Assembly (NCBI RefSeq): GCF_030268685.1
Contig: NZ_BSRQ01000001.1
Location: 62,001-126,000, forward strand
Length of the DNA: 64,000 bases
Direction: 5' to 3'
Source of the DNA: Microtetraspora sp. NBRC 13810
Lineage (GTDB): Bacteria; Actinomycetota; Actinomycetes; Streptosporangiales; Streptosporangiaceae
The notes beneath the pieces were generated by a model. That model ran no database searches and had not been told where the DNA came from. It saw only the letters and a program-made list of their open reading frames with translations. The translations under genes and the position numbers were made by a program. Of the stretch, positions 1 through 64,000 are shown piece by piece; positions within the stretch are counted from its first letter, which is position 1, and each line of letters begins with the position of its first letter.

Positions 1-3
1 CGG

Positions 4-576
4 CTATCGGATCTTGGCGAAAGTCTCCGGCCGGGACAGGACGGCCGCCCGGGAGAACGGCCAGTAGACCGCGAACGCCCGGCCGACCACCTGGTCCTCC
101 GGGACGGTGCCGTTGTCCCTGGAGTCGCTCGACGCGGACCGGTGGTCGCCCATCACCCACAGGTGACCGGGCGGCACCGTCTCCTTGAAGGCGTCTCCGG
201 ACGGGTAGTCGCCGGGATAGAGGTAGTCCTTCTCCTCGATCGGCACGCCGTTGACGGTGATCCGGCGCTGGGCGTCGCAGCAGACGACCGTGTCGCCCGC
301 CACGGCGATCACCCGCTTGATGGTGTCCTGGTCGTGCCAGCCGGTGAAGACCACGACGTCGCCGCGCTCGGTGGCGCCGTGGAGCTTGTTGACGATGACC
401 CGGTCACCCACCTCCAGGGTCTTCTCCATCGACTCCGACGGGATCCAGAAGGACCCGATCACGAACGCCTGGAGCAACAGGGCGGCCGCCACGCCGACCA
501 CCAGCAGGCCGACCGTCTCCACCGCCTTCCCGCGCCTGGTCGCGGGCTTGTCCTTCTCGTCCTCGGTCGCCGTCAT
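4..576 (-). CDS. lepB: Signal peptidase I (short paralogue)
   Basis: Type I signal peptidase of 190 aa that cleaves signal peptides from Sec/Tat-exported proteins at the outer face of the membrane. One N-terminal membrane segment (about residues 21-41) is followed by the catalytic box IPSESM with Ser49 as nucleophile. The general-base lysine lies in DTIKRVI (Lys87), and the box E motif GDHRSASSDSRDNG is present. Unlike its neighbour it has no C-terminal membrane segment. ATG start, TAG stop. It begins 4 bp after the other lepB, so the two are surely co-transcribed. Tandem signal peptidase genes beside rplS are also known in Streptomyces (the sip genes). Confidence 0.95.
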   Translation of the reverse strand: MTATEDEKDKPATRRGKAVETVGLLVVGVAAALLLQAFVIGSFWIPSESMEKTLEVGDRVIVNKLHGATERGDVVVFTGWHDQDTIKRVIAVAGDTVVCCDAQRRITVNGVPIEEKDYLYPGDYPSGDAFKETVPPGHLWVMGDHRSASSDSRDNGTVPEDQVVGRAFAVYWPFSRAAVLSRPETFAKIR

Positions 577-580
577 CCCA

Positions 581-1390
581 CTACCTTCTGGCCAGCAGCC
601 GGCGGCGGACCAGCATGATGGGCACGGCCCCGGCGAACCCGCCGATCAGCGGCGCCGAGCCGCCCACCGCGCCGGCCGCATTCAGCGCCGACTGGCCGAA
701 GGTGTCCGGGATCGGCAGCGTGGTGGCGCGGGAGAACGGCCAGACGATGACGAAGGCCCGCCCGACCACCTGGTCGATCGGGATGGTGCCGCCGCCGGGA
801 TCGCCGGAATGGGCGCGCGAGTCGAGGGAGACCGAGCGGTGGTCGCCCATCACCCACAGCCGCCCCTGCGGCACGGTGATGTCGAAGAACCGCTGGGAGG
901 GCACGTCGCCGGGGTAGAGGTAGCCCTCCTCGTCCAGCGGCACGCCGTTGACCGTCACCCGCCCCTTGGCGTCGCAGCACTTGACCTTGTCGCCGGGGAC
1001 CCCGATGACCCGCTTGATGTAGTCCTTCTCGCCGGGCACCAGGCCGAGGGCGTTGCCGACCCAGCGGAAGGCGGCGGACACCGGGTTGGACGGCTCGGCG
1101 AACTGCACCTCCGGGTCCCAGGAGTCGACGCCGGAGAAGACCACGATGTCCCCGCGTTCGATGTCACGCGTGTGGTAGACGAGCTTGTTCACCAGGACGC
1201 GGTCGTTGGTGAGCAGGGTGTTCTCCATCGACTCCGACGGGATGTAGAACGCCTGGATCACGAACGTCTTGATGATCAGCGCCAGCGCGAGCGCCACGAC
1301 GATCAGGACGGGCAGCTCCCGCCAGAACGAGCCTTTTTTGTCCTTGCCGCCCTTGTCTGGCGTCTTGGTGTCTTCCGCGACCACGTGCAC
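581..1390 (-). CDS. lepB: Signal peptidase I (long paralogue)
   Basis: Second type I signal peptidase, 269 aa. A cytoplasmic charged N-terminus precedes a membrane segment at about residues 25-48. The catalytic box IPSESM carries Ser54, DYIKRVIGVPGD carries the base Lys126, and GDHRSVSLDSR is the conserved C-terminal box. A further hydrophobic segment near residues 237-260 ends in RRRLLARR, which suggests a second membrane anchor, as in some actinobacterial Sip proteins. The start is GTG; several Val codons follow closely, so the exact start is uncertain by a few codons. First gene of the lepB pair, downstream of rplS but separated from it by a hairpin terminator. Confidence 0.95.
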   Translation of the reverse strand: MHVVAEDTKTPDKGGKDKKGSFWRELPVLIVVALALALIIKTFVIQAFYIPSESMENTLLTNDRVLVNKLVYHTRDIERGDIVVFSGVDSWDPEVQFAEPSNPVSAAFRWVGNALGLVPGEKDYIKRVIGVPGDKVKCCDAKGRVTVNGVPLDEEGYLYPGDVPSQRFFDITVPQGRLWVMGDHRSVSLDSRAHSGDPGGGTIPIDQVVGRAFVIVWPFSRATTLPIPDTFGQSALNAAGAVGGSAPLIGGFAGAVPIMLVRRRLLARR

Positions 1391-1557
1391 CTCGTCCTCG
1401 ACAGGGCCGCGCAGCCGCGCCGCACCCCTGGCCCTCGCTAGTCATCCCTGATGAGCCTAGATGATGCTTCCCGCCATGTGACGGCGACCGGGGTGACCTC
1501 ACCTCCGCGCGTCGCGAATCGGTGGAGAATCACCCCGTACATCCCCGGACACCCCTG

Positions 1558-1589
1558 TGGCCCGTACTCCTGGAGAGGAGCACGGGCCA
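1558..1589 (-). terminator. Hairpin terminator after rplS
   Basis: TGGCCCGT at 1558-1565 pairs perfectly with ACGGGCCA at 1582-1589, and CTCCT/AGGAG extends the stem inside. It lies 17 bp past the rplS stop and separates rplS from the lepB pair. No clear U-tract follows, as is common in actinomycetes. Confidence 0.6.
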
Positions 1590-1605
1590 CCAGGACAGTG
1601 CGGTC

Positions 1606-1971
1606 CTACTTGCTCGCCGGCACCGCGTCGCGCTTCTCGCGGATGCGGGCGGCCTTGCCGCGCAGGTCGCGCATGTAGTAGAGCTTGGCGCGGCGGACGT
1701 CGCCGCGGGTGATGAGCTGGATCTTCTCGATCACCGGGCTGTGCACCGGGAAGGTGCGCTCGACGCCGACGCCGTAGCTGACCTTGCGGACGGTGAACGT
1801 CTCGCGCGCGCCGCCGCCCTGGCGGCGCAGGACGAAGCCCTTGAAGATCTGGATACGGGACCGGTTGCCTTCCACCACGCGGACGTGGACCTCCAGCGTG
1901 TCACCCGGACGGAAGTCGGGGACGTCGCTGCGCAACGAGGCTTTCTCGAGCTCCTGGATCTGCGTGTGCAT
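1606..1971 (-). CDS. rplS: 50S ribosomal protein L19
   Basis: Ribosomal protein L19 (121 aa, usual length about 115) of the large subunit, located at the 30S-50S interface. The family core is clear: [27 protein letters not shown] is split over residues 20-46, followed by RVEGNR-type and [18 protein letters not shown] motifs at the C-terminus. ATG start with a GAGGAA ribosome site. It is the last gene of the rpsP-KH-rimM-trmD-rplS series, but a structured leader of about 190 bp separates it from trmD, so it may have its own control. Confidence 0.97.
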
Positions 1972-1994
1972 GACGGCGGTTCCTCTTTTACGCG

Positions 1995-2053
1995 TGCACG
2001 CGGAGGTCCACCCGGCCGCGCGGGGGCGCGGCGCCGGCGGGGACGCGCGTGCA
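1995..2053 (-). promoter_or_regulatory. Structured leader upstream of rplS
   Basis: An outer stem TGCACGCG (1995-2002) pairs with CGCGTGCA (2046-2053). Inside it CCGGCCGCGC (2012-2021) pairs with GCGCGG plus CCGG (2026-2031 and 2034-2037) around a GGGG loop. The structure ends a short distance before the GAGGAA ribosome site of rplS. Its position suggests an autoregulatory r-protein leader, but it matches no leader I can name. Confidence 0.4.
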
Positions 2054-2107
2054 GGACTGATCAGGTCGGAGAGGCCGGATGGAACACACCCGGCCGCAAC
2101 ATGCCGA

Positions 2108-2122
2108 CCGACTGGCAGTCGG
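2108..2122 (-). terminator. Short palindrome downstream of trmD
   Basis: CCGACTG-G-CAGTCGG is a 15 bp near-perfect palindrome 41 bp past the trmD stop. It may be a weak terminator or attenuator between trmD and rplS, or an operator. Nothing else supports either reading. Confidence 0.25.
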
Positions 2123-2163
2123 CACTAGCAAGCAAGTCTACCAACTGGCAACACACGACAGCG

Positions 2164-2934
2164 TCACACCTCGAAGCCGAGCTCCGCCAGCAGCTCTCTG
2201 TCGCGTTTGTCCAGGTCGGCGGGGTCGAACCCGGCGACCAGCTCGGGCCGGTTGCGCGCCGTACGGCGCAGCGCCTCGTCGCGCCGCCAGCGGGCGATCC
2301 GCCCGTGGTGCCCGGACAGCAGGATCTCCGGCACCTCGTGCCCCCGCCACTGCGGCGGCTTCGTGTAGACCGGGCCTTCCAGCAGGTTGCTCATGGCCCC
2401 GGGGGCGAAGGAGTCGTCGGCCACCGAGCAGACGTTGCCCAGCACGCCGGGCAGCAGCCGGCCGACCGCCTCCACGATGACCAGCACCGCGACCTCGCCG
2501 CCGGCCAGCACGTAGTCGCCGATGCTCACCTCGTCCACCCGCAGCCGCGCGCCGTACTCCGCCATGACCCGCGAGTCGATGCCCTCGTACCGGCCGCAGG
2601 CGAAGAGCAGCCAGGGCTCGGCGGCGAGTTCCGTGGCGAGCGCCTGGGTGAAGGGGCGGCCGCTCGGCGTGGGCACGATCAGCCGCGGCTCGCCCGGCGC
2701 GGGCGCGGCGGCGCGGACGGCGTCCACGGCCTCTCCCCACGGCTCGGGCTTCATGACCATCCCGGGGCCGCCGCCGTAGGGCGTGTCGTCGACCGTGCGG
2801 TGCACGTCGTGGGTCCAGTCGCGGAGCTGGTGCACGCCGATGTCGAGGATGCCGCGTTCGCGCGCCTTGCCGATGAGTGAGACGTCCAGCGGGGCGAAGT
2901 ACTCGGGGAAGATCGAGATGATGTCGATGCGCAT
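2164..2934 (-). CDS. trmD: tRNA (guanine-N1)-methyltransferase
   Basis: TrmD (256 aa, typical length) methylates G37 at N1 in tRNAs, using S-adenosylmethionine, to prevent +1 frameshifting. The N-terminus [13 protein letters not shown], the trefoil-knot SAM site [15 protein letters not shown], and the catalytic-loop motif DSFAPG followed by EGPVYTKP are all present. ATG start. It lies 5 bp downstream of rimM in the same direction, the usual rimM-trmD coupling. Confidence 0.97.
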
Positions 2935-2939
2935 GACGG

Positions 2940-3455
2940 TCAGACGGCCTCGTCCGGGTCGATGAGGCCGGGGGGCGGGTCGATGACCAGCCGGCCGCCC
3001 TCGACGTCCACCTCCGGCACGAGGGCGCGCACGAAGGGCACGTAGACCTCGCCGCCCGTCCGCCGCACGACGAGCAGGTCCTGGCCGTGGTGCAGCACGT
3101 CGGTGACCTCGCCGACCGGCTCTCCGGCGACGGTGACCACGGCGAGGCCGATGAGCTGGTGGTCGTAGAACTCGTCCGGGTCGGGGAGCGGCGGCGCGTC
3201 GGCGGACTCGACGACCAGCAGGGTGCCGCGCAGCGACTCCGCGGCGTTCCTGTCGCCGACGCCGACGAACCTGACCAGCAGGAATCCCGCGTGGCGGCGC
3301 ACTCCTTCGATGCGGAGCGGCCCGGCCGAGGCCGGGTCGGTGCGGAGCGACGTGCCCGGGGCGAAACGCGCCTCGGGGTCGTCGGTGCGCACGTCGACGG
3401 TGACCTCACCGCGGATGCCGTGCGGGCGGCCGATCCGGCCGACGACAAGCTGCAC
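2940..3455 (-). CDS. rimM: Ribosome maturation factor RimM
   Basis: RimM (171 aa) binds S19 and assists maturation of the 30S head. The N-terminal RimM beta-barrel begins [15 protein letters not shown]. The C-terminal PRC-barrel carries [13 protein letters not shown] and the [13 protein letters not shown] motif with a terminal [11 protein letters not shown] start preceded by a strong GGAGGT site. It lies downstream of the KH gene after a hairpin and immediately upstream of trmD. Confidence 0.96.
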
Positions 3456-3530
3456 GGGTGACTACCTCCAAGAAGGCCGGCGCGTCGGGGAAGAGGGGCC
3501 GGCTGCGAGGGAACCGCACCGCAAACCGAC

Positions 3531-3560
3531 AGCGGCCCACGACTGCCGTCGCGGGCCGCT
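3531..3560 (-). terminator. Hairpin between the KH gene and rimM
   Basis: AGCGGCCCACGAC pairs with GTCGCGGGCCGCT (13 bp, one mismatch, 4-base loop). It sits 12 bp past the KH-protein stop. With no U-tract it may be a partial terminator or mRNA-stabilising hairpin that sets the rpsP-KH to rimM-trmD ratio. Confidence 0.5.
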
Positions 3561-3572
3561 TCGTCGCTTGCG

Positions 3573-3815
3573 TCAGCGGGCTTCGTTCAGATCGAGCAGA
3601 TCGACCCGGACGAACTTGCCGTCGGCCAGGGCGTTGACGATGGTGCGCAACGCCTTGGCCGTACGGCCGCCGCGGCCGATGACCTTGCCCAGGTCCTCGG
3701 GATGAACCCGGACCTCAAGGACGCGCCCGGTGCGAATGCGACGGGCGCGGACCCGAACGTCGTCGGGATGCTCGACGATGCCCTTGACGAGATGCTCAAG
3801 GGCCTCTTCAAGCAC
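3573..3815 (-). CDS. khpA: KH-domain RNA-binding protein (KhpA/YlqC type)
   Basis: Small single-KH RNA-binding protein of 80 aa, the length expected for the family encoded next to rpsP in Gram-positive bacteria. The KH core has the GxxG loop in VIGRGGRTAKALRTIV near the middle and ends FVRVDLLDLNEAR. I chose the GTG at 3813-3815 because it falls one base after the rpsP TGA and gives the conserved start LEEALEHLVKGIVEHPDDV. A longer reading into the rpsP tail would be an artefact. KhpA in other Gram-positives works with KhpB in RNA binding; khpB is not in this window. Confidence 0.92.
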   Translation of the reverse strand: MLEEALEHLVKGIVEHPDDVRVRARRIRTGRVLEVRVHPEDLGKVIGRGGRTAKALRTIVNALADGKFVRVDLLDLNEAR

Positions 3816-3816
3816 C

Positions 3817-4275
3817 TCAGGCCTCGCCTTCCGGCTTCTGCTCGCCGGCCTCGGCCGCCGGGGCCTCGGGCTCGTCGGCCTTGGCGGCCTTCTTGGGCTT
3901 GCGGGCCGTGGTGGCGGCGCCGGCGGTGTCACCGCTCAGCGCCTCCTTGGCCGCGGCCTCGTAGATCGCGTGCCGGTCGGCCTTGGGCTCGGCGACCTGC
4001 AGCGGCTCGGGGGCGGCCTCGCCCTTGAACTTCTGCCAGTCGCCGGTGAGCTTCAGGAGCTTGAGGACCGGCCCGGTCGGCTGCGCGCCGACGCCCAGCC
4101 AGTACTGAGCCCGCTCGGACTTGACCTCGATGCGCGAGGGGTGTTCCTTCGGGTGGTACAGCCCGATCTCCTCGATCGCGCGGCCGTCACGCTTGGTCCG
4201 GCTGTCGGCGACGACGATGCGGTACTGCGGGTTGCGGATCATACCGAGCCGCTTGAGCTTGATCTTGACTGCCAC
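3817..4275 (-). CDS. rpsP: 30S ribosomal protein S16
   Basis: S16 of the small subunit. The conserved body [16 protein letters not shown] ... [21 protein letters not shown] covers roughly the first 80 residues. The chain then runs to 152 aa with an Ala/Lys/Glu-rich tail ([17 protein letters not shown]), an extension common in actinobacterial S16. The GTG at 4273-4275 is chosen because it gives the family start and has GGAGAG upstream. First gene of the r-protein/tRNA-modification series and translationally coupled to the KH gene. Confidence 0.96.
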
Positions 4276-4430
4276 GGGTGTGGTCTCTCCTGGACATTCG
4301 AGCGTGGATGAACGGCGTCTCATCGAGTGGGGCACGACGGGAAGACCGCCCGAGGGACAGGCGCGACCGGCGGGGGTGAGAGGGCACCCGCATGGCCACG
4401 TTGTTCCAACATGTCATTGTGCCAGACGAA

Positions 4431-4457
4431 AGGGCCCGCGACCGAATCGCGGGCCCT
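4431..4457 (-). terminator. Intrinsic terminator after ffh
   Basis: AGGGCCCGCGA (4431-4441) pairs with TCGCGGGCCCT (4447-4457), an 11 bp perfect stem with a 5-base loop, 20 bp past the ffh stop. On the minus strand it is followed by TTTCGTCT. Confidence 0.8.
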
Positions 4458-4476
4458 GAGATTGCCGGTCCGGGGG

Positions 4477-6036
4477 TTATTTCTGACCTGGCAGCCGCAA
4501 CTTCGACGGGTCGAACCCGGGCGGGAGCTCCAGCCCGGGGGGCAGCTTGCCGCCCAGGCCGCCGAGCCCCGGCGGGAGCTGCGGCGCCTCGGGCACCGCC
4601 TCCGCGTCCTTCTTGCCGCCCAGCGCGGCCTTGCGCGGGTCGCCGCTGACCCTGCGGCCCTTCTTGTTCTTCTTCTGGGCCGCCTTGGCGGCCGCCTTGC
4701 GGTTGCCGCCGCCGGGCATGCCGGGCAGGCCCATCCCGCCCGCGACCCGCTTCATCATCTTCTGGGCGTCGAAGAAGCGGACGATCAGGTTGTTGACCTC
4801 GCCCACCGTGACGCCGGAGCCGCGGGCGATGCGCTCACGGCGGGAACCCTTGATGATCTTCGGGTCGGCGCGCTCGCCGGGCGTCATCGAGCGGATGATG
4901 GCGGCGACGCGGTCCAGGTCGCGGTCGTCGATCTGGTTGAGCTGGTCGCGCATCTGCCCCATGCCGGGCATCATGCCCAGCAGGTTCTTGATCGGGCCCA
5001 TCTTGCGGACCATCATCATCTGCTCGAGGAAGTCTTCGAGCGTGAAGCCCTCGCCGGAGGTGAGCTTGCCCGCCATCTTGGCGGCCTGCTCCTCGTCGAA
5101 GGTCTTCTGGGCCTGCTCGATCAGGGTGAGGATGTCACCCATGTCCAGGATCCGGGAGGCCATCCGGTCCGGGTGGAAGGCGTCGAAGTCCTCCAGCTTC
5201 TCACCGGTGGACGCGAACATGATCGGCTTGCCGGTGATGTGCCGGACCGAGAGCGCGGCGCCGCCGCGCGCGTCGCCGTCGAGCTTGGTGAGCACGACGC
5301 CGTCGAAGCCGACGCCCTCCATGAACGCCTGCGCCGTGGTGACGGCGTCCTGGCCGATCATGGCGTCGACCACGAACAGGACCTCGTCGGGCGAGACCGC
5401 GTCGCGGATGTCGGCGGCCTGCTTCATCAGCTCCTGGTCGATGCCGAGGCGGCCGGCGGTGTCGATGACGACGATGTCGTGCTGCTGGCGCCTGGCGTGC
5501 TCGATCGAGGTGCGGGCCACCTGGACGGGGTCGCCGACGCCGTTGCCCGGCTCCGGCGCGTAGACCGCGGCGCCGGCGCGCTCGGCCACCACCGACAGCT
5601 GCTGCACGGCGTTGGGCCGCTGGAGGTCGGCGGCCACGAGGAGCGGGACGTGGCCCTGCTCGCGCAGCCACCGGGCGAGCTTGCCGGCCAGCGTGGTCTT
5701 GCCGGCGCCCTGGAGGCCGGCCAGCATGATCACGGTGGGCGGCGTCTTGGCGTAACGCAGGCGCCTGGTCTCACCGCCCAGGATGTCGATCAGCTCGTCA
5801 TTGACGATCTTCACGACCTGCTGGGCGGGGTTGAGGGCCTGCGAGACCTCGGCCCCGCGGGACCGCTCCTTGACGTGGGCGACGAACGCCCGCACCACGG
5901 GAAGGGCGACGTCGGCCTCGAGCAACGCGATGCGGATCTCGCGGCAGGTCGCGTCGATATCGGCCTCGGACAGCCGTCCCTTGGCTCGGAGGGAGGAGAA
6001 GACCGATGTCAGGCGGTCGGAAAGCGTCTCGAACAC
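4477..6036 (-). CDS. ffh: Signal recognition particle protein Ffh
   Basis: SRP54 homologue (519 aa) that binds 4.5S/SRP RNA and signal sequences and delivers nascent membrane proteins to FtsY. The N domain begins FETLSDRLTSVF. The GTPase G domain has the P-loop GLQGAGKTTLAGKL near residue 110, DTAGR and TKLDGDARGGAALS. The M domain is methionine-rich (MMMVRKMGPIKNLLGMMPGMGQM split) with an SRP-RNA-binding GSGV motif. A Gly/Pro/Lys-rich tail ends the chain. GTG start. A 20-base hairpin terminator isolates it from rpsP, and a conservon lies upstream. Confidence 0.97.
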   Translation of the reverse strand: MFETLSDRLTSVFSSLRAKGRLSEADIDATCREIRIALLEADVALPVVRAFVAHVKERSRGAEVSQALNPAQQVVKIVNDELIDILGGETRRLRYAKTPPTVIMLAGLQGAGKTTLAGKLARWLREQGHVPLLVAADLQRPNAVQQLSVVAERAGAAVYAPEPGNGVGDPVQVARTSIEHARRQQHDIVVIDTAGRLGIDQELMKQAADIRDAVSPDEVLFVVDAMIGQDAVTTAQAFMEGVGFDGVVLTKLDGDARGGAALSVRHITGKPIMFASTGEKLEDFDAFHPDRMASRILDMGDILTLIEQAQKTFDEEQAAKMAGKLTSGEGFTLEDFLEQMMMVRKMGPIKNLLGMMPGMGQMRDQLNQIDDRDLDRVAAIIRSMTPGERADPKIIKGSRRERIARGSGVTVGEVNNLIVRFFDAQKMMKRVAGGMGLPGMPGGGNRKAAAKAAQKKNKKGRRVSGDPRKAALGGKKDAEAVPEAPQLPPGLGGLGGKLPPGLELPPGFDPSKLRLPGQK

Positions 6037-6061
6037 GTGATTGGCCAGCCTCTGCGCTTCT

Positions 6062-6090
6062 GGAGGTGCGTCGTCTGCGACTCGACCTCC
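6062..6090 (-). terminator. Possible terminator between cvnD and ffh
   Basis: GGAGGT at 6062-6067 pairs with ACCTCC at 6085-6090, and an inner imperfect TCG/CGA pairing extends the stem. It lies 23 bp past the first cvnD stop. The stem is imperfect, so confidence is low. Confidence 0.3.
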
Positions 6091-6112
6091 CAGCCTAACC
6101 GGTCGGAGGCGC

Positions 6113-6706
6113 TCAACGTCCCCCGCCCGGCACCGCCATCCGCATCGTGAGCGCGTGTTCGACCAAGGTGATCAGGGTGGACTTGACCTTGTCGCGGGAT
6201 CTGGCGTCGGTCTGCACGATGGGGATGTGCGGGGCCAGCGTCATCGCCTCCCTGATCTCCTCCTCCCCGTGGGAGTACTGCCCGTCGAACCCGTTGACCG
6301 CCACGACGAAGGGCAGCCGGGCCTCCTCGAAGTAGTCCACCGCGGGGAAGCTGTCGGCGAGCCTGCGCGTGTCGATCAGCACGATCGCGCCGATGGCGCC
6401 GCGCACCAGGTCGTCCCACATGAACCAGAACCGGTGCTGACCCGGCGTGCCGAACAGGTAGAGGATCAGGTCCCGGTCCAGCGACACACGGCCGAAGTCC
6501 ATCGCCACCGTGGTGGTCGTCTTGTGCGGCGTCAGCGCCACGTCGTCGATACCCGCGCTCGCGTCCGTCATCACCGCCTCGGTGGTCAACGGCAAAATCT
6601 CCGACACGGCACCGACGAAGGTCGTCTTGCCGACGCCGAAGCCACCAGCCACGACAATCTTCGTCGAGGTGAGCCCGCCGCCCCCATTAGAGCCTGCGAA
6701 GTCCAC
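6113..6706 (-). CDS. cvnD: Conservon small GTPase CvnD (first conservon)
   Basis: Ras/MglA-like ATP/GTP-binding protein of 197 aa, the fourth member of a conservon. The P-loop GGFGVGKTT covers residues 21-29. The switch II region reads FGTPGQHRFWFMWDDL, where the usual Asp of DxxGQ is replaced. NGFD stands in for the NKxD base-recognition motif. CvnD proteins are thought to cycle nucleotide at the membrane with CvnA-C, analogous to a eukaryotic GPCR/G-protein module; that analogy is from the literature. GTG start, overlapping the cvnC end by 20 bp, which implies translational coupling. Confidence 0.93.
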   Translation of the reverse strand: MDFAGSNGGGGLTSTKIVVAGGFGVGKTTFVGAVSEILPLTTEAVMTDASAGIDDVALTPHKTTTTVAMDFGRVSLDRDLILYLFGTPGQHRFWFMWDDLVRGAIGAIVLIDTRRLADSFPAVDYFEEARLPFVVAVNGFDGQYSHGEEEIREAMTLAPHIPIVQTDARSRDKVKSTLITLVEHALTMRMAVPGGGR

Positions 6707-7148
6707 TGAGCACCCTTTCCAGCAGGTTGAGATCCGGCTTGCCCGCGTCCAGTTGCGGCTGGTGCACCTGCACCAGCCCTTCGGCGGCCATGTCGGCCAC
6801 CAGGATCCTGGTCACGCCCAGCGGCATCCGGAGTATCGCGGAGATCTCGGCGACCGACCGCACCTGCCGGCACATGGCGCTGATCCCCTGGTATTCGGGG
6901 GTGCGGTTGGAGAGATCGTGGTGGAGCGAGGTCACCGAGGAGACGAGCGCCTCCATGGCGAGCTGGGTCCGGGGGGCGGTCCGCCCCCCGGTCATGGCGT
7001 AGGGCCGGACGAGGGAGGTCTGCTCCCTGTTGCCCGGCGTCGCGTTGTAGGACGCCCCGGCCGCGTAGCGGTGGGGGTCGTCCATCGGATGGTACGGCGC
7101 ACGGCCGCCTAAACCGTCGCCATCCCCAGTCCATCCGTGGCCTGTCAC
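6687..7148 (-). CDS. cvnC: Conservon DUF742 protein CvnC (first conservon)
   Basis: DUF742 protein of 153 aa. The family core is LVRPYAMTGGRT, then a winged-helix-like stretch CRQVRSVAEISAILRMPLGVTRILVADMAAEGLVQVHQP, cited here in parts, and the conserved tail RVLSGLRRL. It carries an N-terminal extension of about 45 residues absent from the copy at 18631-18993. GTG start with a strong AGGAGGAGGGT site. It lies 26 bp after cvnB. The helix-turn-helix-like core suggests DNA or protein binding, but its biochemical role is not established. Confidence 0.92.
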   Translation of the reverse strand: MTGHGWTGDGDGLGGRAPYHPMDDPHRYAAGASYNATPGNREQTSLVRPYAMTGGRTAPRTQLAMEALVSSVTSLHHDLSNRTPEYQGISAMCRQVRSVAEISAILRMPLGVTRILVADMAAEGLVQVHQPQLDAGKPDLNLLERVLSGLRRL

Positions 7149-7174
7149 GGCACCCTCCTCCTAGGTCGTCCTCT

Positions 7175-7597
7175 TTACCGGGGGTGGGAAGCCTGAAGCT
7201 CCGCGCGTACGGCAGGCGTGAGCACCTGTCCGGCCCGCTCCACGAGAAGTGTCATCTGGTACGCCACCAGACCCATGTCGCAATCCGCCGCCGCCAGCAC
7301 GGCGAGACAGGAGCCGTCACTGATCGACATGATGAGCAGCAGCCCGCGCTGCATCTCCACCACCGTCTGGGTGACGGCTCCGCCCTCGAACACTCGAGAG
7401 GCGCCCTGGGTCAGGCTGATCAGGCCCGCCGCCACCGCGGCGAGCTGGTCGGCCCGGTCCTTGGGGAACCCCTCGGAGAAAGCCAACGGAAGCCCGTCGG
7501 ACGACACGACCACCGTGTGCGCCACACCAGGCACGTTGTGTACGAAATCGGTGATCAGCCAATTGACCCCACGGGCTGCCTGGCTCAGCTCTCTCAC
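7175..7597 (-). CDS. cvnB: Conservon roadblock/LC7 protein CvnB (first conservon)
   Basis: Roadblock/LC7-domain protein of 140 aa. The fold usually acts as a regulator or GAP-like partner of small GTPases such as MglB for MglA. Recognisable features are VNWLITDFVHNVPGVAHTVVVS at the start, the highly conserved GASRVFEGGAVTQTVVEM, and DMGLVAYQMTLLVERAGQVLTP near the end. GTG start behind GGAGGA. It lies between cvnA (101 bp upstream) and cvnC. Confidence 0.93.
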   Translation of the reverse strand: MRELSQAARGVNWLITDFVHNVPGVAHTVVVSSDGLPLAFSEGFPKDRADQLAAVAAGLISLTQGASRVFEGGAVTQTVVEMQRGLLLIMSISDGSCLAVLAAADCDMGLVAYQMTLLVERAGQVLTPAVRAELQASHPR

Positions 7598-7697
7598 GAG
7601 TCCTCCTTCATAGGCCCCGTCCGGGTGCCCCTTTCCACGGCCCGCGCGTTCGCGGGCCCTCCTCTGCCGGATTCACCGGCGGAGCATGATCGCCCGC

Positions 7698-10600
7698 TCA
7701 CGGAACCTCTCCTTGCGTGTCGAAATTCCGCGTGAAATCGGGATAAGCGCCGTCTTCGACTTCGCCGCGAGCGACGGCGCGGCCCTGCCGTACCCCGTGC
7801 TGGAAGCTCGCCAGGCGGCTGCGCACGGCGTCGGGGGAGATCGTGGGGCGGGGCGGCGGTGTGGGTGAGGGCGCCGCGCTCGGCGCGGCGGAGCCCGGGA
7901 CCAGGTTGGCCTTGGGCACCCGCTTGGGCAGGCCGGCCTGGGTGATGCCGCCCTTGGCGGGCTCGCTCGCCGCGCGCGCCGCCTGCCACCCCTCGTCGCT
8001 CGGCGAGGACCAGCGCCTGCTCTCCGGGGCCCTGCTCTCGCGCGTGGGCAGTGGTTCCCGGGCCTGCTCGGCGACGGGCGGGCTCTCCGGGCGCGCGGCG
8101 GGCTCGGCCCTGCGGAACCAGTCGGACTCGACCGCCGCGAAGATCGGCAGGTAGTCCTCCTCGGCGTCGGCGACCGAGTTGTGCACCACGGGGAGCGGGC
8201 CGGTGGCGTCGGGCTCCCCGCCCATCCCGAACCGCCGGAGCGGCCCGGTCTCCGGCCCGCCGAACGACGCGAGCGGGTCCGCCGGCATCGAGGACATCGA
8301 AGGCGGCGCGGAGGGAGGCATCGAAGGCGGCGGAGTGGGTATCGACGGCATCGACGGCGTGGACGTCATCGAGGACATCGGAGAGCCGGGAGGCATCGAC
8401 GGCATGGAGGGCATCGACCGCATCGACCAGGATCCGGAGTCGCCCACCAGCGAGTTGTCCGTCCAGCCGCCGGGCGGGGCCACGGGGTCGGGCCAGGACA
8501 TGTCGCCCGAGTTCTCGCCGTAGGGACGACCGTTCCGGTGACCGCCGAAGGAGTCGGCCGGGGGCGCGCCGCCGAACAGCGGGCCGGTCTGCCCCGCGCC
8601 GCCGTCGAACATCGACGCGCCCTGCGAGGGCGGGCTGTCGAAGAGCGACGTGCCAGGCCTGCCCGGGGTCTCGTACGGGCTGGGAGCGGCCATGACCGGC
8701 TGCCGGCCGAACATCGGGTCACCGAAGGACGGATCGCCGAAGGACGGGTCGAAGGGCGTGCCGTACCCGGGGGGAGCCTGCGTGCGGGGGTCGGGCGCGG
8801 AGAGCAGCGTGGTGGGCAGCAGCACCATGGCGGTGAGGCCGCCGCTGTCCTGCTGGCGGAGCTGCACCCGGATGCCGTGCCGCAGGGCCAGGCGGCCGAC
8901 CACGAACAGGCCCATCCGGCGCGACACCGACACGTCCACCACCGGCGGGTTGGCCAGCCGCCAGTTGGCCCCGGCGAGTTCCTCGGCGGTCATCCCGATG
9001 CCGACGTCGCTGACCGACACCATCACGCCGCCGCCGTCGATGCGGTTGCTGCTGACGGTCACCTTGGTCTCGCGCGGGGAGAAGGACAGCGCGTTCTCGA
9101 CCAGCTCGGCGATCAGGTGGACGACGTCGTTGACCGAGGTGCCGGCGACGGCCGGGCCGGGCGGGCAGCTGACGGCCACCCGCTCGTAGTTCTCGACCTC
9201 CGACAGGGAGGCGCGGACCACGTCGATGAGCGGGACCGGCTGGCTCCACCTGCGCGCGGGCTCCTGGCCGGCGAGGACCAGCAGGTTCTCGCTGTTCCTG
9301 CGCATGCGGGTGGCGAGGTGGTCCAGGCGGAACAGGTTGCCGAGACGCTCCTCGTCCTGCTCGCCCTGCTCCAGGCTCTCGATGAGCGAGAGCTGGCGTT
9401 CGACCAGGGTCTGGCTGCGCCGGGAGAGGTTGACGAACATCGCGTTGACGTTGCTCCGCAGCGTGGCCTCCTGGCCGGCCAGCCGTACGGCTTCGCGGTG
9501 CACCTCGTCGAAGGCGCGGGCGACCTCACCGATCTCGTCGTGCGACGACACGCCGATGGGCTCGATCTCGACCGGCGTCATGTCGCCGCTGTCGCGCAGC
9601 GACTGGACGGTCTCGGGCAGCCGCTGACCGGCGATCGACAGGGCCTCGGTGCGCAGCCTGCGCAGCGGGCTGACCAGCGAGCGCGCCATGACCAGGGTGA
9701 TCAGGAGGACGGCGAGCAGCAGGACGGCGACGATGACCGAGATCGTCACGGCGCTCTGCCGTTCCTCGTCGCGGAGCCGGTGGCTGGTCGTGACGATCGA
9801 GGACGCGAGCCGCTCCTCCACCTGGCGCATGCGGTCGATGGTGTCGGTCGAGGACTCGAACCAGCGGTCGAGTTGCTGGGGCTGGAGCACGCTCGGGCCG
9901 CCGCGGGCGAGCTGCCCACTGGCCGCGACGAGGGCGCGGAGCCGGATCTGCTCGGCGCGGTCGACGAGCTGGCCGCTGACGGTGTCGTCGTAGAACTGGC
10001 GCTGCGGGAGCGCGGCCTCGGACTTGAACACGGCGATCTCGCTGTTGCGTTCCGCCCGCGCGGCGACGAAGTCGTCGAAAAGGCCGCTGGTGAAGGCCCT
10101 CGCGGGCAGCGCGACGGCCAGCGTCGCCCGCTCGCGCGAGGCGTGCTCCTTCGCCCTGGCGATGGCCCCGAAGGCGGACACGCTGGCGGAGAGGGTGTCG
10201 TCGTCGACGCCCTGGCCGACGTCGTCGTGCACGGCGAGCAGGTCGGTGATCAGGTTGGAGTACCGGTCGATCACCGGCGGCGGCAGCAGTTCGGTGTCGG
10301 TCACGGCGGCGCGGATGCCCGGCAGCTCGCCCAGCCGGCTGCGGACCCTGGCGATCTCGTCGCGGGCGCGCTGGCCGCCGGTCTCGCCGCTGACGAGTTC
10401 CGCGGCGTCGATGCCCGACCGCACGCCGCCGAGGGCGTCGTTCACCGCCCTGCGCTGCGACTCCACGGCCGTGCGGGTCTTCTCGACGCTCCTGCCCTCC
10501 GCCACGTAGCGCGCGGAGAGGTCGCGCTCCAGCTCGACCTCGTGCGCCAGGGCGCTGAGGGTGCTGGCGAAGGTCGCCATCTCCCCGGTGCGTTCGTATT

Positions 10601-10856
10601 CCGCCGCGGTGTCGAGAGAGCTGACGATCTGCACGGTGCCGAAGGCGACACCGGTGAGCGTCGGGACGAGCACGAGCGCCACGAGCCTGGTGCGCACCCG
10701 CCAGTTACGCAGAGAGAGGCCCCCACCCCGCCTTTTCTCCCGGGTACCGTCCGCGGCGTCGGACGTCGCGCCCTGCTCGGCGTCGGGCGCGTTGGCCTGT
10801 AAGGCCACGGCCAGACCGCGGTTCTCGCGGTCCGCAGGGGTTGATGCTCTCCTCAT
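7698..10856 (-). CDS. cvnA: Conservon sensor kinase-like protein CvnA (first conservon)
   Basis: Large membrane sensor with an HATPase_c domain, 1052 aa from the ATG at 10854-10856. A TTG four codons earlier (10866-10868) abuts the AGGAGAGG site, so the ATG is preferred. Order: membrane segment about 55-79, extracytoplasmic NIT-type (nitrate/nitrite sensing-like) region to about 345, second membrane segment about 370-392, HAMP, a dimerisation helix with LDHLATRMRR (His near 513), N-box AELVENALSFSP and G1 box DVGIGM. Beyond about residue 690 it is a long disordered Pro/Ser/Met/Gly tail with SMPSMP repeats. In conservons this protein is the proposed receptor-like partner of CvnB-D; its ligand is unknown. 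Confidence 0.92.
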   Translation of the reverse strand: MRRASTPADRENRGLAVALQANAPDAEQGATSDAADGTREKRRGGGLSLRNWRVRTRLVALVLVPTLTGVAFGTVQIVSSLDTAAEYERTGEMATFASTLSALAHEVELERDLSARYVAEGRSVEKTRTAVESQRRAVNDALGGVRSGIDAAELVSGETGGQRARDEIARVRSRLGELPGIRAAVTDTELLPPPVIDRYSNLITDLLAVHDDVGQGVDDDTLSASVSAFGAIARAKEHASRERATLAVALPARAFTSGLFDDFVAARAERNSEIAVFKSEAALPQRQFYDDTVSGQLVDRAEQIRLRALVAASGQLARGGPSVLQPQQLDRWFESSTDTIDRMRQVEERLASSIVTTSHRLRDEERQSAVTISVIVAVLLLAVLLITLVMARSLVSPLRRLRTEALSIAGQRLPETVQSLRDSGDMTPVEIEPIGVSSHDEIGEVARAFDEVHREAVRLAGQEATLRSNVNAMFVNLSRRSQTLVERQLSLIESLEQGEQDEERLGNLFRLDHLATRMRRNSENLLVLAGQEPARRWSQPVPLIDVVRASLSEVENYERVAVSCPPGPAVAGTSVNDVVHLIAELVENALSFSPRETKVTVSSNRIDGGGVMVSVSDVGIGMTAEELAGANWRLANPPVVDVSVSRRMGLFVVGRLALRHGIRVQLRQQDSGGLTAMVLLPTTLLSAPDPRTQAPPGYGTPFDPSFGDPSFGDPMFGRQPVMAAPSPYETPGRPGTSLFDSPPSQGASMFDGGAGQTGPLFGGAPPADSFGGHRNGRPYGENSGDMSWPDPVAPPGGWTDNSLVGDSGSWSMRSMPSMPSMPPGSPMSSMTSTPSMPSIPTPPPSMPPSAPPSMSSMPADPLASFGGPETGPLRRFGMGGEPDATGPLPVVHNSVADAEEDYLPIFAAVESDWFRRAEPAARPESPPVAEQAREPLPTRESRAPESRRWSSPSDEGWQAARAASEPAKGGITQAGLPKRVPKANLVPGSAAPSAAPSPTPPPRPTISPDAVRSRLASFQHGVRQGRAVARGEVEDGAYPDFTRNFDTQGEVP

Positions 10857-11085
10857 TTGCTTGCGCAACCTCTCCTCGGACGGTCAGGTGCAGCGGGAAG
10901 CACGTCATGTGCGGCGTGGGACGCGTACGCATTCATGGGGCGAGGGTTATTTGAGCACAATCGGTCAAGTTCGGCCAATGCCCCGTAAGCCCCAAATGAG
11001 TTTTTATCCCACCGGCCCACCCAAGCCCGGCCCGACGACTCCTTATGCCGTAATGCGTATTATCTGCGGACCGAAACCCGTGACC

Positions 11086-12348
11086 TCAGCGTGTGACGTT
11101 CCAGGACGGGCGTTCGTTGAGCGCCGCGACATCCATGTCGGTGATCCGCTTCTGCGCTTCCGACATGTGCGCCAGCTCGGCCGGAGTCAGGACGTTCGCG
11201 ATATCGGCGAACCCCTGAGGAGCCCGTTCGTCCACCTTCTTGATCGTTTCATCCATCGGCAGCTCCCGATGGGCGAGCACGAGTTTCGTCGTGGGCGCCA
11301 ACCGCTCGTCCTCGTATTCGGACAGTCCTTTCAGCGGATTAGGCGTCCCGGCCAGCGCGCGGGCCAGCACCCGCGCGTCCAGAACGGCCTGCGAACCGCC
11401 GTTGGAACCGATCGGGTACATCGGATGCGCGGCGTCCCCCAGCAGCGTGACCCGGCCTTCCCCCCAGAAGGGCAACGGGTCTCGGTCGACCATCGGGTAG
11501 TGCAGGATCCGTTCCGTGTTCTCGATGAGGCCGGCCACGTCGAGATAGGGAAAGGCCCAGTCGGCGAAATGCGGCAGCACGTCCTCCAACGCGCCCGCCG
11601 CGGTCCAGTCGGCCTCCCACGACGTCCCGGTTCCCGCGACGTTCAGCTCGGCCACCCAGTTCACCAGCGCCCTGCCCCGGCGTCCGGCCTCGGCGCTGAT
11701 CGGATAGGCCACGAACTTCTTCGACAGGTTGGACCCGGCGACCAGCAGGGTCGAGCCGTCGAGAAACGGCACGGTCTCCACCGCCCCGCGCCACAGCCGG
11801 ATCCCGCTCCAGCGCAGCGGCGGATCGTCAGGGTGCAGCCGCCGCCGGACCGTGGAGTGCAGCCCGTCGGCGCCCACCAGGACATCGCCCGTCTCGGCCA
11901 CGGACCGCCCTGTGCGCAGGTCGCGCATCAGGGCGGTGACCGAGCCCGAATCCTGCTCGAACGCCTCGAAGGCCAGGCTCAGCCGTACCTTCTCCGGCCC
12001 CAGCCGCTCCTTGACCGCGGCCAGCATCAGCATCTGGAGGTGCCCGCGGTGGATGGAGTACTGCGGCCAGGCGTAGCCCGCGGACCGGCCCCGGGGCAGA
12101 GTCAGGATGGGCTGACCGTACCTGTTGGTATAGGTCTGGACAGACGTGGCAATTCCGGTCGTACTCAGCGCCTCACCGAGGCCCAGTTCGGTCAGCTCGC
12201 GTACGGCGTGCGGCTGGATATTGATCCCCACGCCCAGCGGCCGCAGTTCGGCGGCCGAGTCGGCGAGCACGCAGTCGATCCCGGCCGCGTGCAGGCTCAG
12301 CGCGGTCGCCAGCCCGCCGATCCCGGCCCCGATGATGAGTACGCGCAT
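11086..12348 (-). CDS. FAD-dependent monooxygenase (PhzS-like)
   Basis: Class A flavoprotein hydroxylase of 420 aa. The Rossmann FAD motif is IIGAGIGGLATALSLHAAGI at the N-terminus. The DG motif is VLVGADGLHSTVRRRL and the second FAD motif is VTLLGDAAHPMYPIGSNGG. This combination, with IQPHAVRELTELGLGEAL, fits the PhzS-like branch that hydroxylates aromatic or heteroaromatic compounds with NAD(P)H and oxygen. ATG start. It follows the second ABC permease by 15 bp on the same strand, so the imported compound is plausibly its substrate. The substrate itself cannot be read from sequence. Confidence 0.85.
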   Translation of the reverse strand: MRVLIIGAGIGGLATALSLHAAGIDCVLADSAAELRPLGVGINIQPHAVRELTELGLGEALSTTGIATSVQTYTNRYGQPILTLPRGRSAGYAWPQYSIHRGHLQMLMLAAVKERLGPEKVRLSLAFEAFEQDSGSVTALMRDLRTGRSVAETGDVLVGADGLHSTVRRRLHPDDPPLRWSGIRLWRGAVETVPFLDGSTLLVAGSNLSKKFVAYPISAEAGRRGRALVNWVAELNVAGTGTSWEADWTAAGALEDVLPHFADWAFPYLDVAGLIENTERILHYPMVDRDPLPFWGEGRVTLLGDAAHPMYPIGSNGGSQAVLDARVLARALAGTPNPLKGLSEYEDERLAPTTKLVLAHRELPMDETIKKVDERAPQGFADIANVLTPAELAHMSEAQKRITDMDVAALNERPSWNVTR

Positions 12349-12363
12349 GTCAGGCTCCCAGGC

Positions 12364-13239
12364 TCAGGCCGCCCCGCGAGCACCCAGATGCCAGCGGAGC
12401 CATCGACGTTCCACCACCACGAAGGCGGCGTTGAGCAGATACCCGAGGACACCGAGGACCAGGATCCCCGCCCACATGTCGGGCAGTTCGAAGGCCCGCT
12501 GGGCGCCCAGGAGGCGGGCGCCGATGCCCGTGGTGCTCCCGCTGAGTTCGGACAGCACCATGAGGATGAGCGCCAGGCCGAGGCTGATCCGCAGACCGGC
12601 GACGACCTTCGGCGCGGCGGCGGGCAGGACGACCCGGCGCAGCCGTTCCATCCCGCGTACGCCGAACACCTCGGCGCTGTCGAGGTGCAGCCTCTCCACC
12701 GTGCGCACACCGTCGATGGTGTTGAGCAGCACCGGCCAGATGACGCCGAACACGATGATCGCCACCTGCATCGACGTCCCCAGCGGGAAGATGATGAGGA
12801 AGACCGAGATCAGCGTGGGCGGCGGGACGGCCCGCCCGAAGTGCACGAGCGGCTCGACGTAGTCGGCCAGCGTGCGGGACAGCCCGACGGCCACACCGAT
12901 GGCCACGCCGAAGACACTGGTCAGCAGCCAGCCGCCGAACAGGTTGAACAGGCTCGGCCCGAAGTCCGACAGCGCGTCCTCGGTGAGGAAGAGGCTGCTC
13001 GCCGGCCCGGAGAACCACAGCTCGTAGACCGCCACCAGGATCTCCGAGGGCGGCGGGAAGTAGCTCTCGTCGATCAGCCGGGTGGCGATCTCCCAGACCA
13101 CCACGAGGAGCACGGCCAGCCAGCCCCGCTCGAACACGGCGCGGGCGGCGCGCAGCAGACCGGCGGCGGGACTCCGCCGCGGCTTCTTCACCTGCTTCGC
13201 CGCGGGCTCCATCGCCGCTTTCGTCTTCACGTCGCTCAC
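12364..13239 (-). CDS. ABC transporter permease (SsuC/TauC type), second
   Basis: Inner-membrane permease of 291 aa with about six membrane segments and the EAA-type loop (LHLDSAEVFGVRGMERLRRVVLPAAAP in two parts), as in the nitrate/sulfonate/taurine importer family. A Lys/Pro-rich cytoplasmic N-terminus precedes the first segment. The GTG at 13237-13239 is chosen because it forms a GTGA overlap with the stop of the upstream permease; a longer upstream reading would run into that gene. The two permeases probably form a heterodimer. Confidence 0.88.
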   Translation of the reverse strand: MSDVKTKAAMEPAAKQVKKPRRSPAAGLLRAARAVFERGWLAVLLVVVWEIATRLIDESYFPPPSEILVAVYELWFSGPASSLFLTEDALSDFGPSLFNLFGGWLLTSVFGVAIGVAVGLSRTLADYVEPLVHFGRAVPPPTLISVFLIIFPLGTSMQVAIIVFGVIWPVLLNTIDGVRTVERLHLDSAEVFGVRGMERLRRVVLPAAAPKVVAGLRISLGLALILMVLSELSGSTTGIGARLLGAQRAFELPDMWAGILVLGVLGYLLNAAFVVVERRWLRWHLGARGAA

Positions 13240-14003
13240 GTCAGCGCCCCCGTCCGTACGGCGTGCCAGCGGAAGGCCACCCGCTCGACCCGGACCAGCA
13301 GGGTGTTGACGAGCAGGCCGAACACTCCGGTCCACAGGGCGACCGCGAGCATCACGTCGGTGGCGCCGCCGCCGCTGCGCGCCTCGATCAGGATGACACC
13401 CACGCCGCTCTCGCCGCCGCTGAGCAGCTCGGCCGCGACGACCACGACGAGCGCGATGCCGGCGGCCACGCGCACTCCGGTGGCGACGAACGGCGCCGCG
13501 CTGGGCAGCGACACCCGCCAGAGCACCGAGAGCCGGCCGAAGCCGAAGCTGCGCAGGGCCTCCTTGGCCAGCGGGTCGACGTCCCGCAGCGCGTAGAGGG
13601 TCTGGAGCAGGATCGGCCAGGTGGCCGCGTAGAGGATCAGGGAGACCTTCATCTCGGTCTCCGACCCGAAGACCAGGATGGCCAGCGGGATCAGCGCCAC
13701 CGAGGGGATCGGCCGCAGGAACTCCACGACGACCTGGCTGGCCTTGCTCAGGAAGGGCACGGTGCCGAGAAGCACCCCGAGGGCGACCGCGACGACGGTG
13801 GCCAGCAGCAGGCCGACCGCCCAGGCCACGATCGTGTCGAACGCGCCGACGAGGAACGCCGGGTCCGCCATCAGGGTCAGGAAACGTACGAGGACCTCAG
13901 AGAAAGGCGCGACATCGATGATGCCGGACCGCGTCAGAACCTCCGCGGCGATGGCCGCCGCGGAGGCTCCGATCACACCTCTGACGATGCGAACGGATTT
14001 CAT
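13236..14003 (-). CDS. ABC transporter permease (SsuC/TauC type), first
   Basis: Permease of 255 aa with about six hydrophobic segments and the BPD-type EAA loop KEALRSFGFGRLSVLWRVSLP. Together with the next gene it should make the membrane channel of an SsuABC/TauABC-like importer. ATG start in an ATGA overlap with the substrate-binding protein gene, and a GTGA overlap at its own end, so the order binding protein, permease, permease is tightly coupled. Confidence 0.9.
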   Translation of the reverse strand: MKSVRIVRGVIGASAAAIAAEVLTRSGIIDVAPFSEVLVRFLTLMADPAFLVGAFDTIVAWAVGLLLATVVAVALGVLLGTVPFLSKASQVVVEFLRPIPSVALIPLAILVFGSETEMKVSLILYAATWPILLQTLYALRDVDPLAKEALRSFGFGRLSVLWRVSLPSAAPFVATGVRVAAGIALVVVVAAELLSGGESGVGVILIEARSGGGATDVMLAVALWTGVFGLLVNTLLVRVERVAFRWHAVRTGALT

Positions 14004-14992
14004 CCGGCCGCGGGGGCTGCGGCGACGATGACGTCCTGCACGTTGAGCTGGCTGTCGAGCAGGCCGTACTCCAGCATGCTGTCAGCGACCCGCTGCAGCC
14101 GCGTCGCGTTGAGGGTGGTGGGGAAGACGCCGATGTTCAGGCTGCCGGCCACGTCCGCGGGGATCGTGGTGTAGGTCGGGATGGTCTTGACGACCTCGGC
14201 CCGGTCGGCGGCGAGCGCCTGCGCCTTGGCCATGGCGCGCTGGAAGGCGGCGATGGTCTTGGGGTTCTCCGCGGCGAACTCGGAGGCGGCGGCGTAGCCC
14301 GAGATCGGGAACTCGTTGGTCGGGCCCTGGGAGGTGTCCCAGATGATCCTGGCGCCGATCTTCTGCGCGATCTGGGTGCCGAAGGGCTCCACGACCTGCG
14401 CCGCGTCGACCTTCTTGTTCTGCAGGGCGCCTTCCATCTCGGGGAAGGGGAACTCCACGAAGTTCTTGTCCTCGTCCAGTTCGACGCCGTGCGCCTTGGC
14501 GGCGACGCGGACCAGCATGGAGGCGACGTTGCGCTTCGTGTTGACCGCGACAATCTTGTCCTTCAGATCGGCCGGGGTCTGGATGGTGCTGTCCTTGGGC
14601 ACCATGATGACGTGCGACTTCGGCCCGCTCGCGAAGCCGTCTACGACGATCTTCAGGTCCAGCGTGCCGGTGGCGTCGGCGCCGAGGAAGGAGACGTAGT
14701 TGCCGGAACTGATGTCGAGCGAGCCGCCCTTGAGCTTCGGAATGGCCTCCGCGCCACCCGCGAGGGTCTGCAGTTTCACGTCCAGGCCCTCGGCCTTGAA
14801 CAGACCCTGCGACACCGCCATCTGAAGGGGCGCGGTGTCAACGACCGGAATTGTGCCGACTGTTAACGATGTTTTTTCAAGACCGGAACCAGAGGAAGTT
14901 TGGGCCGTCGTGGAGTCGTCGGAACTGCTGCATGCGCTGACCCCAAGGAGTGCGACTGCGACGAAGCCGACGAGGGACGAGCGGAGTTTCAT
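14000..14992 (-). CDS. ABC transporter substrate-binding lipoprotein (SsuA/TauA/NMT1-like)
   Basis: Substrate-binding lipoprotein of 330 aa. Signal peptide MKLRSSLVGFVAVALLGVSA with the lipobox VSAC, Cys21 as the lipidation site, followed by a Ser/Asp/Thr linker. The mature domain opens SLTVGTIPVVDTAPLQMAVSQGLF and has the DISSGNYVSFLGA region, typical of SsuA/TauA/ThiY-like periplasmic binding proteins for sulfonates, aromatics or pyrimidine precursors. ATG at 14990-14992 with GGAGG upstream. The ligand is unknown; the flavin monooxygenase downstream points to an oxidisable organic compound. Confidence 0.88.
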   Translation of the reverse strand: MKLRSSLVGFVAVALLGVSACSSSDDSTTAQTSSGSGLEKTSLTVGTIPVVDTAPLQMAVSQGLFKAEGLDVKLQTLAGGAEAIPKLKGGSLDISSGNYVSFLGADATGTLDLKIVVDGFASGPKSHVIMVPKDSTIQTPADLKDKIVAVNTKRNVASMLVRVAAKAHGVELDEDKNFVEFPFPEMEGALQNKKVDAAQVVEPFGTQIAQKIGARIIWDTSQGPTNEFPISGYAAASEFAAENPKTIAAFQRAMAKAQALAADRAEVVKTIPTYTTIPADVAGSLNIGVFPTTLNATRLQRVADSMLEYGLLDSQLNVQDVIVAAAPAAG

Positions 14993-15240
14993 GGAACCTC
15001 CAGAACTGCGCTGCGAGAAAAACGATCTTTGGGAGGGAACGCAGAGGATCGTAGCGCACAAATACCGGCATGAATCTACTCTAATCACTCAAGTATTAAA
15101 TTTCCGATCCAGTCCCTTTGATCACCAAACATAGACACATAGGGATTAATCGGACATTCCGTATCGGGCGGCGTTCCGCTAGAGTCCGCCTGTCGCGCGA
15201 CGGAACATGGCATCGACGGAACACGGCATCGGGAATCAGC
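14993..15240. promoter_or_regulatory. Divergent AT-rich control region of the ABC importer
   Basis: This 248 bp separates the binding-protein operon (leftward) from the ATPase gene (rightward). The middle, about 15055-15165, is much more AT-rich than its surroundings (for example CAAGTATTAAATTTCC and AGGGATTAATC), as expected for facing promoters and operators. I could not assign exact -35/-10 boxes. Confidence 0.45.
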
Positions 15241-16026
15241 ATGCTTGAGATAGCCAACCTGACCCACACATACGGCAGCGGCGTCAGCGCCCATCGGGCT
15301 ATAGGCGGAATCGACCTGAGCCTCGCGGAAGGCGAGCTCGTGTGCATTGTCGGGCCGTCGGGATGTGGGAAATCCACATTGTTGCGATCGATAGCCGGGC
15401 TGATCAAGCCCACCGGCGGGCGGATTCAGATCGGCGGCACCCCCGTGGAGCGGACCCCCGACAATCTCGCCGTGGTCTTCCAGGACTACAGCCGGTCGCT
15501 GTTCCCGTGGATGTCGGTGGCGGAGAACGTCGCGCTGCCGCTGCGCAGGAAGGGCATGGACAAGGCCGCGCGTAAGAAGGCCGCGCTGGACGCCCTCGAA
15601 CAGGTCGGGCTCGGCCAGGCGGGCGCCAAGTATCCGTGGGAGCTGTCCGGCGGCATGCAACAGCGGGCGTCGATCGCCAGGGCGATCGCCTACCGCCCCT
15701 CGCTGATGCTCATGGACGAGCCTTTCGGCTCGGTCGACGCCCAGACCCGCGAGGACCTCGAAGACCTCGTGCTCCAGGTACGGCGGACGCACGGCATGAC
15801 GATCCTGCTCATCACGCACGACATCGACGAGAGCGTTTACGTCGGCGACCGCGTGGTGGTGCTGTCCAAGGCGCCCGCCACGGTCGTGAGCGACCTGCCG
15901 GTCGAGCTCCCCTCACCGCGGGACCAGATCACCACCCGTGAGCACCCCGACTTCGTCCACCTGCGCGCGGAGGTGGGCAGGCTGGTGCGGGGCAGGTCCG
16001 GAGAGCCGGCCGCCAACCGGGGCTGA
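15241..16026 (+). CDS. ABC transporter ATP-binding protein (SsuB/TauB type)
   Basis: ATPase of 261 aa with Walker A GPSGCGKST, Q-loop VVFQDYSRSLFPW, signature LSGGMQQR, Walker B LMLMDEPFGSVD and H-loop LITHDIDE. The LFPW and DEPFGSVDAQTR features are typical of the nitrate/sulfonate/taurine importer ATPases. It is encoded on the opposite strand from its presumed permeases and binding protein, across a shared promoter region. ATG at 15241; upstream in-frame codons lack a ribosome site. Confidence 0.93.
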   Translation: MLEIANLTHTYGSGVSAHRAIGGIDLSLAEGELVCIVGPSGCGKSTLLRSIAGLIKPTGGRIQIGGTPVERTPDNLAVVFQDYSRSLFPWMSVAENVALPLRRKGMDKAARKKAALDALEQVGLGQAGAKYPWELSGGMQQRASIARAIAYRPSLMLMDEPFGSVDAQTREDLEDLVLQVRRTHGMTILLITHDIDESVYVGDRVVVLSKAPATVVSDLPVELPSPRDQITTREHPDFVHLRAEVGRLVRGRSGEPAANRG

Positions 16027-16046
16027 CCGCCGCCCGCGCGCCGCCG

Positions 16047-16628
16047 TCAGGCCCGCGCGGCGGGCAGCGTGCGGAGCACCACGTGCTCGACGAGCGCGAT
16101 CAGGGTGGCCTTCACGGCCTCCCGCGATCGCGCGTCGGTGGTCACCATCGGCACGTCGGCGGAGATGCTGAGCGCCTCGCGGACCTCGTCCACGGTGTGC
16201 GCCTGCTGCCCGTCGAACCCGTTGAGCCCGATGATGAAGGGCAGCCCCGCCTCTTCGAAGTAGTCGATGGCGGGGAAGCTGTCGGCCAGCCTGCGGCTGT
16301 CGACGAGGACCACGGCCCCGATCGCGCCGCGGACCAGGTCGTCCCACATGAACCAGAAGCGGTTCTGACCGGGCGTGCCGAACAGGTAGAGGATCAGGTC
16401 CCGGTCCAGCGACACACGGCCGAAGTCCATCGCCACGGTCGTCGTCCGCTTGGTCGGGACGTGCTCGAGGTCGTCCACCCCCCGGCTCGCCTCCGTCATG
16501 ACCGCCTCGGTCGTGAGGGGCATGATCTCGGAGACCGCGCCGACGAAGGTGGTCTTACCGACGCCGAAACCGCCCGCCACCACGATCTTCGTGGACGTCA
16601 TCCCTAGATCAGAGTCTGCGAAGCCCAC
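16047..16628 (-). CDS. cvnD: Conservon small GTPase CvnD (partial conservon)
   Basis: CvnD-type GTP-binding protein of 193 aa, with P-loop GGFGVGKTTFVGAVSEIMPL, switch region FGTPGQNRFWFMWDDL and NGFD. The GTG at 16626-16628 is chosen by alignment with the other two copies, which begin VDFA and here VGFA. No cvnC gene precedes it, but the bases upstream still encode the cvnC terminal codons (see 16609-16647). The effector segment differs from its paralogues (PTKRTTTVAM, GLNGFDGQQAHTVDE), so it may have distinct partners. Co-directional with the cvnB copy upstream. Confidence 0.9.
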   Translation of the reverse strand: MGFADSDLGMTSTKIVVAGGFGVGKTTFVGAVSEIMPLTTEAVMTEASRGVDDLEHVPTKRTTTVAMDFGRVSLDRDLILYLFGTPGQNRFWFMWDDLVRGAIGAVVLVDSRRLADSFPAIDYFEEAGLPFIIGLNGFDGQQAHTVDEVREALSISADVPMVTTDARSREAVKATLIALVEHVVLRTLPAARA

Positions 16629-16647
16629 TGAACACCTTTCCAAACAT
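16609..16647 (-). CDS. 12-residue mini-ORF, remnant of cvnC 3' end
   Basis: ATG to TGA encoding MFGKVFSGLRRL. The last eight residues, VFSGLRRL, match the conserved cvnC C-terminus VLSGLRRL found at both complete conservons. The stop overlaps the cvnD start by 20 bp, exactly as full cvnC genes do here. A base lost in the GGAAAGG stretch and an ATG just before it leave only this fragment. It may be a fossil of a deleted cvnC, or may be kept to couple translation into cvnD. Ribosome site is weak (AGGA close to the ATG). Confidence 0.5.
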   Translation of the reverse strand: MFGKVFSGLRRL

Positions 16648-16731
16648 CCGTCCTGACGATCGTACCGTTCCACGAGAGGTCGGATGATCTTTTGCCGGTG
16701 TTGGTGGGACCGCCGCCCCGTCCGGCCGGGG

Positions 16732-17154
16732 TCACCAGCTCCTGACGGCGGAGAGCTCGGCCCGTACGGCGGGCGTGAGCACCTTGCCGGCCCGCTCGAC
16801 CAGGATCGTCATCTGGTAGGCGACGAGGCCCAGGTCACAGTCGGGGGCGGCCAGCACCGCCAGGCAGGACCCGTCGCTGATCGCCATCACCAGCAGCAGC
16901 CCGCGCTCCATCTCGACCACCGTCTGGGTGACCGCGCCGCCCTCGAACACCCTGGACGCGCCCGCCGTGAGGCTCACCAGACCGGAGGCGACCGCGGCGA
17001 GCTGGTCCGCCCGGTCCCTGGGGAAACCCTGGGAGAAGGACAGCGGCAGCCCGTCGGAGGACACCACCGCCGCGTGCGCCACCCCCGGCACCTCCTCGAC
17101 GAAGGCCGTGACCAGCCAGTTCACGTCCTGCGCCGGTCCGCTCATGTTCCGCAT
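16732..17154 (-). CDS. cvnB: Conservon roadblock/LC7 protein CvnB (partial conservon)
   Basis: Roadblock/LC7 protein of 140 aa, close to the other two CvnB copies, with VNWLVTAFVEEVPGVAHAAVVS, GASRVFEGGAVTQTVVEM and DLGLVAYQMTILVERAGKVLTP. ATG behind GGAGAAG. No cvnA lies upstream: the next 900 bp hold no recognisable gene. The pair cvnB-cvnD may serve as an extra regulator/GTPase set for one of the two complete systems, comparable to MglB-MglA. Confidence 0.92.
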   Translation of the reverse strand: MRNMSGPAQDVNWLVTAFVEEVPGVAHAAVVSSDGLPLSFSQGFPRDRADQLAAVASGLVSLTAGASRVFEGGAVTQTVVEMERGLLLVMAISDGSCLAVLAAPDCDLGLVAYQMTILVERAGKVLTPAVRAELSAVRSW

Positions 17155-18062
17155 CGCTTCTCCTCGACGGTCTCCGGCCGAAGCCCGACCCCCGTTTCGG
17201 ACACGGCATCGCTATTTTCGGACATGCCGCCCGCCGAGAACCCCTGACACGAAGGGTCACAGCCCGCGAACCGCCGCACGAAATAGAAGCTCTCGCCGGG
17301 ACACGGCTTTGAACATAACCAGGCGAATGCGATTTGTGGCGCTACGCCGAACGGAACCTGGAATTCCAGGTTATGTCACGAATGAACAACACCCGAGTGC
17401 GCCCTCCCGAAACACCCGCCGACTAACCACCTCACCCGCCGCAAGCCTCCACCGGGAATCGCCCACCGGAGGCCCACCAACCCCGCTCCCCCGGCATCCC
17501 GCCGTACGCGCCGCAAGTCGCGCACCCCCATACGCCCCATAAGCCCCGCAGGCCCCGTACGCCCCGTAGGCACGTCTGCACCCGGCGAAGGCACGGCGAC
17601 ATCACCCGGGCCGGGTACGGCGCCGCCACGGCCTCTGAGGGGCGGGAAACCGTGGCGAGCGCGTCGCCCGCAAGGGCGGAACGGCGAAGCCTCCGTAACG
17701 GCCCGGCGACGGGCGGGTGCGGGTCCAGGCACGACACGGTGGCCGGGGCGGCGGTCGCAACGAGGCGAGGGGCGAGGACCACGGGGCCGGGGCTCGACAC
17801 GCCGAGGTGGAGTCACAAGGCGGGGCGAAGCCGGAAGGCGGGGGCGCACAGGAGCCCGACGGGCGGAAGCCGTACGGAAGAGACCGCGCTCGGCCCGGAG
17901 AGGCAGGGGCACACAGAGCGAGGCCCGTGCACGGCGAGGACGCGGGGCCTGTGGACGGGGCCATGTACGGCTCTGCGGGGTGAGCAGGGGGCGCGGGTGG
18001 GCCGCGCGGGGCCGGCGGTCGGAGTCGGCCGGGGGCCGGTTCCGGCGCGCCGGTCCCGTGGG
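17155..18062. other. Gene-free region upstream of the partial conservon
   Basis: About 900 bp with no credible gene. Possible reading frames are Arg/Pro-rich, overlap each other, lack ribosome sites and resemble no family. It holds a perfect 18 bp palindrome at 17355-17372, flanking inverted copies of ACATAACCAGG, and near 17520-17570 a C-rich run of degenerate TACGCCCCGTA-like units of about 10 bp. No cvnA remnant could be recognised. Confidence 0.6.
17355..17372. promoter_or_regulatory. 18 bp perfect palindrome, probable operator
   Basis: AACCTGGAATTCCAGGTT is a perfect palindrome. It lies inside a wider inverted pair, ACATAACCAGG (17313-17323) and CCAGGTTATGT (17366-17376), with 10 of 11 positions complementary. 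It sits 201 bp upstream of the partial-conservon cvnB. The binding factor is unknown. Confidence 0.5.
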
Positions 18063-18650
18063 TCAGGCGGGGGCGCCGTAGGCGGCCCTGATCTGGACGA
18101 CGTGCTCGACGAGGGTGATCAGCGTCGACTTCACGGAGTCGCGGGAGCGCGCGTCGGTGCGGACGATCGGGATGTGCGGGGCGATGGCCATCGCCTCGCG
18201 CACCTCCTCCTCGTTGTGCAGGAACTGCCCGTCCCAGCCGTTGACGGCGATCACGAAGGGCAGCCGCGCCTCTTCGAAGTAGTCGATCGCCGGGAAGCTG
18301 TCGGCGAGGCGCCGCGTGTCCACCAGGACGACGGCGCCGATGGCGCCGCGGACCAGGTCGTCCCACATGAACCAGAACCGGTGCTGGCCGGGCGTGCCGA
18401 ACAGGTAGAGGATCAGGTCCCGGTCCAGTGACAGACGGCCGAAGTCCATCGCCACGGTCGTGGTCGACTTCGTCGGCGTGAGCGCCAGGTCGTCGATGCC
18501 GGCACTCGCGTCCGTCATCACGGCTTCGGTCGTCAGCGGCAGGATCTCCGACACCGCGCCCACGAACGTGGTCTTCCCGACGCCGAAACCGCCCGCAACG
18601 ACGATCTTGGTCGACGTCAGACCACCGTGGCTAGAGTCTGCGAAGTCCAC
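18063..18650 (-). CDS. cvnD: Conservon small GTPase CvnD (last conservon)
   Basis: CvnD of 195 aa with P-loop GGFGVGKTT, switch FGTPGQHRFWFMWDDL and base-recognition-like NGWD. It is nearly the same as the first conservon copy through residue 130 and diverges most at the C-terminus (VEHVVQIRAAYGAPA). GTG start, overlapping the cvnC end by 20 bp. Last gene of the cvnA-B-C-D operon on the minus strand. Confidence 0.93.
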   Translation of the reverse strand: MDFADSSHGGLTSTKIVVAGGFGVGKTTFVGAVSEILPLTTEAVMTDASAGIDDLALTPTKSTTTVAMDFGRLSLDRDLILYLFGTPGQHRFWFMWDDLVRGAIGAVVLVDTRRLADSFPAIDYFEEARLPFVIAVNGWDGQFLHNEEEVREAMAIAPHIPIVRTDARSRDSVKSTLITLVEHVVQIRAAYGAPA

Positions 18651-18993
18651 TGAGCACCCTTTCGAGCATGTGCAAATCTGGATGTCCCTGGTTCAGGCGC
18701 GGCTGGTGCAGCAGCAGCAGACCCTCGTCCGCCATGTCCGCCACCAGCACCCGTGCCACACCCAGCGGGACCCGGAGCAATGCCGAGATCTCGGCCACCG
18801 ATCGAACCGTGCGGCAGAGCACGACGATGGATTCCTGCTCCGGGGTGAGCAGAGCCAGCTCGTCGTCCGGGACGGAGTAAGAAGAGATCAGCGTCTCCAT
18901 CGCCAGGTGATAGCGCGGTTCGACGCGACCTCCCGTCATCGCGTACGGACGAAACAGAGGCTCCTCTTCCCCTGCGCCGTCGGCGCCGTGCAC
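18631..18993 (-). CDS. cvnC: Conservon DUF742 protein CvnC (last conservon)
   Basis: DUF742 protein of 120 aa, the usual length, starting MHGADGAGEEEPLFRPYAMTGGR in parts. The core CRTVRSVAEISALLRVPLGVARVLVADMADEGLL is followed by the family tail RVLSGLRRL. GTG start. It follows cvnB by 22 bp and feeds into cvnD through a 20 bp overlap. Confidence 0.92.
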   Translation of the reverse strand: MHGADGAGEEEPLFRPYAMTGGRVEPRYHLAMETLISSYSVPDDELALLTPEQESIVVLCRTVRSVAEISALLRVPLGVARVLVADMADEGLLLLHQPRLNQGHPDLHMLERVLSGLRRL

Positions 18994-19015
18994 TAGGCCT
19001 CTCCCCTCGTCGTGC

Positions 19016-19438
19016 TCATCGCGTCCTGGACATCTGCAGCTCAGCCCGGAGGGCCGGGGTCAGCACCTGTCCGGCCCGATCGACGAGCAGGGTCATCTGG
19101 TAGGCCACCAGGCCCATGTCGCACTCCGGCGAGGCGAGCACGGCGAGCACGGAGCCGTCGCTGATCGCCATGACCAGCAGCAGTCCGCGCTCCATCTCGA
19201 CCACGGTCTGTGTGACCGCGCCGCCCTCGAAGACGCGCGAGGCTCCCACGGTGAGGCTGAGCAGTCCGGCGGCGACGGCCGCCAGCTGGTCCGCCCTGTC
19301 CTCAGGGAACCCCTCCGAGTTGGCCAGGCACAGCCCGTCTGCCGAGACGACCACCGCGTGCGCGACACCGGGCGTGCCGCGGACGAACTCGGTGATCAGC
19401 CAGTCGAACCTCCGGGCGTCATGGCTCAGCGTGGTCAC
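19016..19438 (-). CDS. cvnB: Conservon roadblock/LC7 protein CvnB (last conservon)
   Basis: Roadblock/LC7 protein of 140 aa with FDWLITEFVRGTPGVAHAVVVS, GASRVFEGGAVTQTVVEM and DMGLVAYQMTLLVDRAGQVLTP. It differs from the other copies mostly at the N-terminus and in LCLANSEGFPEDRAD. GTG behind GGAGGAG. It lies 55 bp after cvnA. Confidence 0.93.
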   Translation of the reverse strand: MTTLSHDARRFDWLITEFVRGTPGVAHAVVVSADGLCLANSEGFPEDRADQLAAVAAGLLSLTVGASRVFEGGAVTQTVVEMERGLLLVMAISDGSVLAVLASPECDMGLVAYQMTLLVDRAGQVLTPALRAELQMSRTR

Positions 19439-19493
19439 GCCTCCTCCTTCATCGGCTCCATGACCAGAGTGCTGTGTTCGTCAGCTTGCTCGT

Positions 19494-22400
19494 TCACTCG
19501 CCCTCTTCCTTATCCGCTCTTATACCAGCGGAGTCATCTCGTACTTCCGCCCGGCCCCGCCGTACGCCCTGCTGCAGGCTGGCCATGCGGCTACGGACCC
19601 GGTCGGCGGACAGAGGAGGCATCGGCGGCGCGGCCGACGGCGCGGGCGTGGCCGCGGCCCGGCCCGGCACGAGGTTGGCCTTGGGAGTGCGCTTGGGCAG
19701 ACCGGCCGAGGTGATCCCGCCCATGGTGGGCTCGGCGGCGGCGGCAGCGGCGCGCCAGCCCTCGTCGGCCGGAGTGCGCCAGTCGCTGGCCGCCGGGGCG
19801 GCCGGCCGCGCCTGCGGGGGCTCCGGGGGCGCGCTCACCGCGGCCCTGGCCGACTCCCACTCCTCCAGCCGCTCGTTCTCCTCGCGCTTGGCGCGCTCGG
19901 CCCGCTCCTCCTCGCTGACCACGGGCTCCTCCGGAGCCGCGGGGACATCCGCCTTGCGGAACCACGCGGACTCGACGGAGGCGAAGATCGGGAGGTATTC
20001 CTCCTCGGACTCCAGCGACGAGACCTCCACCACCGGCATGGACGCGGTGATCGGGTCGTCGTCGTGGGAGGTCCAGGGCGAGAACGGCTGGGCGCCCCGC
20101 GACTGGTCGCCGCCGAATCCCTCGGGCCGCGCGCTCGGCGCGGTCTCCGGGCGGCTGAAGACGCCCGTGTCGGCCGAGGAGGAGGCGGAACCCGCGGGGG
20201 GCTGCTGGCGGCGGAAGCCGGGGTCTGCGGTCGCGCCGGGCGGCGTGCGCCCGAAGGAGCCGCTCTGGCTCGCGAACGGATCGGCCTGGCCGCCGAACGA
20301 GTCGCCCGCCTGACTGGCGAACGGGTCGCCGCCCCGGCTCGCGAACGGATCCCCGGCCTGACTGGCGAACGGATCGCCGCCCCGGCTCGCGAACGGGTCA
20401 CCGGCCTGACTGGCGAACGGATCGCCGCCGCGGCTCGCGAACGGGTCACCACTCTGGCTCGCGAAGGGGTCACCGCTCCGGCCGCCGCCGAACGAATCGC
20501 CGGCGCCCTGACTGGCGAACGGGTCACTCCCCCGGCTCGCGAACGGGTCACCGCTCTGGCTCGCGAACGGATCGCCGCCGCGGCTCGCGAACGGGTCACC
20601 ACTCTGGCTGGCGAAGGGGTCACCGCTCTGGCTCGCGAACGGGTCACCGCTCCGGCCGCCGCCGAACGAATCGCCGGCGCCCTGACTGGCGAACGGATCG
20701 CCCGCCTGGCTGTTGAACGGGTCGATCCGGGCGAAGGGGTCGCTCGCGTGGCTGGTGAACGGGTCGCCCGCGTTGCTGTTGAACGGATCCTGGACCTTGT
20801 TGAACGGGTCGTTGTCCATCGGCGTCGGGGCGCCGAAGCCGCGCTGCGGGCCGCCGAACCCCTGGCCCGAGGAGGCGGGCTGGGGACGCCTGGAGTCGCC
20901 GCCCGCCGGCTGGCCGGAGAACTCGCGGCGCAGCGGGGTCTCCGAACCGAAGAGGCTGCCCGAGGCGCCCTGTCCGGCGGGCTGGAAGGGGCCGAAGCCC
21001 TGGGCCGGGCCCGCGCCGGCCGCGGCGGGAGCCGTACCGGTGGAACCCCAGCTCGGGGTGGGGTTCTGCTGCGTGGCGGCGGAGTCCACGATGAGTGTGG
21101 GCGGGATGAGCACCATGGCGATGAGGCCGTTGCTCTCGGCGAGCCGGAGCTGGGCGCGGATGCCGTGGCGCAGGGCCAGGCGGCCGACCACGAACAGGCC
21201 CATCCGGCGGGACACGGAGACGTCGACCACCGGGGGCTCGGCGAGCCTGCGGTTGGCCTCGGTCAGCTCCTCCTCGGTCATGCCGATGCCCTGGTCGGTC
21301 ACCGACAGCAGCGCGCCGCCGCCTTCGATGAGGCTGCTCGACACCGTGACCTGGGTGTTGCGCGGCGAGAACTGGATGGCGTTCTCGACCAGCTCGGCGA
21401 CCAGGTGGACGAGGTCGTTGGCGGCGCTGCCGACCACGGAGGTGGTCCGGTGCACCTTGACCTGGACCCGCTCGTAGTCCTCGACCTCCGACAGCGAGGC
21501 GCGGACGACGTCGACGAGCTTGGCCGGCTGACTGCGCCTGCGGGTGGGCTCGTGGCCGGCGAGGACCAGCAGGTTCTCACTGTTGCGGCGCATGCGGGTG
21601 GCCAGGTGGTCGAGCTTGAACAGGTCGCCGAGGCGCTTGCCGTCCTCCTCGCCCTTCTCCAGACCGTCGATCAGCGAGATCTGCCGTTCCACCAGGGTCT
21701 GGGTACGCCGGGAGAGGTTGACGAACATGGAGCTGATGTTGCCCCGAAGCTCGGCCTCCTCACCCGCGAGGCGTACGGCCTGCCGGTGGACCTCGTCGAA
21801 CGCCTGCGCCACTTCACCGATCTCATCCGTCGAGTTGACCGAGATCGGCTGGATGTCCGGTGGCGTCGCGTCACCGGTGACCCGCATGTCGCGCACGACG
21901 TTCGGCAACCGGAAACCGGCCACCTCCAGGGCCTCGGTGCGCAGGCGGCGCAGCGGGGAGACCATCGAACGGGCGATGAAGACGGTCAGCGCCAGGACGA
22001 GGAGCAGCAGGAGCAGGATCGACGCGCCGGCGATGGCGGCGTTGCGCTGCTCCGCGCCCACGAGTTCCTGGTTGCGGGCGACGACGTCGTCGGCGACCTT
22101 CTCCTCGACCTTGGCGATCAGGTCGATGGTGACCGTGTTGTCGTCGTACCACTCGGCGACGTCGCTGACCAGCGAGCCCTGCGCGATGCGCTTGCCGCTG
22201 GCCTGGATCGCGATGGCGCGGGACTTGGTGAGCTCGGCGTTGTACCGGCGGGGGTCGGTCAGCGTCCGGTAGAGCAGCTGCACGTTCTCGATGCCGGCCT
22301 CGCCGCCGAACTCCGCGAGGTGCTCACCCTGCCGGGAGCGGGAGGCGATGAAGTCCTCCATCTCCTGGGAGGTCACCAGTCGCGGTTCGAACCGGCCGAT

Positions 22401-23117
22401 GACCAGCCGGACCCGCTGCTTGGACGCCTCTTCCTTGGCGTGCGCCAGCGAGCTGAGGCCGCGCATGTCACCGACGGTGATCGAGTCGTCGGCCACGGTC
22501 GCGAGCTCGTCGTGGGCGGCGAGGAGACCGGTGATCAGCGAGGTGTACGCGGGCACCTGCACCGGCTGCTGCTTGCGCAGGTCGGCCAGGCCGGTGAGCT
22601 GGGTCTTGGCCTGGGCGATCGCCTCGACGACGCGGGCTCCGAAGGAGGAGTCCACCTTGTCGAAGTCGGCGATGACCTTGGTCGACAGTCCGTCGACGAC
22701 CTTCTGGCGGTCCTGCCAGGCCGACTCCAGGTTGACCTGCTTGCCGTCGATCTTGGCGCTTCTGGCGTATCCCGTCCAGGCGCCCATGTCACGCTCCTGG
22801 CCGAGGGCTTCGGCGAGGGCCCGGATGTTCGCGGAGTACTCCGCGGCGAGACCGGTCCGTTCCAGGGTGGTGATGCTGTCGACGGACTCGTACACCCGCG
22901 CGCCGGCGAGGAACACCGCGACAGCCGTGGGCACGAGAATCAGGGCGGTGAGACGCGTCCGAACGCGCCAGTTCCGCAACGCGAAGACCCGCTTCGCGAA
23001 CGAGGGTCGCCCGCGATCATGTTTGGCGGTACGACCACTGTCGGCACTACCCGTCGCCACGCTCCCGCTACCCCCAACCGTCGCAACCAAACGTGGACCA
23101 TTCGACCACAAGGTCAC
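19494..23117 (-). CDS. cvnA: Conservon sensor kinase-like protein CvnA with DPF repeats
   Basis: Membrane sensor of up to 1207 aa. Order: membrane segment about 54-76 after LRNWRVRTRL, NIT-like extracytoplasmic region, second membrane segment, HAMP, dimerisation helix with LDHLATRMRR, N-box AELVENAIQFSP and G1 box DQGIGM. Residues about 770-953 hold 20 copies of DPF, mostly as GDPFASQ and GDPFASR octapeptides, then an acidic/Ala-rich tail. The GTG at 23115-23117 is the longest start; a GTG at 23058-23060 behind GGGGGTAGCGGGAG is also plausible. First gene of the last conservon. The ligand and any kinase activity are not established. Confidence 0.9.
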   Translation of the reverse strand: MTLWSNGPRLVATVGGSGSVATGSADSGRTAKHDRGRPSFAKRVFALRNWRVRTRLTALILVPTAVAVFLAGARVYESVDSITTLERTGLAAEYSANIRALAEALGQERDMGAWTGYARSAKIDGKQVNLESAWQDRQKVVDGLSTKVIADFDKVDSSFGARVVEAIAQAKTQLTGLADLRKQQPVQVPAYTSLITGLLAAHDELATVADDSITVGDMRGLSSLAHAKEEASKQRVRLVIGRFEPRLVTSQEMEDFIASRSRQGEHLAEFGGEAGIENVQLLYRTLTDPRRYNAELTKSRAIAIQASGKRIAQGSLVSDVAEWYDDNTVTIDLIAKVEEKVADDVVARNQELVGAEQRNAAIAGASILLLLLLVLALTVFIARSMVSPLRRLRTEALEVAGFRLPNVVRDMRVTGDATPPDIQPISVNSTDEIGEVAQAFDEVHRQAVRLAGEEAELRGNISSMFVNLSRRTQTLVERQISLIDGLEKGEEDGKRLGDLFKLDHLATRMRRNSENLLVLAGHEPTRRRSQPAKLVDVVRASLSEVEDYERVQVKVHRTTSVVGSAANDLVHLVAELVENAIQFSPRNTQVTVSSSLIEGGGALLSVTDQGIGMTEEELTEANRRLAEPPVVDVSVSRRMGLFVVGRLALRHGIRAQLRLAESNGLIAMVLIPPTLIVDSAATQQNPTPSWGSTGTAPAAAGAGPAQGFGPFQPAGQGASGSLFGSETPLRREFSGQPAGGDSRRPQPASSGQGFGGPQRGFGAPTPMDNDPFNKVQDPFNSNAGDPFTSHASDPFARIDPFNSQAGDPFASQGAGDSFGGGRSGDPFASQSGDPFASQSGDPFASRGGDPFASQSGDPFASRGSDPFASQGAGDSFGGGRSGDPFASQSGDPFASRGGDPFASQAGDPFASRGGDPFASQAGDPFASRGGDPFASQAGDSFGGQADPFASQSGSFGRTPPGATADPGFRRQQPPAGSASSSADTGVFSRPETAPSARPEGFGGDQSRGAQPFSPWTSHDDDPITASMPVVEVSSLESEEEYLPIFASVESAWFRKADVPAAPEEPVVSEEERAERAKREENERLEEWESARAAVSAPPEPPQARPAAPAASDWRTPADEGWRAAAAAAEPTMGGITSAGLPKRTPKANLVPGRAAATPAPSAAPPMPPLSADRVRSRMASLQQGVRRGRAEVRDDSAGIRADKEEGE
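20259..20810 (-). repeat. 24-bp tandem repeats encoding GDPFASQ/GDPFASR
   Basis: About 550 bp within cvnA made of degenerate 24 bp units such as GAACGGGTCACCGCTCTGG followed by CTCGC (plus strand). Twenty DPF tripeptides are encoded. A longer block, GDPFASQGAGDSFGGGRSG, occurs twice, showing unit-level duplication. The array is a likely site of copy-number change. Confidence 0.9.
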
Positions 23118-23191
23118 GGAACATATACGAAAGACCGGCTAGACCGGACGTGAATCGTTACAAAGGTGACAGAATGCTCAGCACTGCCGGA

Positions 23192-25483
23192 TTACCGTAG
23201 CGCAGCAAGGACTTGGTTGCGAACCTCGTTGCGATGATCTTCATCCGTCAGGAGGCGGCCTGCACGGTCCACAACATAGAACACATCTACAGCTTCCGCG
23301 CCGAGAGTCTCCACACGTGCTGCTTGTACGTCAAGTCCACATTCGCCGAAAGCGCGGCCAATTCGCCACAAAAGCCCCGGACGGTCGTGTGCGCGCACTT
23401 CGATCACCGTGGCCGTCTTGGACGCGTCCTCCAGGACGGTGACCCTGGGCGGGGCCACGGGCACCCGCGCGGGCCGCATGGAACGCGCGCGGCGGGCCAG
23501 GCGCTGCTCGATGTCGAGCCTCCCGGCGAGAACCAGCCGAAGATCTGCTTCCAGCGTCGCGGGATCCGGCGGCGTGCCATACTCCGGGATCACGGAGAAC
23601 TCGATCACAGCGGTCGAACCCGCCGACGCCGCGGACGCCGAACGCACCACCATGCGATGCGCCGCCAGCACCCCGGCCGCGTGCCACAGCAGCCCGGGCC
23701 GGTCGGGCGCGACCACGGTGACCGCGCCGCCGTTCACCCGGATGGCGCCACCGCCGTGCCGGGCCAGCGACGCCTGCTCGGCCGACAGCGAGGGCGCGGG
23801 CGGCAGCGGCGTGCCGGACAGCACGGAACGCACCCGCCGGACGAGGTCGGAGACGAGGGACGCCTTCCAGCTGTTCCACGCGGCCGGCCCGGTCGCGTTG
23901 CCGTCGGCCACGGCCAGCGCGGCAAGCAGCTCCAGCACCTCGCGGTTGCCCACCGCCTCCGCGACCCTGGCGATGGTCACCGGGTCGTCGAGATCGCGTC
24001 TGGTGGCCGTCTCGGGCAGCAGGAGATGGTGGCGGACCACGAGGGCAAGGGTATCGACGTCGGCGGCCGGCAGCCCGATGTGCGCGCCGATGTCCCTGGC
24101 GACGACCTCGCCGGTCGTCGAGTGGTCACCCGGCCAGCCCTTGCCGATGTCGTGCAGCAGCGCCGAGATGAGCAGCAGGTCCGGCCGGGACACCTCACGG
24201 GTGAACGACGCCGCGCCGGCGGCCGTCTCGATCAGGTGCCGGTCCACGGTGAACCGGTGCACCGGATTGCGCTGCGGCCGGTGCCGTACCCGCTCCCAGT
24301 CGGGCAGCAGGCGGACCAGTACGCCCGCCTGGTCCAGCTCCTCCCACACGGGCACCGCGGCCCGGCCCGCGCCCAGCAGGGCCACGAGCGCGCTGCGCGC
24401 CTCGTCCGGCCAGGGCACCGGCATCGGGGGCGACTGACCGGCCAGCGTGGTGACCGTGGCGGGGGAGAGCGGCAGCCCGGCCTCCGCGGCGGCGGCCGCG
24501 GCGCGCAGCACCAGCACCGGGTCCTTGCGCGGGTTGACGCCGCGGGCGAGCACGACCTCGCCGCCGTGCTCCACCACGCCGTCGGCGAGCGGCCTGCGCC
24601 CGCGCGGCACCGGACCGGACAGCAGCCGGTCCACGGTGCGCCAGGTGGAGTCGAAGGCGTGCGAGATCGTCCGGCCGGCCTCGGCCAGGCGGCGCATCAG
24701 CGCCTCGGCGTCGAGCAGCCCGAGCGTGTCCGCCACCGCGTCCTGCTCCTGCAGGACAAGGCGGTCGGCGCCGCGCGCGGTCACCAGGTGCAGGCCGTGC
24801 CTGACGTCGAGCAGAAGTTCGTAGGCCTCGCGCACCCGGGGTCCGGGCGCGGAGGCGACCCAGGCGGCGGCCACAGCCTGCATCGCCTGCACGTCGCGCA
24901 GCCCGCCGCGCGAGTCGCGCAGGTCGGGTTCGAGCAGGAAGGCCAGCTCGCCGGCGGAGTCGGCGCGCTTGTCCGCCGACTCGCGGAGCTGGGCCAGCCT
25001 GCGCCGGGAGTCGGCCCGCCACTCGGCGAGCACCATCTCCCTCGCGGCCCTGGTCAGCTCCGGATCACCGGCCACGTGCCTGGCCTGGATCAGGCCCAGC
25101 ACGGCCTTGAGATCCTCACGGGCGACCTTGGCCGCCTCGTCCACCGTCCGGACCGAGTGGTCCAGCCCCATCCCCGAGTCCCAGATCGGATACCAGATCC
25201 GATCCGCGATCCTGGCGACGTCGTCCCGGCCGTTGTGCAGCAGCACCAGATCGAGGTCGCTGCCGGGCGCGAGCTCGCCACGGCCGAGACTGCCGACCGC
25301 GACGAGCGCGACACCGGCCATGGTGCCGCGCTCGTCCGTGGCCGGCGGAACGCTCCTGGCCTCCCTCTCCCGCGGGTACGGCATCGCGCACGCCGTACGG
25401 ATCAGGTCGGTGAGCCAGCGGTCGATGTCTCCGGCCCGCTCCTTGCGGGCCGGAGCGAACGAGCGAGCGTCGCCTCTCATCAT
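23192..25483 (-). CDS. glnD: PII uridylyl/adenylyltransferase GlnD
   Basis: GlnD of 763 aa, which modifies and demodifies the PII protein in response to glutamine. In Streptomyces the modification of GlnK is adenylylation. The N-terminal nucleotidyltransferase motif is GSLGRGELAPGSDLDLV. The HD domain shows LISALLHDIGKGWPGDHS. Two C-terminal ACT domains contain VVAPDRPGLLWHAAGVLA and VRAHDRPGLLWRIGRAF, for glutamine sensing. The ATG at 25481-25483 lies 4 bp after the glnB stop; a second ATG follows directly. Downstream of amtB and glnB in one operon. Confidence 0.95.
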   Translation of the reverse strand: MMRGDARSFAPARKERAGDIDRWLTDLIRTACAMPYPREREARSVPPATDERGTMAGVALVAVGSLGRGELAPGSDLDLVLLHNGRDDVARIADRIWYPIWDSGMGLDHSVRTVDEAAKVAREDLKAVLGLIQARHVAGDPELTRAAREMVLAEWRADSRRRLAQLRESADKRADSAGELAFLLEPDLRDSRGGLRDVQAMQAVAAAWVASAPGPRVREAYELLLDVRHGLHLVTARGADRLVLQEQDAVADTLGLLDAEALMRRLAEAGRTISHAFDSTWRTVDRLLSGPVPRGRRPLADGVVEHGGEVVLARGVNPRKDPVLVLRAAAAAAEAGLPLSPATVTTLAGQSPPMPVPWPDEARSALVALLGAGRAAVPVWEELDQAGVLVRLLPDWERVRHRPQRNPVHRFTVDRHLIETAAGAASFTREVSRPDLLLISALLHDIGKGWPGDHSTTGEVVARDIGAHIGLPAADVDTLALVVRHHLLLPETATRRDLDDPVTIARVAEAVGNREVLELLAALAVADGNATGPAAWNSWKASLVSDLVRRVRSVLSGTPLPPAPSLSAEQASLARHGGGAIRVNGGAVTVVAPDRPGLLWHAAGVLAAHRMVVRSASAASAGSTAVIEFSVIPEYGTPPDPATLEADLRLVLAGRLDIEQRLARRARSMRPARVPVAPPRVTVLEDASKTATVIEVRAHDRPGLLWRIGRAFGECGLDVQAARVETLGAEAVDVFYVVDRAGRLLTDEDHRNEVRNQVLAALR

Positions 25484-25487
25484 TCGG

Positions 25488-27142
<1,655 letters not shown>

Positions 27143-27387
27143 GCGAAGCGACCCTCCTTCCGATTGGCATACGGCCGGTTGTCCTCAACGCAGTGGGCCT
27201 CCAGGGCTTCATTGACCGGCAGCGCACTGACGTGTGTTTCCGGATCGAGTCCGCCACTCGGCAACGGCAACATGACCGTCACGCATGGCAACGGCGCGAC
27301 TTCCCCGACCGCCCGCGACCGCCCCGCGACTTCCTCTCCGGTGTGCCTCAGCGTTGTCTTGCGCCGTTTCAGGGCACGACCTTGCGT

Positions 27388-27405
27388 GTTTCGCGTTCGT
27401 GAAAC
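27388..27405 (-). promoter_or_regulatory. Candidate GlnR-like site upstream of amtB
   Basis: Read on the minus strand this is TTCAC-GAACGC-GAAAC, one base off the gTnAC-N6-GaAAC half-box known for actinomycete GlnR. It lies about 250 bp upstream of amtB, far for a typical activator site, and a second half-box in register was not found. The assignment is tentative. Confidence 0.3.
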
Positions 27406-27505
27406 TCAGCGGTGCGGTGTTTCACCTGTATTTCGGACGAGCCGAATCCGGTGATCGTTCGCCGTGGGGCGCTCCACGCGCTCCCACCGACCCCGGACGC
27501 CGGAA

Positions 27506-27550
27506 CGGCCGGCCACCCCGGATCCCCCACGATCCCGGCGTGACCGGCCG
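27506..27550 (-). terminator. Long hairpin after the sigma factor gene
   Basis: CGGCCGGCCACCCCGGATC (27506-27524) pairs with GATCCCGGCGTGACCGGCCG (27531-27550) with two mismatches, one bulge and a 6-base loop. It lies about 70 bp past the sigma stop and would end transcription before amtB. Confidence 0.55.
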
Positions 27551-27606
27551 TCCGGCCGCCCAAGCTCCCCCTGCACCGGCCGTCCGGCCGTCCAAGCTCC
27601 CCCTGC
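27543..27606. repeat. Tandem 32-bp direct repeat
   Basis: Two adjacent 32 bp copies (27543-27574 and 27575-27606) beginning ACCGGCCGTCCGGCCG and ending AAGCTCCCCCTGC, with a single mismatch. The copies sit just past the sigma factor stop; the first overlaps the terminator arm. Confidence 0.85.
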
Positions 27607-27617
27607 GCCACCCGTGA

Positions 27618-28556
27618 TCAGGCGGCGGTGGCCATCTTGCGCAGCCGCGCCAGAGCGTCCCGCTCGATCCGGCGGGCGCGGTCGCGGCCGATGCCGTACT
27701 TCTCCCCCACCTCGGTCAGCGTGTGCTCGCGGCCGTCCATCAGGCCGTAGCGCCAGCGCAACATCTCCCGGACCTGGCCCTCCAGGCCGGTCAGCCAGTG
27801 CTCCAGGCGCTCCCGCTCCAGGACGTCGATCGCCTGCTGCTCGGGGTCGGCCCAGGTCTCGTCGGCGATCATGTCGCCCAGCTCGGTCTCGTCCTCGTCG
27901 CCGACGCCGAGCTGGAGGGACACCGGGTCGGAGGCCCAGCGGCGCAGCTCGCGCACCCGCTCGATCGGCAGGTCGAGCACCTCGGCGAGGTCGGCGTCGG
28001 TCGGCTCGACGTCGAACTCGGCCAGCATGTCCCTGCGCACCCGCATGAGGCGGGTCATCTGCTCCCCCGCGTGGGTGGGCAGCCGGACCGGGCGCGCCTG
28101 CTCGTGGATGGCGCGGCCCACCGACTGGCGGATCCACCAGGTCGCGTAGGTGGAGAACTTGTACCCCCTGCGGTAGTCGAACTTCTCCACCGCGCGCACC
28201 AGGCCCAGGTTTCCCTCCTGGACCAGGTCGATCAGCGGCATGCCGCGGCCGGAGTACTTCCGTGCCACCGCCACCACCAGGCGCAGATTCGCCTGGATGA
28301 ACTCGTCCTTCGCCCGCTGGCCGGAGACGGCCAGCCTCTCCAGCTCTTCGTCCGTGGCGTCGCCGGCGCGCGGCTCCACCAGCGCGCTGTCCAGCAACTG
28401 CTCCGCGAAGAGGCCCGCCTCGATCCTCTTGGCGAGCTCGACCTCCTCGGCCGCGGACAGCAGAGGGACCCGCCCGATCTCGGCCAGGTAGGTCCCCAGC
28501 AGGTCACGATCCGAGACCTGCTGGTCCTGCGTGCGATTCCCCGTAGGCCTTGCCAT
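27618..28556 (-). CDS. RNA polymerase sigma factor, sigma-70 group 2 (Hrd-like)
   Basis: Non-essential principal-like sigma factor of 312 aa. Region 1.2 is DLLGTYLAEIGRVPLLSA. Region 2 contains LIDLVQEGNLGLVRAVEKFD and YKFSTYATWWIRQSVGRAI, almost the same as the vegetative sigma, so it should recognise HrdB-like promoters. Region 4 ends LTEVGEKYGIGRDRARRIE. There is no region 1.1 and the N-terminus is short, as in HrdA/C/D-type factors. ATG with GAGGTG upstream. It stands alone beside the nitrogen operon; no anti-sigma factor is adjacent. Confidence 0.9.
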   Translation of the reverse strand: MARPTGNRTQDQQVSDRDLLGTYLAEIGRVPLLSAAEEVELAKRIEAGLFAEQLLDSALVEPRAGDATDEELERLAVSGQRAKDEFIQANLRLVVAVARKYSGRGMPLIDLVQEGNLGLVRAVEKFDYRRGYKFSTYATWWIRQSVGRAIHEQARPVRLPTHAGEQMTRLMRVRRDMLAEFDVEPTDADLAEVLDLPIERVRELRRWASDPVSLQLGVGDEDETELGDMIADETWADPEQQAIDVLERERLEHWLTGLEGQVREMLRWRYGLMDGREHTLTEVGEKYGIGRDRARRIERDALARLRKMATAA

Positions 28557-28666
28557 CCCGTGGCACCTCGTTCCCGCCGCGCCCCAACGTTCCGCCTTTC
28601 CCCGATGAACGAGTCGATCGGGGCAAAGATTCCCTCAAGGGATACGCCCGGAGAATGGTTTTGGAT

Positions 28667-28682
28667 TCCTCCTTACGGAGGA
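28667..28682 (-). terminator. Small hairpin downstream of hutI
   Basis: TCCTCC-TTAC-GGAGGA, 52 bp past the hutI stop. A second stem, CCCCGAT/ATCGGGG (28600-28606 and 28617-28623), follows. Either may end hut transcription before the sigma gene. Confidence 0.35.
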
Positions 28683-28734
28683 TGTCCCGGGCGAAGAAAG
28701 CGCGAACTACCCTTGCGGCGCCCGGTGAAACCGA

Positions 28735-29883
28735 TCAGAAGATCCGTTGTCCCGCCTGCCACACCTGGCGTACGAGTGGAACTCCGGGGCGATACGCGAG
28801 ATGGATATAGGAAGAAGCGTCCAGCATCACGAGGTCGGCCCGCGCCCCCGGCCGGAGCACGCCGACGTCGTCGCGGCGCAGCGCGCGGGCTCCGCCGTAG
28901 GTGGCGGCGCGGACCGCCTCCAGTGGCGTCATCCTCATCTCCCGCACGGCGAGCGCGATGCAGAAAGGCATGGAGGAGGTGAAGGACGACCCGGGGTTGC
29001 AGTCGGTGGCGAGCGCCACGGTGACGCCCGCGCCGAGCAGCCGGCGCGCGTCCGGGTACGGCGAGCGGGTGGAGAACTCCGCGCCGGGCAGCAGGGTCGC
29101 CACCACCCCGCTGGACGCCAGGGCCTCCACGTCGGCGGCGGACAGGTGGGTGCAGTGGTCGGCGGAGGCGGCGCCCAGCTCGCAGGCGACGGCCACGCCC
29201 GGCCCCTCGCCGAGCTGGCCCGCGTGCACCCGGGCGCCGAGCCCGGCCGCGATGCCCGCCGACAGGATCTCCCTGGTCTGGTCGCCGTCGAACGCGCCCC
29301 GCTCGCAGAAGACGTCGATCCACCTGGCGTGCGGGGCGCAGGCGTCGAGCATCGGCCCGGTGACGAGCCGCACGTAGTCGTCGGGATCGGTGTCCGGCGG
29401 CACGACGTGCGCGCCCAGGTACGTCGTCTCCGCGGTGAAGTCGGCGGCGACGCGCAGCGCCCGCCGCTCGTCCTCGACGGTGAGGCCGTACCCGCTCTTG
29501 ATCTCGACGGTGGTGGTGCCCTGGGCGGCCATCTCGGCGACCAGGACGGCGGTGCGGGCGGTCAGCTCGGCGGCGCCCGCCCCCCTGGTGGCGGCCACGG
29601 TGGTGCGGATGCCGCCCGCGGAGTACGGCACGCCGGACATCCTGGCGGCGAACTCCGCGGACCGGTCGCCGGCGAACACCAGGTGGGCGTGGCTGTCCAC
29701 GAACCCGGGGATGACGCAGCGCCCACCGGCGTCCACCCGCTGGTCGGCGTCCGGGGCCTCACCCGCCGGGCCGATCCAGGCCACGAGCCCGTCCTGGGCG
29801 ACGAGCGCGGCGTCCGTCAGCTCCTCGGCCTCGGGATCGCCCGTATAGAGGAGTCCGATGCCGTCGAAGAGGACCGAGGTCAC
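28735..29883 (-). CDS. hutI: Imidazolonepropionase
   Basis: HutI (382 aa) hydrolyses 4-imidazolone-5-propanoate to N-formimino-L-glutamate, the third step of histidine degradation. It has the amidohydrolase fold, with metal ligands in [13 protein letters not shown] (His65, His67), [10 protein letters not shown], and later VHAGQL and [10 protein letters not shown]. The GTG at 29881-29883 overlaps the hutF stop as GTGA. Last gene of the amidohydrolase-hutF-hutI operon. HutH and HutU, which supply its substrate, are not in this window. Confidence 0.95.
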
Positions 29884-31223
29884 GAGATCTCCCGGATCGC
29901 CGCCGCCAGCAGGCCGCCCACGTCGCCGAGGCCGTGCCGGCCGTCGGTGACGATCCGGCGCCCGCCGGCCACCACCGAGTGCACGTCGGCCGGGGAGGCG
30001 GCGAAGACGACCGCCTCCGCCGCGGTGGCGGGTGTGGCGCCCGCCGTTCGGACCGAGTCGAGCCGCACCGACACCAGATCGGCCCGCGCGCCCGGCAGCA
30101 GGACTCCCGCGTCGGGGAAGCCGAGCGAGGCGTGCCCCGCGGCGGTGGCGGCGTCCAGCAGCTCCGCGGCGGTCCAGTGCCCGCGCCGGCCGCTGACCAG
30201 CCGCTCGTCCAGCTCGACGGCGCGGGCCTCCTCGAAGAGGTCGATCACCGCGTGGCTGTCGGAGCCGAGCGTGATCGGCGAGCCCGCCTCGAACAGCGGG
30301 CGGGCCGGGCCGACGCCGTCGGCCAGGTCGCGTTCGGTGGTGGGGCACATGCACACGTGGGTGCCCGACTGGCCGAGCAGGGCGAGGTCCACGTCGGAGA
30401 GGTGGGTGGCGTGCACCGCGGTGGAGCGGGGGCCGAGCGCGCCGCGCTCGGTCAGCAGCTGCACCGGGGTCGCCGCGTACATCTCGACGCAGGCGGCGTT
30501 CTCGGCCTGCTGCTCGGAGACGTGCACGTGCAGCGGGGTCGCGTGCCGGTGGGAGAAGTCGGCCACCGTCGGGATCTGCTCGGCGGGCACCGCGCGGACC
30601 GAGTGCACGGCGGCGCCCACCGCCACGTCGCCGGCCCCGGCGTAGGCGTCGCGCAGCGCCTCGGCCCGGCCCGCCCACCGCTCGGCGTCCCCGTCGCCGA
30701 ACCGGGTCTGCACCCCGTCGAGCGGTATGCCGAGCCCGCCCGTCAGGTAGCAGGTGTCGAGCAGCGAGATGCGGATCCCGGCCGCGCGCGCCGCCTCGAC
30801 GAGGGCGTGGCCCATCGCGTTCTGGTCGCCGTAGGGGACGCCGTCCGGCCCGTGGTGCAGGTAGTGGAACTCGCCCACGCAGGTGATGCCGGCCAGCGCC
30901 ATCTCGGCGTAGACGGCGCGGGCGAGGGTCAGGTAGGAGTCCGGGTCGAGCGCGGCGGCCACCGCGTACATCCGCTCGCGCCAGGTCCAGAAGCTGCCCT
31001 TCTCCGCCTGGGTGACGCCGCGGAGCGCCCGGTGGAAGGCGTGCGAGTGCGCGTTGGCGAGACCGGGCAGGGTGAGCCCGGCCAGCCGTACGGCGTCGCG
31101 GGGCGGCTCGGGGACCGCCGGGACGATCTCGGCGAACCGGTCGCCCTCGACCGTGACCAGCACCCCCTGGACGACCTCCCCAGGCGGCAGCCAGGCCAGC
31201 TCGCACCAGAAGCTCAGTCGCAC
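29880..31223 (-). CDS. hutF: Formimidoylglutamate deiminase
   Basis: HutF (447 aa) converts N-formimino-L-glutamate to N-formyl-L-glutamate and ammonia. An amidohydrolase-type metal site is in [16 protein letters not shown] (His59, His61), with [13 protein letters not shown], the substrate-loop motif [10 protein letters not shown] and [17 protein letters not shown]. The GTG at 31221-31223 overlaps the upstream gene end by 10 bp. Its presence shows that the organism uses the deiminase route rather than direct HutG hydrolysis of formiminoglutamate. Confidence 0.95.
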
Positions 31224-32389
31224 AGTTCCTCCAGGACGCGGGCGAGCGCGGCGACCCCCGCGTGGCAGTCGCCGGGCTCGGCGTACTCCTCCGGCGAGTG
31301 GGAGATTCCCGTCGGGTTGCGGACGAACACCATCGCACTCGGCACGCCGGCGGAGGCGAGGACGCCCGCGTCGTGCCCGGCGCCGGTGGGCAGCACCGGC
31401 ACGCCGCCGAGCGCGCCGGCCAGCCGGTCGCGCAGCGCGGCGTCGAAGTCCACCACCGGCGTCCACGACTCGCACTCCACCTCGGCGCCGGCCGCACCGG
31501 TCAGCTCGGCGACCAGGGCGCGGACGGCGCTCTCCTCCGGCCCCCTGGCGTCCAGCCAGGCCGAGACGCGGGCGGGGATGGCGTTGGCGCTGCCCGGTTC
31601 GACCCGGACCTTGCCCACCGTGGCGACCACGCCGTGCCGCTCGGCCGCCTCCCTGGCCAGCAGGACGGTCCTGGCGAAGGGCAGCATCGGGTCGTCCCGG
31701 TCGGCGAGGAGCGTGGTGCCGGCGTGGTCGGCCCTGCCGCGGAAGTCGAACCGCCACCGCCCGTGCGGCCGGATCGCGCTCGCCACGCCGACCGCGGCGT
31801 CCTCGTCCACCAGCCCTTTGCCCTGCTCGACGTGCAGCTCGACGAACACCCCCACATGGCGCAGGGTCTCCTCGTCCCGGCCGAGGGCCTGCGGCGAGCG
31901 GCCGGCCGCGCGCAGCACGTCGGCCAGTGTGTCGCCCTCGTCGTCGGTCAGGCCGCACGCCCTGGCGGGGTCGAGCACGCCGGTGAGCAGGCGCGACCCG
32001 ACGCACGGCACGCCGAACCTGGCGCCCTCCTCGTCGGTGAAGCAGGCCACGCCGAGCGGCCGGCCCGGCCGCACGCCGCGCTCGCGGAGCGCGTCGATCG
32101 CGGCGAACGCGGACACCACGCCGAGCGGCCCGTCGAAGGCGCCGCCCTGGCGCACCGAGTCGAGGTGGCTGCCGGTGACGACGCCGGGACGGCTGCCGGG
32201 GTCGCCCCACCACGCCCACAGGTTGCCGTTGCGGTCCTCGCGGACGGCGAGGTCCCGCAGGCCGGCCTCCTGCCGGAACCACTCGCGAAGCTCCAGGTCG
32301 GCGGCCGACCAGGCGTCCCGGGCGTACCCGCCCCGCCGGTCCCTGCCCACGTCGGCCACCGCTCGCCACATCCCGTCGAACCTGCGCAT
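31214..32389 (-). CDS. M20 amidohydrolase (allantoate/N-carbamoyl amidohydrolase family)
   Basis: Zinc-dependent hydrolase of 391 aa in the M20/hydantoinase-carbamoylase group. Metal-binding motifs are [19 protein letters not shown] and [11 protein letters not shown], with HVEQG and an internal dimerisation domain [19 protein letters not shown]. Annotation would read allantoate amidohydrolase, but its place as first gene of a hutF-hutI operon suggests it removes the formyl group of N-formylglutamate, completing histidine breakdown; that is inference. The ATG at 32387-32389 follows AGGGTGGGG. A palindromic operator lies just upstream. Confidence 0.85.
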
Positions 32390-32402
32390 GCACCCCACCC
32401 TA

Positions 32403-32420
32403 GTGAATGGCCCCATTCAA
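32403..32420 (-). promoter_or_regulatory. Operator upstream of the hut operon (RpiR-type candidate)
   Basis: TGAATGG-CC-CCATTCA, 7 bp arms, 15-30 bp before the first hut gene. Read in the direction of the gene it is TTGAATGGGGCCATTCA. The same element, with TT for CC, occurs upstream of the RpiR regulator at 36254-36270. Confidence 0.6.
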
Positions 32421-32450
32421 CTACACCCGCCTCCCCCTTGACGCGAGTGC

Positions 32451-32473
32451 TCAAATTTGACTACAAATTTGTA
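32451..32473 (+). promoter_or_regulatory. Tandem palindromes at the padR start
   Basis: TCAAATTTGA (32451-32460) and TACAAATTTGTA (32462-32473) are two perfect palindromes sharing AAATTT cores 12 bp apart, ending 1 bp before the padR ATG. Such an arrangement fits an autoregulatory PadR operator. Confidence 0.6.
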
Positions 32474-32474
32474 C

Positions 32475-33005
32475 ATGACGTCCACACGCATCCTGATCCT
32501 GGGCGTCCTGCTCGACGGCCCCCTGCACGGCTACAAGGTGCGGCGGCGGCTGGAACTGTGGGGCGCCGACAGCTGGGCCAGCGTGGCCTACGGCTCGATC
32601 TACCACGGGCTGGCCAAGATGGCCGACGAGGGACTGCTGGAGGTCGTCGAAGGCGGGAGGGGCGGCAAGACCGTCTACGCGATCACCGACGACGGGCGGG
32701 CGGAGTTCTACCACCGGCTGTTCCGGGCGTGGATGGACATCAGCCCCATCGTCGACCCGTTCCAGGTGGCCATGACCTTCATGGACCGGATGCCGCAGGC
32801 CGAACTGCTGCGCGCGATGCAGGCCAGGAGCGAGCAGCTCCGGCTGACGATCTCCATGATGGAGCGTTCGCTCGGCGGCAAGCAGGGCTTCGGCGCGCCC
32901 AGGCACATCGACGAGAACCTGAAGCTGATCACCGGCCAGCTTCGAGCCCAGCTCGACTGGCTCGACGAGACCATCCCCAAGGTCAAGGCCGGAGATCTGC
33001 CCTGA
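32475..33005 (+). CDS. PadR family transcriptional regulator
   Basis: PadR-type repressor of 176 aa. The winged helix contains ILILGVLLDGPLHGYKVRRRLE, YGSIYHGLAKMADEGLLE and the wing GGKTVYAITDDGRAEF. The C-terminal half is the coiled-coil dimerisation region (ARSEQLRLTISMMERSLGG). ATG at 32475; a TTG six codons earlier lies inside the operator and is less likely. No Shine-Dalgarno is visible, so it may be leaderless. It precedes an efflux-type ABC transporter by 34 bp, which it probably represses. Confidence 0.9.
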   Translation: MTSTRILILGVLLDGPLHGYKVRRRLELWGADSWASVAYGSIYHGLAKMADEGLLEVVEGGRGGKTVYAITDDGRAEFYHRLFRAWMDISPIVDPFQVAMTFMDRMPQAELLRAMQARSEQLRLTISMMERSLGGKQGFGAPRHIDENLKLITGQLRAQLDWLDETIPKVKAGDLP

Positions 33006-33039
33006 CCGCACAGAGCCGTCCAGTGGAGGAGACAGTCCC

Positions 33040-33984
33040 TTGATCATCGACGCGCACGGCCTCAGGAAGACGTTCACCACCAGGACCAGGAAGGGCGTCC
33101 AGACCGTGGAGGCGGTCAGGGGCATCGACCTGACCGTCGGGAAGGGGGAGATCTTCGGCGTGCTCGGGCCCAACGGCGCCGGCAAGACCACCACCGTCAG
33201 GATGCTGGCCACGCTGATCGTCCCGGACGCGGGCGAGGCCACCGTCGCAGGCCACGACCTGCGCAAGGAGCCCGGCGCGGTACGCCGCAGGCTCGGCTAC
33301 GTCAGCCAGACCGGCGGCGTGGAGGACGGCACCAGCCCGCGCGCCCAGGTCATGCTCGCCGCGCGGCTGCACGGGGTGCCCGACCCGGCCCGCCGTACCC
33401 AGGAGGCGCTGGCCGCCTTCGACCTGACCGGCGTGGCCGACCGGCCGGGGCGCACCCTGTCCGGCGGGCAGCGGCGGCGGGTCGCGCTCGCCCTCGGCCT
33501 GGTGCACGCCCCCGCGCTGCTCTTCCTCGACGAGCCCACCACCGGCCTGGACCCGCACAACCGGGCCAACCTGTGGGACCGGATCCAGCGGCTGCGCGAG
33601 AGCGGCACCGGCGTGCTGCTCACCACGCACTACCTGGAGGAGGCCGACGCGCTGTGCGACCGGCTGATCATCGTGGACCAGGGCGTCGTCGTGGCGGAGG
33701 GCACCCCCGCCGAGCTGAAGCGCCGGCTCGCGGGCGACGTGGTCACCCTGCGCGTCGGCGACGCGGCCACCGCGCGGGAGGTGCTGGCGCCGTTCGCCGA
33801 GGAGGTGCGGCTCGACGGCGACGCGCTGCGCGCCTACCTCGACGACGGCGAGCACCGGCTGCCCGCGATGCTGCGCGCCCTGGAGGAGCAGAACGTGCCC
33901 ATCCGGTCGATCTCCCTGGACCGTGCCACGCTCGACGACGTCTTCCTCGCCAAGACCGGCCGCTCACTCCGCGACGCCGCCTGA
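33040..33984 (+). CDS. Daunorubicin-resistance-type ABC transporter ATPase (DrrA-like)
   Basis: ABC ATPase of 314 aa with Walker A GPNGAGKTT, signature LSGGQRRR, Walker B LLFLDEPTTGLDP and H-loop LTTHYLEEAD. The C-terminal extension after residue 220, ending RATLDDVFLAKTGRSLRD, is the DrrA-type domain. TTG start behind GGAGGAGAC. With the permease downstream it should form an exporter of drugs or similar hydrophobic compounds, controlled by the PadR protein. Confidence 0.92.
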   Translation: MIIDAHGLRKTFTTRTRKGVQTVEAVRGIDLTVGKGEIFGVLGPNGAGKTTTVRMLATLIVPDAGEATVAGHDLRKEPGAVRRRLGYVSQTGGVEDGTSPRAQVMLAARLHGVPDPARRTQEALAAFDLTGVADRPGRTLSGGQRRRVALALGLVHAPALLFLDEPTTGLDPHNRANLWDRIQRLRESGTGVLLTTHYLEEADALCDRLIIVDQGVVVAEGTPAELKRRLAGDVVTLRVGDAATAREVLAPFAEEVRLDGDALRAYLDDGEHRLPAMLRALEEQNVPIRSISLDRATLDDVFLAKTGRSLRDAA

Positions 33985-34198
33985 CCTCCGCCACCCCTGG
34001 GACGCCCACCACCCCGACGCCCCCTGACACCCCGGCCCCGCCCCCCTTGGACGCCTACCGCCCGACACCCCCTGACGCCCCGCCCCCCGACCCCGACCCC
34101 CCTGGACGCCTACCGCCCCCGACGCCCCGACCTCCTGGATGCCTACCGCCCCCGACACCCCCCCACACCCCCCGACGCCCCCTGACGAAGGAGCACCG
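33985..34198 (+). repeat. C-rich degenerate repeats inside the exporter operon
   Basis: 214 bp between ATPase and permease with a strong C/G strand bias. Three imperfect copies of GGACGCCTACCGCCC occur near 34049, 34104 and 34138, separated by CCCCGAC-type runs. It contains no gene until the GAAGGAG ribosome site at the right end. Confidence 0.75.
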
Positions 34199-34948
34199 AT
34201 GCTCAGGCACACCGCGCTCTTCCTCGCCCACGAACTGCGGATCACCTTCCGCAACCCGGTCTGGCCGCTGTTCGGCGTCTTCCAGCCGGTGCTCTACCTG
34301 CTGCTCTTCGCCCCGCTGCTGGCCAACGTCATGCCCGGCGGTTCGACGGCGGACACTCTGCGCGACTTCACGCCCGGCGTGATGGTGATGATCGCGCTGT
34401 TCGGCTCGCTGTTCGTCGGCTTCACCATGATCGGCGAGATCCGGGGCGGGGTCCTGGAGCGCCTCGCCGTCAGCCCGGCCAGCCGGCCCGCCATCGTGCT
34501 CGGCCGCGTCGCGCGAGACGTCGTCACGCTGGTGGTGCAGTCGCTGCTGATGATCGTGGTGGCCGTGCTGATGGGCATGCGCGCCGACCCGGCCGGCGTA
34601 CTCGTCCTGCTCGCGCTCATGGCGGTGGTCGGCGTCTTCGCCTCCGGGATCTCGTACGCGATGGCGCTGGCGATCCGGGACGAGAACAGCATGTCGCAGA
34701 TCCTGCAGTTCTTCGCGATGCCGTTGATCCTGCTCACCGGGATTCTGCTGCCGATGGAGTTCGCGCCGCGCTGGCTGCAGGTCGCGGCGCAGGCCAACCC
34801 GCTCTACCACGCGGTCGAGGCGGGCAAGTCGCTCTTCCGGGGCGACTTCGCCGACGGGTCGATCCTCATCGCCTTCGTCTTCACGATCCTGCTCGCCGTA
34901 CTCGCGCTGAGCTGGTCGGTCTCCTCGATGCGACGGCTGGCCGGCTGA
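34199..34948 (+). CDS. ABC-2 type transporter permease (DrrB-like)
   Basis: ABC-2 membrane protein of 249 aa with about six segments. Family motifs include LRITFRNPVWPLFGVFQPVLYLLLFAPLL in parts, GEIRGGVLERLAVSPASR, and the late PLILLTGILLPMEFAPRWLQ with NPLYHAVEA. The ATG at 34199 has GAAGGAG upstream; the longer reading enters the C-rich repeats. It forms the exporter with the ATPase at 33040-33984. Confidence 0.92.
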   Translation: MLRHTALFLAHELRITFRNPVWPLFGVFQPVLYLLLFAPLLANVMPGGSTADTLRDFTPGVMVMIALFGSLFVGFTMIGEIRGGVLERLAVSPASRPAIVLGRVARDVVTLVVQSLLMIVVAVLMGMRADPAGVLVLLALMAVVGVFASGISYAMALAIRDENSMSQILQFFAMPLILLTGILLPMEFAPRWLQVAAQANPLYHAVEAGKSLFRGDFADGSILIAFVFTILLAVLALSWSVSSMRRLAG

Positions 34949-34972
34949 CCGGCCACCGGGACGGTCAGCCGG
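34941..34972. terminator. Bidirectional terminator between permease and rpiR
   Basis: CCGGCTGACC (34941-34950) pairs perfectly with GGTCAGCCGG (34963-34972) around a 12-base loop. It overlaps the permease stop and lies 16 bp past the convergent regulator stop, so it can serve both. Confidence 0.65.
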
Positions 34973-34987
34973 GAGCGGCCGGGGCGG

Positions 34988-36025
34988 TCAGCCGGAGTGG
35001 AAGACGCCGGTCTCCTCGCTCATCCGCTCGAACTCCTCCAGCCGCGCCCGGGTACGCAGCGGCGCCGCGTCGGCCATCGCCTCCACCAGCGTCATGGCCA
35101 GGGCGAGCGGCGCCGCGTGCGAGTCGAAGACGAGGCGGTCGCCGACCGGCGCGTCCAGCACCACATCAGCGGGGAACGGCACCTGCGGCCGGTCGGTGAT
35201 CACCGCGATCCGCAGGCCCAGCCGCTCGGCGTACTCCAGCGCCCGCACGGCCTCGGCCGGATAGCGCGGCAGCACCACGGCGAGCAGCCACTCGGCACCG
35301 GCCCGCTGGGCGGCGTGCAGCCCGTCGGCCAACTCGGTCCCGCCATGGGTGAGCAGCCGGACGTCGGGGTGGATGCGCCGCGCGTAGTAACCGAAGATCG
35401 TGGCCAGCCCCTCGGAAACCCGCAGCCCGAGAACGGGCAGCGGCTGCGACACCGCCAGCGCACCCCCCAGCTCAACAATCCGCGCTCCAAGCCCCGACTC
35501 CCCGCCCAAGGCCCCGTCCCTCGCCGGTCCGCCCCTCGCCAGTCCGTCCTTCGCTAGGCCGTCCTTCGCCGGTCCGCCCCACGCTGATCCGTCCATCGCG
35601 GCGCCGTCCATCGCGGCCCCGCCGATCGCGGCCCCGCCTGCAGCCGCCCGGTCCGCAGCCGCTCGGTCCGCACCGGCCAGCCGCTCCCGGACCGAGGCGA
35701 GGTTGCGCAGTTCGTCGTCGATCGCCTCGGCGAACCGCGGCGCCCCTTCCGCCGGCGCGTACGGCTCCGCCGGCTCCGCGCCGCCGAGCACCAGCGGGCG
35801 CAGGGCCTGGCGCAGCTCGGGATAACCGGCGAACCCGAGGCCCATCGCGAACCTGGTGACCGAGGGCTGGCTGACCCCCGCCCGGTCCGCAAGCTCCACA
35901 CTCGACAGGAAAATGGCCTCGGTCAGGTGCTCCGCCAGGTAGTGGGCGATCCGCCGCTGGACGGGCGACAGCCGCCTGCCTTCAAAAAGCCGCTCGAGTC
36001 CGTCCCCCACGTCCGCGTCCAACAC
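34988..36025 (-). CDS. MurR/RpiR family regulator with a repeat-rich linker
   Basis: RpiR-type regulator of 345 aa. The N-terminal HTH_6 domain shows LSPVQRRIAHYLAEHL and LADRAGVSQPSVTRFAMGLGFAGYPELR. The C-terminal SIS domain starts near residue 185 and contains GLRVSEGLATIFGYYARRI. Between them is an unusual insert of about 60 residues made of GGAAMDGAAMDG, AKDGLAKDG and similar pentapeptides. GTG start at 36025. SIS domains bind phosphosugars in many members, but others control amino-acid catabolism. The shared operator with the hut promoter suggests this one controls histidine use. Confidence 0.85.
   Translation of the reverse strand: MLDADVGDGLERLFEGRRLSPVQRRIAHYLAEHLTEAIFLSSVELADRAGVSQPSVTRFAMGLGFAGYPELRQALRPLVLGGAEPAEPYAPAEGAPRFAEAIDDELRNLASVRERLAGADRAAADRAAAGGAAIGGAAMDGAAMDGSAWGGPAKDGLAKDGLARGGPARDGALGGESGLGARIVELGGALAVSQPLPVLGLRVSEGLATIFGYYARRIHPDVRLLTHGGTELADGLHAAQRAGAEWLLAVVLPRYPAEAVRALEYAERLGLRIAVITDRPQVPFPADVVLDAPVGDRLVFDSHAAPLALAMTLVEAMADAAPLRTRARLEEFERMSEETGVFHSG
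35500..35680 (-). repeat. 15-bp degenerate repeats in the RpiR linker
   Basis: About 180 bp of imperfect 15 bp units (for example GCGCCGTCCATCGCG and GCCCCGCCGATCGCG, plus strand) coding for AMDGA, AIGGA and AKDGL pentapeptides between the HTH and SIS domains. Confidence 0.75.
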
Positions 36026-36252
36026 CTCCGGCCTCGTCGTCCATTCCGCTACTCACCTGAGAGTTTCCCGGCAAACCGACCATGAGCCCGGCTCGCCTCT
36101 CGCATCCGGCCCCGGCTCGTCTCTCGCATCGGACCCCGACTCCCCGCTGGCGGCAGCGACCTCGGCCGCCCGTTCGTATCCCACGCCGACGCGCCTGATC
36201 ACGCCCATCCCCGGGTCACCACATCGCCTCAACGCACCCTCCCCGAAGCCCA

Positions 36253-36270
36253 ATGAATAACCCCATTCAA
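36253..36270 (-). promoter_or_regulatory. RpiR-type operator upstream of the regulator
   Basis: Read on the minus strand this is TTGAATGGGGTTATTCA, 228 bp upstream of the RpiR start. It differs at only two central bases from the element at the hut promoter (32403-32420), and both have the same orientation relative to the gene. Confidence 0.55.
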
Positions 36271-36364
36271 GTCTGATCCCCCTCCCTTCCCCGGTCAACA
36301 CCTCCCCCACCACGGCAGCCACCGGCCGGTTGTGGCGGTCGTTGTGGCGGTGGTCGTCGCTGTG

Positions 36365-36782
36365 GTCGTCGCGGTATGTGGCTGGTCGCCGTTGCCGGGC
36401 GCCGGGCCGCGCCGTACACCTCCTCGCCGCCGCGGCGCCTTGGTTTCCCGGAGTAGGTTCCAGCCTCCTATGAACGGCCGGAGGGGAAGGAACTCCCCCA
36501 GAAGATCCATGTGGGGAGGAACTCCTCGAAGCAGCACATAGAGAGGAACTCGCCACAGCAGCCCGTAGGGAGAAACTCCTTAGAACGGTCCGCACGAAGA
36601 AACCTGTCGGAACGGCCAGCCCATACAAAGGACCTGTCGGAACGGCCCGTCCAAACCGCAACCACTCACCCGCACAACCGGGAGACCCCGGAGGCACACC
36701 AAGGCGCCGCGTCGGAGAGGAGAGGTACGGCGCGGCCCGGCGCCCCAGAAACAGCGCCCAGCCACCACGACGACCGTGGCAT
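36365..36782. repeat. Inverted repeat pair around GGGCGCCGGGCCGCGCCGTAC
   Basis: Plus-strand bases 36365-36460 match the reverse complement of about 36681-36782. The core GGCGCCGGGCCGCGCCGTAC is identical and GCGGCGCCTTGGT follows in both, with scattered mismatches. A third, more diverged copy on the minus strand lies at about 36862-36955, interrupted by a 20 bp tandem array. Confidence 0.7.
36487..36660. repeat. Tandem 27- and 30-bp degenerate repeats
   Basis: AGGAACTC-type units recur at about 36488, 36517, 36544 and 36571, roughly 27 bp apart. ACCTGTCGGAACGGCC recurs exactly at 36602 and 36632, 30 bp apart. Confidence 0.75.
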
Positions 36783-36986
36783 GGCCCTTTGAAGGGTCCC
36801 TCTGACATGAGAACAGTTGATCTACGGCCCACCCCGAACGACAGGGTAGACCGCCACGGAGGCCGATCAAGGTGCGGCGGCTGAGAGGGAGGTGCGGTGG
36901 CGAAGAAGGAGGCGCGGTGGTGAAGAGGGAGATGTGGTGCGGCCCGGCGCCCAGCAAGCCGTCCTATCGCGAGAGCGCATGGCAAC

Positions 36987-37097
36987 CCGTCCCACCGTGA
37001 AGCACCCAGCGAGCCGTCCCACGGCGAAGGCGGTCGGCGGGCCGTCCCAGCGTGAAGGCGGTCCGGCGGGCCGTCCCACCGTGAGGCGGGCCGTACC
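36987..37097. repeat. Tandem CCGTCCCACCGTGAAGGCGG repeats
   Basis: Four to five degenerate units of 20-29 bp starting CCGTCCC (36987, 37014, 37042, 37071) and CCGTACC (37091). Units 2 to 4 share GAAGGCGGTC and GGCGGG. Confidence 0.8.
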
Positions 37098-37329
37098 GGG
37101 GCGCGGACGGTGGAGAGGAAGGGGGCGGGTTGGGGGCATCTCCGATGGGGCTCACCGGAGACGCCCCTCATAGTCGTGATCCCGGGCGCACGCCCCGGGA
37201 ACCGACCCCCCTTTTGTTTGCGAAGGAGAGGCTTCGCAGTACGCGGGGTTCCCGGTTTACCGCAGTGCCAACCACCCTTACCGGCCTGCGCCCGTCATCC
37301 TTTATGCCGATCGCACCCCCTACTTAGTA

Positions 37330-39153
37330 ATGATTTTTGCGAGCGAAGGAACACGTCCGGGTTTCTTGGCCGTTTGCCGGTTCGTGGATGACGAGACCTC
37401 TCCCCCGAAGCCGCGAAAAGGTTCCTGGCGGTTGTTGCTCGTGCACATCAGGCCGCAGAAGTGGAAACTCGTGGGCGGCGGGGTGCTCGGATTCGCCGGG
37501 GGCCTGGCGGGGCTGGCCGAGCCGCTGGTGGCGAGGTCGGTCATCGACGCCTTCGGATCGGGCGCCTCGCTGACCGGGCCGATCGTGACGCTGGCGGTGC
37601 TGGTGCTGCTGGGGGCGACGATCTCGGCGGCGGGGAGCTACGTGCTGGAGCGCACGGCGGAGACCATCGTGCTGAGCGCGCGGCTGAGCCTGGTCGGGCG
37701 GATGCTGCGGCTGCGGGTGCCGGATGTCGACCGGCTCAAACCGGGCGACCTCATCTCCCGGGTGACCGCGGACACGACGCTGCTGCGCGCGGTGTGCACC
37801 AGCGGCCTGGCCAACGCCGTCTCGGCGGTGTTCATCCTGATCGGCTGTGTCGTGCTGATGGGGGTCATGGACGCGGTGCTGCTCGCGGTGACGGTGGGGG
37901 TGCTCGCCGTGGTGGGGGCGCTGCTGCTCTTCGTCATGCCGCGCATCGGCCGGGCCACCACCCAGGCGCAGGAGGCGCTGGGCGAGATGGGCGCGGCGCT
38001 GGACCGTTCGCTGCAGGCGTTCCGCACGGTGAAGGCGTCGGGCGCGGAGCAGCGGGAGACCGACGCGGTGCGCGGCGCCGCCCACCGCGCGTGGCGGCGC
38101 GGGGTGACCGTGGCGGCCTGGGGTTCGATCGCGGGGACGGCCACCTGGGTGGGCGTGCAGCTCTCCTTCCTCGCCGTACTCGGGGTAGGCGGCGTGCGGG
38201 TGGCGGACGGGACGCTGGAGATCTCGTCGCTGATCGCGTTCCTGCTCTACCTCTTCTACCTGACCGGCCCGATCGCGACGCTGGTCGAGGGCGCCACCCA
38301 GCTCCAGACCGGCCTGGCCGCGGTGACCCGGCTGCGCGAGATCGAGGATCTCGACGCCGAGCAGGTGGCCGGGGAGCCGGTGCGGGGCGACGCGACGCCG
38401 GCCGGGATCGTGCTGGACGACATCCGGTTCGACTACGGCGGCGGGCGTGTCCCGGCGCTGGACGGCGTGTCCTTCGAGGTGCCCGCGGGCGGCATGACGG
38501 CGCTGGTCGGCCCTTCCGGCGCGGGCAAGTCCACGGTCTTCGCCCTGCTCGAACGGTTCTACGAGCCCGCCTCGGGGTCGATCAGGCTGGACGGCAGGGA
38601 GCTGTCGGAGCTGACCCTGCCGGAGTTGCGCGGCGCGTTCGGCTACGTCGAGCAGGACGCCCCGGTGCTCGCGGGCAGCCTGCGGGAGAACCTCACCTTC
38701 GGCGCGCCCGGCGCCACCGACGACGAGATCGCCGACGTGCTGGCCCGTACCCGGCTCGCCGATCTGGTGGAGCGGCTGCCGGAGGGCCTGGAGACGCCGG
38801 TGGGCCACCGGGGCCAGATGCTCTCCGGCGGCGAGCGGCAGCGGGTCGCGATCGCCAGGGCGCTGCTGCGCCGTCCCCGGCTGCTGCTGCTCGACGAGGC
38901 GACCTCCCAGCTCGACGCGGTGAACGAGCTGCGCCTGCGCGACGTGATCAACGAGGTGGCCGGGACCACGACCGTGCTGGTGATCGCCCACCGGCTGTCC
39001 ACGGTGACCAGCGCCGAGCGGATCGTCGTCCTGGAGGCGGGCCGGGTGCGCGCCGTCGGCACCCACGCCGACCTGGTGCTGAACGACGACCTCTACCGTG
39101 AGCTGGCCACCACCCAGCTCGTCGCGGGCGGGAAGGCACTCGCGCCCCGGTAA
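37330..39153 (+). CDS. ABC transporter, fused permease/ATPase exporter
   Basis: Half-transporter of 607 aa (ABCB type). Six membrane segments lie in residues about 45-330. The ATPase has Walker A GPSGAGKST, Q-loop YVEQDAPVLAGSL, signature LSGGERQR, Walker B RLLLLDEATSQLD and H-loop VIAHRLSTV. It should work as a homodimer exporting a lipid, peptide or drug. The ATG at 37330 has no Shine-Dalgarno site; a GTG at 37384 is an alternative. It stands alone to the right of the repeat region. Confidence 0.92.
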   Translation: MIFASEGTRPGFLAVCRFVDDETSPPKPRKGSWRLLLVHIRPQKWKLVGGGVLGFAGGLAGLAEPLVARSVIDAFGSGASLTGPIVTLAVLVLLGATISAAGSYVLERTAETIVLSARLSLVGRMLRLRVPDVDRLKPGDLISRVTADTTLLRAVCTSGLANAVSAVFILIGCVVLMGVMDAVLLAVTVGVLAVVGALLLFVMPRIGRATTQAQEALGEMGAALDRSLQAFRTVKASGAEQRETDAVRGAAHRAWRRGVTVAAWGSIAGTATWVGVQLSFLAVLGVGGVRVADGTLEISSLIAFLLYLFYLTGPIATLVEGATQLQTGLAAVTRLREIEDLDAEQVAGEPVRGDATPAGIVLDDIRFDYGGGRVPALDGVSFEVPAGGMTALVGPSGAGKSTVFALLERFYEPASGSIRLDGRELSELTLPELRGAFGYVEQDAPVLAGSLRENLTFGAPGATDDEIADVLARTRLADLVERLPEGLETPVGHRGQMLSGGERQRVAIARALLRRPRLLLLDEATSQLDAVNELRLRDVINEVAGTTTVLVIAHRLSTVTSAERIVVLEAGRVRAVGTHADLVLNDDLYRELATTQLVAGGKALAPR

Positions 39154-39196
39154 GCGGTCAGGTAGGGGGTCAGGGGGGCGGTCAGGTGGGGGGTCA
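39153..39196. repeat. Short direct repeats at a convergent gene junction
   Basis: GCGGTCAGGTAGGGGGTCAG and GCGGTCAGGTGGGGGGTCAG are adjacent, nearly identical 20 bp units in the 40 bp between the convergent exporter and nucleotidyltransferase genes. No terminator stem was found here. Confidence 0.7.
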
Positions 39197-39898
39197 GTCC
39201 ACTTCGGGGAGGTCGAAGTCCTCGCCGTCGAGGTCGCCGTCGTCGCTGCGCCGCAGTTTGATGTCCTCGGCCCAGGCGTGGGCGAACCCGCGGATCCGCC
39301 GGACGCCCTCGTCGTCCAGCCCGTAGGCGGCGAACGCCTCGTCGGCGAGGAGGTCGACGGTCTCCAGCCGGTCCACGAGATCCTGGAGCCGGAAGTCCTC
39401 CTCGTGCAGGGCTCCCAGGCGCTCCAGGTCGCGGTGGCCGTACAGGTCGGAGACGGCGGCGACGTCGATGAAGTCGCGCGGCATGCCCCTGCCGTGCAGG
39501 GCGCGGACCTTCATCCCCACGGCGTCGTCGAGGCCGATCACCGGGCACAGCTCCATCAGCATGGGCTGGTCCTGGAGCGCCTCCCTGAGCAGGTCGATCT
39601 CGCACGCCTGGCCGGTGACCTCGTCGGTGACGACGAGGCGCCCCTGCCGCGGGGTGGTCTCCAGCAGCGCGACCGTGAAGCCGAGGCGGCGGAACTCCGC
39701 CGCGACGTCCGAGGCGACCTCGGGCAGCGGTGTCTCGGCGGCGGTGGCGAAGTCGAGGTCCTGGCTGGGCCGGTCGGTGATGCCGTGCGCCCGCATGGCG
39801 TAGCCGCCGGCGAGCCACAGGCCGTGCCGCTCGCAGACGGTACGGCCGGCCGCAAGGAGGCGGAGGTGGAAGGGCGGCAGCTCCAGCCGGGACGACAC
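39194..39898 (-). CDS. AbiEii/AbiGii-like nucleotidyltransferase
   Basis: DNA polymerase beta-fold nucleotidyltransferase of 234 aa. The signature LAGGYAMRAHGITDRPSQDLDFA carries the GG, Arg-Ser and DLD metal motif, and CEIDLL supplies the third acid. AbiEii toxins act on tRNA 3' ends or other RNA in type IV toxin-antitoxin systems, but many homologues have no shown toxicity. The GTG at 39896-39898 lies 2 bp after the upstream small gene. The acidic tail (DDGDLDGEDFDLPEVD) is unusual. Confidence 0.8.
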   Translation of the reverse strand: MSSRLELPPFHLRLLAAGRTVCERHGLWLAGGYAMRAHGITDRPSQDLDFATAAETPLPEVASDVAAEFRRLGFTVALLETTPRQGRLVVTDEVTGQACEIDLLREALQDQPMLMELCPVIGLDDAVGMKVRALHGRGMPRDFIDVAAVSDLYGHRDLERLGALHEEDFRLQDLVDRLETVDLLADEAFAAYGLDDEGVRRIRGFAHAWAEDIKLRRSDDGDLDGEDFDLPEVD

Positions 39899-39900
39899 GG

Positions 39901-40239
39901 TCAGCCCGCCTCCCCGGCGAGCACGGTGAAGCGGACCTCCCACGCCTCGCGCAGCCGCCGCGCCACCAGCCGGCGCAGCCTGGGCCAGTCGGCGAGCACG
40001 TGGTCGGCGCAGACGTAGGTCTCGACATCCTGCCGGCGACCTTCGGTGAGCACCACGTGGTACATGGACAGGCGCAGCCGGGGGTCGTCGAGGTCGAAGA
40101 CGCGCAGGCCGGACCAGGCCAGGCGCAGCGGCAGCTCGACGGTCCCGGTCGCGGGGCCGCGCAGGTCGGCCAGCGAGTCGGGGACCTTCTCGGCCACCGC
40201 GTCCCAGCGGGACGGCAGCGGTCGCACGGCGGCGGTCAC
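39901..40239 (-). CDS. Small uncharacterised protein paired with the nucleotidyltransferase
   Basis: 112 aa, no recognised domain. It contains WSGLRVFDLDDPRLRLSMYHVVLTEGRRQDVETYVCADHV and LRRLVARRLREAWE, the latter amphipathic. There is no membrane segment or evident DNA-binding helix-turn-helix. GTG at 40237-40239 behind GGTGGGG. Two bp upstream of the AbiEii-like gene, so co-translated. By position it could be an antitoxin, although it does not resemble AbiEi. Confidence 0.65.
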   Translation of the reverse strand: MTAAVRPLPSRWDAVAEKVPDSLADLRGPATGTVELPLRLAWSGLRVFDLDDPRLRLSMYHVVLTEGRRQDVETYVCADHVLADWPRLRRLVARRLREAWEVRFTVLAGEAG

Positions 40240-40264
40240 CCCACCAGTATCGCCCGGCCGGGCT

Positions 40265-40332
40265 GTTGACGCGGCTCCCCCGGGGGCCTTACGTTTGCCA
40301 TATTCGGGAAAGCGCTTTCCAAAGGGGTGGGG
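40265..40332 (+). promoter_or_regulatory. Promoter and LacI operator of the sugar operon
   Basis: GGAAAGCGCTTTCC (40307-40320) is a perfect 14 bp palindrome of the LacI class. TTGACG at 40265-40270 may be the -35 box, with the -10 near TACGTT or CATATT. The operator would then overlap the transcription start and block it when bound. Confidence 0.65.
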
Positions 40333-41478
40333 ATGACGACGAAGACCCTGGGTGTCGTGATGAACGGCGTCACCGGGCGGATGGGATACCGGCAGCATCT
40401 CCTGCGGTCGGTCCTGGCCATCAACGAGCAGGGCGGGGTGTCCCTGGCCGGCGGCGACCGGGTGCTGCTCGACCCGGTGCTGGTCGGCCGGAGCGAGGCC
40501 AAGCTCGCCGACCTCGCCGCCAGGCACGGCATCGCGAAGTGGACCACCGACCTCGACGCCGCGCTCGCCGACCCGGCGGCCTCCGTCTACTTCGACTCCC
40601 AGGTCACCTCCGCCCGGGTGCCCGCCGTGCTCAAGGCCCTGGAGGCGGGCAGGCACGTCTACGTGGAGAAGCCCACGGCCGAGACGCTGGAGGACGCCGA
40701 GGCGCTGGCCGCCCGCGCGGCCGCGTCGGGCCTCAAGCACGGCGTCGTGCAGGACAAGCTCTTCCTCCCCGGCCTGCGCAAGCTGAAGCGGCTCATCGAC
40801 GGCGGCTTCTTCGGCCGGATCCTGTCGGTGCGCGGCGAGTTCGGCTACTGGGTGTTCGAGGGCGACTGGCAGCCGGCCCAGCGGCCGTCGTGGAACTACC
40901 GCAGCGAGGACGGCGGCGGCATCGTGCTGGACATGTTCCCGCACTGGGCCTACGTCCTGGAGAACCTCTTCGGCCGGGTCGAGTCGGTGATCGCCAAGGC
41001 CGTCACCCACGTCCCGGTGCGCTGGGACGAGAACGGCCGGGAGTACAAGGCCACCGCCGACGACGCCGCGTACGGCATCTTCGAGCTGGAGGGCGGGATC
41101 ATCGCGCAGATCAACTCCTCCTGGGACGTCCGGGTGAACCGCGACGAGCTCGTGGAGTTCCAGGTGGACGGCACCGAGGGCAGCGCGGTCGCCGGGCTGC
41201 GCCGATGCCGGGTCCAGCACCGCTCGGCCACCCCCAAGCCGGTCTGGAACCCCGACCTGCCCGCCACGCACAGCTTCCGCGAGCAGTGGCAGGAGGTGCC
41301 CGACAACGAGGAGTTCGACAACGGGTTCAAGGTGCAGTGGGAGATGTTCGTCCGGCACGTGATGGAGGACGCGCCGTTCCCCTACGACCTGGCCTCGGGC
41401 GCACGCGGGGTGCAGCTCGCCCAGCTCGGCCTGCTCTCCTCCGCGCAGGGCCGCCGGATCGAGGTGCCGCGGCCGTGA
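40333..41478 (+). CDS. Gfo/Idh/MocA family oxidoreductase
   Basis: NAD(P)-dependent oxidoreductase of 381 aa, sugar or inositol dehydrogenase type. The Rossmann start is LGVVMNGVTGRMGYRQHL and the EKP motif is in VYVEKPTAETLEDAEAL, where Lys is catalytic. VQDKLFLPGLRKLKRL and GGGIVLDMFPHW carry the later catalytic residues. ATG at 40333 (a GTG two codons earlier is possible). First gene of a three-gene operon behind the LacI operator. Substrate unknown; a keto-sugar intermediate is likely. Confidence 0.9.
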   Translation: MTTKTLGVVMNGVTGRMGYRQHLLRSVLAINEQGGVSLAGGDRVLLDPVLVGRSEAKLADLAARHGIAKWTTDLDAALADPAASVYFDSQVTSARVPAVLKALEAGRHVYVEKPTAETLEDAEALAARAAASGLKHGVVQDKLFLPGLRKLKRLIDGGFFGRILSVRGEFGYWVFEGDWQPAQRPSWNYRSEDGGGIVLDMFPHWAYVLENLFGRVESVIAKAVTHVPVRWDENGREYKATADDAAYGIFELEGGIIAQINSSWDVRVNRDELVEFQVDGTEGSAVAGLRRCRVQHRSATPKPVWNPDLPATHSFREQWQEVPDNEEFDNGFKVQWEMFVRHVMEDAPFPYDLASGARGVQLAQLGLLSSAQGRRIEVPRP

Positions 41479-42629
41479 CGACGATCCTGCTGCCCACGGC
41501 CGGCGGCCGGCTGGAGCCGTACGCCCTCCGCGAGCCGGTGTCCTGGCGCAGGCCGGACGGCGCGGCCGCGAGCCGGATCGCCTACGCCGCCGCGCACGTG
41601 GTCGCCGACCCGTTCGGCGACAACACGCCGGGCCGCCCGGCCGCCGTCGACTGGGACGCCACCCTGCGGTTCCGCCGCCACCTGTGGTCGCACGGCCTGC
41701 GGGTGGCGGACGCGATGGACACCGCGCAGCGCAACATGGGGCTGGACTGGGCGGCGACCGCCGAGCTGATCCGGCGCAGCGCGGCGGAGGCCAAGGACTT
41801 CGGCGACCCGGCCGAGCTGCTCGCCTGCGGCGCGGGCACCGACCAGGCCCCGGGCGCCGGCACCCTGGACGAGGTGGCCGCCGCCTACGAGGAGCAGTTC
41901 GCGGTGGTGGAGGAGACGGGCGCGCGGGTCATCATGATGGCCAGCCGCGCCCTGGCCTCCCTCGCCCGCGGCCCGGAGGACTACCACCGGGTGTACGGCA
42001 GGCTGCTCGGCCAGACCCGGCGGCCGGTGATCCTGCACTGGCTCGGCGAGATGTTCGATCCCCAGCTGGCCGGCTACTGGGGTTCCGCGGACGTCGAGGA
42101 GGCCACCGAGTCCTTCCTCGCCCTCATCCGCGACCATCCGGGCAAGGTGGACGGGGTGAAGGTGTCGCTGCTCGACGCCGGGCACGAGGTCCGGCTGCGG
42201 GCCGCGCTGCCCGGCGGCGTCAAGCTCTACACCGGCGACGACTTCAACTATCCGGAGCTGATCAGGAGCGGCAGCCACGCGCTGCTCGGCATCTTCGACG
42301 CGATCGCCCCGGCCGCCGCCACCGCGCTGGCCGCGCTGGACGACGGGGACCTCGCCGCCTACGACGCGGTGCTGGCCCCGACGGTGCCGTTGTCCCGGCA
42401 CCTCTTCCAGACCCCGACCTACCACTACAAGACGGGCATCGTCTTCCTCGCCTGGCTCGCCGGCCACCAGGACGCCTTCGTCATGGTGAACGCGGCCCAG
42501 AGCGCCCGGTCGATCCCGCACCTGGCCAAGGCGTTCCGGCTCGCCGACCGGGCCGGGCTGCTCCCCGACCCGGATCTCGCGGTCGCGCGGATGCGGGCGC
42601 TGCTCGCCACGGCGGGGGTGGACCGGTGA
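41475..42629 (+). CDS. DUF993 protein, dihydrodipicolinate synthase-like
   Basis: DUF993 protein of 384 aa, a distant relative of the DapA/NAL aldolase TIM barrel. Conserved stretches include HLWSHGLRVADAMDTAQRNMGLDW, VILHWLGEMFDPQLAGYWG, DGVKVSLLDAGHEV with a candidate Schiff-base Lys, and LYTGDDFNYPELI. The GTG at 41475 overlaps the previous stop as GTGA. In the operon it would cleave or dehydrate the oxidised sugar; this is inference from fold and context. Confidence 0.85.
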   Translation: MTTILLPTAGGRLEPYALREPVSWRRPDGAAASRIAYAAAHVVADPFGDNTPGRPAAVDWDATLRFRRHLWSHGLRVADAMDTAQRNMGLDWAATAELIRRSAAEAKDFGDPAELLACGAGTDQAPGAGTLDEVAAAYEEQFAVVEETGARVIMMASRALASLARGPEDYHRVYGRLLGQTRRPVILHWLGEMFDPQLAGYWGSADVEEATESFLALIRDHPGKVDGVKVSLLDAGHEVRLRAALPGGVKLYTGDDFNYPELIRSGSHALLGIFDAIAPAAATALAALDDGDLAAYDAVLAPTVPLSRHLFQTPTYHYKTGIVFLAWLAGHQDAFVMVNAAQSARSIPHLAKAFRLADRAGLLPDPDLAVARMRALLATAGVDR

Positions 42630-43456
42630 ACCGGCTCTCCCTCAACCAGTGGACCACCAGGAACTGGAGCCTGCCCGAGGCGATCGACGGCTGCGTGCGG
42701 CACGGGATCGAGGCCATCGGGATCTGGCGCGAGCCGCTGCACGAGTGCGGGCTCGACGCGGCGGTCAAGCTGGTCGCCGGCAGCGGCCTGCGGGTCTCCT
42801 CCCTGTGCCGGGGCGGCTTCCTGACCGGCGGCGAGCCGCTGGACGACAACCGGCGGGCCATCGACGAGGCCGCCGCACTCGGCGCGCCCTGCCTGGTCAT
42901 GGTGGTCGGCGGCCTGCCCGGGGTGCCGCCGGGCCTGCCGCCCTCCCCCGGCTTCTCCCGCTCCCTGCCCGGGGCCAGGGAGCGGGTGGCCGAGGCCCTC
43001 GCCGAGCTCGCCCCCTACGCGGGTGAGCGGGGCGTGCGGCTGGCGCTGGAGCCGCTGCACCCGATGTACTGCGCGGACCGGGCGGTGATCTCCACCCTGG
43101 GACAGGCGCTCGACCTGGCCCTGGCGCATCCGGCCGAGCAGGTCGGGGTGGTGGTGGACACCTTCCACGTGTGGTGGGACCCGCAGGTCTTCGAGCAGAT
43201 CGCGCGGGCGGGCGACCGCATCGCGTCCTACCAGGTGTGCGACTGGCTCCAGCCGCTGCCCGCCGAGGTGCTGCTCGGCCGCGGCATGATGGGCGACGGC
43301 GTGATCGACTTCCGCCCGCTGACCGAGGCCGTCGAGGCGGCGGGTTACACCGGGGACGTCGAGGTGGAGATCTTCAACGCCGAGGTCTGGGCCACCGATC
43401 CGGACGAGGTGCTCGCCACCATGAAGGCGCGTTATCGCTCGGAGGTGCTCGGTTAG
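42626..43456 (+). CDS. Sugar phosphate isomerase/epimerase (AP-endonuclease 2 fold)
   Basis: TIM-barrel isomerase of 276 aa, similar to IolE/IolI and hydroxypyruvate isomerases. Metal-ligand motifs are VRLALEPLHPMYCADRA, GVVVDTFHVWWDPQ, SYQVCDW and GDVEVEIFNAEVW. The GTG at 42626 is in a GTGA overlap with the DUF993 gene. Third gene of the operon. The set oxidoreductase, DUF993 and isomerase is a recurrent actinobacterial grouping, but its substrate is not known to me. Confidence 0.88.
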   Translation: MNRLSLNQWTTRNWSLPEAIDGCVRHGIEAIGIWREPLHECGLDAAVKLVAGSGLRVSSLCRGGFLTGGEPLDDNRRAIDEAAALGAPCLVMVVGGLPGVPPGLPPSPGFSRSLPGARERVAEALAELAPYAGERGVRLALEPLHPMYCADRAVISTLGQALDLALAHPAEQVGVVVDTFHVWWDPQVFEQIARAGDRIASYQVCDWLQPLPAEVLLGRGMMGDGVIDFRPLTEAVEAAGYTGDVEVEIFNAEVWATDPDEVLATMKARYRSEVLG

Positions 43457-43491
43457 CCTCTCTTGGACGGCGGCTTCCCCGGGGGGCGCGG

Positions 43492-43929
43492 CTACGGCTG
43501 GCCGTCCAGGGAGCGCACCAGGGTCTCCAGCTCGCGCATGAGCTGCTCGGTGCGGTCCGCGCCGAAGGTGGCGTGGATGGCCCGGTGGTGCTCGGCGATC
43601 CCGGCCTCCAGGCGGCCGAGCAGGTCGCTGCCCCGGGTGGCCAGGAAGACCGCCACCTTGCGGCGGTCGGCCGGGTCGTGCCCCCGGTAGACCAGGGCGC
43701 GGTCCACCAGCCGGTCCACCGCCTTGGTCAGCGTGGGGTGCGGCATCAGCGCCGCCTCGGCGAGGTCGCCCATGGAGTGCCCCCGGCCGTCGGCGAGCGC
43801 CTGGAGGATCCGCCACTGGTCGACGTTGACGTCCTCCGCGGCGAGCGCCGCCGAGAGCCCCCGGTTGACGCTGCGCTCCGCGCGGGTCAACAGATAAGCG
43901 AGAGAAGAGCCGAGACCCGTCGTCACCAC
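43492..43929 (-). CDS. MarR family transcriptional regulator
   Basis: MarR regulator of 145 aa. Helix-turn-helix and wing are in LADGRGHSMGDLAEAALMPHPTLTKAVDRL and RGHDPADRRKVAVFLATRG. It begins TTGLGSSLAYLLTRAERSV. Start at one of two adjacent GTG codons (43929 or 43926) behind GAAGGGAA. Divergent from the AmiC-like gene with 49 bp between them, so it probably controls the amide-use genes to its right. Confidence 0.88.
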   Translation of the reverse strand: MVTTGLGSSLAYLLTRAERSVNRGLSAALAAEDVNVDQWRILQALADGRGHSMGDLAEAALMPHPTLTKAVDRLVDRALVYRGHDPADRRKVAVFLATRGSDLLGRLEAGIAEHHRAIHATFGADRTEQLMRELETLVRSLDGQP

Positions 43930-43978
43930 CGCTGGGTTCCCTTCAGTCCGCGCGTGCTCAAGGAGGATACTCTTACAC

Positions 43979-45073
43979 GTGGCCGAACCCGTCACGGTGG
44001 TCATCGACCCCTTCGAGGCACACCTGGTAGAGACCGACACGCTCCGTGTCGGCCTGGTGGTGCCCGTGTCCGGCGTGCTGGGCCTGCTCGGGCCGTGCGC
44101 CATCAACTGCGCGCTGCTCGCCGCCTCGGAGGTCAACGCCGCGGGCGGGGTGCTGGGCCGGCGGATCGAGCTGGTCCTGGTCGACGGCGGCCGGTCCCCC
44201 GCGGAGGTGGGCCGCGAGGTGTCCGGGCTGGTCGCCGCGGGCGCCGTGCAGGCCGTCGTGGGCACGCACGCCAGCGACGTGCGGGTGACCGTCGAGCGGG
44301 CGCTCCGCGGCGCCGCGCCGTTCGTCTACACGCCGCCGTACGAGGGCGGGGCCCGCGCCCGGGGTGTCTACTACCTCGGCGAGCCGGCGTCCCGGCAGGT
44401 CGGCCCGGGGCTCGACTGGCTGCTGGACCACCGCAGGGCCAGGCGGTGGTTCCTCGTGGGCAACGACTACGTCTGGCCCCGGCTGGTGCACGCCTCCGCC
44501 CGCGCCCACCTGCGGGCCCGGTCGGCGACGGTGGTGGGCGAGCGGTTCGTCCCCTCCGGCACCTCCGACATGGCGCCGCTGATCGAGGAGCTGGCCGCCG
44601 TCAGGCCGGACGCGGTGCTGGTCAACCTCATCGGCAGCGACCTGGTCGCGTTCAACCGGGCGTTCACCGCGAGCGGGCTCGCCTTCCCCCGGCTGTGCGG
44701 GGCGCTGGAGGAGCACGGCCTGCTCGCCACCGGCGGCGACGTCACCGGCGAGCTGTACGCGGCGATGGGTTACTTCAGCAGCGTCGCCACCGACGCGAGC
44801 CTCAGCCTGGGCGGGCGCTACACCCGGATGTTCGGCCCGGACGCGCCGCTGCTGAACGGGCACGGCCACGGCTGTTACGAGGGCGTACTGATGCTGGCCG
44901 CGCTGGCCCGGCGGGCGGGGTCGCTCAGCGTGCCCGCGGTCGAGGCGGTCGCCGACGGCACCGCCATCGTCAGCGGCCGGGGACGGGTCGTGCTGGCCGA
45001 CCGGCACGTCCGCCAGCGGGTGTACGTGGGCCGGGCGGACGGCCTGGACTTCGACGTCGTGACGTCCGTTTGA
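43979..45073 (+). CDS. AmiC-like ligand-binding protein without a signal peptide
   Basis: Type I periplasmic-binding fold protein of 364 aa resembling AmiC and the amide/urea binding proteins. It has LRVGLVVPVSGVLGLLGP, the LVVG-like VQAVVGTHASDVR, RRWFLVGNDYVWPR, FVPSGTSDMAPLIEEL and YEGVLMLAALA. It starts directly with MAEPVTVVIDPFE and has no signal sequence or lipobox, so it should be cytoplasmic, as Pseudomonas AmiC is. GTG start. With an acetamidase downstream it is probably an amide sensor rather than a transport component. Confidence 0.78.
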   Translation: MAEPVTVVIDPFEAHLVETDTLRVGLVVPVSGVLGLLGPCAINCALLAASEVNAAGGVLGRRIELVLVDGGRSPAEVGREVSGLVAAGAVQAVVGTHASDVRVTVERALRGAAPFVYTPPYEGGARARGVYYLGEPASRQVGPGLDWLLDHRRARRWFLVGNDYVWPRLVHASARAHLRARSATVVGERFVPSGTSDMAPLIEELAAVRPDAVLVNLIGSDLVAFNRAFTASGLAFPRLCGALEEHGLLATGGDVTGELYAAMGYFSSVATDASLSLGGRYTRMFGPDAPLLNGHGHGCYEGVLMLAALARRAGSLSVPAVEAVADGTAIVSGRGRVVLADRHVRQRVYVGRADGLDFDVVTSV

Positions 45074-45169
45074 TGCGGCCACGTAAAACTTTGCCGCTAA
45101 ACCTTTTCGTTTTCAAGGATTTGCCCCTATCGTACGGCTCTGCAACAGCGTGTGTTCTAGGAGCCGCAC

Positions 45170-46582
45170 ATGACCTCCTCCGAGACGTCCTCATCGTCTT
45201 CACCCCCAGCAGGCGTCGAGAGCTTCGGCTACAAGCAGGAGCTACGACGCGCGCTGACCTTCACCGACCTGCTGATCTACGGCCTGATCTTCATGGTGCC
45301 GATCGCGCCGTTCGGCATCTTCGGCAGCGTCTTCGAGGCGTCCGGCGGGATGGTCGCGCTCGCGTATCTCATCGGCATGATCGCGATGGCGTTCACCGCG
45401 CTGTCGTACGCGCAGATGGCGCGGGCGTTCCCGATGGCCGGATCGGTCTACACCTACGCGGGACGCGGCATCGCCGCCCCGGTGGGCTTCCTCGCCGGCT
45501 GGGTCATCCTGCTCGACTACGTGCTCGTGCCCTCCCTGCTCTACCTGGTGGCCGGCGCCGCCATGGCGTCGTTCGTGCCGGCGGTGCCGATCTGGGGCTG
45601 GGTGATCGCCTTCATCGTGCTGAACACCGCGGTCAACTACTTCGGCATCTCGATGACCGCACTCATGAACAAGGTCATGCTGGTCTTCGAGCTGGTCGTG
45701 CTGGCGATCTTCCTGATCATCGGCGCGGTCGCGCTCGCCCAGGGCAAGGGGCACGGGAACTTCTTCAGCCCGCTCTTCGACTCCTCCACCTTCACCTGGC
45801 CGCTGGTGTTCGGCGCGGTCTCGGTGGCGGTGCTGTCCTTCCTCGGCTTCGACGGCATCTCGATGCTGGCCGAGGAGAGCCGCGAGGACACCAGGCGGCT
45901 CGGCCGTTCCATGGTGCTGGCGCTCGCGCTGGCCGGCGTGCTGTTCATCGTGCAGACCTGGGTCGCCGCGCTGCTCGCCCCGGACCGGACCGGCCTGCTC
46001 AACAACGGCGACCCGGCGGGCACGGCGTTCTATGACATCGCGGAGTTCGCCGGCGGGCACTGGCTCAGCGTGCTCACCGCCGTAACCACCGCGGTGGCCT
46101 GGGGCTTCGCCAACTCCCTGGTAGCCCAGGCGGCCACCTCGCGGCTGCTGTTCGCGATGGCCCGCGACCGGCAGCTCCCCGCCTTCCTCAGCCGCGTGCA
46201 CCCCAGGCACAAGGTTCCGGTCAACGCGACCTTCCTCGTCGCCGCCGTCTCCCTCGTCTTCGGCGTGTACATGAGCACCCGCAGCGACGGGATCACGCTG
46301 CTGACCACCCTGGTGAACTTCGGCGCGATGACCGCCTTCCTCGCGCTGCACGTGTCGGTGGTCGTGCACTACGTCGTGCGCAACCGCAGCCGCGACTGGT
46401 GGCGGCACCTCATCGCCCCGGTCATCGGCTTCCTGATCCTGCTCTACGTCGTGATCAACGCCAGCATCGCCGCCCAGGTGCTCGGCTTCGTCTGGCTGCT
46501 GATCGGCGTGATCGTCCTCGTCGGCTCCTACATGATGGGCCGCCGTCCCACCCTGTCCGCGATCAAGGAGTACTCCGAGTGA
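45170..46582 (+). CDS. APC family amino acid/amide permease
   Basis: APC transporter of 470 aa with about 12 membrane segments after a Ser-rich cytoplasmic start. Family features are ALTFTDLLIYGLIFMVPIAP, GMIAMAFTALSYAQMARAFPMAGSVYTY (in parts), and FLGFDGISMLAEESRED. ATG at 45170 with TAGGAG upstream. The 96 bp before it is AT-rich and likely holds a promoter. The GTGA overlap with the acetamidase gene indicates co-translation, so the imported solute is probably an amide or related compound. Confidence 0.9.
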   Translation: MTSSETSSSSSPPAGVESFGYKQELRRALTFTDLLIYGLIFMVPIAPFGIFGSVFEASGGMVALAYLIGMIAMAFTALSYAQMARAFPMAGSVYTYAGRGIAAPVGFLAGWVILLDYVLVPSLLYLVAGAAMASFVPAVPIWGWVIAFIVLNTAVNYFGISMTALMNKVMLVFELVVLAIFLIIGAVALAQGKGHGNFFSPLFDSSTFTWPLVFGAVSVAVLSFLGFDGISMLAEESREDTRRLGRSMVLALALAGVLFIVQTWVAALLAPDRTGLLNNGDPAGTAFYDIAEFAGGHWLSVLTAVTTAVAWGFANSLVAQAATSRLLFAMARDRQLPAFLSRVHPRHKVPVNATFLVAAVSLVFGVYMSTRSDGITLLTTLVNFGAMTAFLALHVSVVVHYVVRNRSRDWWRHLIAPVIGFLILLYVVINASIAAQVLGFVWLLIGVIVLVGSYMMGRRPTLSAIKEYSE

Positions 46583-47595
46583 ACATCGTCTCCTACCGTC
46601 CCTCTCCCGAGGAGCTGTCCTTCACCTTCGGCGGGCGTCCCGCCGTGGGAAGCGTCAAGCCGGGGACGATCATGGAGCTGTTCACCGAGGACTGCTTCGG
46701 CGGGCGGGTGCGCGGGGTGCGGGACCTGCCCTCCCAGGTGTGCGAGTTCCCCTACCTGAACCCGGTCACCGGTCCCTTCCACGTGGAGGGGGCGGAGCCC
46801 GGGGACACCCTCGCGCTGCACTTCGTCTCCATCGAGCCCGCCCGCGACTGGGCGGTCTCCACGACGTTCCCGCACTTCGGGGCGCTCACCGGCACCCACA
46901 CCACCGCCACCCTCCAGCCGCCGCTGGAGGAGGTCGTGTGGCTGTACGAGGTGGACGCGGAGCGCCGGGTGGTCCGCTACCGGGCGCGGCGCGGGGACTT
47001 CACGGTCGAGATGCCGCTGGACCCGATGCACGGCACGGTGGGCGTGGCGCCGGGCGCGTCCGAGGCCCGGATGACGATCACGCCCGACGCGCACGGCGGC
47101 AACATGGACACTCCCGAGCTGCGTGCCGGGGTGACCGTCTACCTCGGCGTCAACGTGGCGGGCGGCCTGTTCTCCATCGGCGACGGGCACTGCCGGCAGG
47201 GGCACGGCGAGGTGTGCGGCACGGCCGTGGAGGCGGCCATGAACACCGTCGTCGCGGTCGAGCTGATCAAGGGCGTGGGCACGCCGTGGCCGCGTCTCGA
47301 AGACGACGGGCACCTGATGTCCACCGGTTCGGCCCGGCCGCTGGAGGACGCCTACCGGATCAGCCAGCACGACCTGGTGACCTGGACGGCGTCGCTGACC
47401 GGGCTGGACGAGCTGGACGCCTACCAGCTCGTCAGCCAGGGCGGCGAGGCCCCGGTGGGCAACGTGTGCGACACGAACTACACCATGGTCGCCAAGTTGC
47501 CCAAGGCGTACCTCGGCGCCGGGGCCCCGGAGGTCTACGAGTCGGCGCACGGGCGGCTGCGGGCCTTGGGCGCGCAGTACCTGTCCTCCCGCTGA
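46579..47595 (+). CDS. Acetamidase/formamidase family protein
   Basis: FmdA/AmdA family amidase of 338 aa, releasing ammonia from short-chain amides. Conserved stretches are HVEGAEPGDTLALHFVSIEPARDW in parts, PHGGNMDT-like DAHGGNMDTPELRAG, LGVNVAGGLFSIGDGHCRQGHGEVCG (in parts) with the metal/catalytic His and Glu, and AVELIKGVGTPWPR. GTG at 46579. The gene ends 15 bp from the convergent lacI gene. With the permease and AmiC-like gene it forms an amide utilisation set. Confidence 0.9.
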   Translation: MNIVSYRPSPEELSFTFGGRPAVGSVKPGTIMELFTEDCFGGRVRGVRDLPSQVCEFPYLNPVTGPFHVEGAEPGDTLALHFVSIEPARDWAVSTTFPHFGALTGTHTTATLQPPLEEVVWLYEVDAERRVVRYRARRGDFTVEMPLDPMHGTVGVAPGASEARMTITPDAHGGNMDTPELRAGVTVYLGVNVAGGLFSIGDGHCRQGHGEVCGTAVEAAMNTVVAVELIKGVGTPWPRLEDDGHLMSTGSARPLEDAYRISQHDLVTWTASLTGLDELDAYQLVSQGGEAPVGNVCDTNYTMVAKLPKAYLGAGAPEVYESAHGRLRALGAQYLSSR

Positions 47596-47610
47596 CGCCG
47601 GACAGCCGGG

Positions 47611-48624
47611 TCAGGTCAGGGCGCGGGTGCTCTCCCTGAGCACGACCCGCGCCCTGGCCGCCTCGGCGCCCGCGGGGTCGGCGCCGAGGGCGAGCTCGAC
47701 GGCCCGCGTGCCCATCTCGGCCAGCGGCAGGCGGACCGTCGTCAGCGCGGGGGTGAGGTCGCGCAGGGTGGGGATGTCGTCGAAGCCGGCGACCGAGATC
47801 CGGCCCGGCACGTCCACCCCGGCCCCGCGCAGCGCGGCGAGCGCGCCCACCGCCATCACGTCGTTGACGGCGAAGACGCAGGTCACCTCCGTGCCGTGGG
47901 CGGCGAGCAGTTCGCGGGCCGCGGCGTGCCCGCCGTCCCGGTCGAACGGGCCGGGGATCAGCACGGGCGCGGGCAGGCCGAGCGAGGCCAGCCCCTCGGC
48001 GAACCCGGCGGTCCTGTCGGCGGCGGTGAGCAGGCCGGGCGGGCCGGTGAGCACGGCGAACCGGGTGTGGCCGAGCCTGGCGAGCGCTTCGGCCAGTTCC
48101 CGGGACCCGGCGTGGTTGTCCGGTACGACGGTGTCCACGCCGAGCAGGTCCTGCCCGATGAGCGCGGCCCTGCCGCCGGTGCCCTGGAAGCGGTCGATCT
48201 CGGCGCGCAGCCGCGCGGTCACCTCCGGGTCGGCGCTCCGGCTGCCGGCCAGCACGATCGCCCGGACCCGCTGGGCGCGGAGGGTGGCGACGTAGCCGAT
48301 CTCCGCCTCCGGGTCGCGGAACGTGGTGCCGACCATGACGGACAGCCCGTGCCGCCCGGCCGCGCGCACGACGGCGTTGGCGACCTCGGCGAAGTAGGGG
48401 TCGGACAGGTCGTGCACGACCAGGCCGAGGATGTCGCTCGCGCTGCGGGCGAGGGCCTGCGCGGCGCGGTTGGTGGTGTATCCCAGCTCGGCGGCGGCCT
48501 GCTCGACCCGGTCCCGCAGCGCCCGGCCGACCTGCCGGGTGCTGCCGTTGAGCACCCGGGATGCCGTGGCCAGCGATACGCCCGCCTGCCGGGCGACATC
48601 CTCCAGGGTGGCGTCGCGCGGCAT
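47611..48624 (-). CDS. LacI family transcriptional regulator
   Basis: LacI repressor of 337 aa. The HTH is ATLEDVARQAGVSLATASRVLNG and the hinge helix follows with LARSASDILGLVVHD. The sugar-binding domain has FAVNDVMAVGALAALRGAGVDVP and ISVAGFDDIPTLRDLTPALTTV. ATG start. A near-palindrome GGAAAACGCTTTCC lies about 50 bp upstream and matches the operator of the operon at 40333-43456, so it probably controls both itself and that operon from a distance. Confidence 0.92.
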   Translation of the reverse strand: MPRDATLEDVARQAGVSLATASRVLNGSTRQVGRALRDRVEQAAAELGYTTNRAAQALARSASDILGLVVHDLSDPYFAEVANAVVRAAGRHGLSVMVGTTFRDPEAEIGYVATLRAQRVRAIVLAGSRSADPEVTARLRAEIDRFQGTGGRAALIGQDLLGVDTVVPDNHAGSRELAEALARLGHTRFAVLTGPPGLLTAADRTAGFAEGLASLGLPAPVLIPGPFDRDGGHAAARELLAAHGTEVTCVFAVNDVMAVGALAALRGAGVDVPGRISVAGFDDIPTLRDLTPALTTVRLPLAEMGTRAVELALGADPAGAEAARARVVLRESTRALT

Positions 48625-48674
48625 GCCGTGCTCCCGTTCGTCGAAGGGACGGTGTCAGGGACGAGGGTAATCGC

Positions 48675-48688
48675 CGGAAAACGCTTTC
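48675..48688 (-). promoter_or_regulatory. LacI operator upstream of lacI
   Basis: GGAAAACGCTTTCC, identical to the perfect palindrome at 40307-40320 except for A in place of G at position six. It supports autoregulation of the LacI gene. Confidence 0.6.
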
Positions 48689-48707
48689 CGTATCCGATTC
48701 TGCCACA

Positions 48708-49490
48708 TCAGAGGCGTTTCCCCCGCCGCGGAGAAGGCAGGTCGTGACGCCCCGAGACGAACTCCTGGACGCTGATCTTGGCACGGATGACCGGGTGCCG
48801 CCAGCGCTGTTCCCGGTACAGCGCGCGGGCCATCTTGCCCGGCCGGGGACGCGGCGCGTCCGGGCCGAAGAACCAGCGGGCCCACGGCGAGCCCGGCCGG
48901 GCCAGCCGCACCGCGCCGACGACGAGCAGGCCGGGGACGAACAGTCCCACCAGGCCGGTCCAGATCTTGCCCTTGAGCAGGGTGACCACGGCGAGGACCA
49001 GGTTGCCCACGAGGACGGCTGGAGCGATCCACGGCCCGGGGCGCACGCCGTCGGGCACCTCCCAGCCGAGCGGACGCAGGCCGAGCACGAGCAGCCCGGT
49101 GACCGCGACCGCCACGAACACCGCGTCCACCGACGCGCGTCCCTCCTCCGACCAGTAGACGTCACGCAGGTGCAGGATGAGCGCGAACTCGTCGAGCACC
49201 AGGGCCGCGCCCACGCCCAGGATGGAGGCGGTCACCGCGTACCAGCCCTCGGAGATGCCGGAGACGACCAGCCCGGACACGCCGCCGAAGAGCATCAGCA
49301 CCACGCCGAACACCACGTGGTGGATGTGCACCTCGCCGACGTTGACGTTCTTGAACCACCAGGACACGTCGGCCCGGATCAGCCGGACGTTGATCCGGGT
49401 GAAGACGAAGGTCGCGATCAATGCGACGAAGAAACAGAAAAGTGGCAACCTGCCGGCGTCGAGGATCCGCTGAGCGAACCATTCCCCCAT
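48708..49490 (-). CDS. Conserved integral membrane protein of unknown function
   Basis: 260 aa with about six or seven hydrophobic segments and a charged C-terminus rich in Arg and Lys (SPRRGKRL). A distinctive VGEVHIHHVVFGVVLMLFGG segment with three His residues may bind metal or haem; this is unproven. DEFALILHLRDVYWSEEGRAS is also conserved-looking. ATG start at 49488-49490. It stands between the LacI gene and the FadR-type gene on the same strand, with no clear link to either. I do not recognise a function. Confidence 0.75.
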   Translation of the reverse strand: MGEWFAQRILDAGRLPLFCFFVALIATFVFTRINVRLIRADVSWWFKNVNVGEVHIHHVVFGVVLMLFGGVSGLVVSGISEGWYAVTASILGVGAALVLDEFALILHLRDVYWSEEGRASVDAVFVAVAVTGLLVLGLRPLGWEVPDGVRPGPWIAPAVLVGNLVLAVVTLLKGKIWTGLVGLFVPGLLVVGAVRLARPGSPWARWFFGPDAPRPRPGKMARALYREQRWRHPVIRAKISVQEFVSGRHDLPSPRRGKRL

Positions 49491-49562
49491 GTTCCCGTCC
49501 GATTCCGTCCTGGTTGGTCGGCCTCTGTGAGCGTCGGTCGGCCTCTGTGAGCGCCGGCCTCT

Positions 49563-50285
49563 CTAAGCAAGGAAGCCGCGCAGCAGTGCCGCCGTCCCCT
49601 CCAGGTGCTCGGCCACGGCCCGGCGCGCCGCCTCCGCGTCGCCGGCCAGGATCGCGGCCACGATGGCGTCGTGCTGGACGGCGGCGTGCGCGATGTTGAC
49701 GTCGAGGACCGGGATCGCGTTGAGCAGGTCGGTGACGCGCATCCGGGCGTCGGCGCTCGCGGCCACCAGCAGCGGCGAGCCGGTCAGCTCGGCGATGGCC
49801 AGGTGGAAGGCGGTGTCCATGCGGCGGTAGTCGGCGGGGTTCGCGGTGTTGACCGCGCGCAGCCGCCGGCGCAGGGTGGCGCTCTGCTCGGGGCGGAGCT
49901 CCGCGCAGGCCAGCGCCTGCGCCGAGCCGACCTCGATCGCCATCCGGTAGACGAGCGCGTCGGCGAGCTCGCCCGGGGCCATGTGGGAGACGAGCCTGCG
50001 CAGATCCCCCATCGTCGGCGGCGGGGGCCGGTAGGTGACGAAGGCTCCGCCGTACCTGCCCCTGCGGACGTCGAGGTAGCCGGCGTCCTGCAGGGCGCGG
50101 ATCGCCTCGCGCAGGGTGACCCGGCTGATGCCGAGCCGGGTGGCGAGGTCTCGCTCCGGCGGCAGCTTCTCCCCGTGCCCCACGACTCCGAGCTTGATCG
50201 CCTGTAGGAGCCGCTCCACGGTCTCCTCGAAGGCGTTACCCGAGCGGACCGGGCGGAAGGCGACGTCGAGGCCGTTCTCCGTCAT
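49563..50285 (-). CDS. FadR-subfamily GntR transcriptional regulator
   Basis: GntR/FadR regulator of 240 aa. The winged helix is at about residues 24-88 with EKLPPERDLATRLGISRVTLREAIRAL in parts. The all-helical FCD domain contains FHLAIAELTGSPLLV and the metal-binding His in HDAIVAAILAGDAEAARRAVAEHL. ATG start. Divergent from the gamma-glutamylation operon across about 310 bp; it is the probable regulator of that operon. Confidence 0.9.
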   Translation of the reverse strand: MTENGLDVAFRPVRSGNAFEETVERLLQAIKLGVVGHGEKLPPERDLATRLGISRVTLREAIRALQDAGYLDVRRGRYGGAFVTYRPPPPTMGDLRRLVSHMAPGELADALVYRMAIEVGSAQALACAELRPEQSATLRRRLRAVNTANPADYRRMDTAFHLAIAELTGSPLLVAASADARMRVTDLLNAIPVLDVNIAHAAVQHDAIVAAILAGDAEAARRAVAEHLEGTAALLRGFLA

Positions 50286-50523
50286 GCTTCCCCCTCCCCC
50301 GGGTCGCCCGAAGCAGCCCTGACCTCCGCCCGGCGGTGAACGGCCGGCAACTCCAGCCTAGTCAGCGATCAGGCGAGTTCGGCCTCGGAAGCGTCTCGGT
50401 CCGGGACGGAGAACACGGGGTGAGACGTGATCGACGTCGGCGCGGCGGAAGGGCCCGGCGAGGAGGAGTGCCGCGGCATCCGGGTAAATCTTTCCGCACA
50501 AACGCCCGGACCTGCGTGAACCG

Positions 50524-50598
50524 TTGACAAGCGGCTTCTCACAGTGCTTGCATGCGTGGCATTGGTCTGGTTTCAGACTTTTGGTGGAAGGAGCGGAC
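50524..50598 (+). promoter_or_regulatory. Promoter and candidate FadR-type operator of the ligase operon
   Basis: TTGACA at 50524-50529 is a good -35 box, with TTGCAT about 18 bp later as a weak -10. GTCTG-GTTT-CAGAC (50565-50578) is an inverted repeat downstream of it. It resembles the short GT-C...G-AC palindromes of FadR-type GntR regulators. GGAAGGAG sets the GTG start at 50599. Confidence 0.5.
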
Positions 50599-51960
50599 GT
50601 GACTCCTCGCGGCATGCTGACCCCGGAGCAGCTGACAGCCGGTGTGGAGAGCGGTGAGTTCGACACCGTCCTGCTCGCCGTCACCGACATGCAGGGACGC
50701 CTCCAGGGCAAGCGGCTGTCGGCCCGCTACTTCCTGGAGGAGGTGCTCGAACACGCGGCCGAGGGCTGCGACTACCTCCTCGCGGTGGACGTGGACATGA
50801 ACACCGTCGAGGGCTACGCGATGTCCTCCTGGGAGCGCGGGTACGGCGACTTCGTCATGCGGCCCGACCTCGCCACCCTGCGCCGGGTGCCCTGGCAGGA
50901 GGGCACCGCCATGGTCGTCGCCGACCTCGTCTGGGAGGACGGCACGGATGTCACCCCCTCCCCGCGGCAGATCCTGCGCCGCCAGCTCGACCGCCTGCGC
51001 GAGCGGGGCCTGCTCGCCTACGTCGGGACCGAGCTGGAGTTCGTCCTCTACGACGACAGCTACGAGGACGCCTGGCGCCGCGGCTACCGCGACCTGACCC
51101 CGGCCAACCAGTACAACGTGGACTACTCCCTCCTCGGCACCGCCCGCGTCGAACCGCTGCTGCGCAGGATCCGGCTCGGCATGGAGGGCGCGGGCATGTA
51201 CGTCGAGTCCGCCAAGGGCGAGTGCAACCTGGGCCAGCACGAGATCGCCTTCCGCTACACCGAGGCGCTGGCCACCTGCGACAACCACTCGATCTACAAG
51301 AACGGCGCCAAGGAGATCGCCGCCCAGGAGGGCAGGTCGATCACCTTCATGGCCAAGCCGAACGCGCGCGAGGGCAACTCGTGCCACATCCACATCTCGC
51401 TGCGCACCCCCGGGGGCGAGCCGGTGATGGCCGGGGACGAGGAGCACGGGCTGTCCGAGCTGGGACGGCGGTTCATCGCCGGCCAGCTCGCCTGCCTGCG
51501 CGAGTTCACCCTCTGCTACGCCCCGAACATCAACTCCTACAAGCGGTACGTGCCGGGCAGCTTCGCCCCCACCGCCGTCCGGTGGGGGGTGGACAACCGC
51601 ACGTGCGCGCTGCGCCTGGTCGGGCACGGCTCGTCGCTGCGGGTGGAGAACCGGGTGCCGGGCGGGGACGTCAACCCCTACCTGGCCGTGTCCGCGCTGA
51701 TCGCGGCCGGCCTGCACGGCATCGACAACGAGCTGGAGCTCCCGGAGGCGTGCGCGGGCAACGCCTACACCTCCGGGGCCGAGACGGTCCCGCACACGCT
51801 GCGCGACGCGCTGGCGCTGTGGGAGGGCTCGCCGGCGGCCAAGGCGGCCTTCGGCGACGAGGTCGTCGAGCACTACGCGCACAGCGCCCGGGTCGAGCTC
51901 GCCGCCTTCGACTCGGCGGTCACCGACTGGGAGCTGTTCCGCGGCTTCGAACGGATGTAG
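50599..51960 (+). CDS. Glutamine synthetase-like gamma-glutamylamine ligase (GlnA4/PuuA type)
   Basis: GS-fold ligase of 453 aa. Family motifs are present (TELEFVLYD, GECNLGQHEIAFRY, KPNAREGNSCHIHISL, NINSYKRYVPGSFAP, RVENRVPGGDVNPYLAVSALIAAGL in parts). It lacks the strict features of GlnA and is embedded in a catabolic operon, as with S. coelicolor GlnA4 (ethanolamine) and GlnA3 (polyamines), known enzymes that join glutamate to amines. GTG start. Which amine is used cannot be told from the sequence. Confidence 0.85.
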   Translation: MTPRGMLTPEQLTAGVESGEFDTVLLAVTDMQGRLQGKRLSARYFLEEVLEHAAEGCDYLLAVDVDMNTVEGYAMSSWERGYGDFVMRPDLATLRRVPWQEGTAMVVADLVWEDGTDVTPSPRQILRRQLDRLRERGLLAYVGTELEFVLYDDSYEDAWRRGYRDLTPANQYNVDYSLLGTARVEPLLRRIRLGMEGAGMYVESAKGECNLGQHEIAFRYTEALATCDNHSIYKNGAKEIAAQEGRSITFMAKPNAREGNSCHIHISLRTPGGEPVMAGDEEHGLSELGRRFIAGQLACLREFTLCYAPNINSYKRYVPGSFAPTAVRWGVDNRTCALRLVGHGSSLRVENRVPGGDVNPYLAVSALIAAGLHGIDNELELPEACAGNAYTSGAETVPHTLRDALALWEGSPAAKAAFGDEVVEHYAHSARVELAAFDSAVTDWELFRGFERM

Positions 51961-51967
51961 AGGGGAC

Positions 51968-53314
51968 ATGAAGATCATCAATCCGGCGACGGAGGAACCG
52001 ATCGCCGAGGTGGAGATGGCGGACGCCGCCGAGGTGGACCGCGCGGTGGAACGTGCCAGGAGGGCGTTCCCCGGCTGGCGGGAGGTGAGCCCCGGCGACC
52101 GGGCCCGCCTGCTGCGCCGCTTCGCCGCCCTGGTGGACTCCCGCGCGGACGAGCTCGCCGCGCTGGAGGTGGCCAACGCCGGGCACACGATCGGCAACGC
52201 CCGCTGGGAGGCCGGCAACGTCCGCGACGTGCTGGACTTCTACGCCGGAGCGCCGGAACGGCTGCACGGCAAGCAGATCCCGGTCTCCGGCGGCCTGGAC
52301 GTCACCTTCGCCGAACCGCTCGGCGTGGTCGGCGTCATCGTGCCGTGGAACTTCCCGATGACCATCATGACCTGGGGCGTCGCCCCCGCGCTCGCGGCGG
52401 GCAACACGGTGGTCGTCAAGCCCGCCGAGTGGACGCCGCTGACCGCCCGCCGGCTGGCGGAGATCGCCCTGGAGGCCGGCCTCCCCGAGAACGTCCTCCA
52501 GGTCGTGCCCGGCGAGGGCGAGGTGGCCGGCGCCCGGCTGGTCGACCACCCGGACGTCGCCAAGATCGTGTTCACCGGGTCCACCGAGGTGGGCAGGCAG
52601 ATCGCCGCCAGGGCGGGCGAGCAGGTCAAGCGGGTCACCCTGGAGCTCGGCGGCAAGAGCGCCAACATCGTCTTCGCCGACGCCGACCTGGCGAAGGCCG
52701 CGGCCACGGCGCCGTACGCCGTGTTCGACAACGCGGGGCAGGACTGCTGCGCGCGCTCGCGCGTCCTCGTCCAGCGCTCGGTGTACGACGAGTTCCTGGA
52801 GCGCCTCGTGGCGGCCGTGCGGGCGGTCCGGGTGGGCGACCCGCTCGACCCGGCCATCGAGATGGGGCCGCTGATCAGCGCCGAGCATCGGTCCAGGGTG
52901 GCGTCCTTCGTCACCGGCACGCCGTACGCGCAGGGCGGCTGCCCGGCGGGGCCGGGATTCTGGTTCCCGCCGACCGTGCTGGTCCCGGACGGGCTGGACG
53001 ACCCCGCGTACACCCAGGAGATCTTCGGCCCGGTGGTGAGCGTGGTGCCGTTCGAGGACGAGGCCGACGCCGTGCGGATCGCCAACGACACGCCGTACGG
53101 GCTGAGCGGGTCGATCTGGACCCGGGACGTCGGGCGGGCGCTGCGCACGGCCAGGGCGGTCGAGGCCGGCAACCTGTCGGTCAACTCGCACTCCTCGGTC
53201 CGCTACTGGACCCCCTTCGGCGGCTTCAAGCAGTCCGGGCTCGGCCGCGAGCTCGGCCCGGACGCGCTCGCCGCCTTCACCGAGACCAAGAACGTCTTCA
53301 TCTCATCGGAGTGA
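51968..53314 (+). CDS. Aldehyde dehydrogenase
   Basis: NAD(P)-dependent aldehyde dehydrogenase of 448 aa, slightly short for the family. Catalytic Cys260 lies in NAGQDCCARSR and the base Glu226 in LELGGKS. VGVIVPWNFPMTIMTWGVAPALAAGN in parts and FTGSTEVGRQ line the cofactor site. ATG behind GAGGGGAC, 7 bp after the ligase gene. In this operon it should oxidise the gamma-glutamyl aminoaldehyde made from the glutamylated amine. Confidence 0.93.
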   Translation: MKIINPATEEPIAEVEMADAAEVDRAVERARRAFPGWREVSPGDRARLLRRFAALVDSRADELAALEVANAGHTIGNARWEAGNVRDVLDFYAGAPERLHGKQIPVSGGLDVTFAEPLGVVGVIVPWNFPMTIMTWGVAPALAAGNTVVVKPAEWTPLTARRLAEIALEAGLPENVLQVVPGEGEVAGARLVDHPDVAKIVFTGSTEVGRQIAARAGEQVKRVTLELGGKSANIVFADADLAKAAATAPYAVFDNAGQDCCARSRVLVQRSVYDEFLERLVAAVRAVRVGDPLDPAIEMGPLISAEHRSRVASFVTGTPYAQGGCPAGPGFWFPPTVLVPDGLDDPAYTQEIFGPVVSVVPFEDEADAVRIANDTPYGLSGSIWTRDVGRALRTARAVEAGNLSVNSHSSVRYWTPFGGFKQSGLGRELGPDALAAFTETKNVFISSE

Positions 53315-53316
53315 AC

Positions 53317-54081
53317 ATGCAGCGCTTGCAGGAACGCGTGGCCGTCATCACCGGGGCCGGCAGCGGCATCGGCCTGGCCACCGCGCACCGCTTCGCCGAG
53401 GAGGGGGCCCGGGTGGTGTGCGTCGACATCGACGAGACCAGCGGGGCCAAGTCCGCGGCCGAGGTCGGCGGCCTCTACCTCAAGGCGGACGTGACCAGCG
53501 AGGAAGAGGTCGCGGGCGTCTACGAGACGGTGTTCGAGACCTACGGCAGCGTGGACATCGCGTTCAACAACGCGGGCATCTCCCCGCCGGACGACGACTC
53601 CATCCTGACCACCGGCATCGACGCCTGGCGCCGGGTCCAGGAGGTGAACCTCACCAGCGTCTACCTGTGCTGCAAGCACGCGATCCCCTACATGCGCCGC
53701 CAGGGCAAGGGGTCGATCATCAACGTGGCGTCGTTCGTGGCGGTGATGGGCTCGGCGACCAGCCAGATCTCCTACACCGCCTCCAAGGGCGGCGTGCTGG
53801 CCATGTCGCGGGAGCTCGGCGTGCAGTTCGCCCGGGAGGGCGTCCGGGTCAACGCCCTGTGCCCGGGGCCGGTGAACACGCCGCTGCTCCAGGAGCTCTT
53901 CGCCAAGGACCCCGAGCGGGCCCAGCGCCGCCTGGTGCACGTGCCGCTGGGCAGGTTCGCCGAGGCGTCCGAGATCGCCGCCGCCGTGGCCTTCCTCGCC
54001 TCCGACGACTCCTCCTTCATCACGGCCTCGGAGTTCCTGGTGGACGGCGGCATCTCCGGCGCCTACGTGACGCCCCTGTGA
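53317..54081 (+). CDS. Short-chain dehydrogenase/reductase
   Basis: Classical SDR of 254 aa with cofactor motif GAGSGIG (13-19), NNAG, and active-site Tyr153-x3-Lys157 in ISYTASKGG. The acidic VDIDE after the second strand predicts NAD preference. The ATG at 53317 has GGAG at good spacing; a GTG at 53311 overlapping the previous stop is an alternative. It likely oxidises an alcohol intermediate, as would be needed if the amine were an alkanolamine such as ethanolamine. Confidence 0.9.
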   Translation: MQRLQERVAVITGAGSGIGLATAHRFAEEGARVVCVDIDETSGAKSAAEVGGLYLKADVTSEEEVAGVYETVFETYGSVDIAFNNAGISPPDDDSILTTGIDAWRRVQEVNLTSVYLCCKHAIPYMRRQGKGSIINVASFVAVMGSATSQISYTASKGGVLAMSRELGVQFAREGVRVNALCPGPVNTPLLQELFAKDPERAQRRLVHVPLGRFAEASEIAAAVAFLASDDSSFITASEFLVDGGISGAYVTPL

Positions 54082-54764
54082 ACCGCCCCGTCATCGGCAT
54101 CACCTGTTACGTCGAGCCGGCGCGGTTCACGGTGTGGGAGCAGCCGGCCGCGCTGCTCCCCTACACCTACGTCGAGCACGTCGCGCGGGCGGGCGGCCAG
54201 CCGGTGATCCTGCCGCCCGCCGGCGAGCCCGCCGGGCTGACCGGGCGCCTCGACGGCCTGATCGTCGCGGGCGGCGGCGACATCGACCCGGCCAGGTACG
54301 GCGAGCGCCCGCACGAGCGGACCGGTTACGTCAGGGACTTCCGCGACGACGCCGAACTCGGGCTGATGCGCGCGGCCCTCGACGCCCGGCTGCCGTTCCT
54401 GGGCATCTGCCGCGGCCTCCAGGTGCTCAACGTCGCCCTCGGCGGCACCCTGCACCAGCACCTGCCCGACGTGGTCGGCCACGACGGCCACTCCCCGGCC
54501 CCCGGCACCTTCGGCCACCTCCCGGTGCGGCCGGTCGCCGGCACCCTCACCTCCAAGATCATCGGCCCGCACGAGGCCGCCCACTACCATCACCAGGCCG
54601 TGGACCGCCTCGCCGGCGGGCTCGCCGCCGGCGCGTTCGCCGACGACGGAACCATCGAAGCGGTCGAACTCCCCGACCATCCCTTCACGATCGCCGTACA
54701 GTGGCATCCCGAAGCCGGAAGCGACTCCTCCCTCTTCGAGGCCCTGGTCACCGCGGCGCGCTGA
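54078..54764 (+). CDS. Gamma-glutamyl-gamma-aminobutyrate hydrolase-like (peptidase C26)
   Basis: Class I glutamine amidotransferase-like hydrolase of 228 aa, PuuD type. The nucleophile Cys111 is in LGICRGLQVLNVALGG, and the His-Glu of the triad is in VQWHPEA. It removes the gamma-glutamyl group at the end of the pathway, regenerating glutamate. GTG at 54078 in a GTGA overlap with the SDR gene. Last clear gene of the ligase operon. Confidence 0.92.
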   Translation: MNRPVIGITCYVEPARFTVWEQPAALLPYTYVEHVARAGGQPVILPPAGEPAGLTGRLDGLIVAGGGDIDPARYGERPHERTGYVRDFRDDAELGLMRAALDARLPFLGICRGLQVLNVALGGTLHQHLPDVVGHDGHSPAPGTFGHLPVRPVAGTLTSKIIGPHEAAHYHHQAVDRLAGGLAAGAFADDGTIEAVELPDHPFTIAVQWHPEAGSDSSLFEALVTAAR

Positions 54765-54805
54765 AACCGGTCCTCCTGGTGAAGTTGGGACCCGAGGTCT
54801 ATCCC

Positions 54806-56101
54806 ATGCATGTTCGTCCCCCGGTATCCGCGTCTCCGCTGACCGCGGTGCTCACGGTCATCGTGCTGGAGCTGCTGCGGATGAGCGGCCCGCTGATCGG
54901 CTCCGCGCCCGGCCCGGCCTGCGAGGCCCTGCTCGCCGGCGCCGTCTTCACCGCCCCCGCGCTCCTGCTGTGGTCCGCGGCCCGGCTCGCCGGGCGTGCA
55001 CGGCTGCTCGGCGGCTCAAGGGTGGCCCGGTGGGCGGCCGGGGCCGGGGCCGGGTCCGGGTCAGGGGCCGGGGCCGGGGCCGGGGCCGGGGCCGGGGCCG
55101 GGGCGATGGTGGCGCTGGTCGCGGGGCTGGTGACGGTACGGCTCGCGGTGCAGGCGTTCGCCGCGCCGCCGGTGGCGCTGGGGCTGGCTGCGGTCGCCCT
55201 GGGGCTCGCCGCGCTGGTCGCGACGGTGAGCAGGGCCGAGGGCGGGGCCGCCGCGATGGGGCTGCTGTGCGGGATGGGCGTGGACGTCGGCGTGCGCTCG
55301 CTCTTCGGCACCTGGGACGTGGTCTGGCGTCCCGGCTGGGGCCCGTGGCTGGTCGTCGCCGTGGAGTGCGCCGCCGCGCTCGCCCTCACCTGGTGGACGC
55401 TGCGGCAGCCGGCGCCGGCCCGGCCGGTGGGGTCGCGGGCCTGGCTGATCGGCCCGTTCCTCGGCCTCACGGTGCCGTTCCTGGCCGGCACGGCGTTCTC
55501 CGCGTCCCAGGCGGGGGTGCCGTCCGCGCTCGCGGCCGGCGCCGGGGTCCTCGGCGCGCTGTTCGCGGTGGTCGCGGCGGGCGAGGCGCGGCACACGGCG
55601 ACGCTCGCCGGGCGCGCGGCCGGAACCGCGGCGGCGATCCTGTTCGCGGGGGCGCTGCTCGCCGCCCTGCTCAGCACCGGCCCGCACGTGCTGGCGGCGG
55701 TGGCCGCGGCGCAGATCGCGGCCGGCCTGCTGCTCGCCCGCGGCCTGGAGGGCGCCGGCCGCGCCGCCGCGGCCGGCGGGCGCGAGGCGGGCGTCGCCGG
55801 GCTGGGGGCGGGACTGGGGTTCCTCGCGGTCGTCCTGCCCTACCAGGGCTTCCACGAGCCGGCGCTGAGCGCACCGGACCTGGTCGGGCCGCTGGCCGGG
55901 ATCGCCATACTGGCCGTGGCCGGGGTGCGCGGGACGCCCGGCACGGCGGCCGGGCCGCTCACCTACGAGCTGGGCCTGGTGGGCGGCTGCGCCCTCGCCC
56001 TGCTCGCCCCCGTCGTCGCGCTGGTCAGCACCCCGCTCCCGGCCGCCCCGCCGCCGGTGCGGAGCGAGGTCAAACTGCTCACCTGGAACATCGACCACTG
56101 A
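54806..56101 (+). pseudogene. Truncated membrane protein with lost EEP phosphatase domain
   Basis: 431 codons with about ten hydrophobic segments and Gly/Ala-rich composition. The chain ends SEVKLLTWNIDH at a stop. LLTWNI is the first motif of the endonuclease/exonuclease/phosphatase (EEP) domain that follows the membrane part in related actinobacterial proteins. The rest of the domain is missing, and its C-terminal part resumes at once in another frame (56102-56406). The membrane part may still be made. A GGGGCC repeat codes for GAGAGA within it. ATG at 54806. Confidence 0.65.
55040..55105 (+). repeat. GGGGCC hexanucleotide repeat
   Basis: About ten hexamer units of GGGGCC (two of them degenerate, GGGTCC and GGGTCA), with an uninterrupted run from 55064. 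It encodes alternating Gly-Ala/Ser and has high potential to form G-quadruplexes on the plus strand. Confidence 0.9.
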
Positions 56102-56406
56102 TCGCCGGCAGCCTCAACTTCCAGCCGTTCTGGCCGGCCGAGCGGCGGGCGTTCGGCGACGCCGGGTTCGTCAGCGCCCAGGACGTGACCGGAAACGGCG
56201 ACCAGAGCACCGGGCCGAGGGGCCGGGCCGACTGGATCTGGGGCACCGGCGAGGTCACCTTCCGGGACTTCGCGATCCTGCGCGACGTGACCGTCTTCGG
56301 CCATTTCCCGGTGGAGGCCACCATCGCGCCGGTGGCCGCCCGGCCGGTCCCTTCGCCCTACTCCGCCCGGGTTCCGGTACCTTCCGTTCCCGGGTCGCAC
56401 TGGTAG
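56102..56406 (+). pseudogene. C-terminal remnant of the EEP domain
   Basis: In the frame ending at 56406 the product reads PLIAGSLNFQPFWPAERRAF, then ADWIWGTGEVTFRDF and VTVFGHFPVEATI. These match the last EEP motifs (AGDxN, RIDWI, SDHxPV), but key residues are changed: GD to GS in the GDxN motif, and SDH to FGH in the metal-binding motif. It directly follows the first EEP motif of the preceding gene, so about 150 residues have been deleted and the remainder has decayed. Confidence 0.6.
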
Positions 56407-56428
56407 GCTGGCGCGAAACACCGCTGAT

Positions 56429-56620
56429 CCCGTGCGGGAGAGCGTCCTGGCAACCGGTCAGGACCCCTGAAGGAGCAAGCCCTCCCCGCGAACCTCTCAA
56501 GGCAAAGGACCGCTCGGGCGAGGTGACCTCTGGAAAGCAGGCCGATTGGGCCTCGCCGAAGGTGAAAGTCCGGCAAAAACCGGGCGAAACTCTCAGGCAC
56601 CCGTGACAGAGGGGGAGGAT
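56429..56620 (+). ncRNA. Tandem glycine riboswitch
   Basis: Two glycine aptamers in series. Aptamer 1 (about 56429-56515) contains GGGAGAGC, CTGAAGGAGCAAGCC and CTCTCAAGGCAAAGGACCG. Aptamer 2 (about 56516-56620) contains CCGAAGGTGAAAGTCCGGC, CTCTCAGGCACCCGTGACAG and the closing GAGGGGGAGG. The pattern NCCGAAGG-GCAA ... CTCTCAGGCA is diagnostic. It lies just upstream of gcvT and should switch the glycine cleavage genes on when glycine is high. Confidence 0.92.
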
Positions 56621-56639
56621 GCTCACATCCGTCCCTGTC
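56605..56639 (+). promoter_or_regulatory. Riboswitch expression-platform hairpin
   Basis: GACAGAGGGGGAGGATG and CATCCGTCCCTGTC can pair around CTCA. This stem uses the 3' closing strand of the second aptamer and ends one base before the gcvT ribosome site GAGGTG. It is therefore mutually exclusive with the ligand-bound fold. Confidence 0.55.
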
Positions 56640-56651
56640 TGAGGTGCCCAC

Positions 56652-57746
56652 ATGTCCCGACCCACGCCTCTGCGCGAGGTGCACGAGAGTCTCGGCGCGA
56701 CACTGACCGACTTCGCGGGCTGGCTGATGCCCCTGCGCTACGGCAGTGAGTCGGCCGAGCACAACGCCGTGCGCGGTGCGGCCGGCCTGTTCGACCTCTC
56801 GCACATGGGAGAGATCTTCGTCACCGGTCCCGCCGCCGCCGACGCCCTCGACCACGCCCTCGTCGGGCACCTGGGCGCCCTCGCGCCCGGCCGCGCCCGC
56901 TACACGATGATCTGCGCCGAGGACGGCGGCGTGCTCGACGACCTCATCGTCTACCGGCTGGCCGAGGAGACCTTCATGGTCGTGGCCAACGCCTCCAACT
57001 ACCCGCTCGTCGCCAGGGAGCTGACCCAGCGCGCGGAGCCGTACGACGCCGTGGTGGAGGACCGGTCGGACGCCTACGCGCTGATCGCCGTGCAGGGGCC
57101 GCGGGCGCAGGACATCCTGTCCGGGCTGACCGGCGCCGACCTGCCCGGTCTGAAGTACTACGCGGGGCTGCCCGGGGTCGTCGACGGGCACGAGGTGCTG
57201 ATCGCGCGCACCGGCTACACCGGGGAGGACGGCTTCGAGCTGTTCGTGCCTGCCGCGGAGGCGGTCGCGCTGTGGCGGGCGCTCAGCGAGGCGGGCGAGC
57301 CGTACGGCCTGCGCCCGGCCGGGCTGTCCGCGCGGGACACGCTCCGGCTGGAGGCCGGGATGCCGCTCTACGGCAACGAGCTGACCCGGGAGCTGACCCC
57401 CTTCGACGCCGGCCTCGGCCGGGTGGTCAAGTTCGACAAGCCGGGCGACTTCGTGGGCAGGGCCGCGCTCGAACCGGTCAGGGACGTCGCGCCGAAGCGC
57501 CGCCTGACCGGCCTGGCCGCGACCGGGCGCAGGGTGCCCAGGCACGGCTATCCCGTGGTGTTGCGCGAGGATGGCACCGTGGTGGGCGAGGTGACCAGCG
57601 GCGCGCCCTCGCAGTCGCTGGGCAGGCCGATCGCGATGGCCTACGTCGACACCACCGCCCCCGTCGACGGCCTGGCCGTGGACATCCGGGGCGCGCGCGA
57701 AGCCGTCGAAGTTGTTGAACTGCCGTTCTACAGGAGGAACAAGTGA
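56652..57746 (+). CDS. gcvT: Glycine cleavage system T protein (aminomethyltransferase)
   Basis: GcvT (364 aa) transfers the methylene group from the lipoyl-bound aminomethyl intermediate to tetrahydrofolate and releases ammonia. It begins [47 protein letters not shown] and [14 protein letters not shown] are characteristic folate/T-protein segments. ATG behind GAGGTG. First gene after the glycine riboswitch; overlaps gcvH as GTGA. The P protein gene gcvP is not in this window. Confidence 0.96.
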
Positions 57747-58132
57747 GCGACATCCCCGAAGAGCTCCAGTACACCAAAGAGCACGAGTGGGTGGCCGGTC
57801 TCGACGACGGCACCACGGTGACCGTGGGCATCACCAACTACGCGGCCGAGGCCCTGGGCGACGTCGTGTTCGTGCAGCCGCCCGACCTGGGCGCGGTCGT
57901 CACGGCCGGTGACTCGGTCGGCGAGGTGGAGTCCACCAAGTCGGTGAGCGACATCTACGCCCCGGTGGGCGGCGAGGTCGTCGCGGTCAACCAGGCGGTG
58001 GTGGACGACCCGTCCCTGCTCAACAGCGACCCGTACGGCGATGGGTGGATCTTCCAGGTGCGCGTGGACGGCGACCCGGCCGACCTGCTGTCCGCCGAGG
58101 AGTACACCGCGCTCACCTCAGGCGAGTCCTGA
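57743..58132 (+). CDS. gcvH: Glycine cleavage system H protein
   Basis: GcvH (129 aa) is the lipoyl carrier that shuttles the aminomethyl group between P, T and L proteins. YTKEHEWV at the start, [21 protein letters not shown], and the lipoylation site Lys66 in [19 protein letters not shown] identify it. GTG start overlapping the gcvT stop, with GGAGGA upstream. Confidence 0.97.
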
Positions 58133-58140
58133 CCTGCGCA

Positions 58141-58166
58141 GCCCGTCGGCAACGGTGCCGGCGGGC
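58141..58166 (+). terminator. Hairpin between gcvH and sdaA
   Basis: GCCCGTCGGCA pairs with TGCCGGCGGGC (one mismatch) around ACGG, 8 bp past the gcvH stop and 25 bp before sdaA. It may lower read-through from the riboswitch-controlled genes or stabilise the gcvTH mRNA. Confidence 0.5.
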
Positions 58167-58190
58167 TCTCCGTTCCGAAAGGCCCCTCTG

Positions 58191-59567
58191 ATGGCGATCA
58201 GCGTCTTCGACCTCTTCAAGGTCGGCATCGGACCCTCAAGTTCGCACACCGGCGGCCCGATGGCCGCCGCCCACAGGTTCGCCCGCGGCCTGCACCACGA
58301 CGGCCTGCTGGAGAAGGTGGGCAGGGTCGAGGCCGTGCTCTACGGCTCGCTCGGCCTGACCGGCAAGGGGCACGGCAGCGACAAGGCGGTCCTGCTCGGC
58401 CTGTCCGGCGAGAAGCCCGAGCTCGTGGACGTGGACACCGTCGACGACCGCCTCGCGGCCATGCGCGCCTCCGGCACGGTCTCCTTGTACGGCATGCGGG
58501 AGATCCCGTTCGTGGTCGGCCAGGACCTCGTCTTCGAGCGGAAGATCTCCCTGCCGCACCATCCCAACGGGATGCGTTTCACCGCCTTCGACGAGGCCGG
58601 CGAGCCGCTCAGGGAGAAGGTCTACTACTCGGTGGGCGGCGGCTTCGTCGTGGACGAGAGCGCGACCGGCGTCGACCGGATCAAGGCGGACGACACCGTC
58701 CTGCCGTACCCGTTCACCACCGGCGCCGAGCTGCTCGCGCACTGCGCGGCCACCGGGCTGTCCGTCAGCGGGCTGATGCTGGAGAACGAGAAGGCGTTCG
58801 GCCGCTCGGCGCAGGAGATCCGGGCCGGGCTGCTGGACCTGTGGCGCGTCATGTCCGACTGCGTGCGCCGCGGCTACACCCGCGAGGGCGTGCTGCCCGG
58901 CGGCCTCAAGGTGAAGCGCCGGGCGCACCAGATGCACCTGCGGCTGCGCAGCGAGTCGCCGGCGAGCGACCCGCTCCAGGCGATGGACTGGGTCACCCTC
59001 TTCGCCCTCGCCGTCAACGAGGAGAACGCCGCGGGCGGCCGCGTCGTCACCGCCCCGACGAACGGCGCCGCCGGCATCATCCCCGCCGTCCTCACCTACT
59101 ACGACCGGTTCATCCCGAGCTCCGACGACGACGGCGTGGTCCGCTTCCTGCTGACGGCGGGCGCGATGGGCGTGCTGATCAAGGAGAACGCCTCCATCTC
59201 CGGGGCCGAGGTCGGCTGCCAGGGCGAGGTCGGGTCGGCCTGCTCGATGGCCGCCGCCGGTCTCACCGAGGTGCTCGGCGGCACTCCCGAGCAGGTCGAG
59301 AACGCCGCGGAGATCGGCATCGAGCACAACCTCGGGCTCACCTGCGACCCCGTCGGCGGCCTCGTGCAGATCCCGTGCATCGAGCGCAACGCCGTGGCCT
59401 CCATCAAGGCCATCACCGCCGCCCGCATCGCCCTGCACGGCGACGGCCGCCACTTCGTCTCCCTCGACCGCGCCATCAAGACCATGCGCGACACCGGCCG
59501 CGACATGCTCGACAAGTACAAGGAGACCAGCCGCGGCGGCCTCGCCGTCAACGTCATCGAATGCTGA
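58191..59567 (+). CDS. sdaA: L-serine ammonia-lyase, single-chain
   Basis: Iron-sulfur L-serine dehydratase of 458 aa, giving pyruvate and ammonia. It begins [22 protein letters not shown], and later has [35 protein letters not shown] with Fe-S Cys residues, and [16 protein letters not shown] with another. ATG at 58191 behind AAAGG. With gcvTH it forms a route from glycine via serine to pyruvate. It is likely co-expressed at least in part from the riboswitch promoter. Confidence 0.96.
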
Positions 59568-59572
59568 CCGGA

Positions 59573-59596
59573 GGTGTCCGGTCACGGCCGGACACC
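59573..59596 (+). terminator. Terminator after sdaA
   Basis: GGTGTCCGG pairs perfectly with CCGGACACC around a 6-base loop, 6 bp past the sdaA stop. Confidence 0.75.
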
Positions 59597-59714
59597 CTCT
59601 GCCACCAGGCTTTATGGCGATTCCCTGGGAGTATCGGCGACTGTCTCGGCGACGCCGGCGGTGTTGTCTACCATGGTTTGCCAGACTTGACGGAACCGGT
59701 GATGCCAGGAGGGC

Positions 59715-61619
59715 GTGGTGGCGGTGCGGGCTTTTCTCCGCTCGCACTGGGTGTTCCTCCTCGTGCTCGCCGCCGGCGCGGTGCCGCGGGCGCTGGCCGT
59801 CCTCGGCTACCGGCCGGCGCTGTGGTTCTGGGCCGACTCCTTCGCCTACCTGGGCGCCTCGCTCGACCTCCGGCCGCTGGAGTCGCGTCCCGCCGGCTAC
59901 TCGGTGTTCCTGTGGCTGCTCAGGCCGCTGGCCGCCATCGAGGCCGTGGCCGTGGTGCAGCACCTGCTGGGGATGGGCATCGCCGTGTGCGTCTACCTGG
60001 TGGTCAGGCGCAGGACGCGGCTGCCGGGCTGGGCGGCCTCGCTGGCCACCGTCCCGGTGCTGTTCGACGTGCACCAGGTGCAGCTCGAACACCTGATCAT
60101 GGCGGATCTGCTGTTCACGTTCCTGGTCGCCCTCGCCGTGACGCTGCTCATGTGGCGGGAACGGCCGGCGGTGTGGATGGCGCTGACGGCCGGGCTGCTG
60201 CTGGGCGCGGCCACGGTGACCAGGACGATCGGGCTGCCGCTGATCGCCGTCGCGCTGGTGTGCATGCTGCTGCGCCGGGCCGGTTGGCGGCAGGTGCTGG
60301 CGGCGGCGCTGGCCGGCGCGCTGGTGCTCGGCGCGTACGCGACGTGGTTCAGGGCGGAGTACGGCTCCTTCGGGCTGACCCGCAGCAACGCCTTCCTCTG
60401 GGCGCGCACGATGACCTTCGCCGACTGCACGAAGATCCGCCCCCCGGTCGAGGAGGCCCCGCTGTGCCCCCGCGAGCCGCTCGACCGGCGCCCGGCCCCG
60501 CCCACGTACATCTGGAGCGGCGACTCCCCCCTGAACTCCGCCGCGCTGGCCGGCACGGACCGTGACGGGCTGGCCGGGTCGTTCGCGATGAGGGCGATCG
60601 AGGCTCAGCCGATGGACTGGCTGAAGGCCGGCCTGGTGGACGTGGCGCACATCTTCGACTGGACCCGCCGGGTCTATCCCGTGGAAGGGCCGCAGAGCGC
60701 CTACATCTTCCCCGACTCCGCCGAGTCCTTCTCCGACGAGGTCGCCTCCGCGGGCCGGAGCGCCACCGAACTCACCACCGCCTACCAGGGCCGTTCCGGC
60801 GAGACGATCCTCGTCTCCCCCTACGACGACTGGCTGCGCACCTACCAGGAGCAGGGTTATCTGCGCGGGCCGTTCCTCGGCGTCATCCTGCTGATCGGGC
60901 TGGGCGGGCTGCTGGCGCGGTTCCGGTCGCTGGGCGGTGACGTGCTGCTGCCGCTGGCGTCGTCGGTGGTGCTGCTGGTGCTGCCGCCGCTGATCGCCGC
61001 GTTCGACCATCGTTACGTCGTGCCCGCCGTACCGTTCGCCTGCCTGGCCGCCGCCCTCGCCTTCGGCCCGCTGCGCGCCCGCCGCCCCGCCGGGCGGCGG
61101 CCCGCGCACGCGGCGGGCGGCCGGGGTGTGGACGCCGGAGGGCGCGGCCGGGTACGGCAGGCGGCGGGTGAGGTCACCCAGCCGTGGCCCGCCGTGGGGT
61201 CCGCGGCGGATCCCGGGGCGGAGATGTGGGCGGAATGGGCCGCTCGCGCCGAGTCGGAGGCCCGGGCGGCGGCCTTCCGTGCCGGGCGGCCGGGGTCAGC
61301 GGCGGCGCAGGGACGGCCGGACGTGCACCCGGATCACGGCCGCGAGCCCGGCGTCTCCGACCGCCTTGCGCACCCGCCCGGCCACGGTCCCGTCGAGTTT
61401 GGCGACCAGCCGGCCGACGTCGGTCTCCGGCAGGCACACGATCCCCATCCGCAGCCGTTCGGCGCCCACGACCCGGACCCGCACCCTGCTGAGTCCTTCG
61501 ACTTCTTTAAGCCCAACCCCCAGCATGGCGATCCCGGCCCCGGTACGGCTCCCGCACCGCCCCCAGCCCAGGGCGTTCAGCAGCCAGCGCACCGCCGCCA
61601 GCGCGGCCAGCGCGAGTAG
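59715..61619 (+). CDS. Polytopic membrane protein, GT-C glycosyltransferase-like
   Basis: 634 aa. Residues about 12-465 have around ten membrane segments with [32 protein letters not shown] in parts, a layout like the GT39/ArnT-type lipid-linked sugar transferases. A large external loop (about 225-385) contains paired Cys residues. Beyond about 465 it is hydrophilic. The final 108 codons are exactly antisense to the AmaP gene and have no family character, so the original stop may have been lost. Start GTG 59715 or 59718 (the latter spaced better from AGGAGG). The sugar and acceptor are unknown. Confidence 0.75.
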
Positions 61620-61814
61620 CAGCGCCGCCGCCCAGACCAGCCACGGGCGGGCGGCGAAGAAGTCCTGGTGGGCACGGGTGAGCAGGCGGTCCTGCGGCGT
61701 GTGGCCGGCGAGCAGGCCGAACCCGCGCAGCAGCGCGTAGACGCCGGTGGCCAGCGCCGCCGCGCCGGTGACCGCCAGGCCGATCCGGTTGCCGACGTAG
61801 GGGCGCACGGTCAC
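61296..61814 (-). CDS. amaP: Alkaline shock membrane anchor protein AmaP-like
   Basis: 172 aa with two hydrophobic segments: [25 protein letters not shown] and [25 protein letters not shown], cited in parts. The cytoplasmic beta-rich domain ends with [13 protein letters not shown]. This is the AmaP layout, which in Staphylococcus anchors the Asp23 envelope-stress protein at the membrane. GTG start overlapping the DUF6286 stop as GTGA. No Asp23/Gls24 gene is present here. Its 3' half is overlapped by the convergent GT-C-like gene. Confidence 0.78.
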
Positions 61815-62434
61815 GCTCCCTTGCGGCGCAGCCGGACCACGACCTCGCCGCCGCCGAGCGCGCCCAGCGCGGCGAGCCGGTCTCCCACCGCCGCGCCCAC
61901 CTGGCGCAGCACCACGCCGGTGCGTTCGGCCTCGGTCACCACGCGGATCTCGATCTGGCCGCCGGCCATCCGCACCCGGGCCCGGTCCACCCCGTTCACC
62001 GACTCGGCCACGGCCCGCAGGCTGCGGCGCAGGCCGGAACGGGTGAACCCGATGACGATGAGCGGGTCCTTGGTCTCCACCGGGACCAGTCTCGTCCTGC
62101 CGGGGAGCAGGGCGACCAGCAGCAGGACCGTCCCGAGCGCGGCGAGCGCGCCCGCCGTGCCGAGGACGAGCGGCTCGGACCAGGCGTGCCCGGTGGCGGC
62201 GGCGGTGAGCCGGTCGAAGGGGACGAAGCCGAGCCTCACCCCGAACGCCATGCTCACGGTCTCCGCGGCGGTGACCGTCAGCGTCACCGCCAGCACCAGC
62301 GCCACGGCCACGCCGGCCGGGGTGCGGGCGGGCCGCAGCGCCCGGGTGTTGCGGCGGCGGATCGCCTCGGGGGATTCCTTGTCGGGGGCGGCGCCGGGGG
62401 CGGCACCCGCCGTGACGTCCTGCACAGAAGTCAT
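61811..62434 (-). CDS. DUF6286 family membrane protein
   Basis: 207 aa with two hydrophobic segments (VAVALVLAVTLTVTAAETVSM and LVLGTAGALAALGTVLLLVALL in parts). The C-terminal half is an Asp23-like alpha/beta domain (VNGVDRARVRMAGGQIEIRVVTEAER in parts). It usually sits between Asp23/Gls24 and AmaP genes in actinomycete envelope-stress operons. ATG at 62432-62434 or GTG one codon earlier; the ribosome site is weak. Upstream is a 200 bp intergenic gap rather than an Asp23 gene. Confidence 0.75.
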   Translation of the reverse strand: MTSVQDVTAGAAPGAAPDKESPEAIRRRNTRALRPARTPAGVAVALVLAVTLTVTAAETVSMAFGVRLGFVPFDRLTAAATGHAWSEPLVLGTAGALAALGTVLLLVALLPGRTRLVPVETKDPLIVIGFTRSGLRRSLRAVAESVNGVDRARVRMAGGQIEIRVVTEAERTGVVLRQVGAAVGDRLAALGALGGGEVVVRLRRKGA

Positions 62435-62643
62435 CACCCGGCCAGGGGTACAACGAACTCCCCCGCCCCGCCCGCGACCGCCCCGCCCCTTTGCACGTTC
62501 ACAAACCCGCCCCCGCACGAGACTTTGCCTTCTCCCCCGGCCACCCCGCGCCCCACCGCCCGGTGCAGCCGGGGCCGCGGACCCCCTCCCCGGCAGGCGA
62601 AGACGGGGTGGAGGCCCCTCCTCCCCACCCCGCTCGCCGGCCG

Positions 62644-63135
62644 TCAGAAGCCGAGGTCGAGCACCCGCCACCTGTCGCAGTTGCGGGTGCGCGAGCTGTC
62701 CTCGCGGACCTCGCAGACCCGCAGGGCGGCGGCCAGCACGTCCTCCCTGTCCCAGGAGAACGAGCGGGAGTCGCCGTCGCAGGCCCGGTAGCGCCGGACC
62801 GTCCGCCAGTCGTCCTCGTCGTCGTCGATGTGCACCACGCGGAACTCGACCTGGGCGCACTGCCGGTCGCGGGAGGTGCGGTCGCTGAGCCGGCCGGACA
62901 CCTCCAGGGTGTTGGCCTCCTCGTCGCCTTCCAGCACGAGCTCTCCGCGGGCCTGGGCCCGCCCGCCGTCACGGGAGCTGTAGCGCCCCCAGGTGTCCTC
63001 GAAGTCGGCGGCGCTCCGCAGCGCCGTACCGGCCGCCGGGGCGGCGGACGTCGCGGCCAGTGCCGTGGGGGCCATGGCCAGGGTGAGCGCCCCCGTCGCC
63101 ACCAGCGCCGCGGTGATGTGCAGCATGCGTTTCAT
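62644..63135 (-). CDS. Secreted protein of unknown function
   Basis: 163 aa with a Sec signal peptide, KRMLHITAALVATGALTLAM, and a probable cleavage after TALA. The mature part is about 130 residues, rich in Asp and Arg, with two spaced Cys pairs (RQCAQVEF, RACDGDS, RVCEVRED, RNCDRW) that may form disulfides, and alternating beta-like segments. It resembles a small beta-sandwich, but I recognise no family. ATG at 63133-63135 behind GGAGAGG. Monocistronic by position. Confidence 0.75.
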   Translation of the reverse strand: MKRMLHITAALVATGALTLAMAPTALAATSAAPAAGTALRSAADFEDTWGRYSSRDGGRAQARGELVLEGDEEANTLEVSGRLSDRTSRDRQCAQVEFRVVHIDDDEDDWRTVRRYRACDGDSRSFSWDREDVLAAALRVCEVREDSSRTRNCDRWRVLDLGF

Positions 63136-63236
63136 CGGCTTCCCTCTCCTTTTTCGCATCCACAAGAGATGCTCGGCGGAGTGGAAGCCGGGCACATGAG
63201 TAGCCCCGTACTCAGATACCTATATGTCGGGACCTG

Positions 63237-63596
63237 TCAGCGGCGGCGGCGACGCCACAGCATGACGGCGGCGCCCACCATGAGCACGGCGCCCACGCCG
63301 ATCAGCACGGGCGCGAGATCGCGCGCCGGGTCCCTGAAGCGGTCGGCGTCGTTCCACGCGTCGTCGGGCGCGGAGTCGTACACGGCCGGCTTGGGCGCGC
63401 CCACGCCCACCACGTCGGCCACCGTCTCACTCACCGACAGGCAGAGCTGCTCGGCGTTGGCCCTGACCTTGGCCACGCCACGCTGGGCGACCCGCTTGGG
63501 GCTGACCCGGTCGGCGATGGCGTCGACCGTACGGGCGAGCTCCGCGCGGGTGCGCTCGATACGGCGCTCCAGCTCATCGGGGTCGGTGTCCGCCAT
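63237..63596 (-). CDS. DUF3618 domain protein
   Basis: 119 aa. The N-terminal DUF3618 stretch is DPDELERRIERTRAELARTVDAIADRVSPKRVAQRG, an amphipathic helical region cited in parts. A single membrane helix near the C-terminus (LAPVLIGVGAVLMVGAAVMLW) ends RRRRR. Such proteins are abundant in actinomycetes and have no defined role. ATG behind GAGGAGAGG. Divergent from bcp. Confidence 0.85.
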   Translation of the reverse strand: MADTDPDELERRIERTRAELARTVDAIADRVSPKRVAQRGVAKVRANAEQLCLSVSETVADVVGVGAPKPAVYDSAPDDAWNDADRFRDPARDLAPVLIGVGAVLMVGAAVMLWRRRRR

Positions 63597-63722
63597 ACCT
63601 CTCCTCTCGTCGCCCCTTGACATCGATCAGTCTGTCAGGTGACGGCACCACCCGGCACGCTGGGCGGGCCGGTAAGTTGATCCGGGAAACACCTTCCCGG
63701 CAGGCCCCTTCAAGGAGGACTC

Positions 63723-64000
63723 GTGGCCGACACCACCGTGACCAGACTCGAACACGGCGATCCCGCACCGGAATTCTCCCTTCCCACCGCCGACGGCGGC
63801 ACCGTCTCCCTCGCGGACCACCGTGGCAAGCGGGTCATCCTCTACTTCTACCCCGCCGCGATGACCCCTGGCTGCACCAAGCAGGCATGTGACTTCCGCG
63901 ACAATCTCGGCCGGCTGACCGCCGAGGGCTACGTGGTGCTGGGCGTCTCCAAGGACAAGCCCGCCAAGCTGGCGAAGTTCGCCGAGCACGACGGGCTGAC
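63723..64000 (+). CDS. bcp: Bcp-type thioredoxin-dependent peroxiredoxin (5' part)
   Basis: First 92 codons of a peroxiredoxin that reduces hydroperoxides using thioredoxin; the gene runs off the window. It starts at GTG with GGAGGA 6 bp upstream. DPAPEFSLPTADGGTVSLADHRGKRVILYFYP in parts precedes the peroxidatic Cys in MTPGCTKQACDFRDN, where the second Cys five residues later is the resolving one in the BCP subgroup. Confidence 0.95.
   Translation, partial: MADTTVTRLEHGDPAPEFSLPTADGGTVSLADHRGKRVILYFYPAAMTPGCTKQACDFRDNLGRLTAEGYVVLGVSKDKPAKLAKFAEHDGL

Follow-up and report, generated by a model that had tools for sequence, protein, structure and literature searches.

A DPF repeat array in the internal linker of a conservon sensor kinase, tentatively read as a phenylalanine 'sticker' sequence

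Background

Conservon systems consist of a kinase (CvnA), a Roadblock protein (CvnB), a DUF742 protein (CvnC) and a small GTPase (CvnD) (PMC13343842, PMC8510531). The route by which CvnA signals reach CvnB/C/D is still open (PMC13343842), and neither a disordered linker, nor a C-terminal module, nor repeats in CvnA are mentioned in PMC13343842 or PMC8510531. Arrays of DPF motifs are known from Eps15, which has 14 of them in a disordered region; EH domains bind them weakly and multivalently, accept other Phe motifs as well, and through this binding promote phase separation (PMC12370899).

The window (the whole 64,000-nucleotide stretch of Microtetraspora sp. NBRC 13810 DNA that was analysed) encodes a protein that resembles conservon CvnA in being a NIT-HAMP-HATPase kinase followed by CvnB, CvnC and CvnD. 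A 20-unit DPF linker is not among the CvnA features described in those papers. Searches of the open-access literature turned up no relevant account of bacterial kinases with DPF or FG repeats, and within that literature both the DPF array and its family-wide recurrent pattern appear undescribed.

Conservon context

The cvnA gene (19494-23117, minus strand) encodes a sensor kinase of 1207 aa and is identified by Pfam matches (NIT, 1.6e-21; HATPase_c, 1.9e-11; HAMP, 4.2e-6) and by the synteny of its orthologues. The protein is laid out as NIT, HAMP, DHp-like and HATPase_c domains, a long linker, and a conserved C-terminal module. It is followed on the same strand by cvnB (19016-19438; Roadblock/LC7, PF03259, 6.6e-24), cvnC (18631-18993; DUF742, PF05331, 1.8e-32) and cvnD (18063-18650), a small GTPase gene whose product matches PF03029 ATP_bind_1 (1.5e-31). 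Two features of a conservon CvnA are present, namely a NIT/HAMP/HATPase sensor-kinase-like protein and cvnB, cvnC and cvnD after it, an arrangement repeated in the relatives that were compared; the DPF-array protein is an ordinary conservon CvnA. An antisense ORF on the plus strand (20064-23153) was discounted: it lies opposite a gene with Pfam support and is an artefact of GC-rich coding sequence.

Genes glnD, glnK and amtB lie 5' of cvnA, giving the context amtB-glnK-glnD / cvnABCD. The order amtB-glnK-glnD-cvnA-cvnB is kept in 21 distinct related genomes of the Streptosporangiaceae (26 loci, several of them duplicates of genomes present in two collections), and CvnA orthology is therefore secure.

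A paralogous cvnA (7698-10868, minus strand) has a complete conservon downstream, and its product is 49% identical to the DPF CvnA over the core. The sequence-only reading contrasted the two proteins. The paralogue indeed has SMP repeats and no DPF, but its linker also carries SFG-type and other Phe motifs (DPSFGDPSFGDPMFG, SLFD, SMFD, PLFGG). Adjoining the DPF conservon are a cvnD-like GTPase gene and a cvnB-like Roadblock gene (16047-16673 and 16732-17154, minus strand) without cvnA or cvnC. Counting the complete conservon at 6113-10868, there are three conservon-type loci within about 17 kb.

Structure of the DPF array

The array (20259-20810, minus strand; residues 770-953) contains 20 DPF and three DSF units with a 24-bp period. 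The earlier count was right: exactly 20 DPF tripeptides are found at residues 770-948, all in the frame of ORF 19494-23117 (minus strand) and mostly one per 8 residues, a copy number that the 114-contig assembly could affect. The first DPF codons are at 20802-20810 and the last at 20274-20282. Tandem Repeats Finder also recovered the 24-bp repeat that had been noted (21.8 copies, 20260-20786), together with higher-order periods of 48, 72, 150 and 174 bp. There are 23 in-register units including the three D-S-F units; spacing is 6-9 residues and no unit is missing. The 174-bp (58-residue) duplication (20334-20681, minus strand; residues 813-928) has copies that are 82% identical and holds both GAGDSFGGGRSGDPFASQS blocks. 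These 19-residue blocks (residues 813-831 and 871-889) were originally described as diverged. This holds for their relation to the octapeptide; to each other they are identical in protein, and 55 of 57 nucleotides are identical. Elsewhere in the window, at 55036-55104, there is a tandem array of 6-bp GGCCGG (11.5 copies).

The rest of a 112,592-aa sample of the genome contains only 7 DPF tripeptides against 11.9 expected; a chance origin of the array is thus excluded. Codon or GC bias as a general source of DPF was rejected on the same count, and no other protein in the sample has three or more DPF.

The motif is regular, as first proposed. D and F are kept between units and their neighbours vary. 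At first and second codon positions, D-P-F requires one parsimony step over 23 units versus 13 for three neighbouring codons, in a region that is itself recognised by its D-x-F units and that offers few independent changes. Third positions of the D and P codons do vary between units; the F codons are all TTC, which makes synonymous change at F uninformative. The pattern is that expected under selection on D-x-F, though the changes are few.

Linker and C-terminal module

The sequence-only reading placed the array in a cytoplasmic tail. About 190 conserved residues are found C-terminal to it, and because these conserved blocks come after the array, it belongs to an internal linker and not to a tail. 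The Phe-rich linker (20082-21047, minus strand; approximately residues 691-1012) extends from the HATPase domain to the LPIF module. Disorder of the array region had been proposed and is also predicted by AlphaFold2, which, run on the cytosolic half of CvnA, assigned no secondary structure and a pLDDT of about 29-39 to almost the whole stretch between HATPase and C-terminal module. F is the main hydrophobic residue of the linker, occurring about every 8 residues in D-P-F context; F makes up 9.3% and ILVM 3.8% of the residues, and 34 F were counted.

The conserved C-terminal module (19497-20087, minus strand) consists of EEEYLPIFASVESAWFR, a helix EERAERAKREENERLEEWESARAA, AGLPKRTPKANLVPG and RSRMASLQQGVRRGR. 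Blocks EEEYLPIFASVESAWFR, AGLPKRTPKANLVPG and RSRMASLQQGVRRGR are common to the orthologues and the paralogue with small changes, and CvnA proteins further removed (L003, L004) have related motifs. The module (LPIF..ESxWFR, GLPKRxPKANLVPG, RMASxQQGVRRGR) has no Pfam match and is a candidate partner-binding module. Its non-repetitive sequence was used as the query with which relatives were retrieved.

Phe enrichment extends to other CvnA linkers. Across 32 of them the median F content is 5.6%, whereas 51 segments of low hydrophobicity from this genome have a median of 0.9% (Mann-Whitney p = 3e-12, which is indicative only, as the linkers are related). In the 464 kb sampled, the window's two CvnA linkers rank first and second in F among low-hydrophobicity segments; for this background, genes were called by a simple GC3-based method and TM segments were predicted crudely from hydropathy. 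Spacing of F is regular (CV 0.37 versus 0.91 for random placement); the chain is F-rich, otherwise poor in hydrophobic residues, and predicted to be disordered. DPF (present in 14 of the 32 linkers, 3.7 after shuffling), SFG (27, 8.1), FGQ (17, 3.4) and NPF (5, 1.2) are over-represented, and SPF, APF and GPF do not exceed the shuffled level; these counts describe a tendency and are not independent trials, the linkers being mutually related.

Orthologues and other carriers

Copy number is clearly variable across the orthologues, which were drawn from the Streptosporangiaceae (20/13/8/4/4/4/2/0). Thermocatellispora has 13 copies, a third genus 8, Spongiactinospora 4, a Streptosporangium 2 and [Actinomadura] parvosata none; the arrays of 20, 13 and 8 copies thus represent three genera. 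Absence of DPF repeats from close relatives, which in combination with neutral variation in number had been named as evidence against the original proposal, was not seen, given the 13 and 8 copies there. DPF as the motif fared less well: close relatives share it, but it is not itself conserved, and other orthologues have SFGQ, DSGxF or AFSP repeats at the same linker position. Orthologues with 20 DPF and those with 2-4 have CvnB proteins that are 97-99% identical. This disfavours CvnB as a specific DPF receptor and, as far as comparison of sequences goes, argues against a strict CvnB-DPF lock and key.

A pattern of three close DPF motifs has matches in 55 of 345 genomes of the order, versus about ten genomes for the reversed pattern used as a control. 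Coding matches include eleven CvnA proteins in ten genomes, some of which are not orthologues of this CvnA. On a tree of CvnA kinase cores, DPF arrays need six changes, and for DPF-dominated rows at least three changes are forced by well-supported branches; the bootstrap stopped short of full convergence and leaves many branches open. DPF arrays in other CvnA proteins are, judging by this tree, of separate origin.

DPF arrays are also carried by proteins other than CvnA; in Ser/Thr kinases and further membrane proteins they lie in cytosolic linkers. Five Ser/Thr kinases or close relatives (L060, L072, L112, L127 and L113, the last counted by its likeness to L112) have the array between the kinase domain and a TM segment. 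The array also occurs in an acyltransferase (L068), in an HtrA-like protease (L119) and in single-TM proteins that match no Pfam family. Outside CvnA, more of the carriers in the family than expected are TM proteins (18/28 versus 80/285, p = 2e-4). Seemingly related single-TM proteins from several genera (L088, L109, L110, L115) have DPFAKP/DPFASA arrays with a 6-residue period.

Two loci elsewhere in the same genome encode proteins with Phe-motif repeats. L027:4812-7079 (contig C1, about 797.8-800.1 kb) encodes a single-TM protein without a Pfam match; its long N-terminal region contains 8 DPF (DPFGQPRSGT repeats) and many TGSFGAG repeats. The product of L029:1826-3940 (contig C2) resembles, on visual inspection, a regulator of the sigma-factor type; it has a long SAPLFTPA / DTGPLFTP repeat region, which is another Phe-motif array, and a C-terminal TM segment.

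Interpretation

The array may be a lineage-specific version of a selected Phe 'sticker' linker in a conservon sensor kinase, in which the exact repeat is replaceable. This is the preferred reading, held tentatively and somewhat short of probable. The comparisons fit a picture in which DPF would be one favoured solution among Phe repeats and the repeat sequence turns over rapidly. CvnA dimers at the membrane would make many weak Phe-mediated contacts through the linker, both with one another and with promiscuous pockets on partners; such contacts would keep the kinase and CvnB/C/D clustered, and array length would set the valency. We infer that stickers could act on signalling output through clustering. 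The sequence-only reading is borne out in part; the docking, condensate formation and tuning by copy number that it suggested may apply here. Eps15 is a precedent for promiscuous Phe recognition. Some observations run counter to the sticker reading: tandem duplication alone yields regular spacing, the L099 and L108 orthologues have fewer F with irregular spacing, and D is lost in one unit of the Thermocatellispora array.

The main rival, rather unlikely on balance, is that the linker is a neutral flexible spacer. It need then only be long, flexible and soluble; slippage during replication, together with unequal recombination, would have spread the DPF units, and sequence turnover would reflect a lack of constraint. 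The array does consist of tandem duplications nested within one another (24, 48 and 174 bp), linker length ranges from 151 to 386 residues over the 32 linkers, and the linkers evolve fast between orthologues (pN/pS about 0.4-1.0 in segments of the linker versus 0.11-0.17 in the kinase core). A mere spacer does not, however, account for F at about six-fold the level of comparable low-complexity segments, for the preservation of D and F between units while the flanks change, or for the independent recurrence of F-motif arrays in CvnA linkers.

DPF could instead be a true short linear motif for one dedicated receptor, like DPF/NPF with the AP2 appendage or EH domains in eukaryotes. The over-representation of F in D/N-P-F but not S/A/G-P-F context agrees with this, as does the occurrence of DPF arrays in Ser/Thr kinases, an HtrA-like protease and orphan single-TM proteins (one in this genome), as if they shared a partner. 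Orthologous linkers nevertheless drop DPF for SFGQ, DSGxF or AFSP while CvnB is highly conserved, and no receptor candidate emerged, AP2/EH-type receptors lying outside the scope of the search; such specific docking is decidedly unlikely. Substrate preferences of Ser/Thr kinases can involve F positions, and on this basis the linker might be mainly a platform for Ser/Thr phosphorylation (at DTGxF[GS]R and DSGxF repeats, for example), with F serving the preference of the kinase. The motif [DE][TS]GxF is present in the linkers of many orthologues, once here (DTGVFSR) and up to ten times elsewhere, and Ser/Thr kinases carry similar arrays; the DPF units, for their part, lack a conserved acceptor Thr at a fixed place and have S at +2 from F in most but not all cases. 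A phosphorylation platform is the least probable of these explanations, and very unlikely as the main role.

If the sticker reading is right, the Phe linker between kinase core and C-terminal module provides a concrete, mutable element for the question of CvnA signalling, and the natural series of 0-20 copies lets repeat number be examined against clustering strength. Recurrent independent DPF arrays in unrelated membrane signalling proteins would, if functional, represent a convergent bacterial sticker motif. A broader proposal, bold and on present evidence unlikely, is that membrane signalling proteins of the Streptosporangiaceae share a fast-evolving 'Phe-sticker grammar' (DPF, SFGQ, DSGxF) by which they might co-assemble into membrane-bound clusters, array length being an evolvable valency dial. 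It covers the cytosolic linkers of conservon kinases, Ser/Thr kinases, and HtrA-like and orphan single-TM proteins.

Comparison with known systems

The CvnA array resembles the Eps15-type arrays of clathrin-mediated endocytosis in having many DPF motifs in a region predicted to be disordered. It differs in that its units form a nearly perfect tandem repeat of 8 residues within a histidine-kinase-like protein; no sequence homology is claimed, and no AP2, FCHo or EH partner is known in this bacterium.

In the FG-nucleoporin repeats, F is the main hydrophobic residue of a disordered chain rich in G, S, Q and P. The CvnA linkers share this dominance of F among the hydrophobic residues, and several orthologues have literal SFGQ repeats. 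Unlike the FG-nucleoporins, this CvnA linker is DPF-dominated and acidic; the likeness is one of sequence composition. If true, the 'Phe-sticker grammar' would be a bacterial counterpart of Eps15 or FG-repeat networks.
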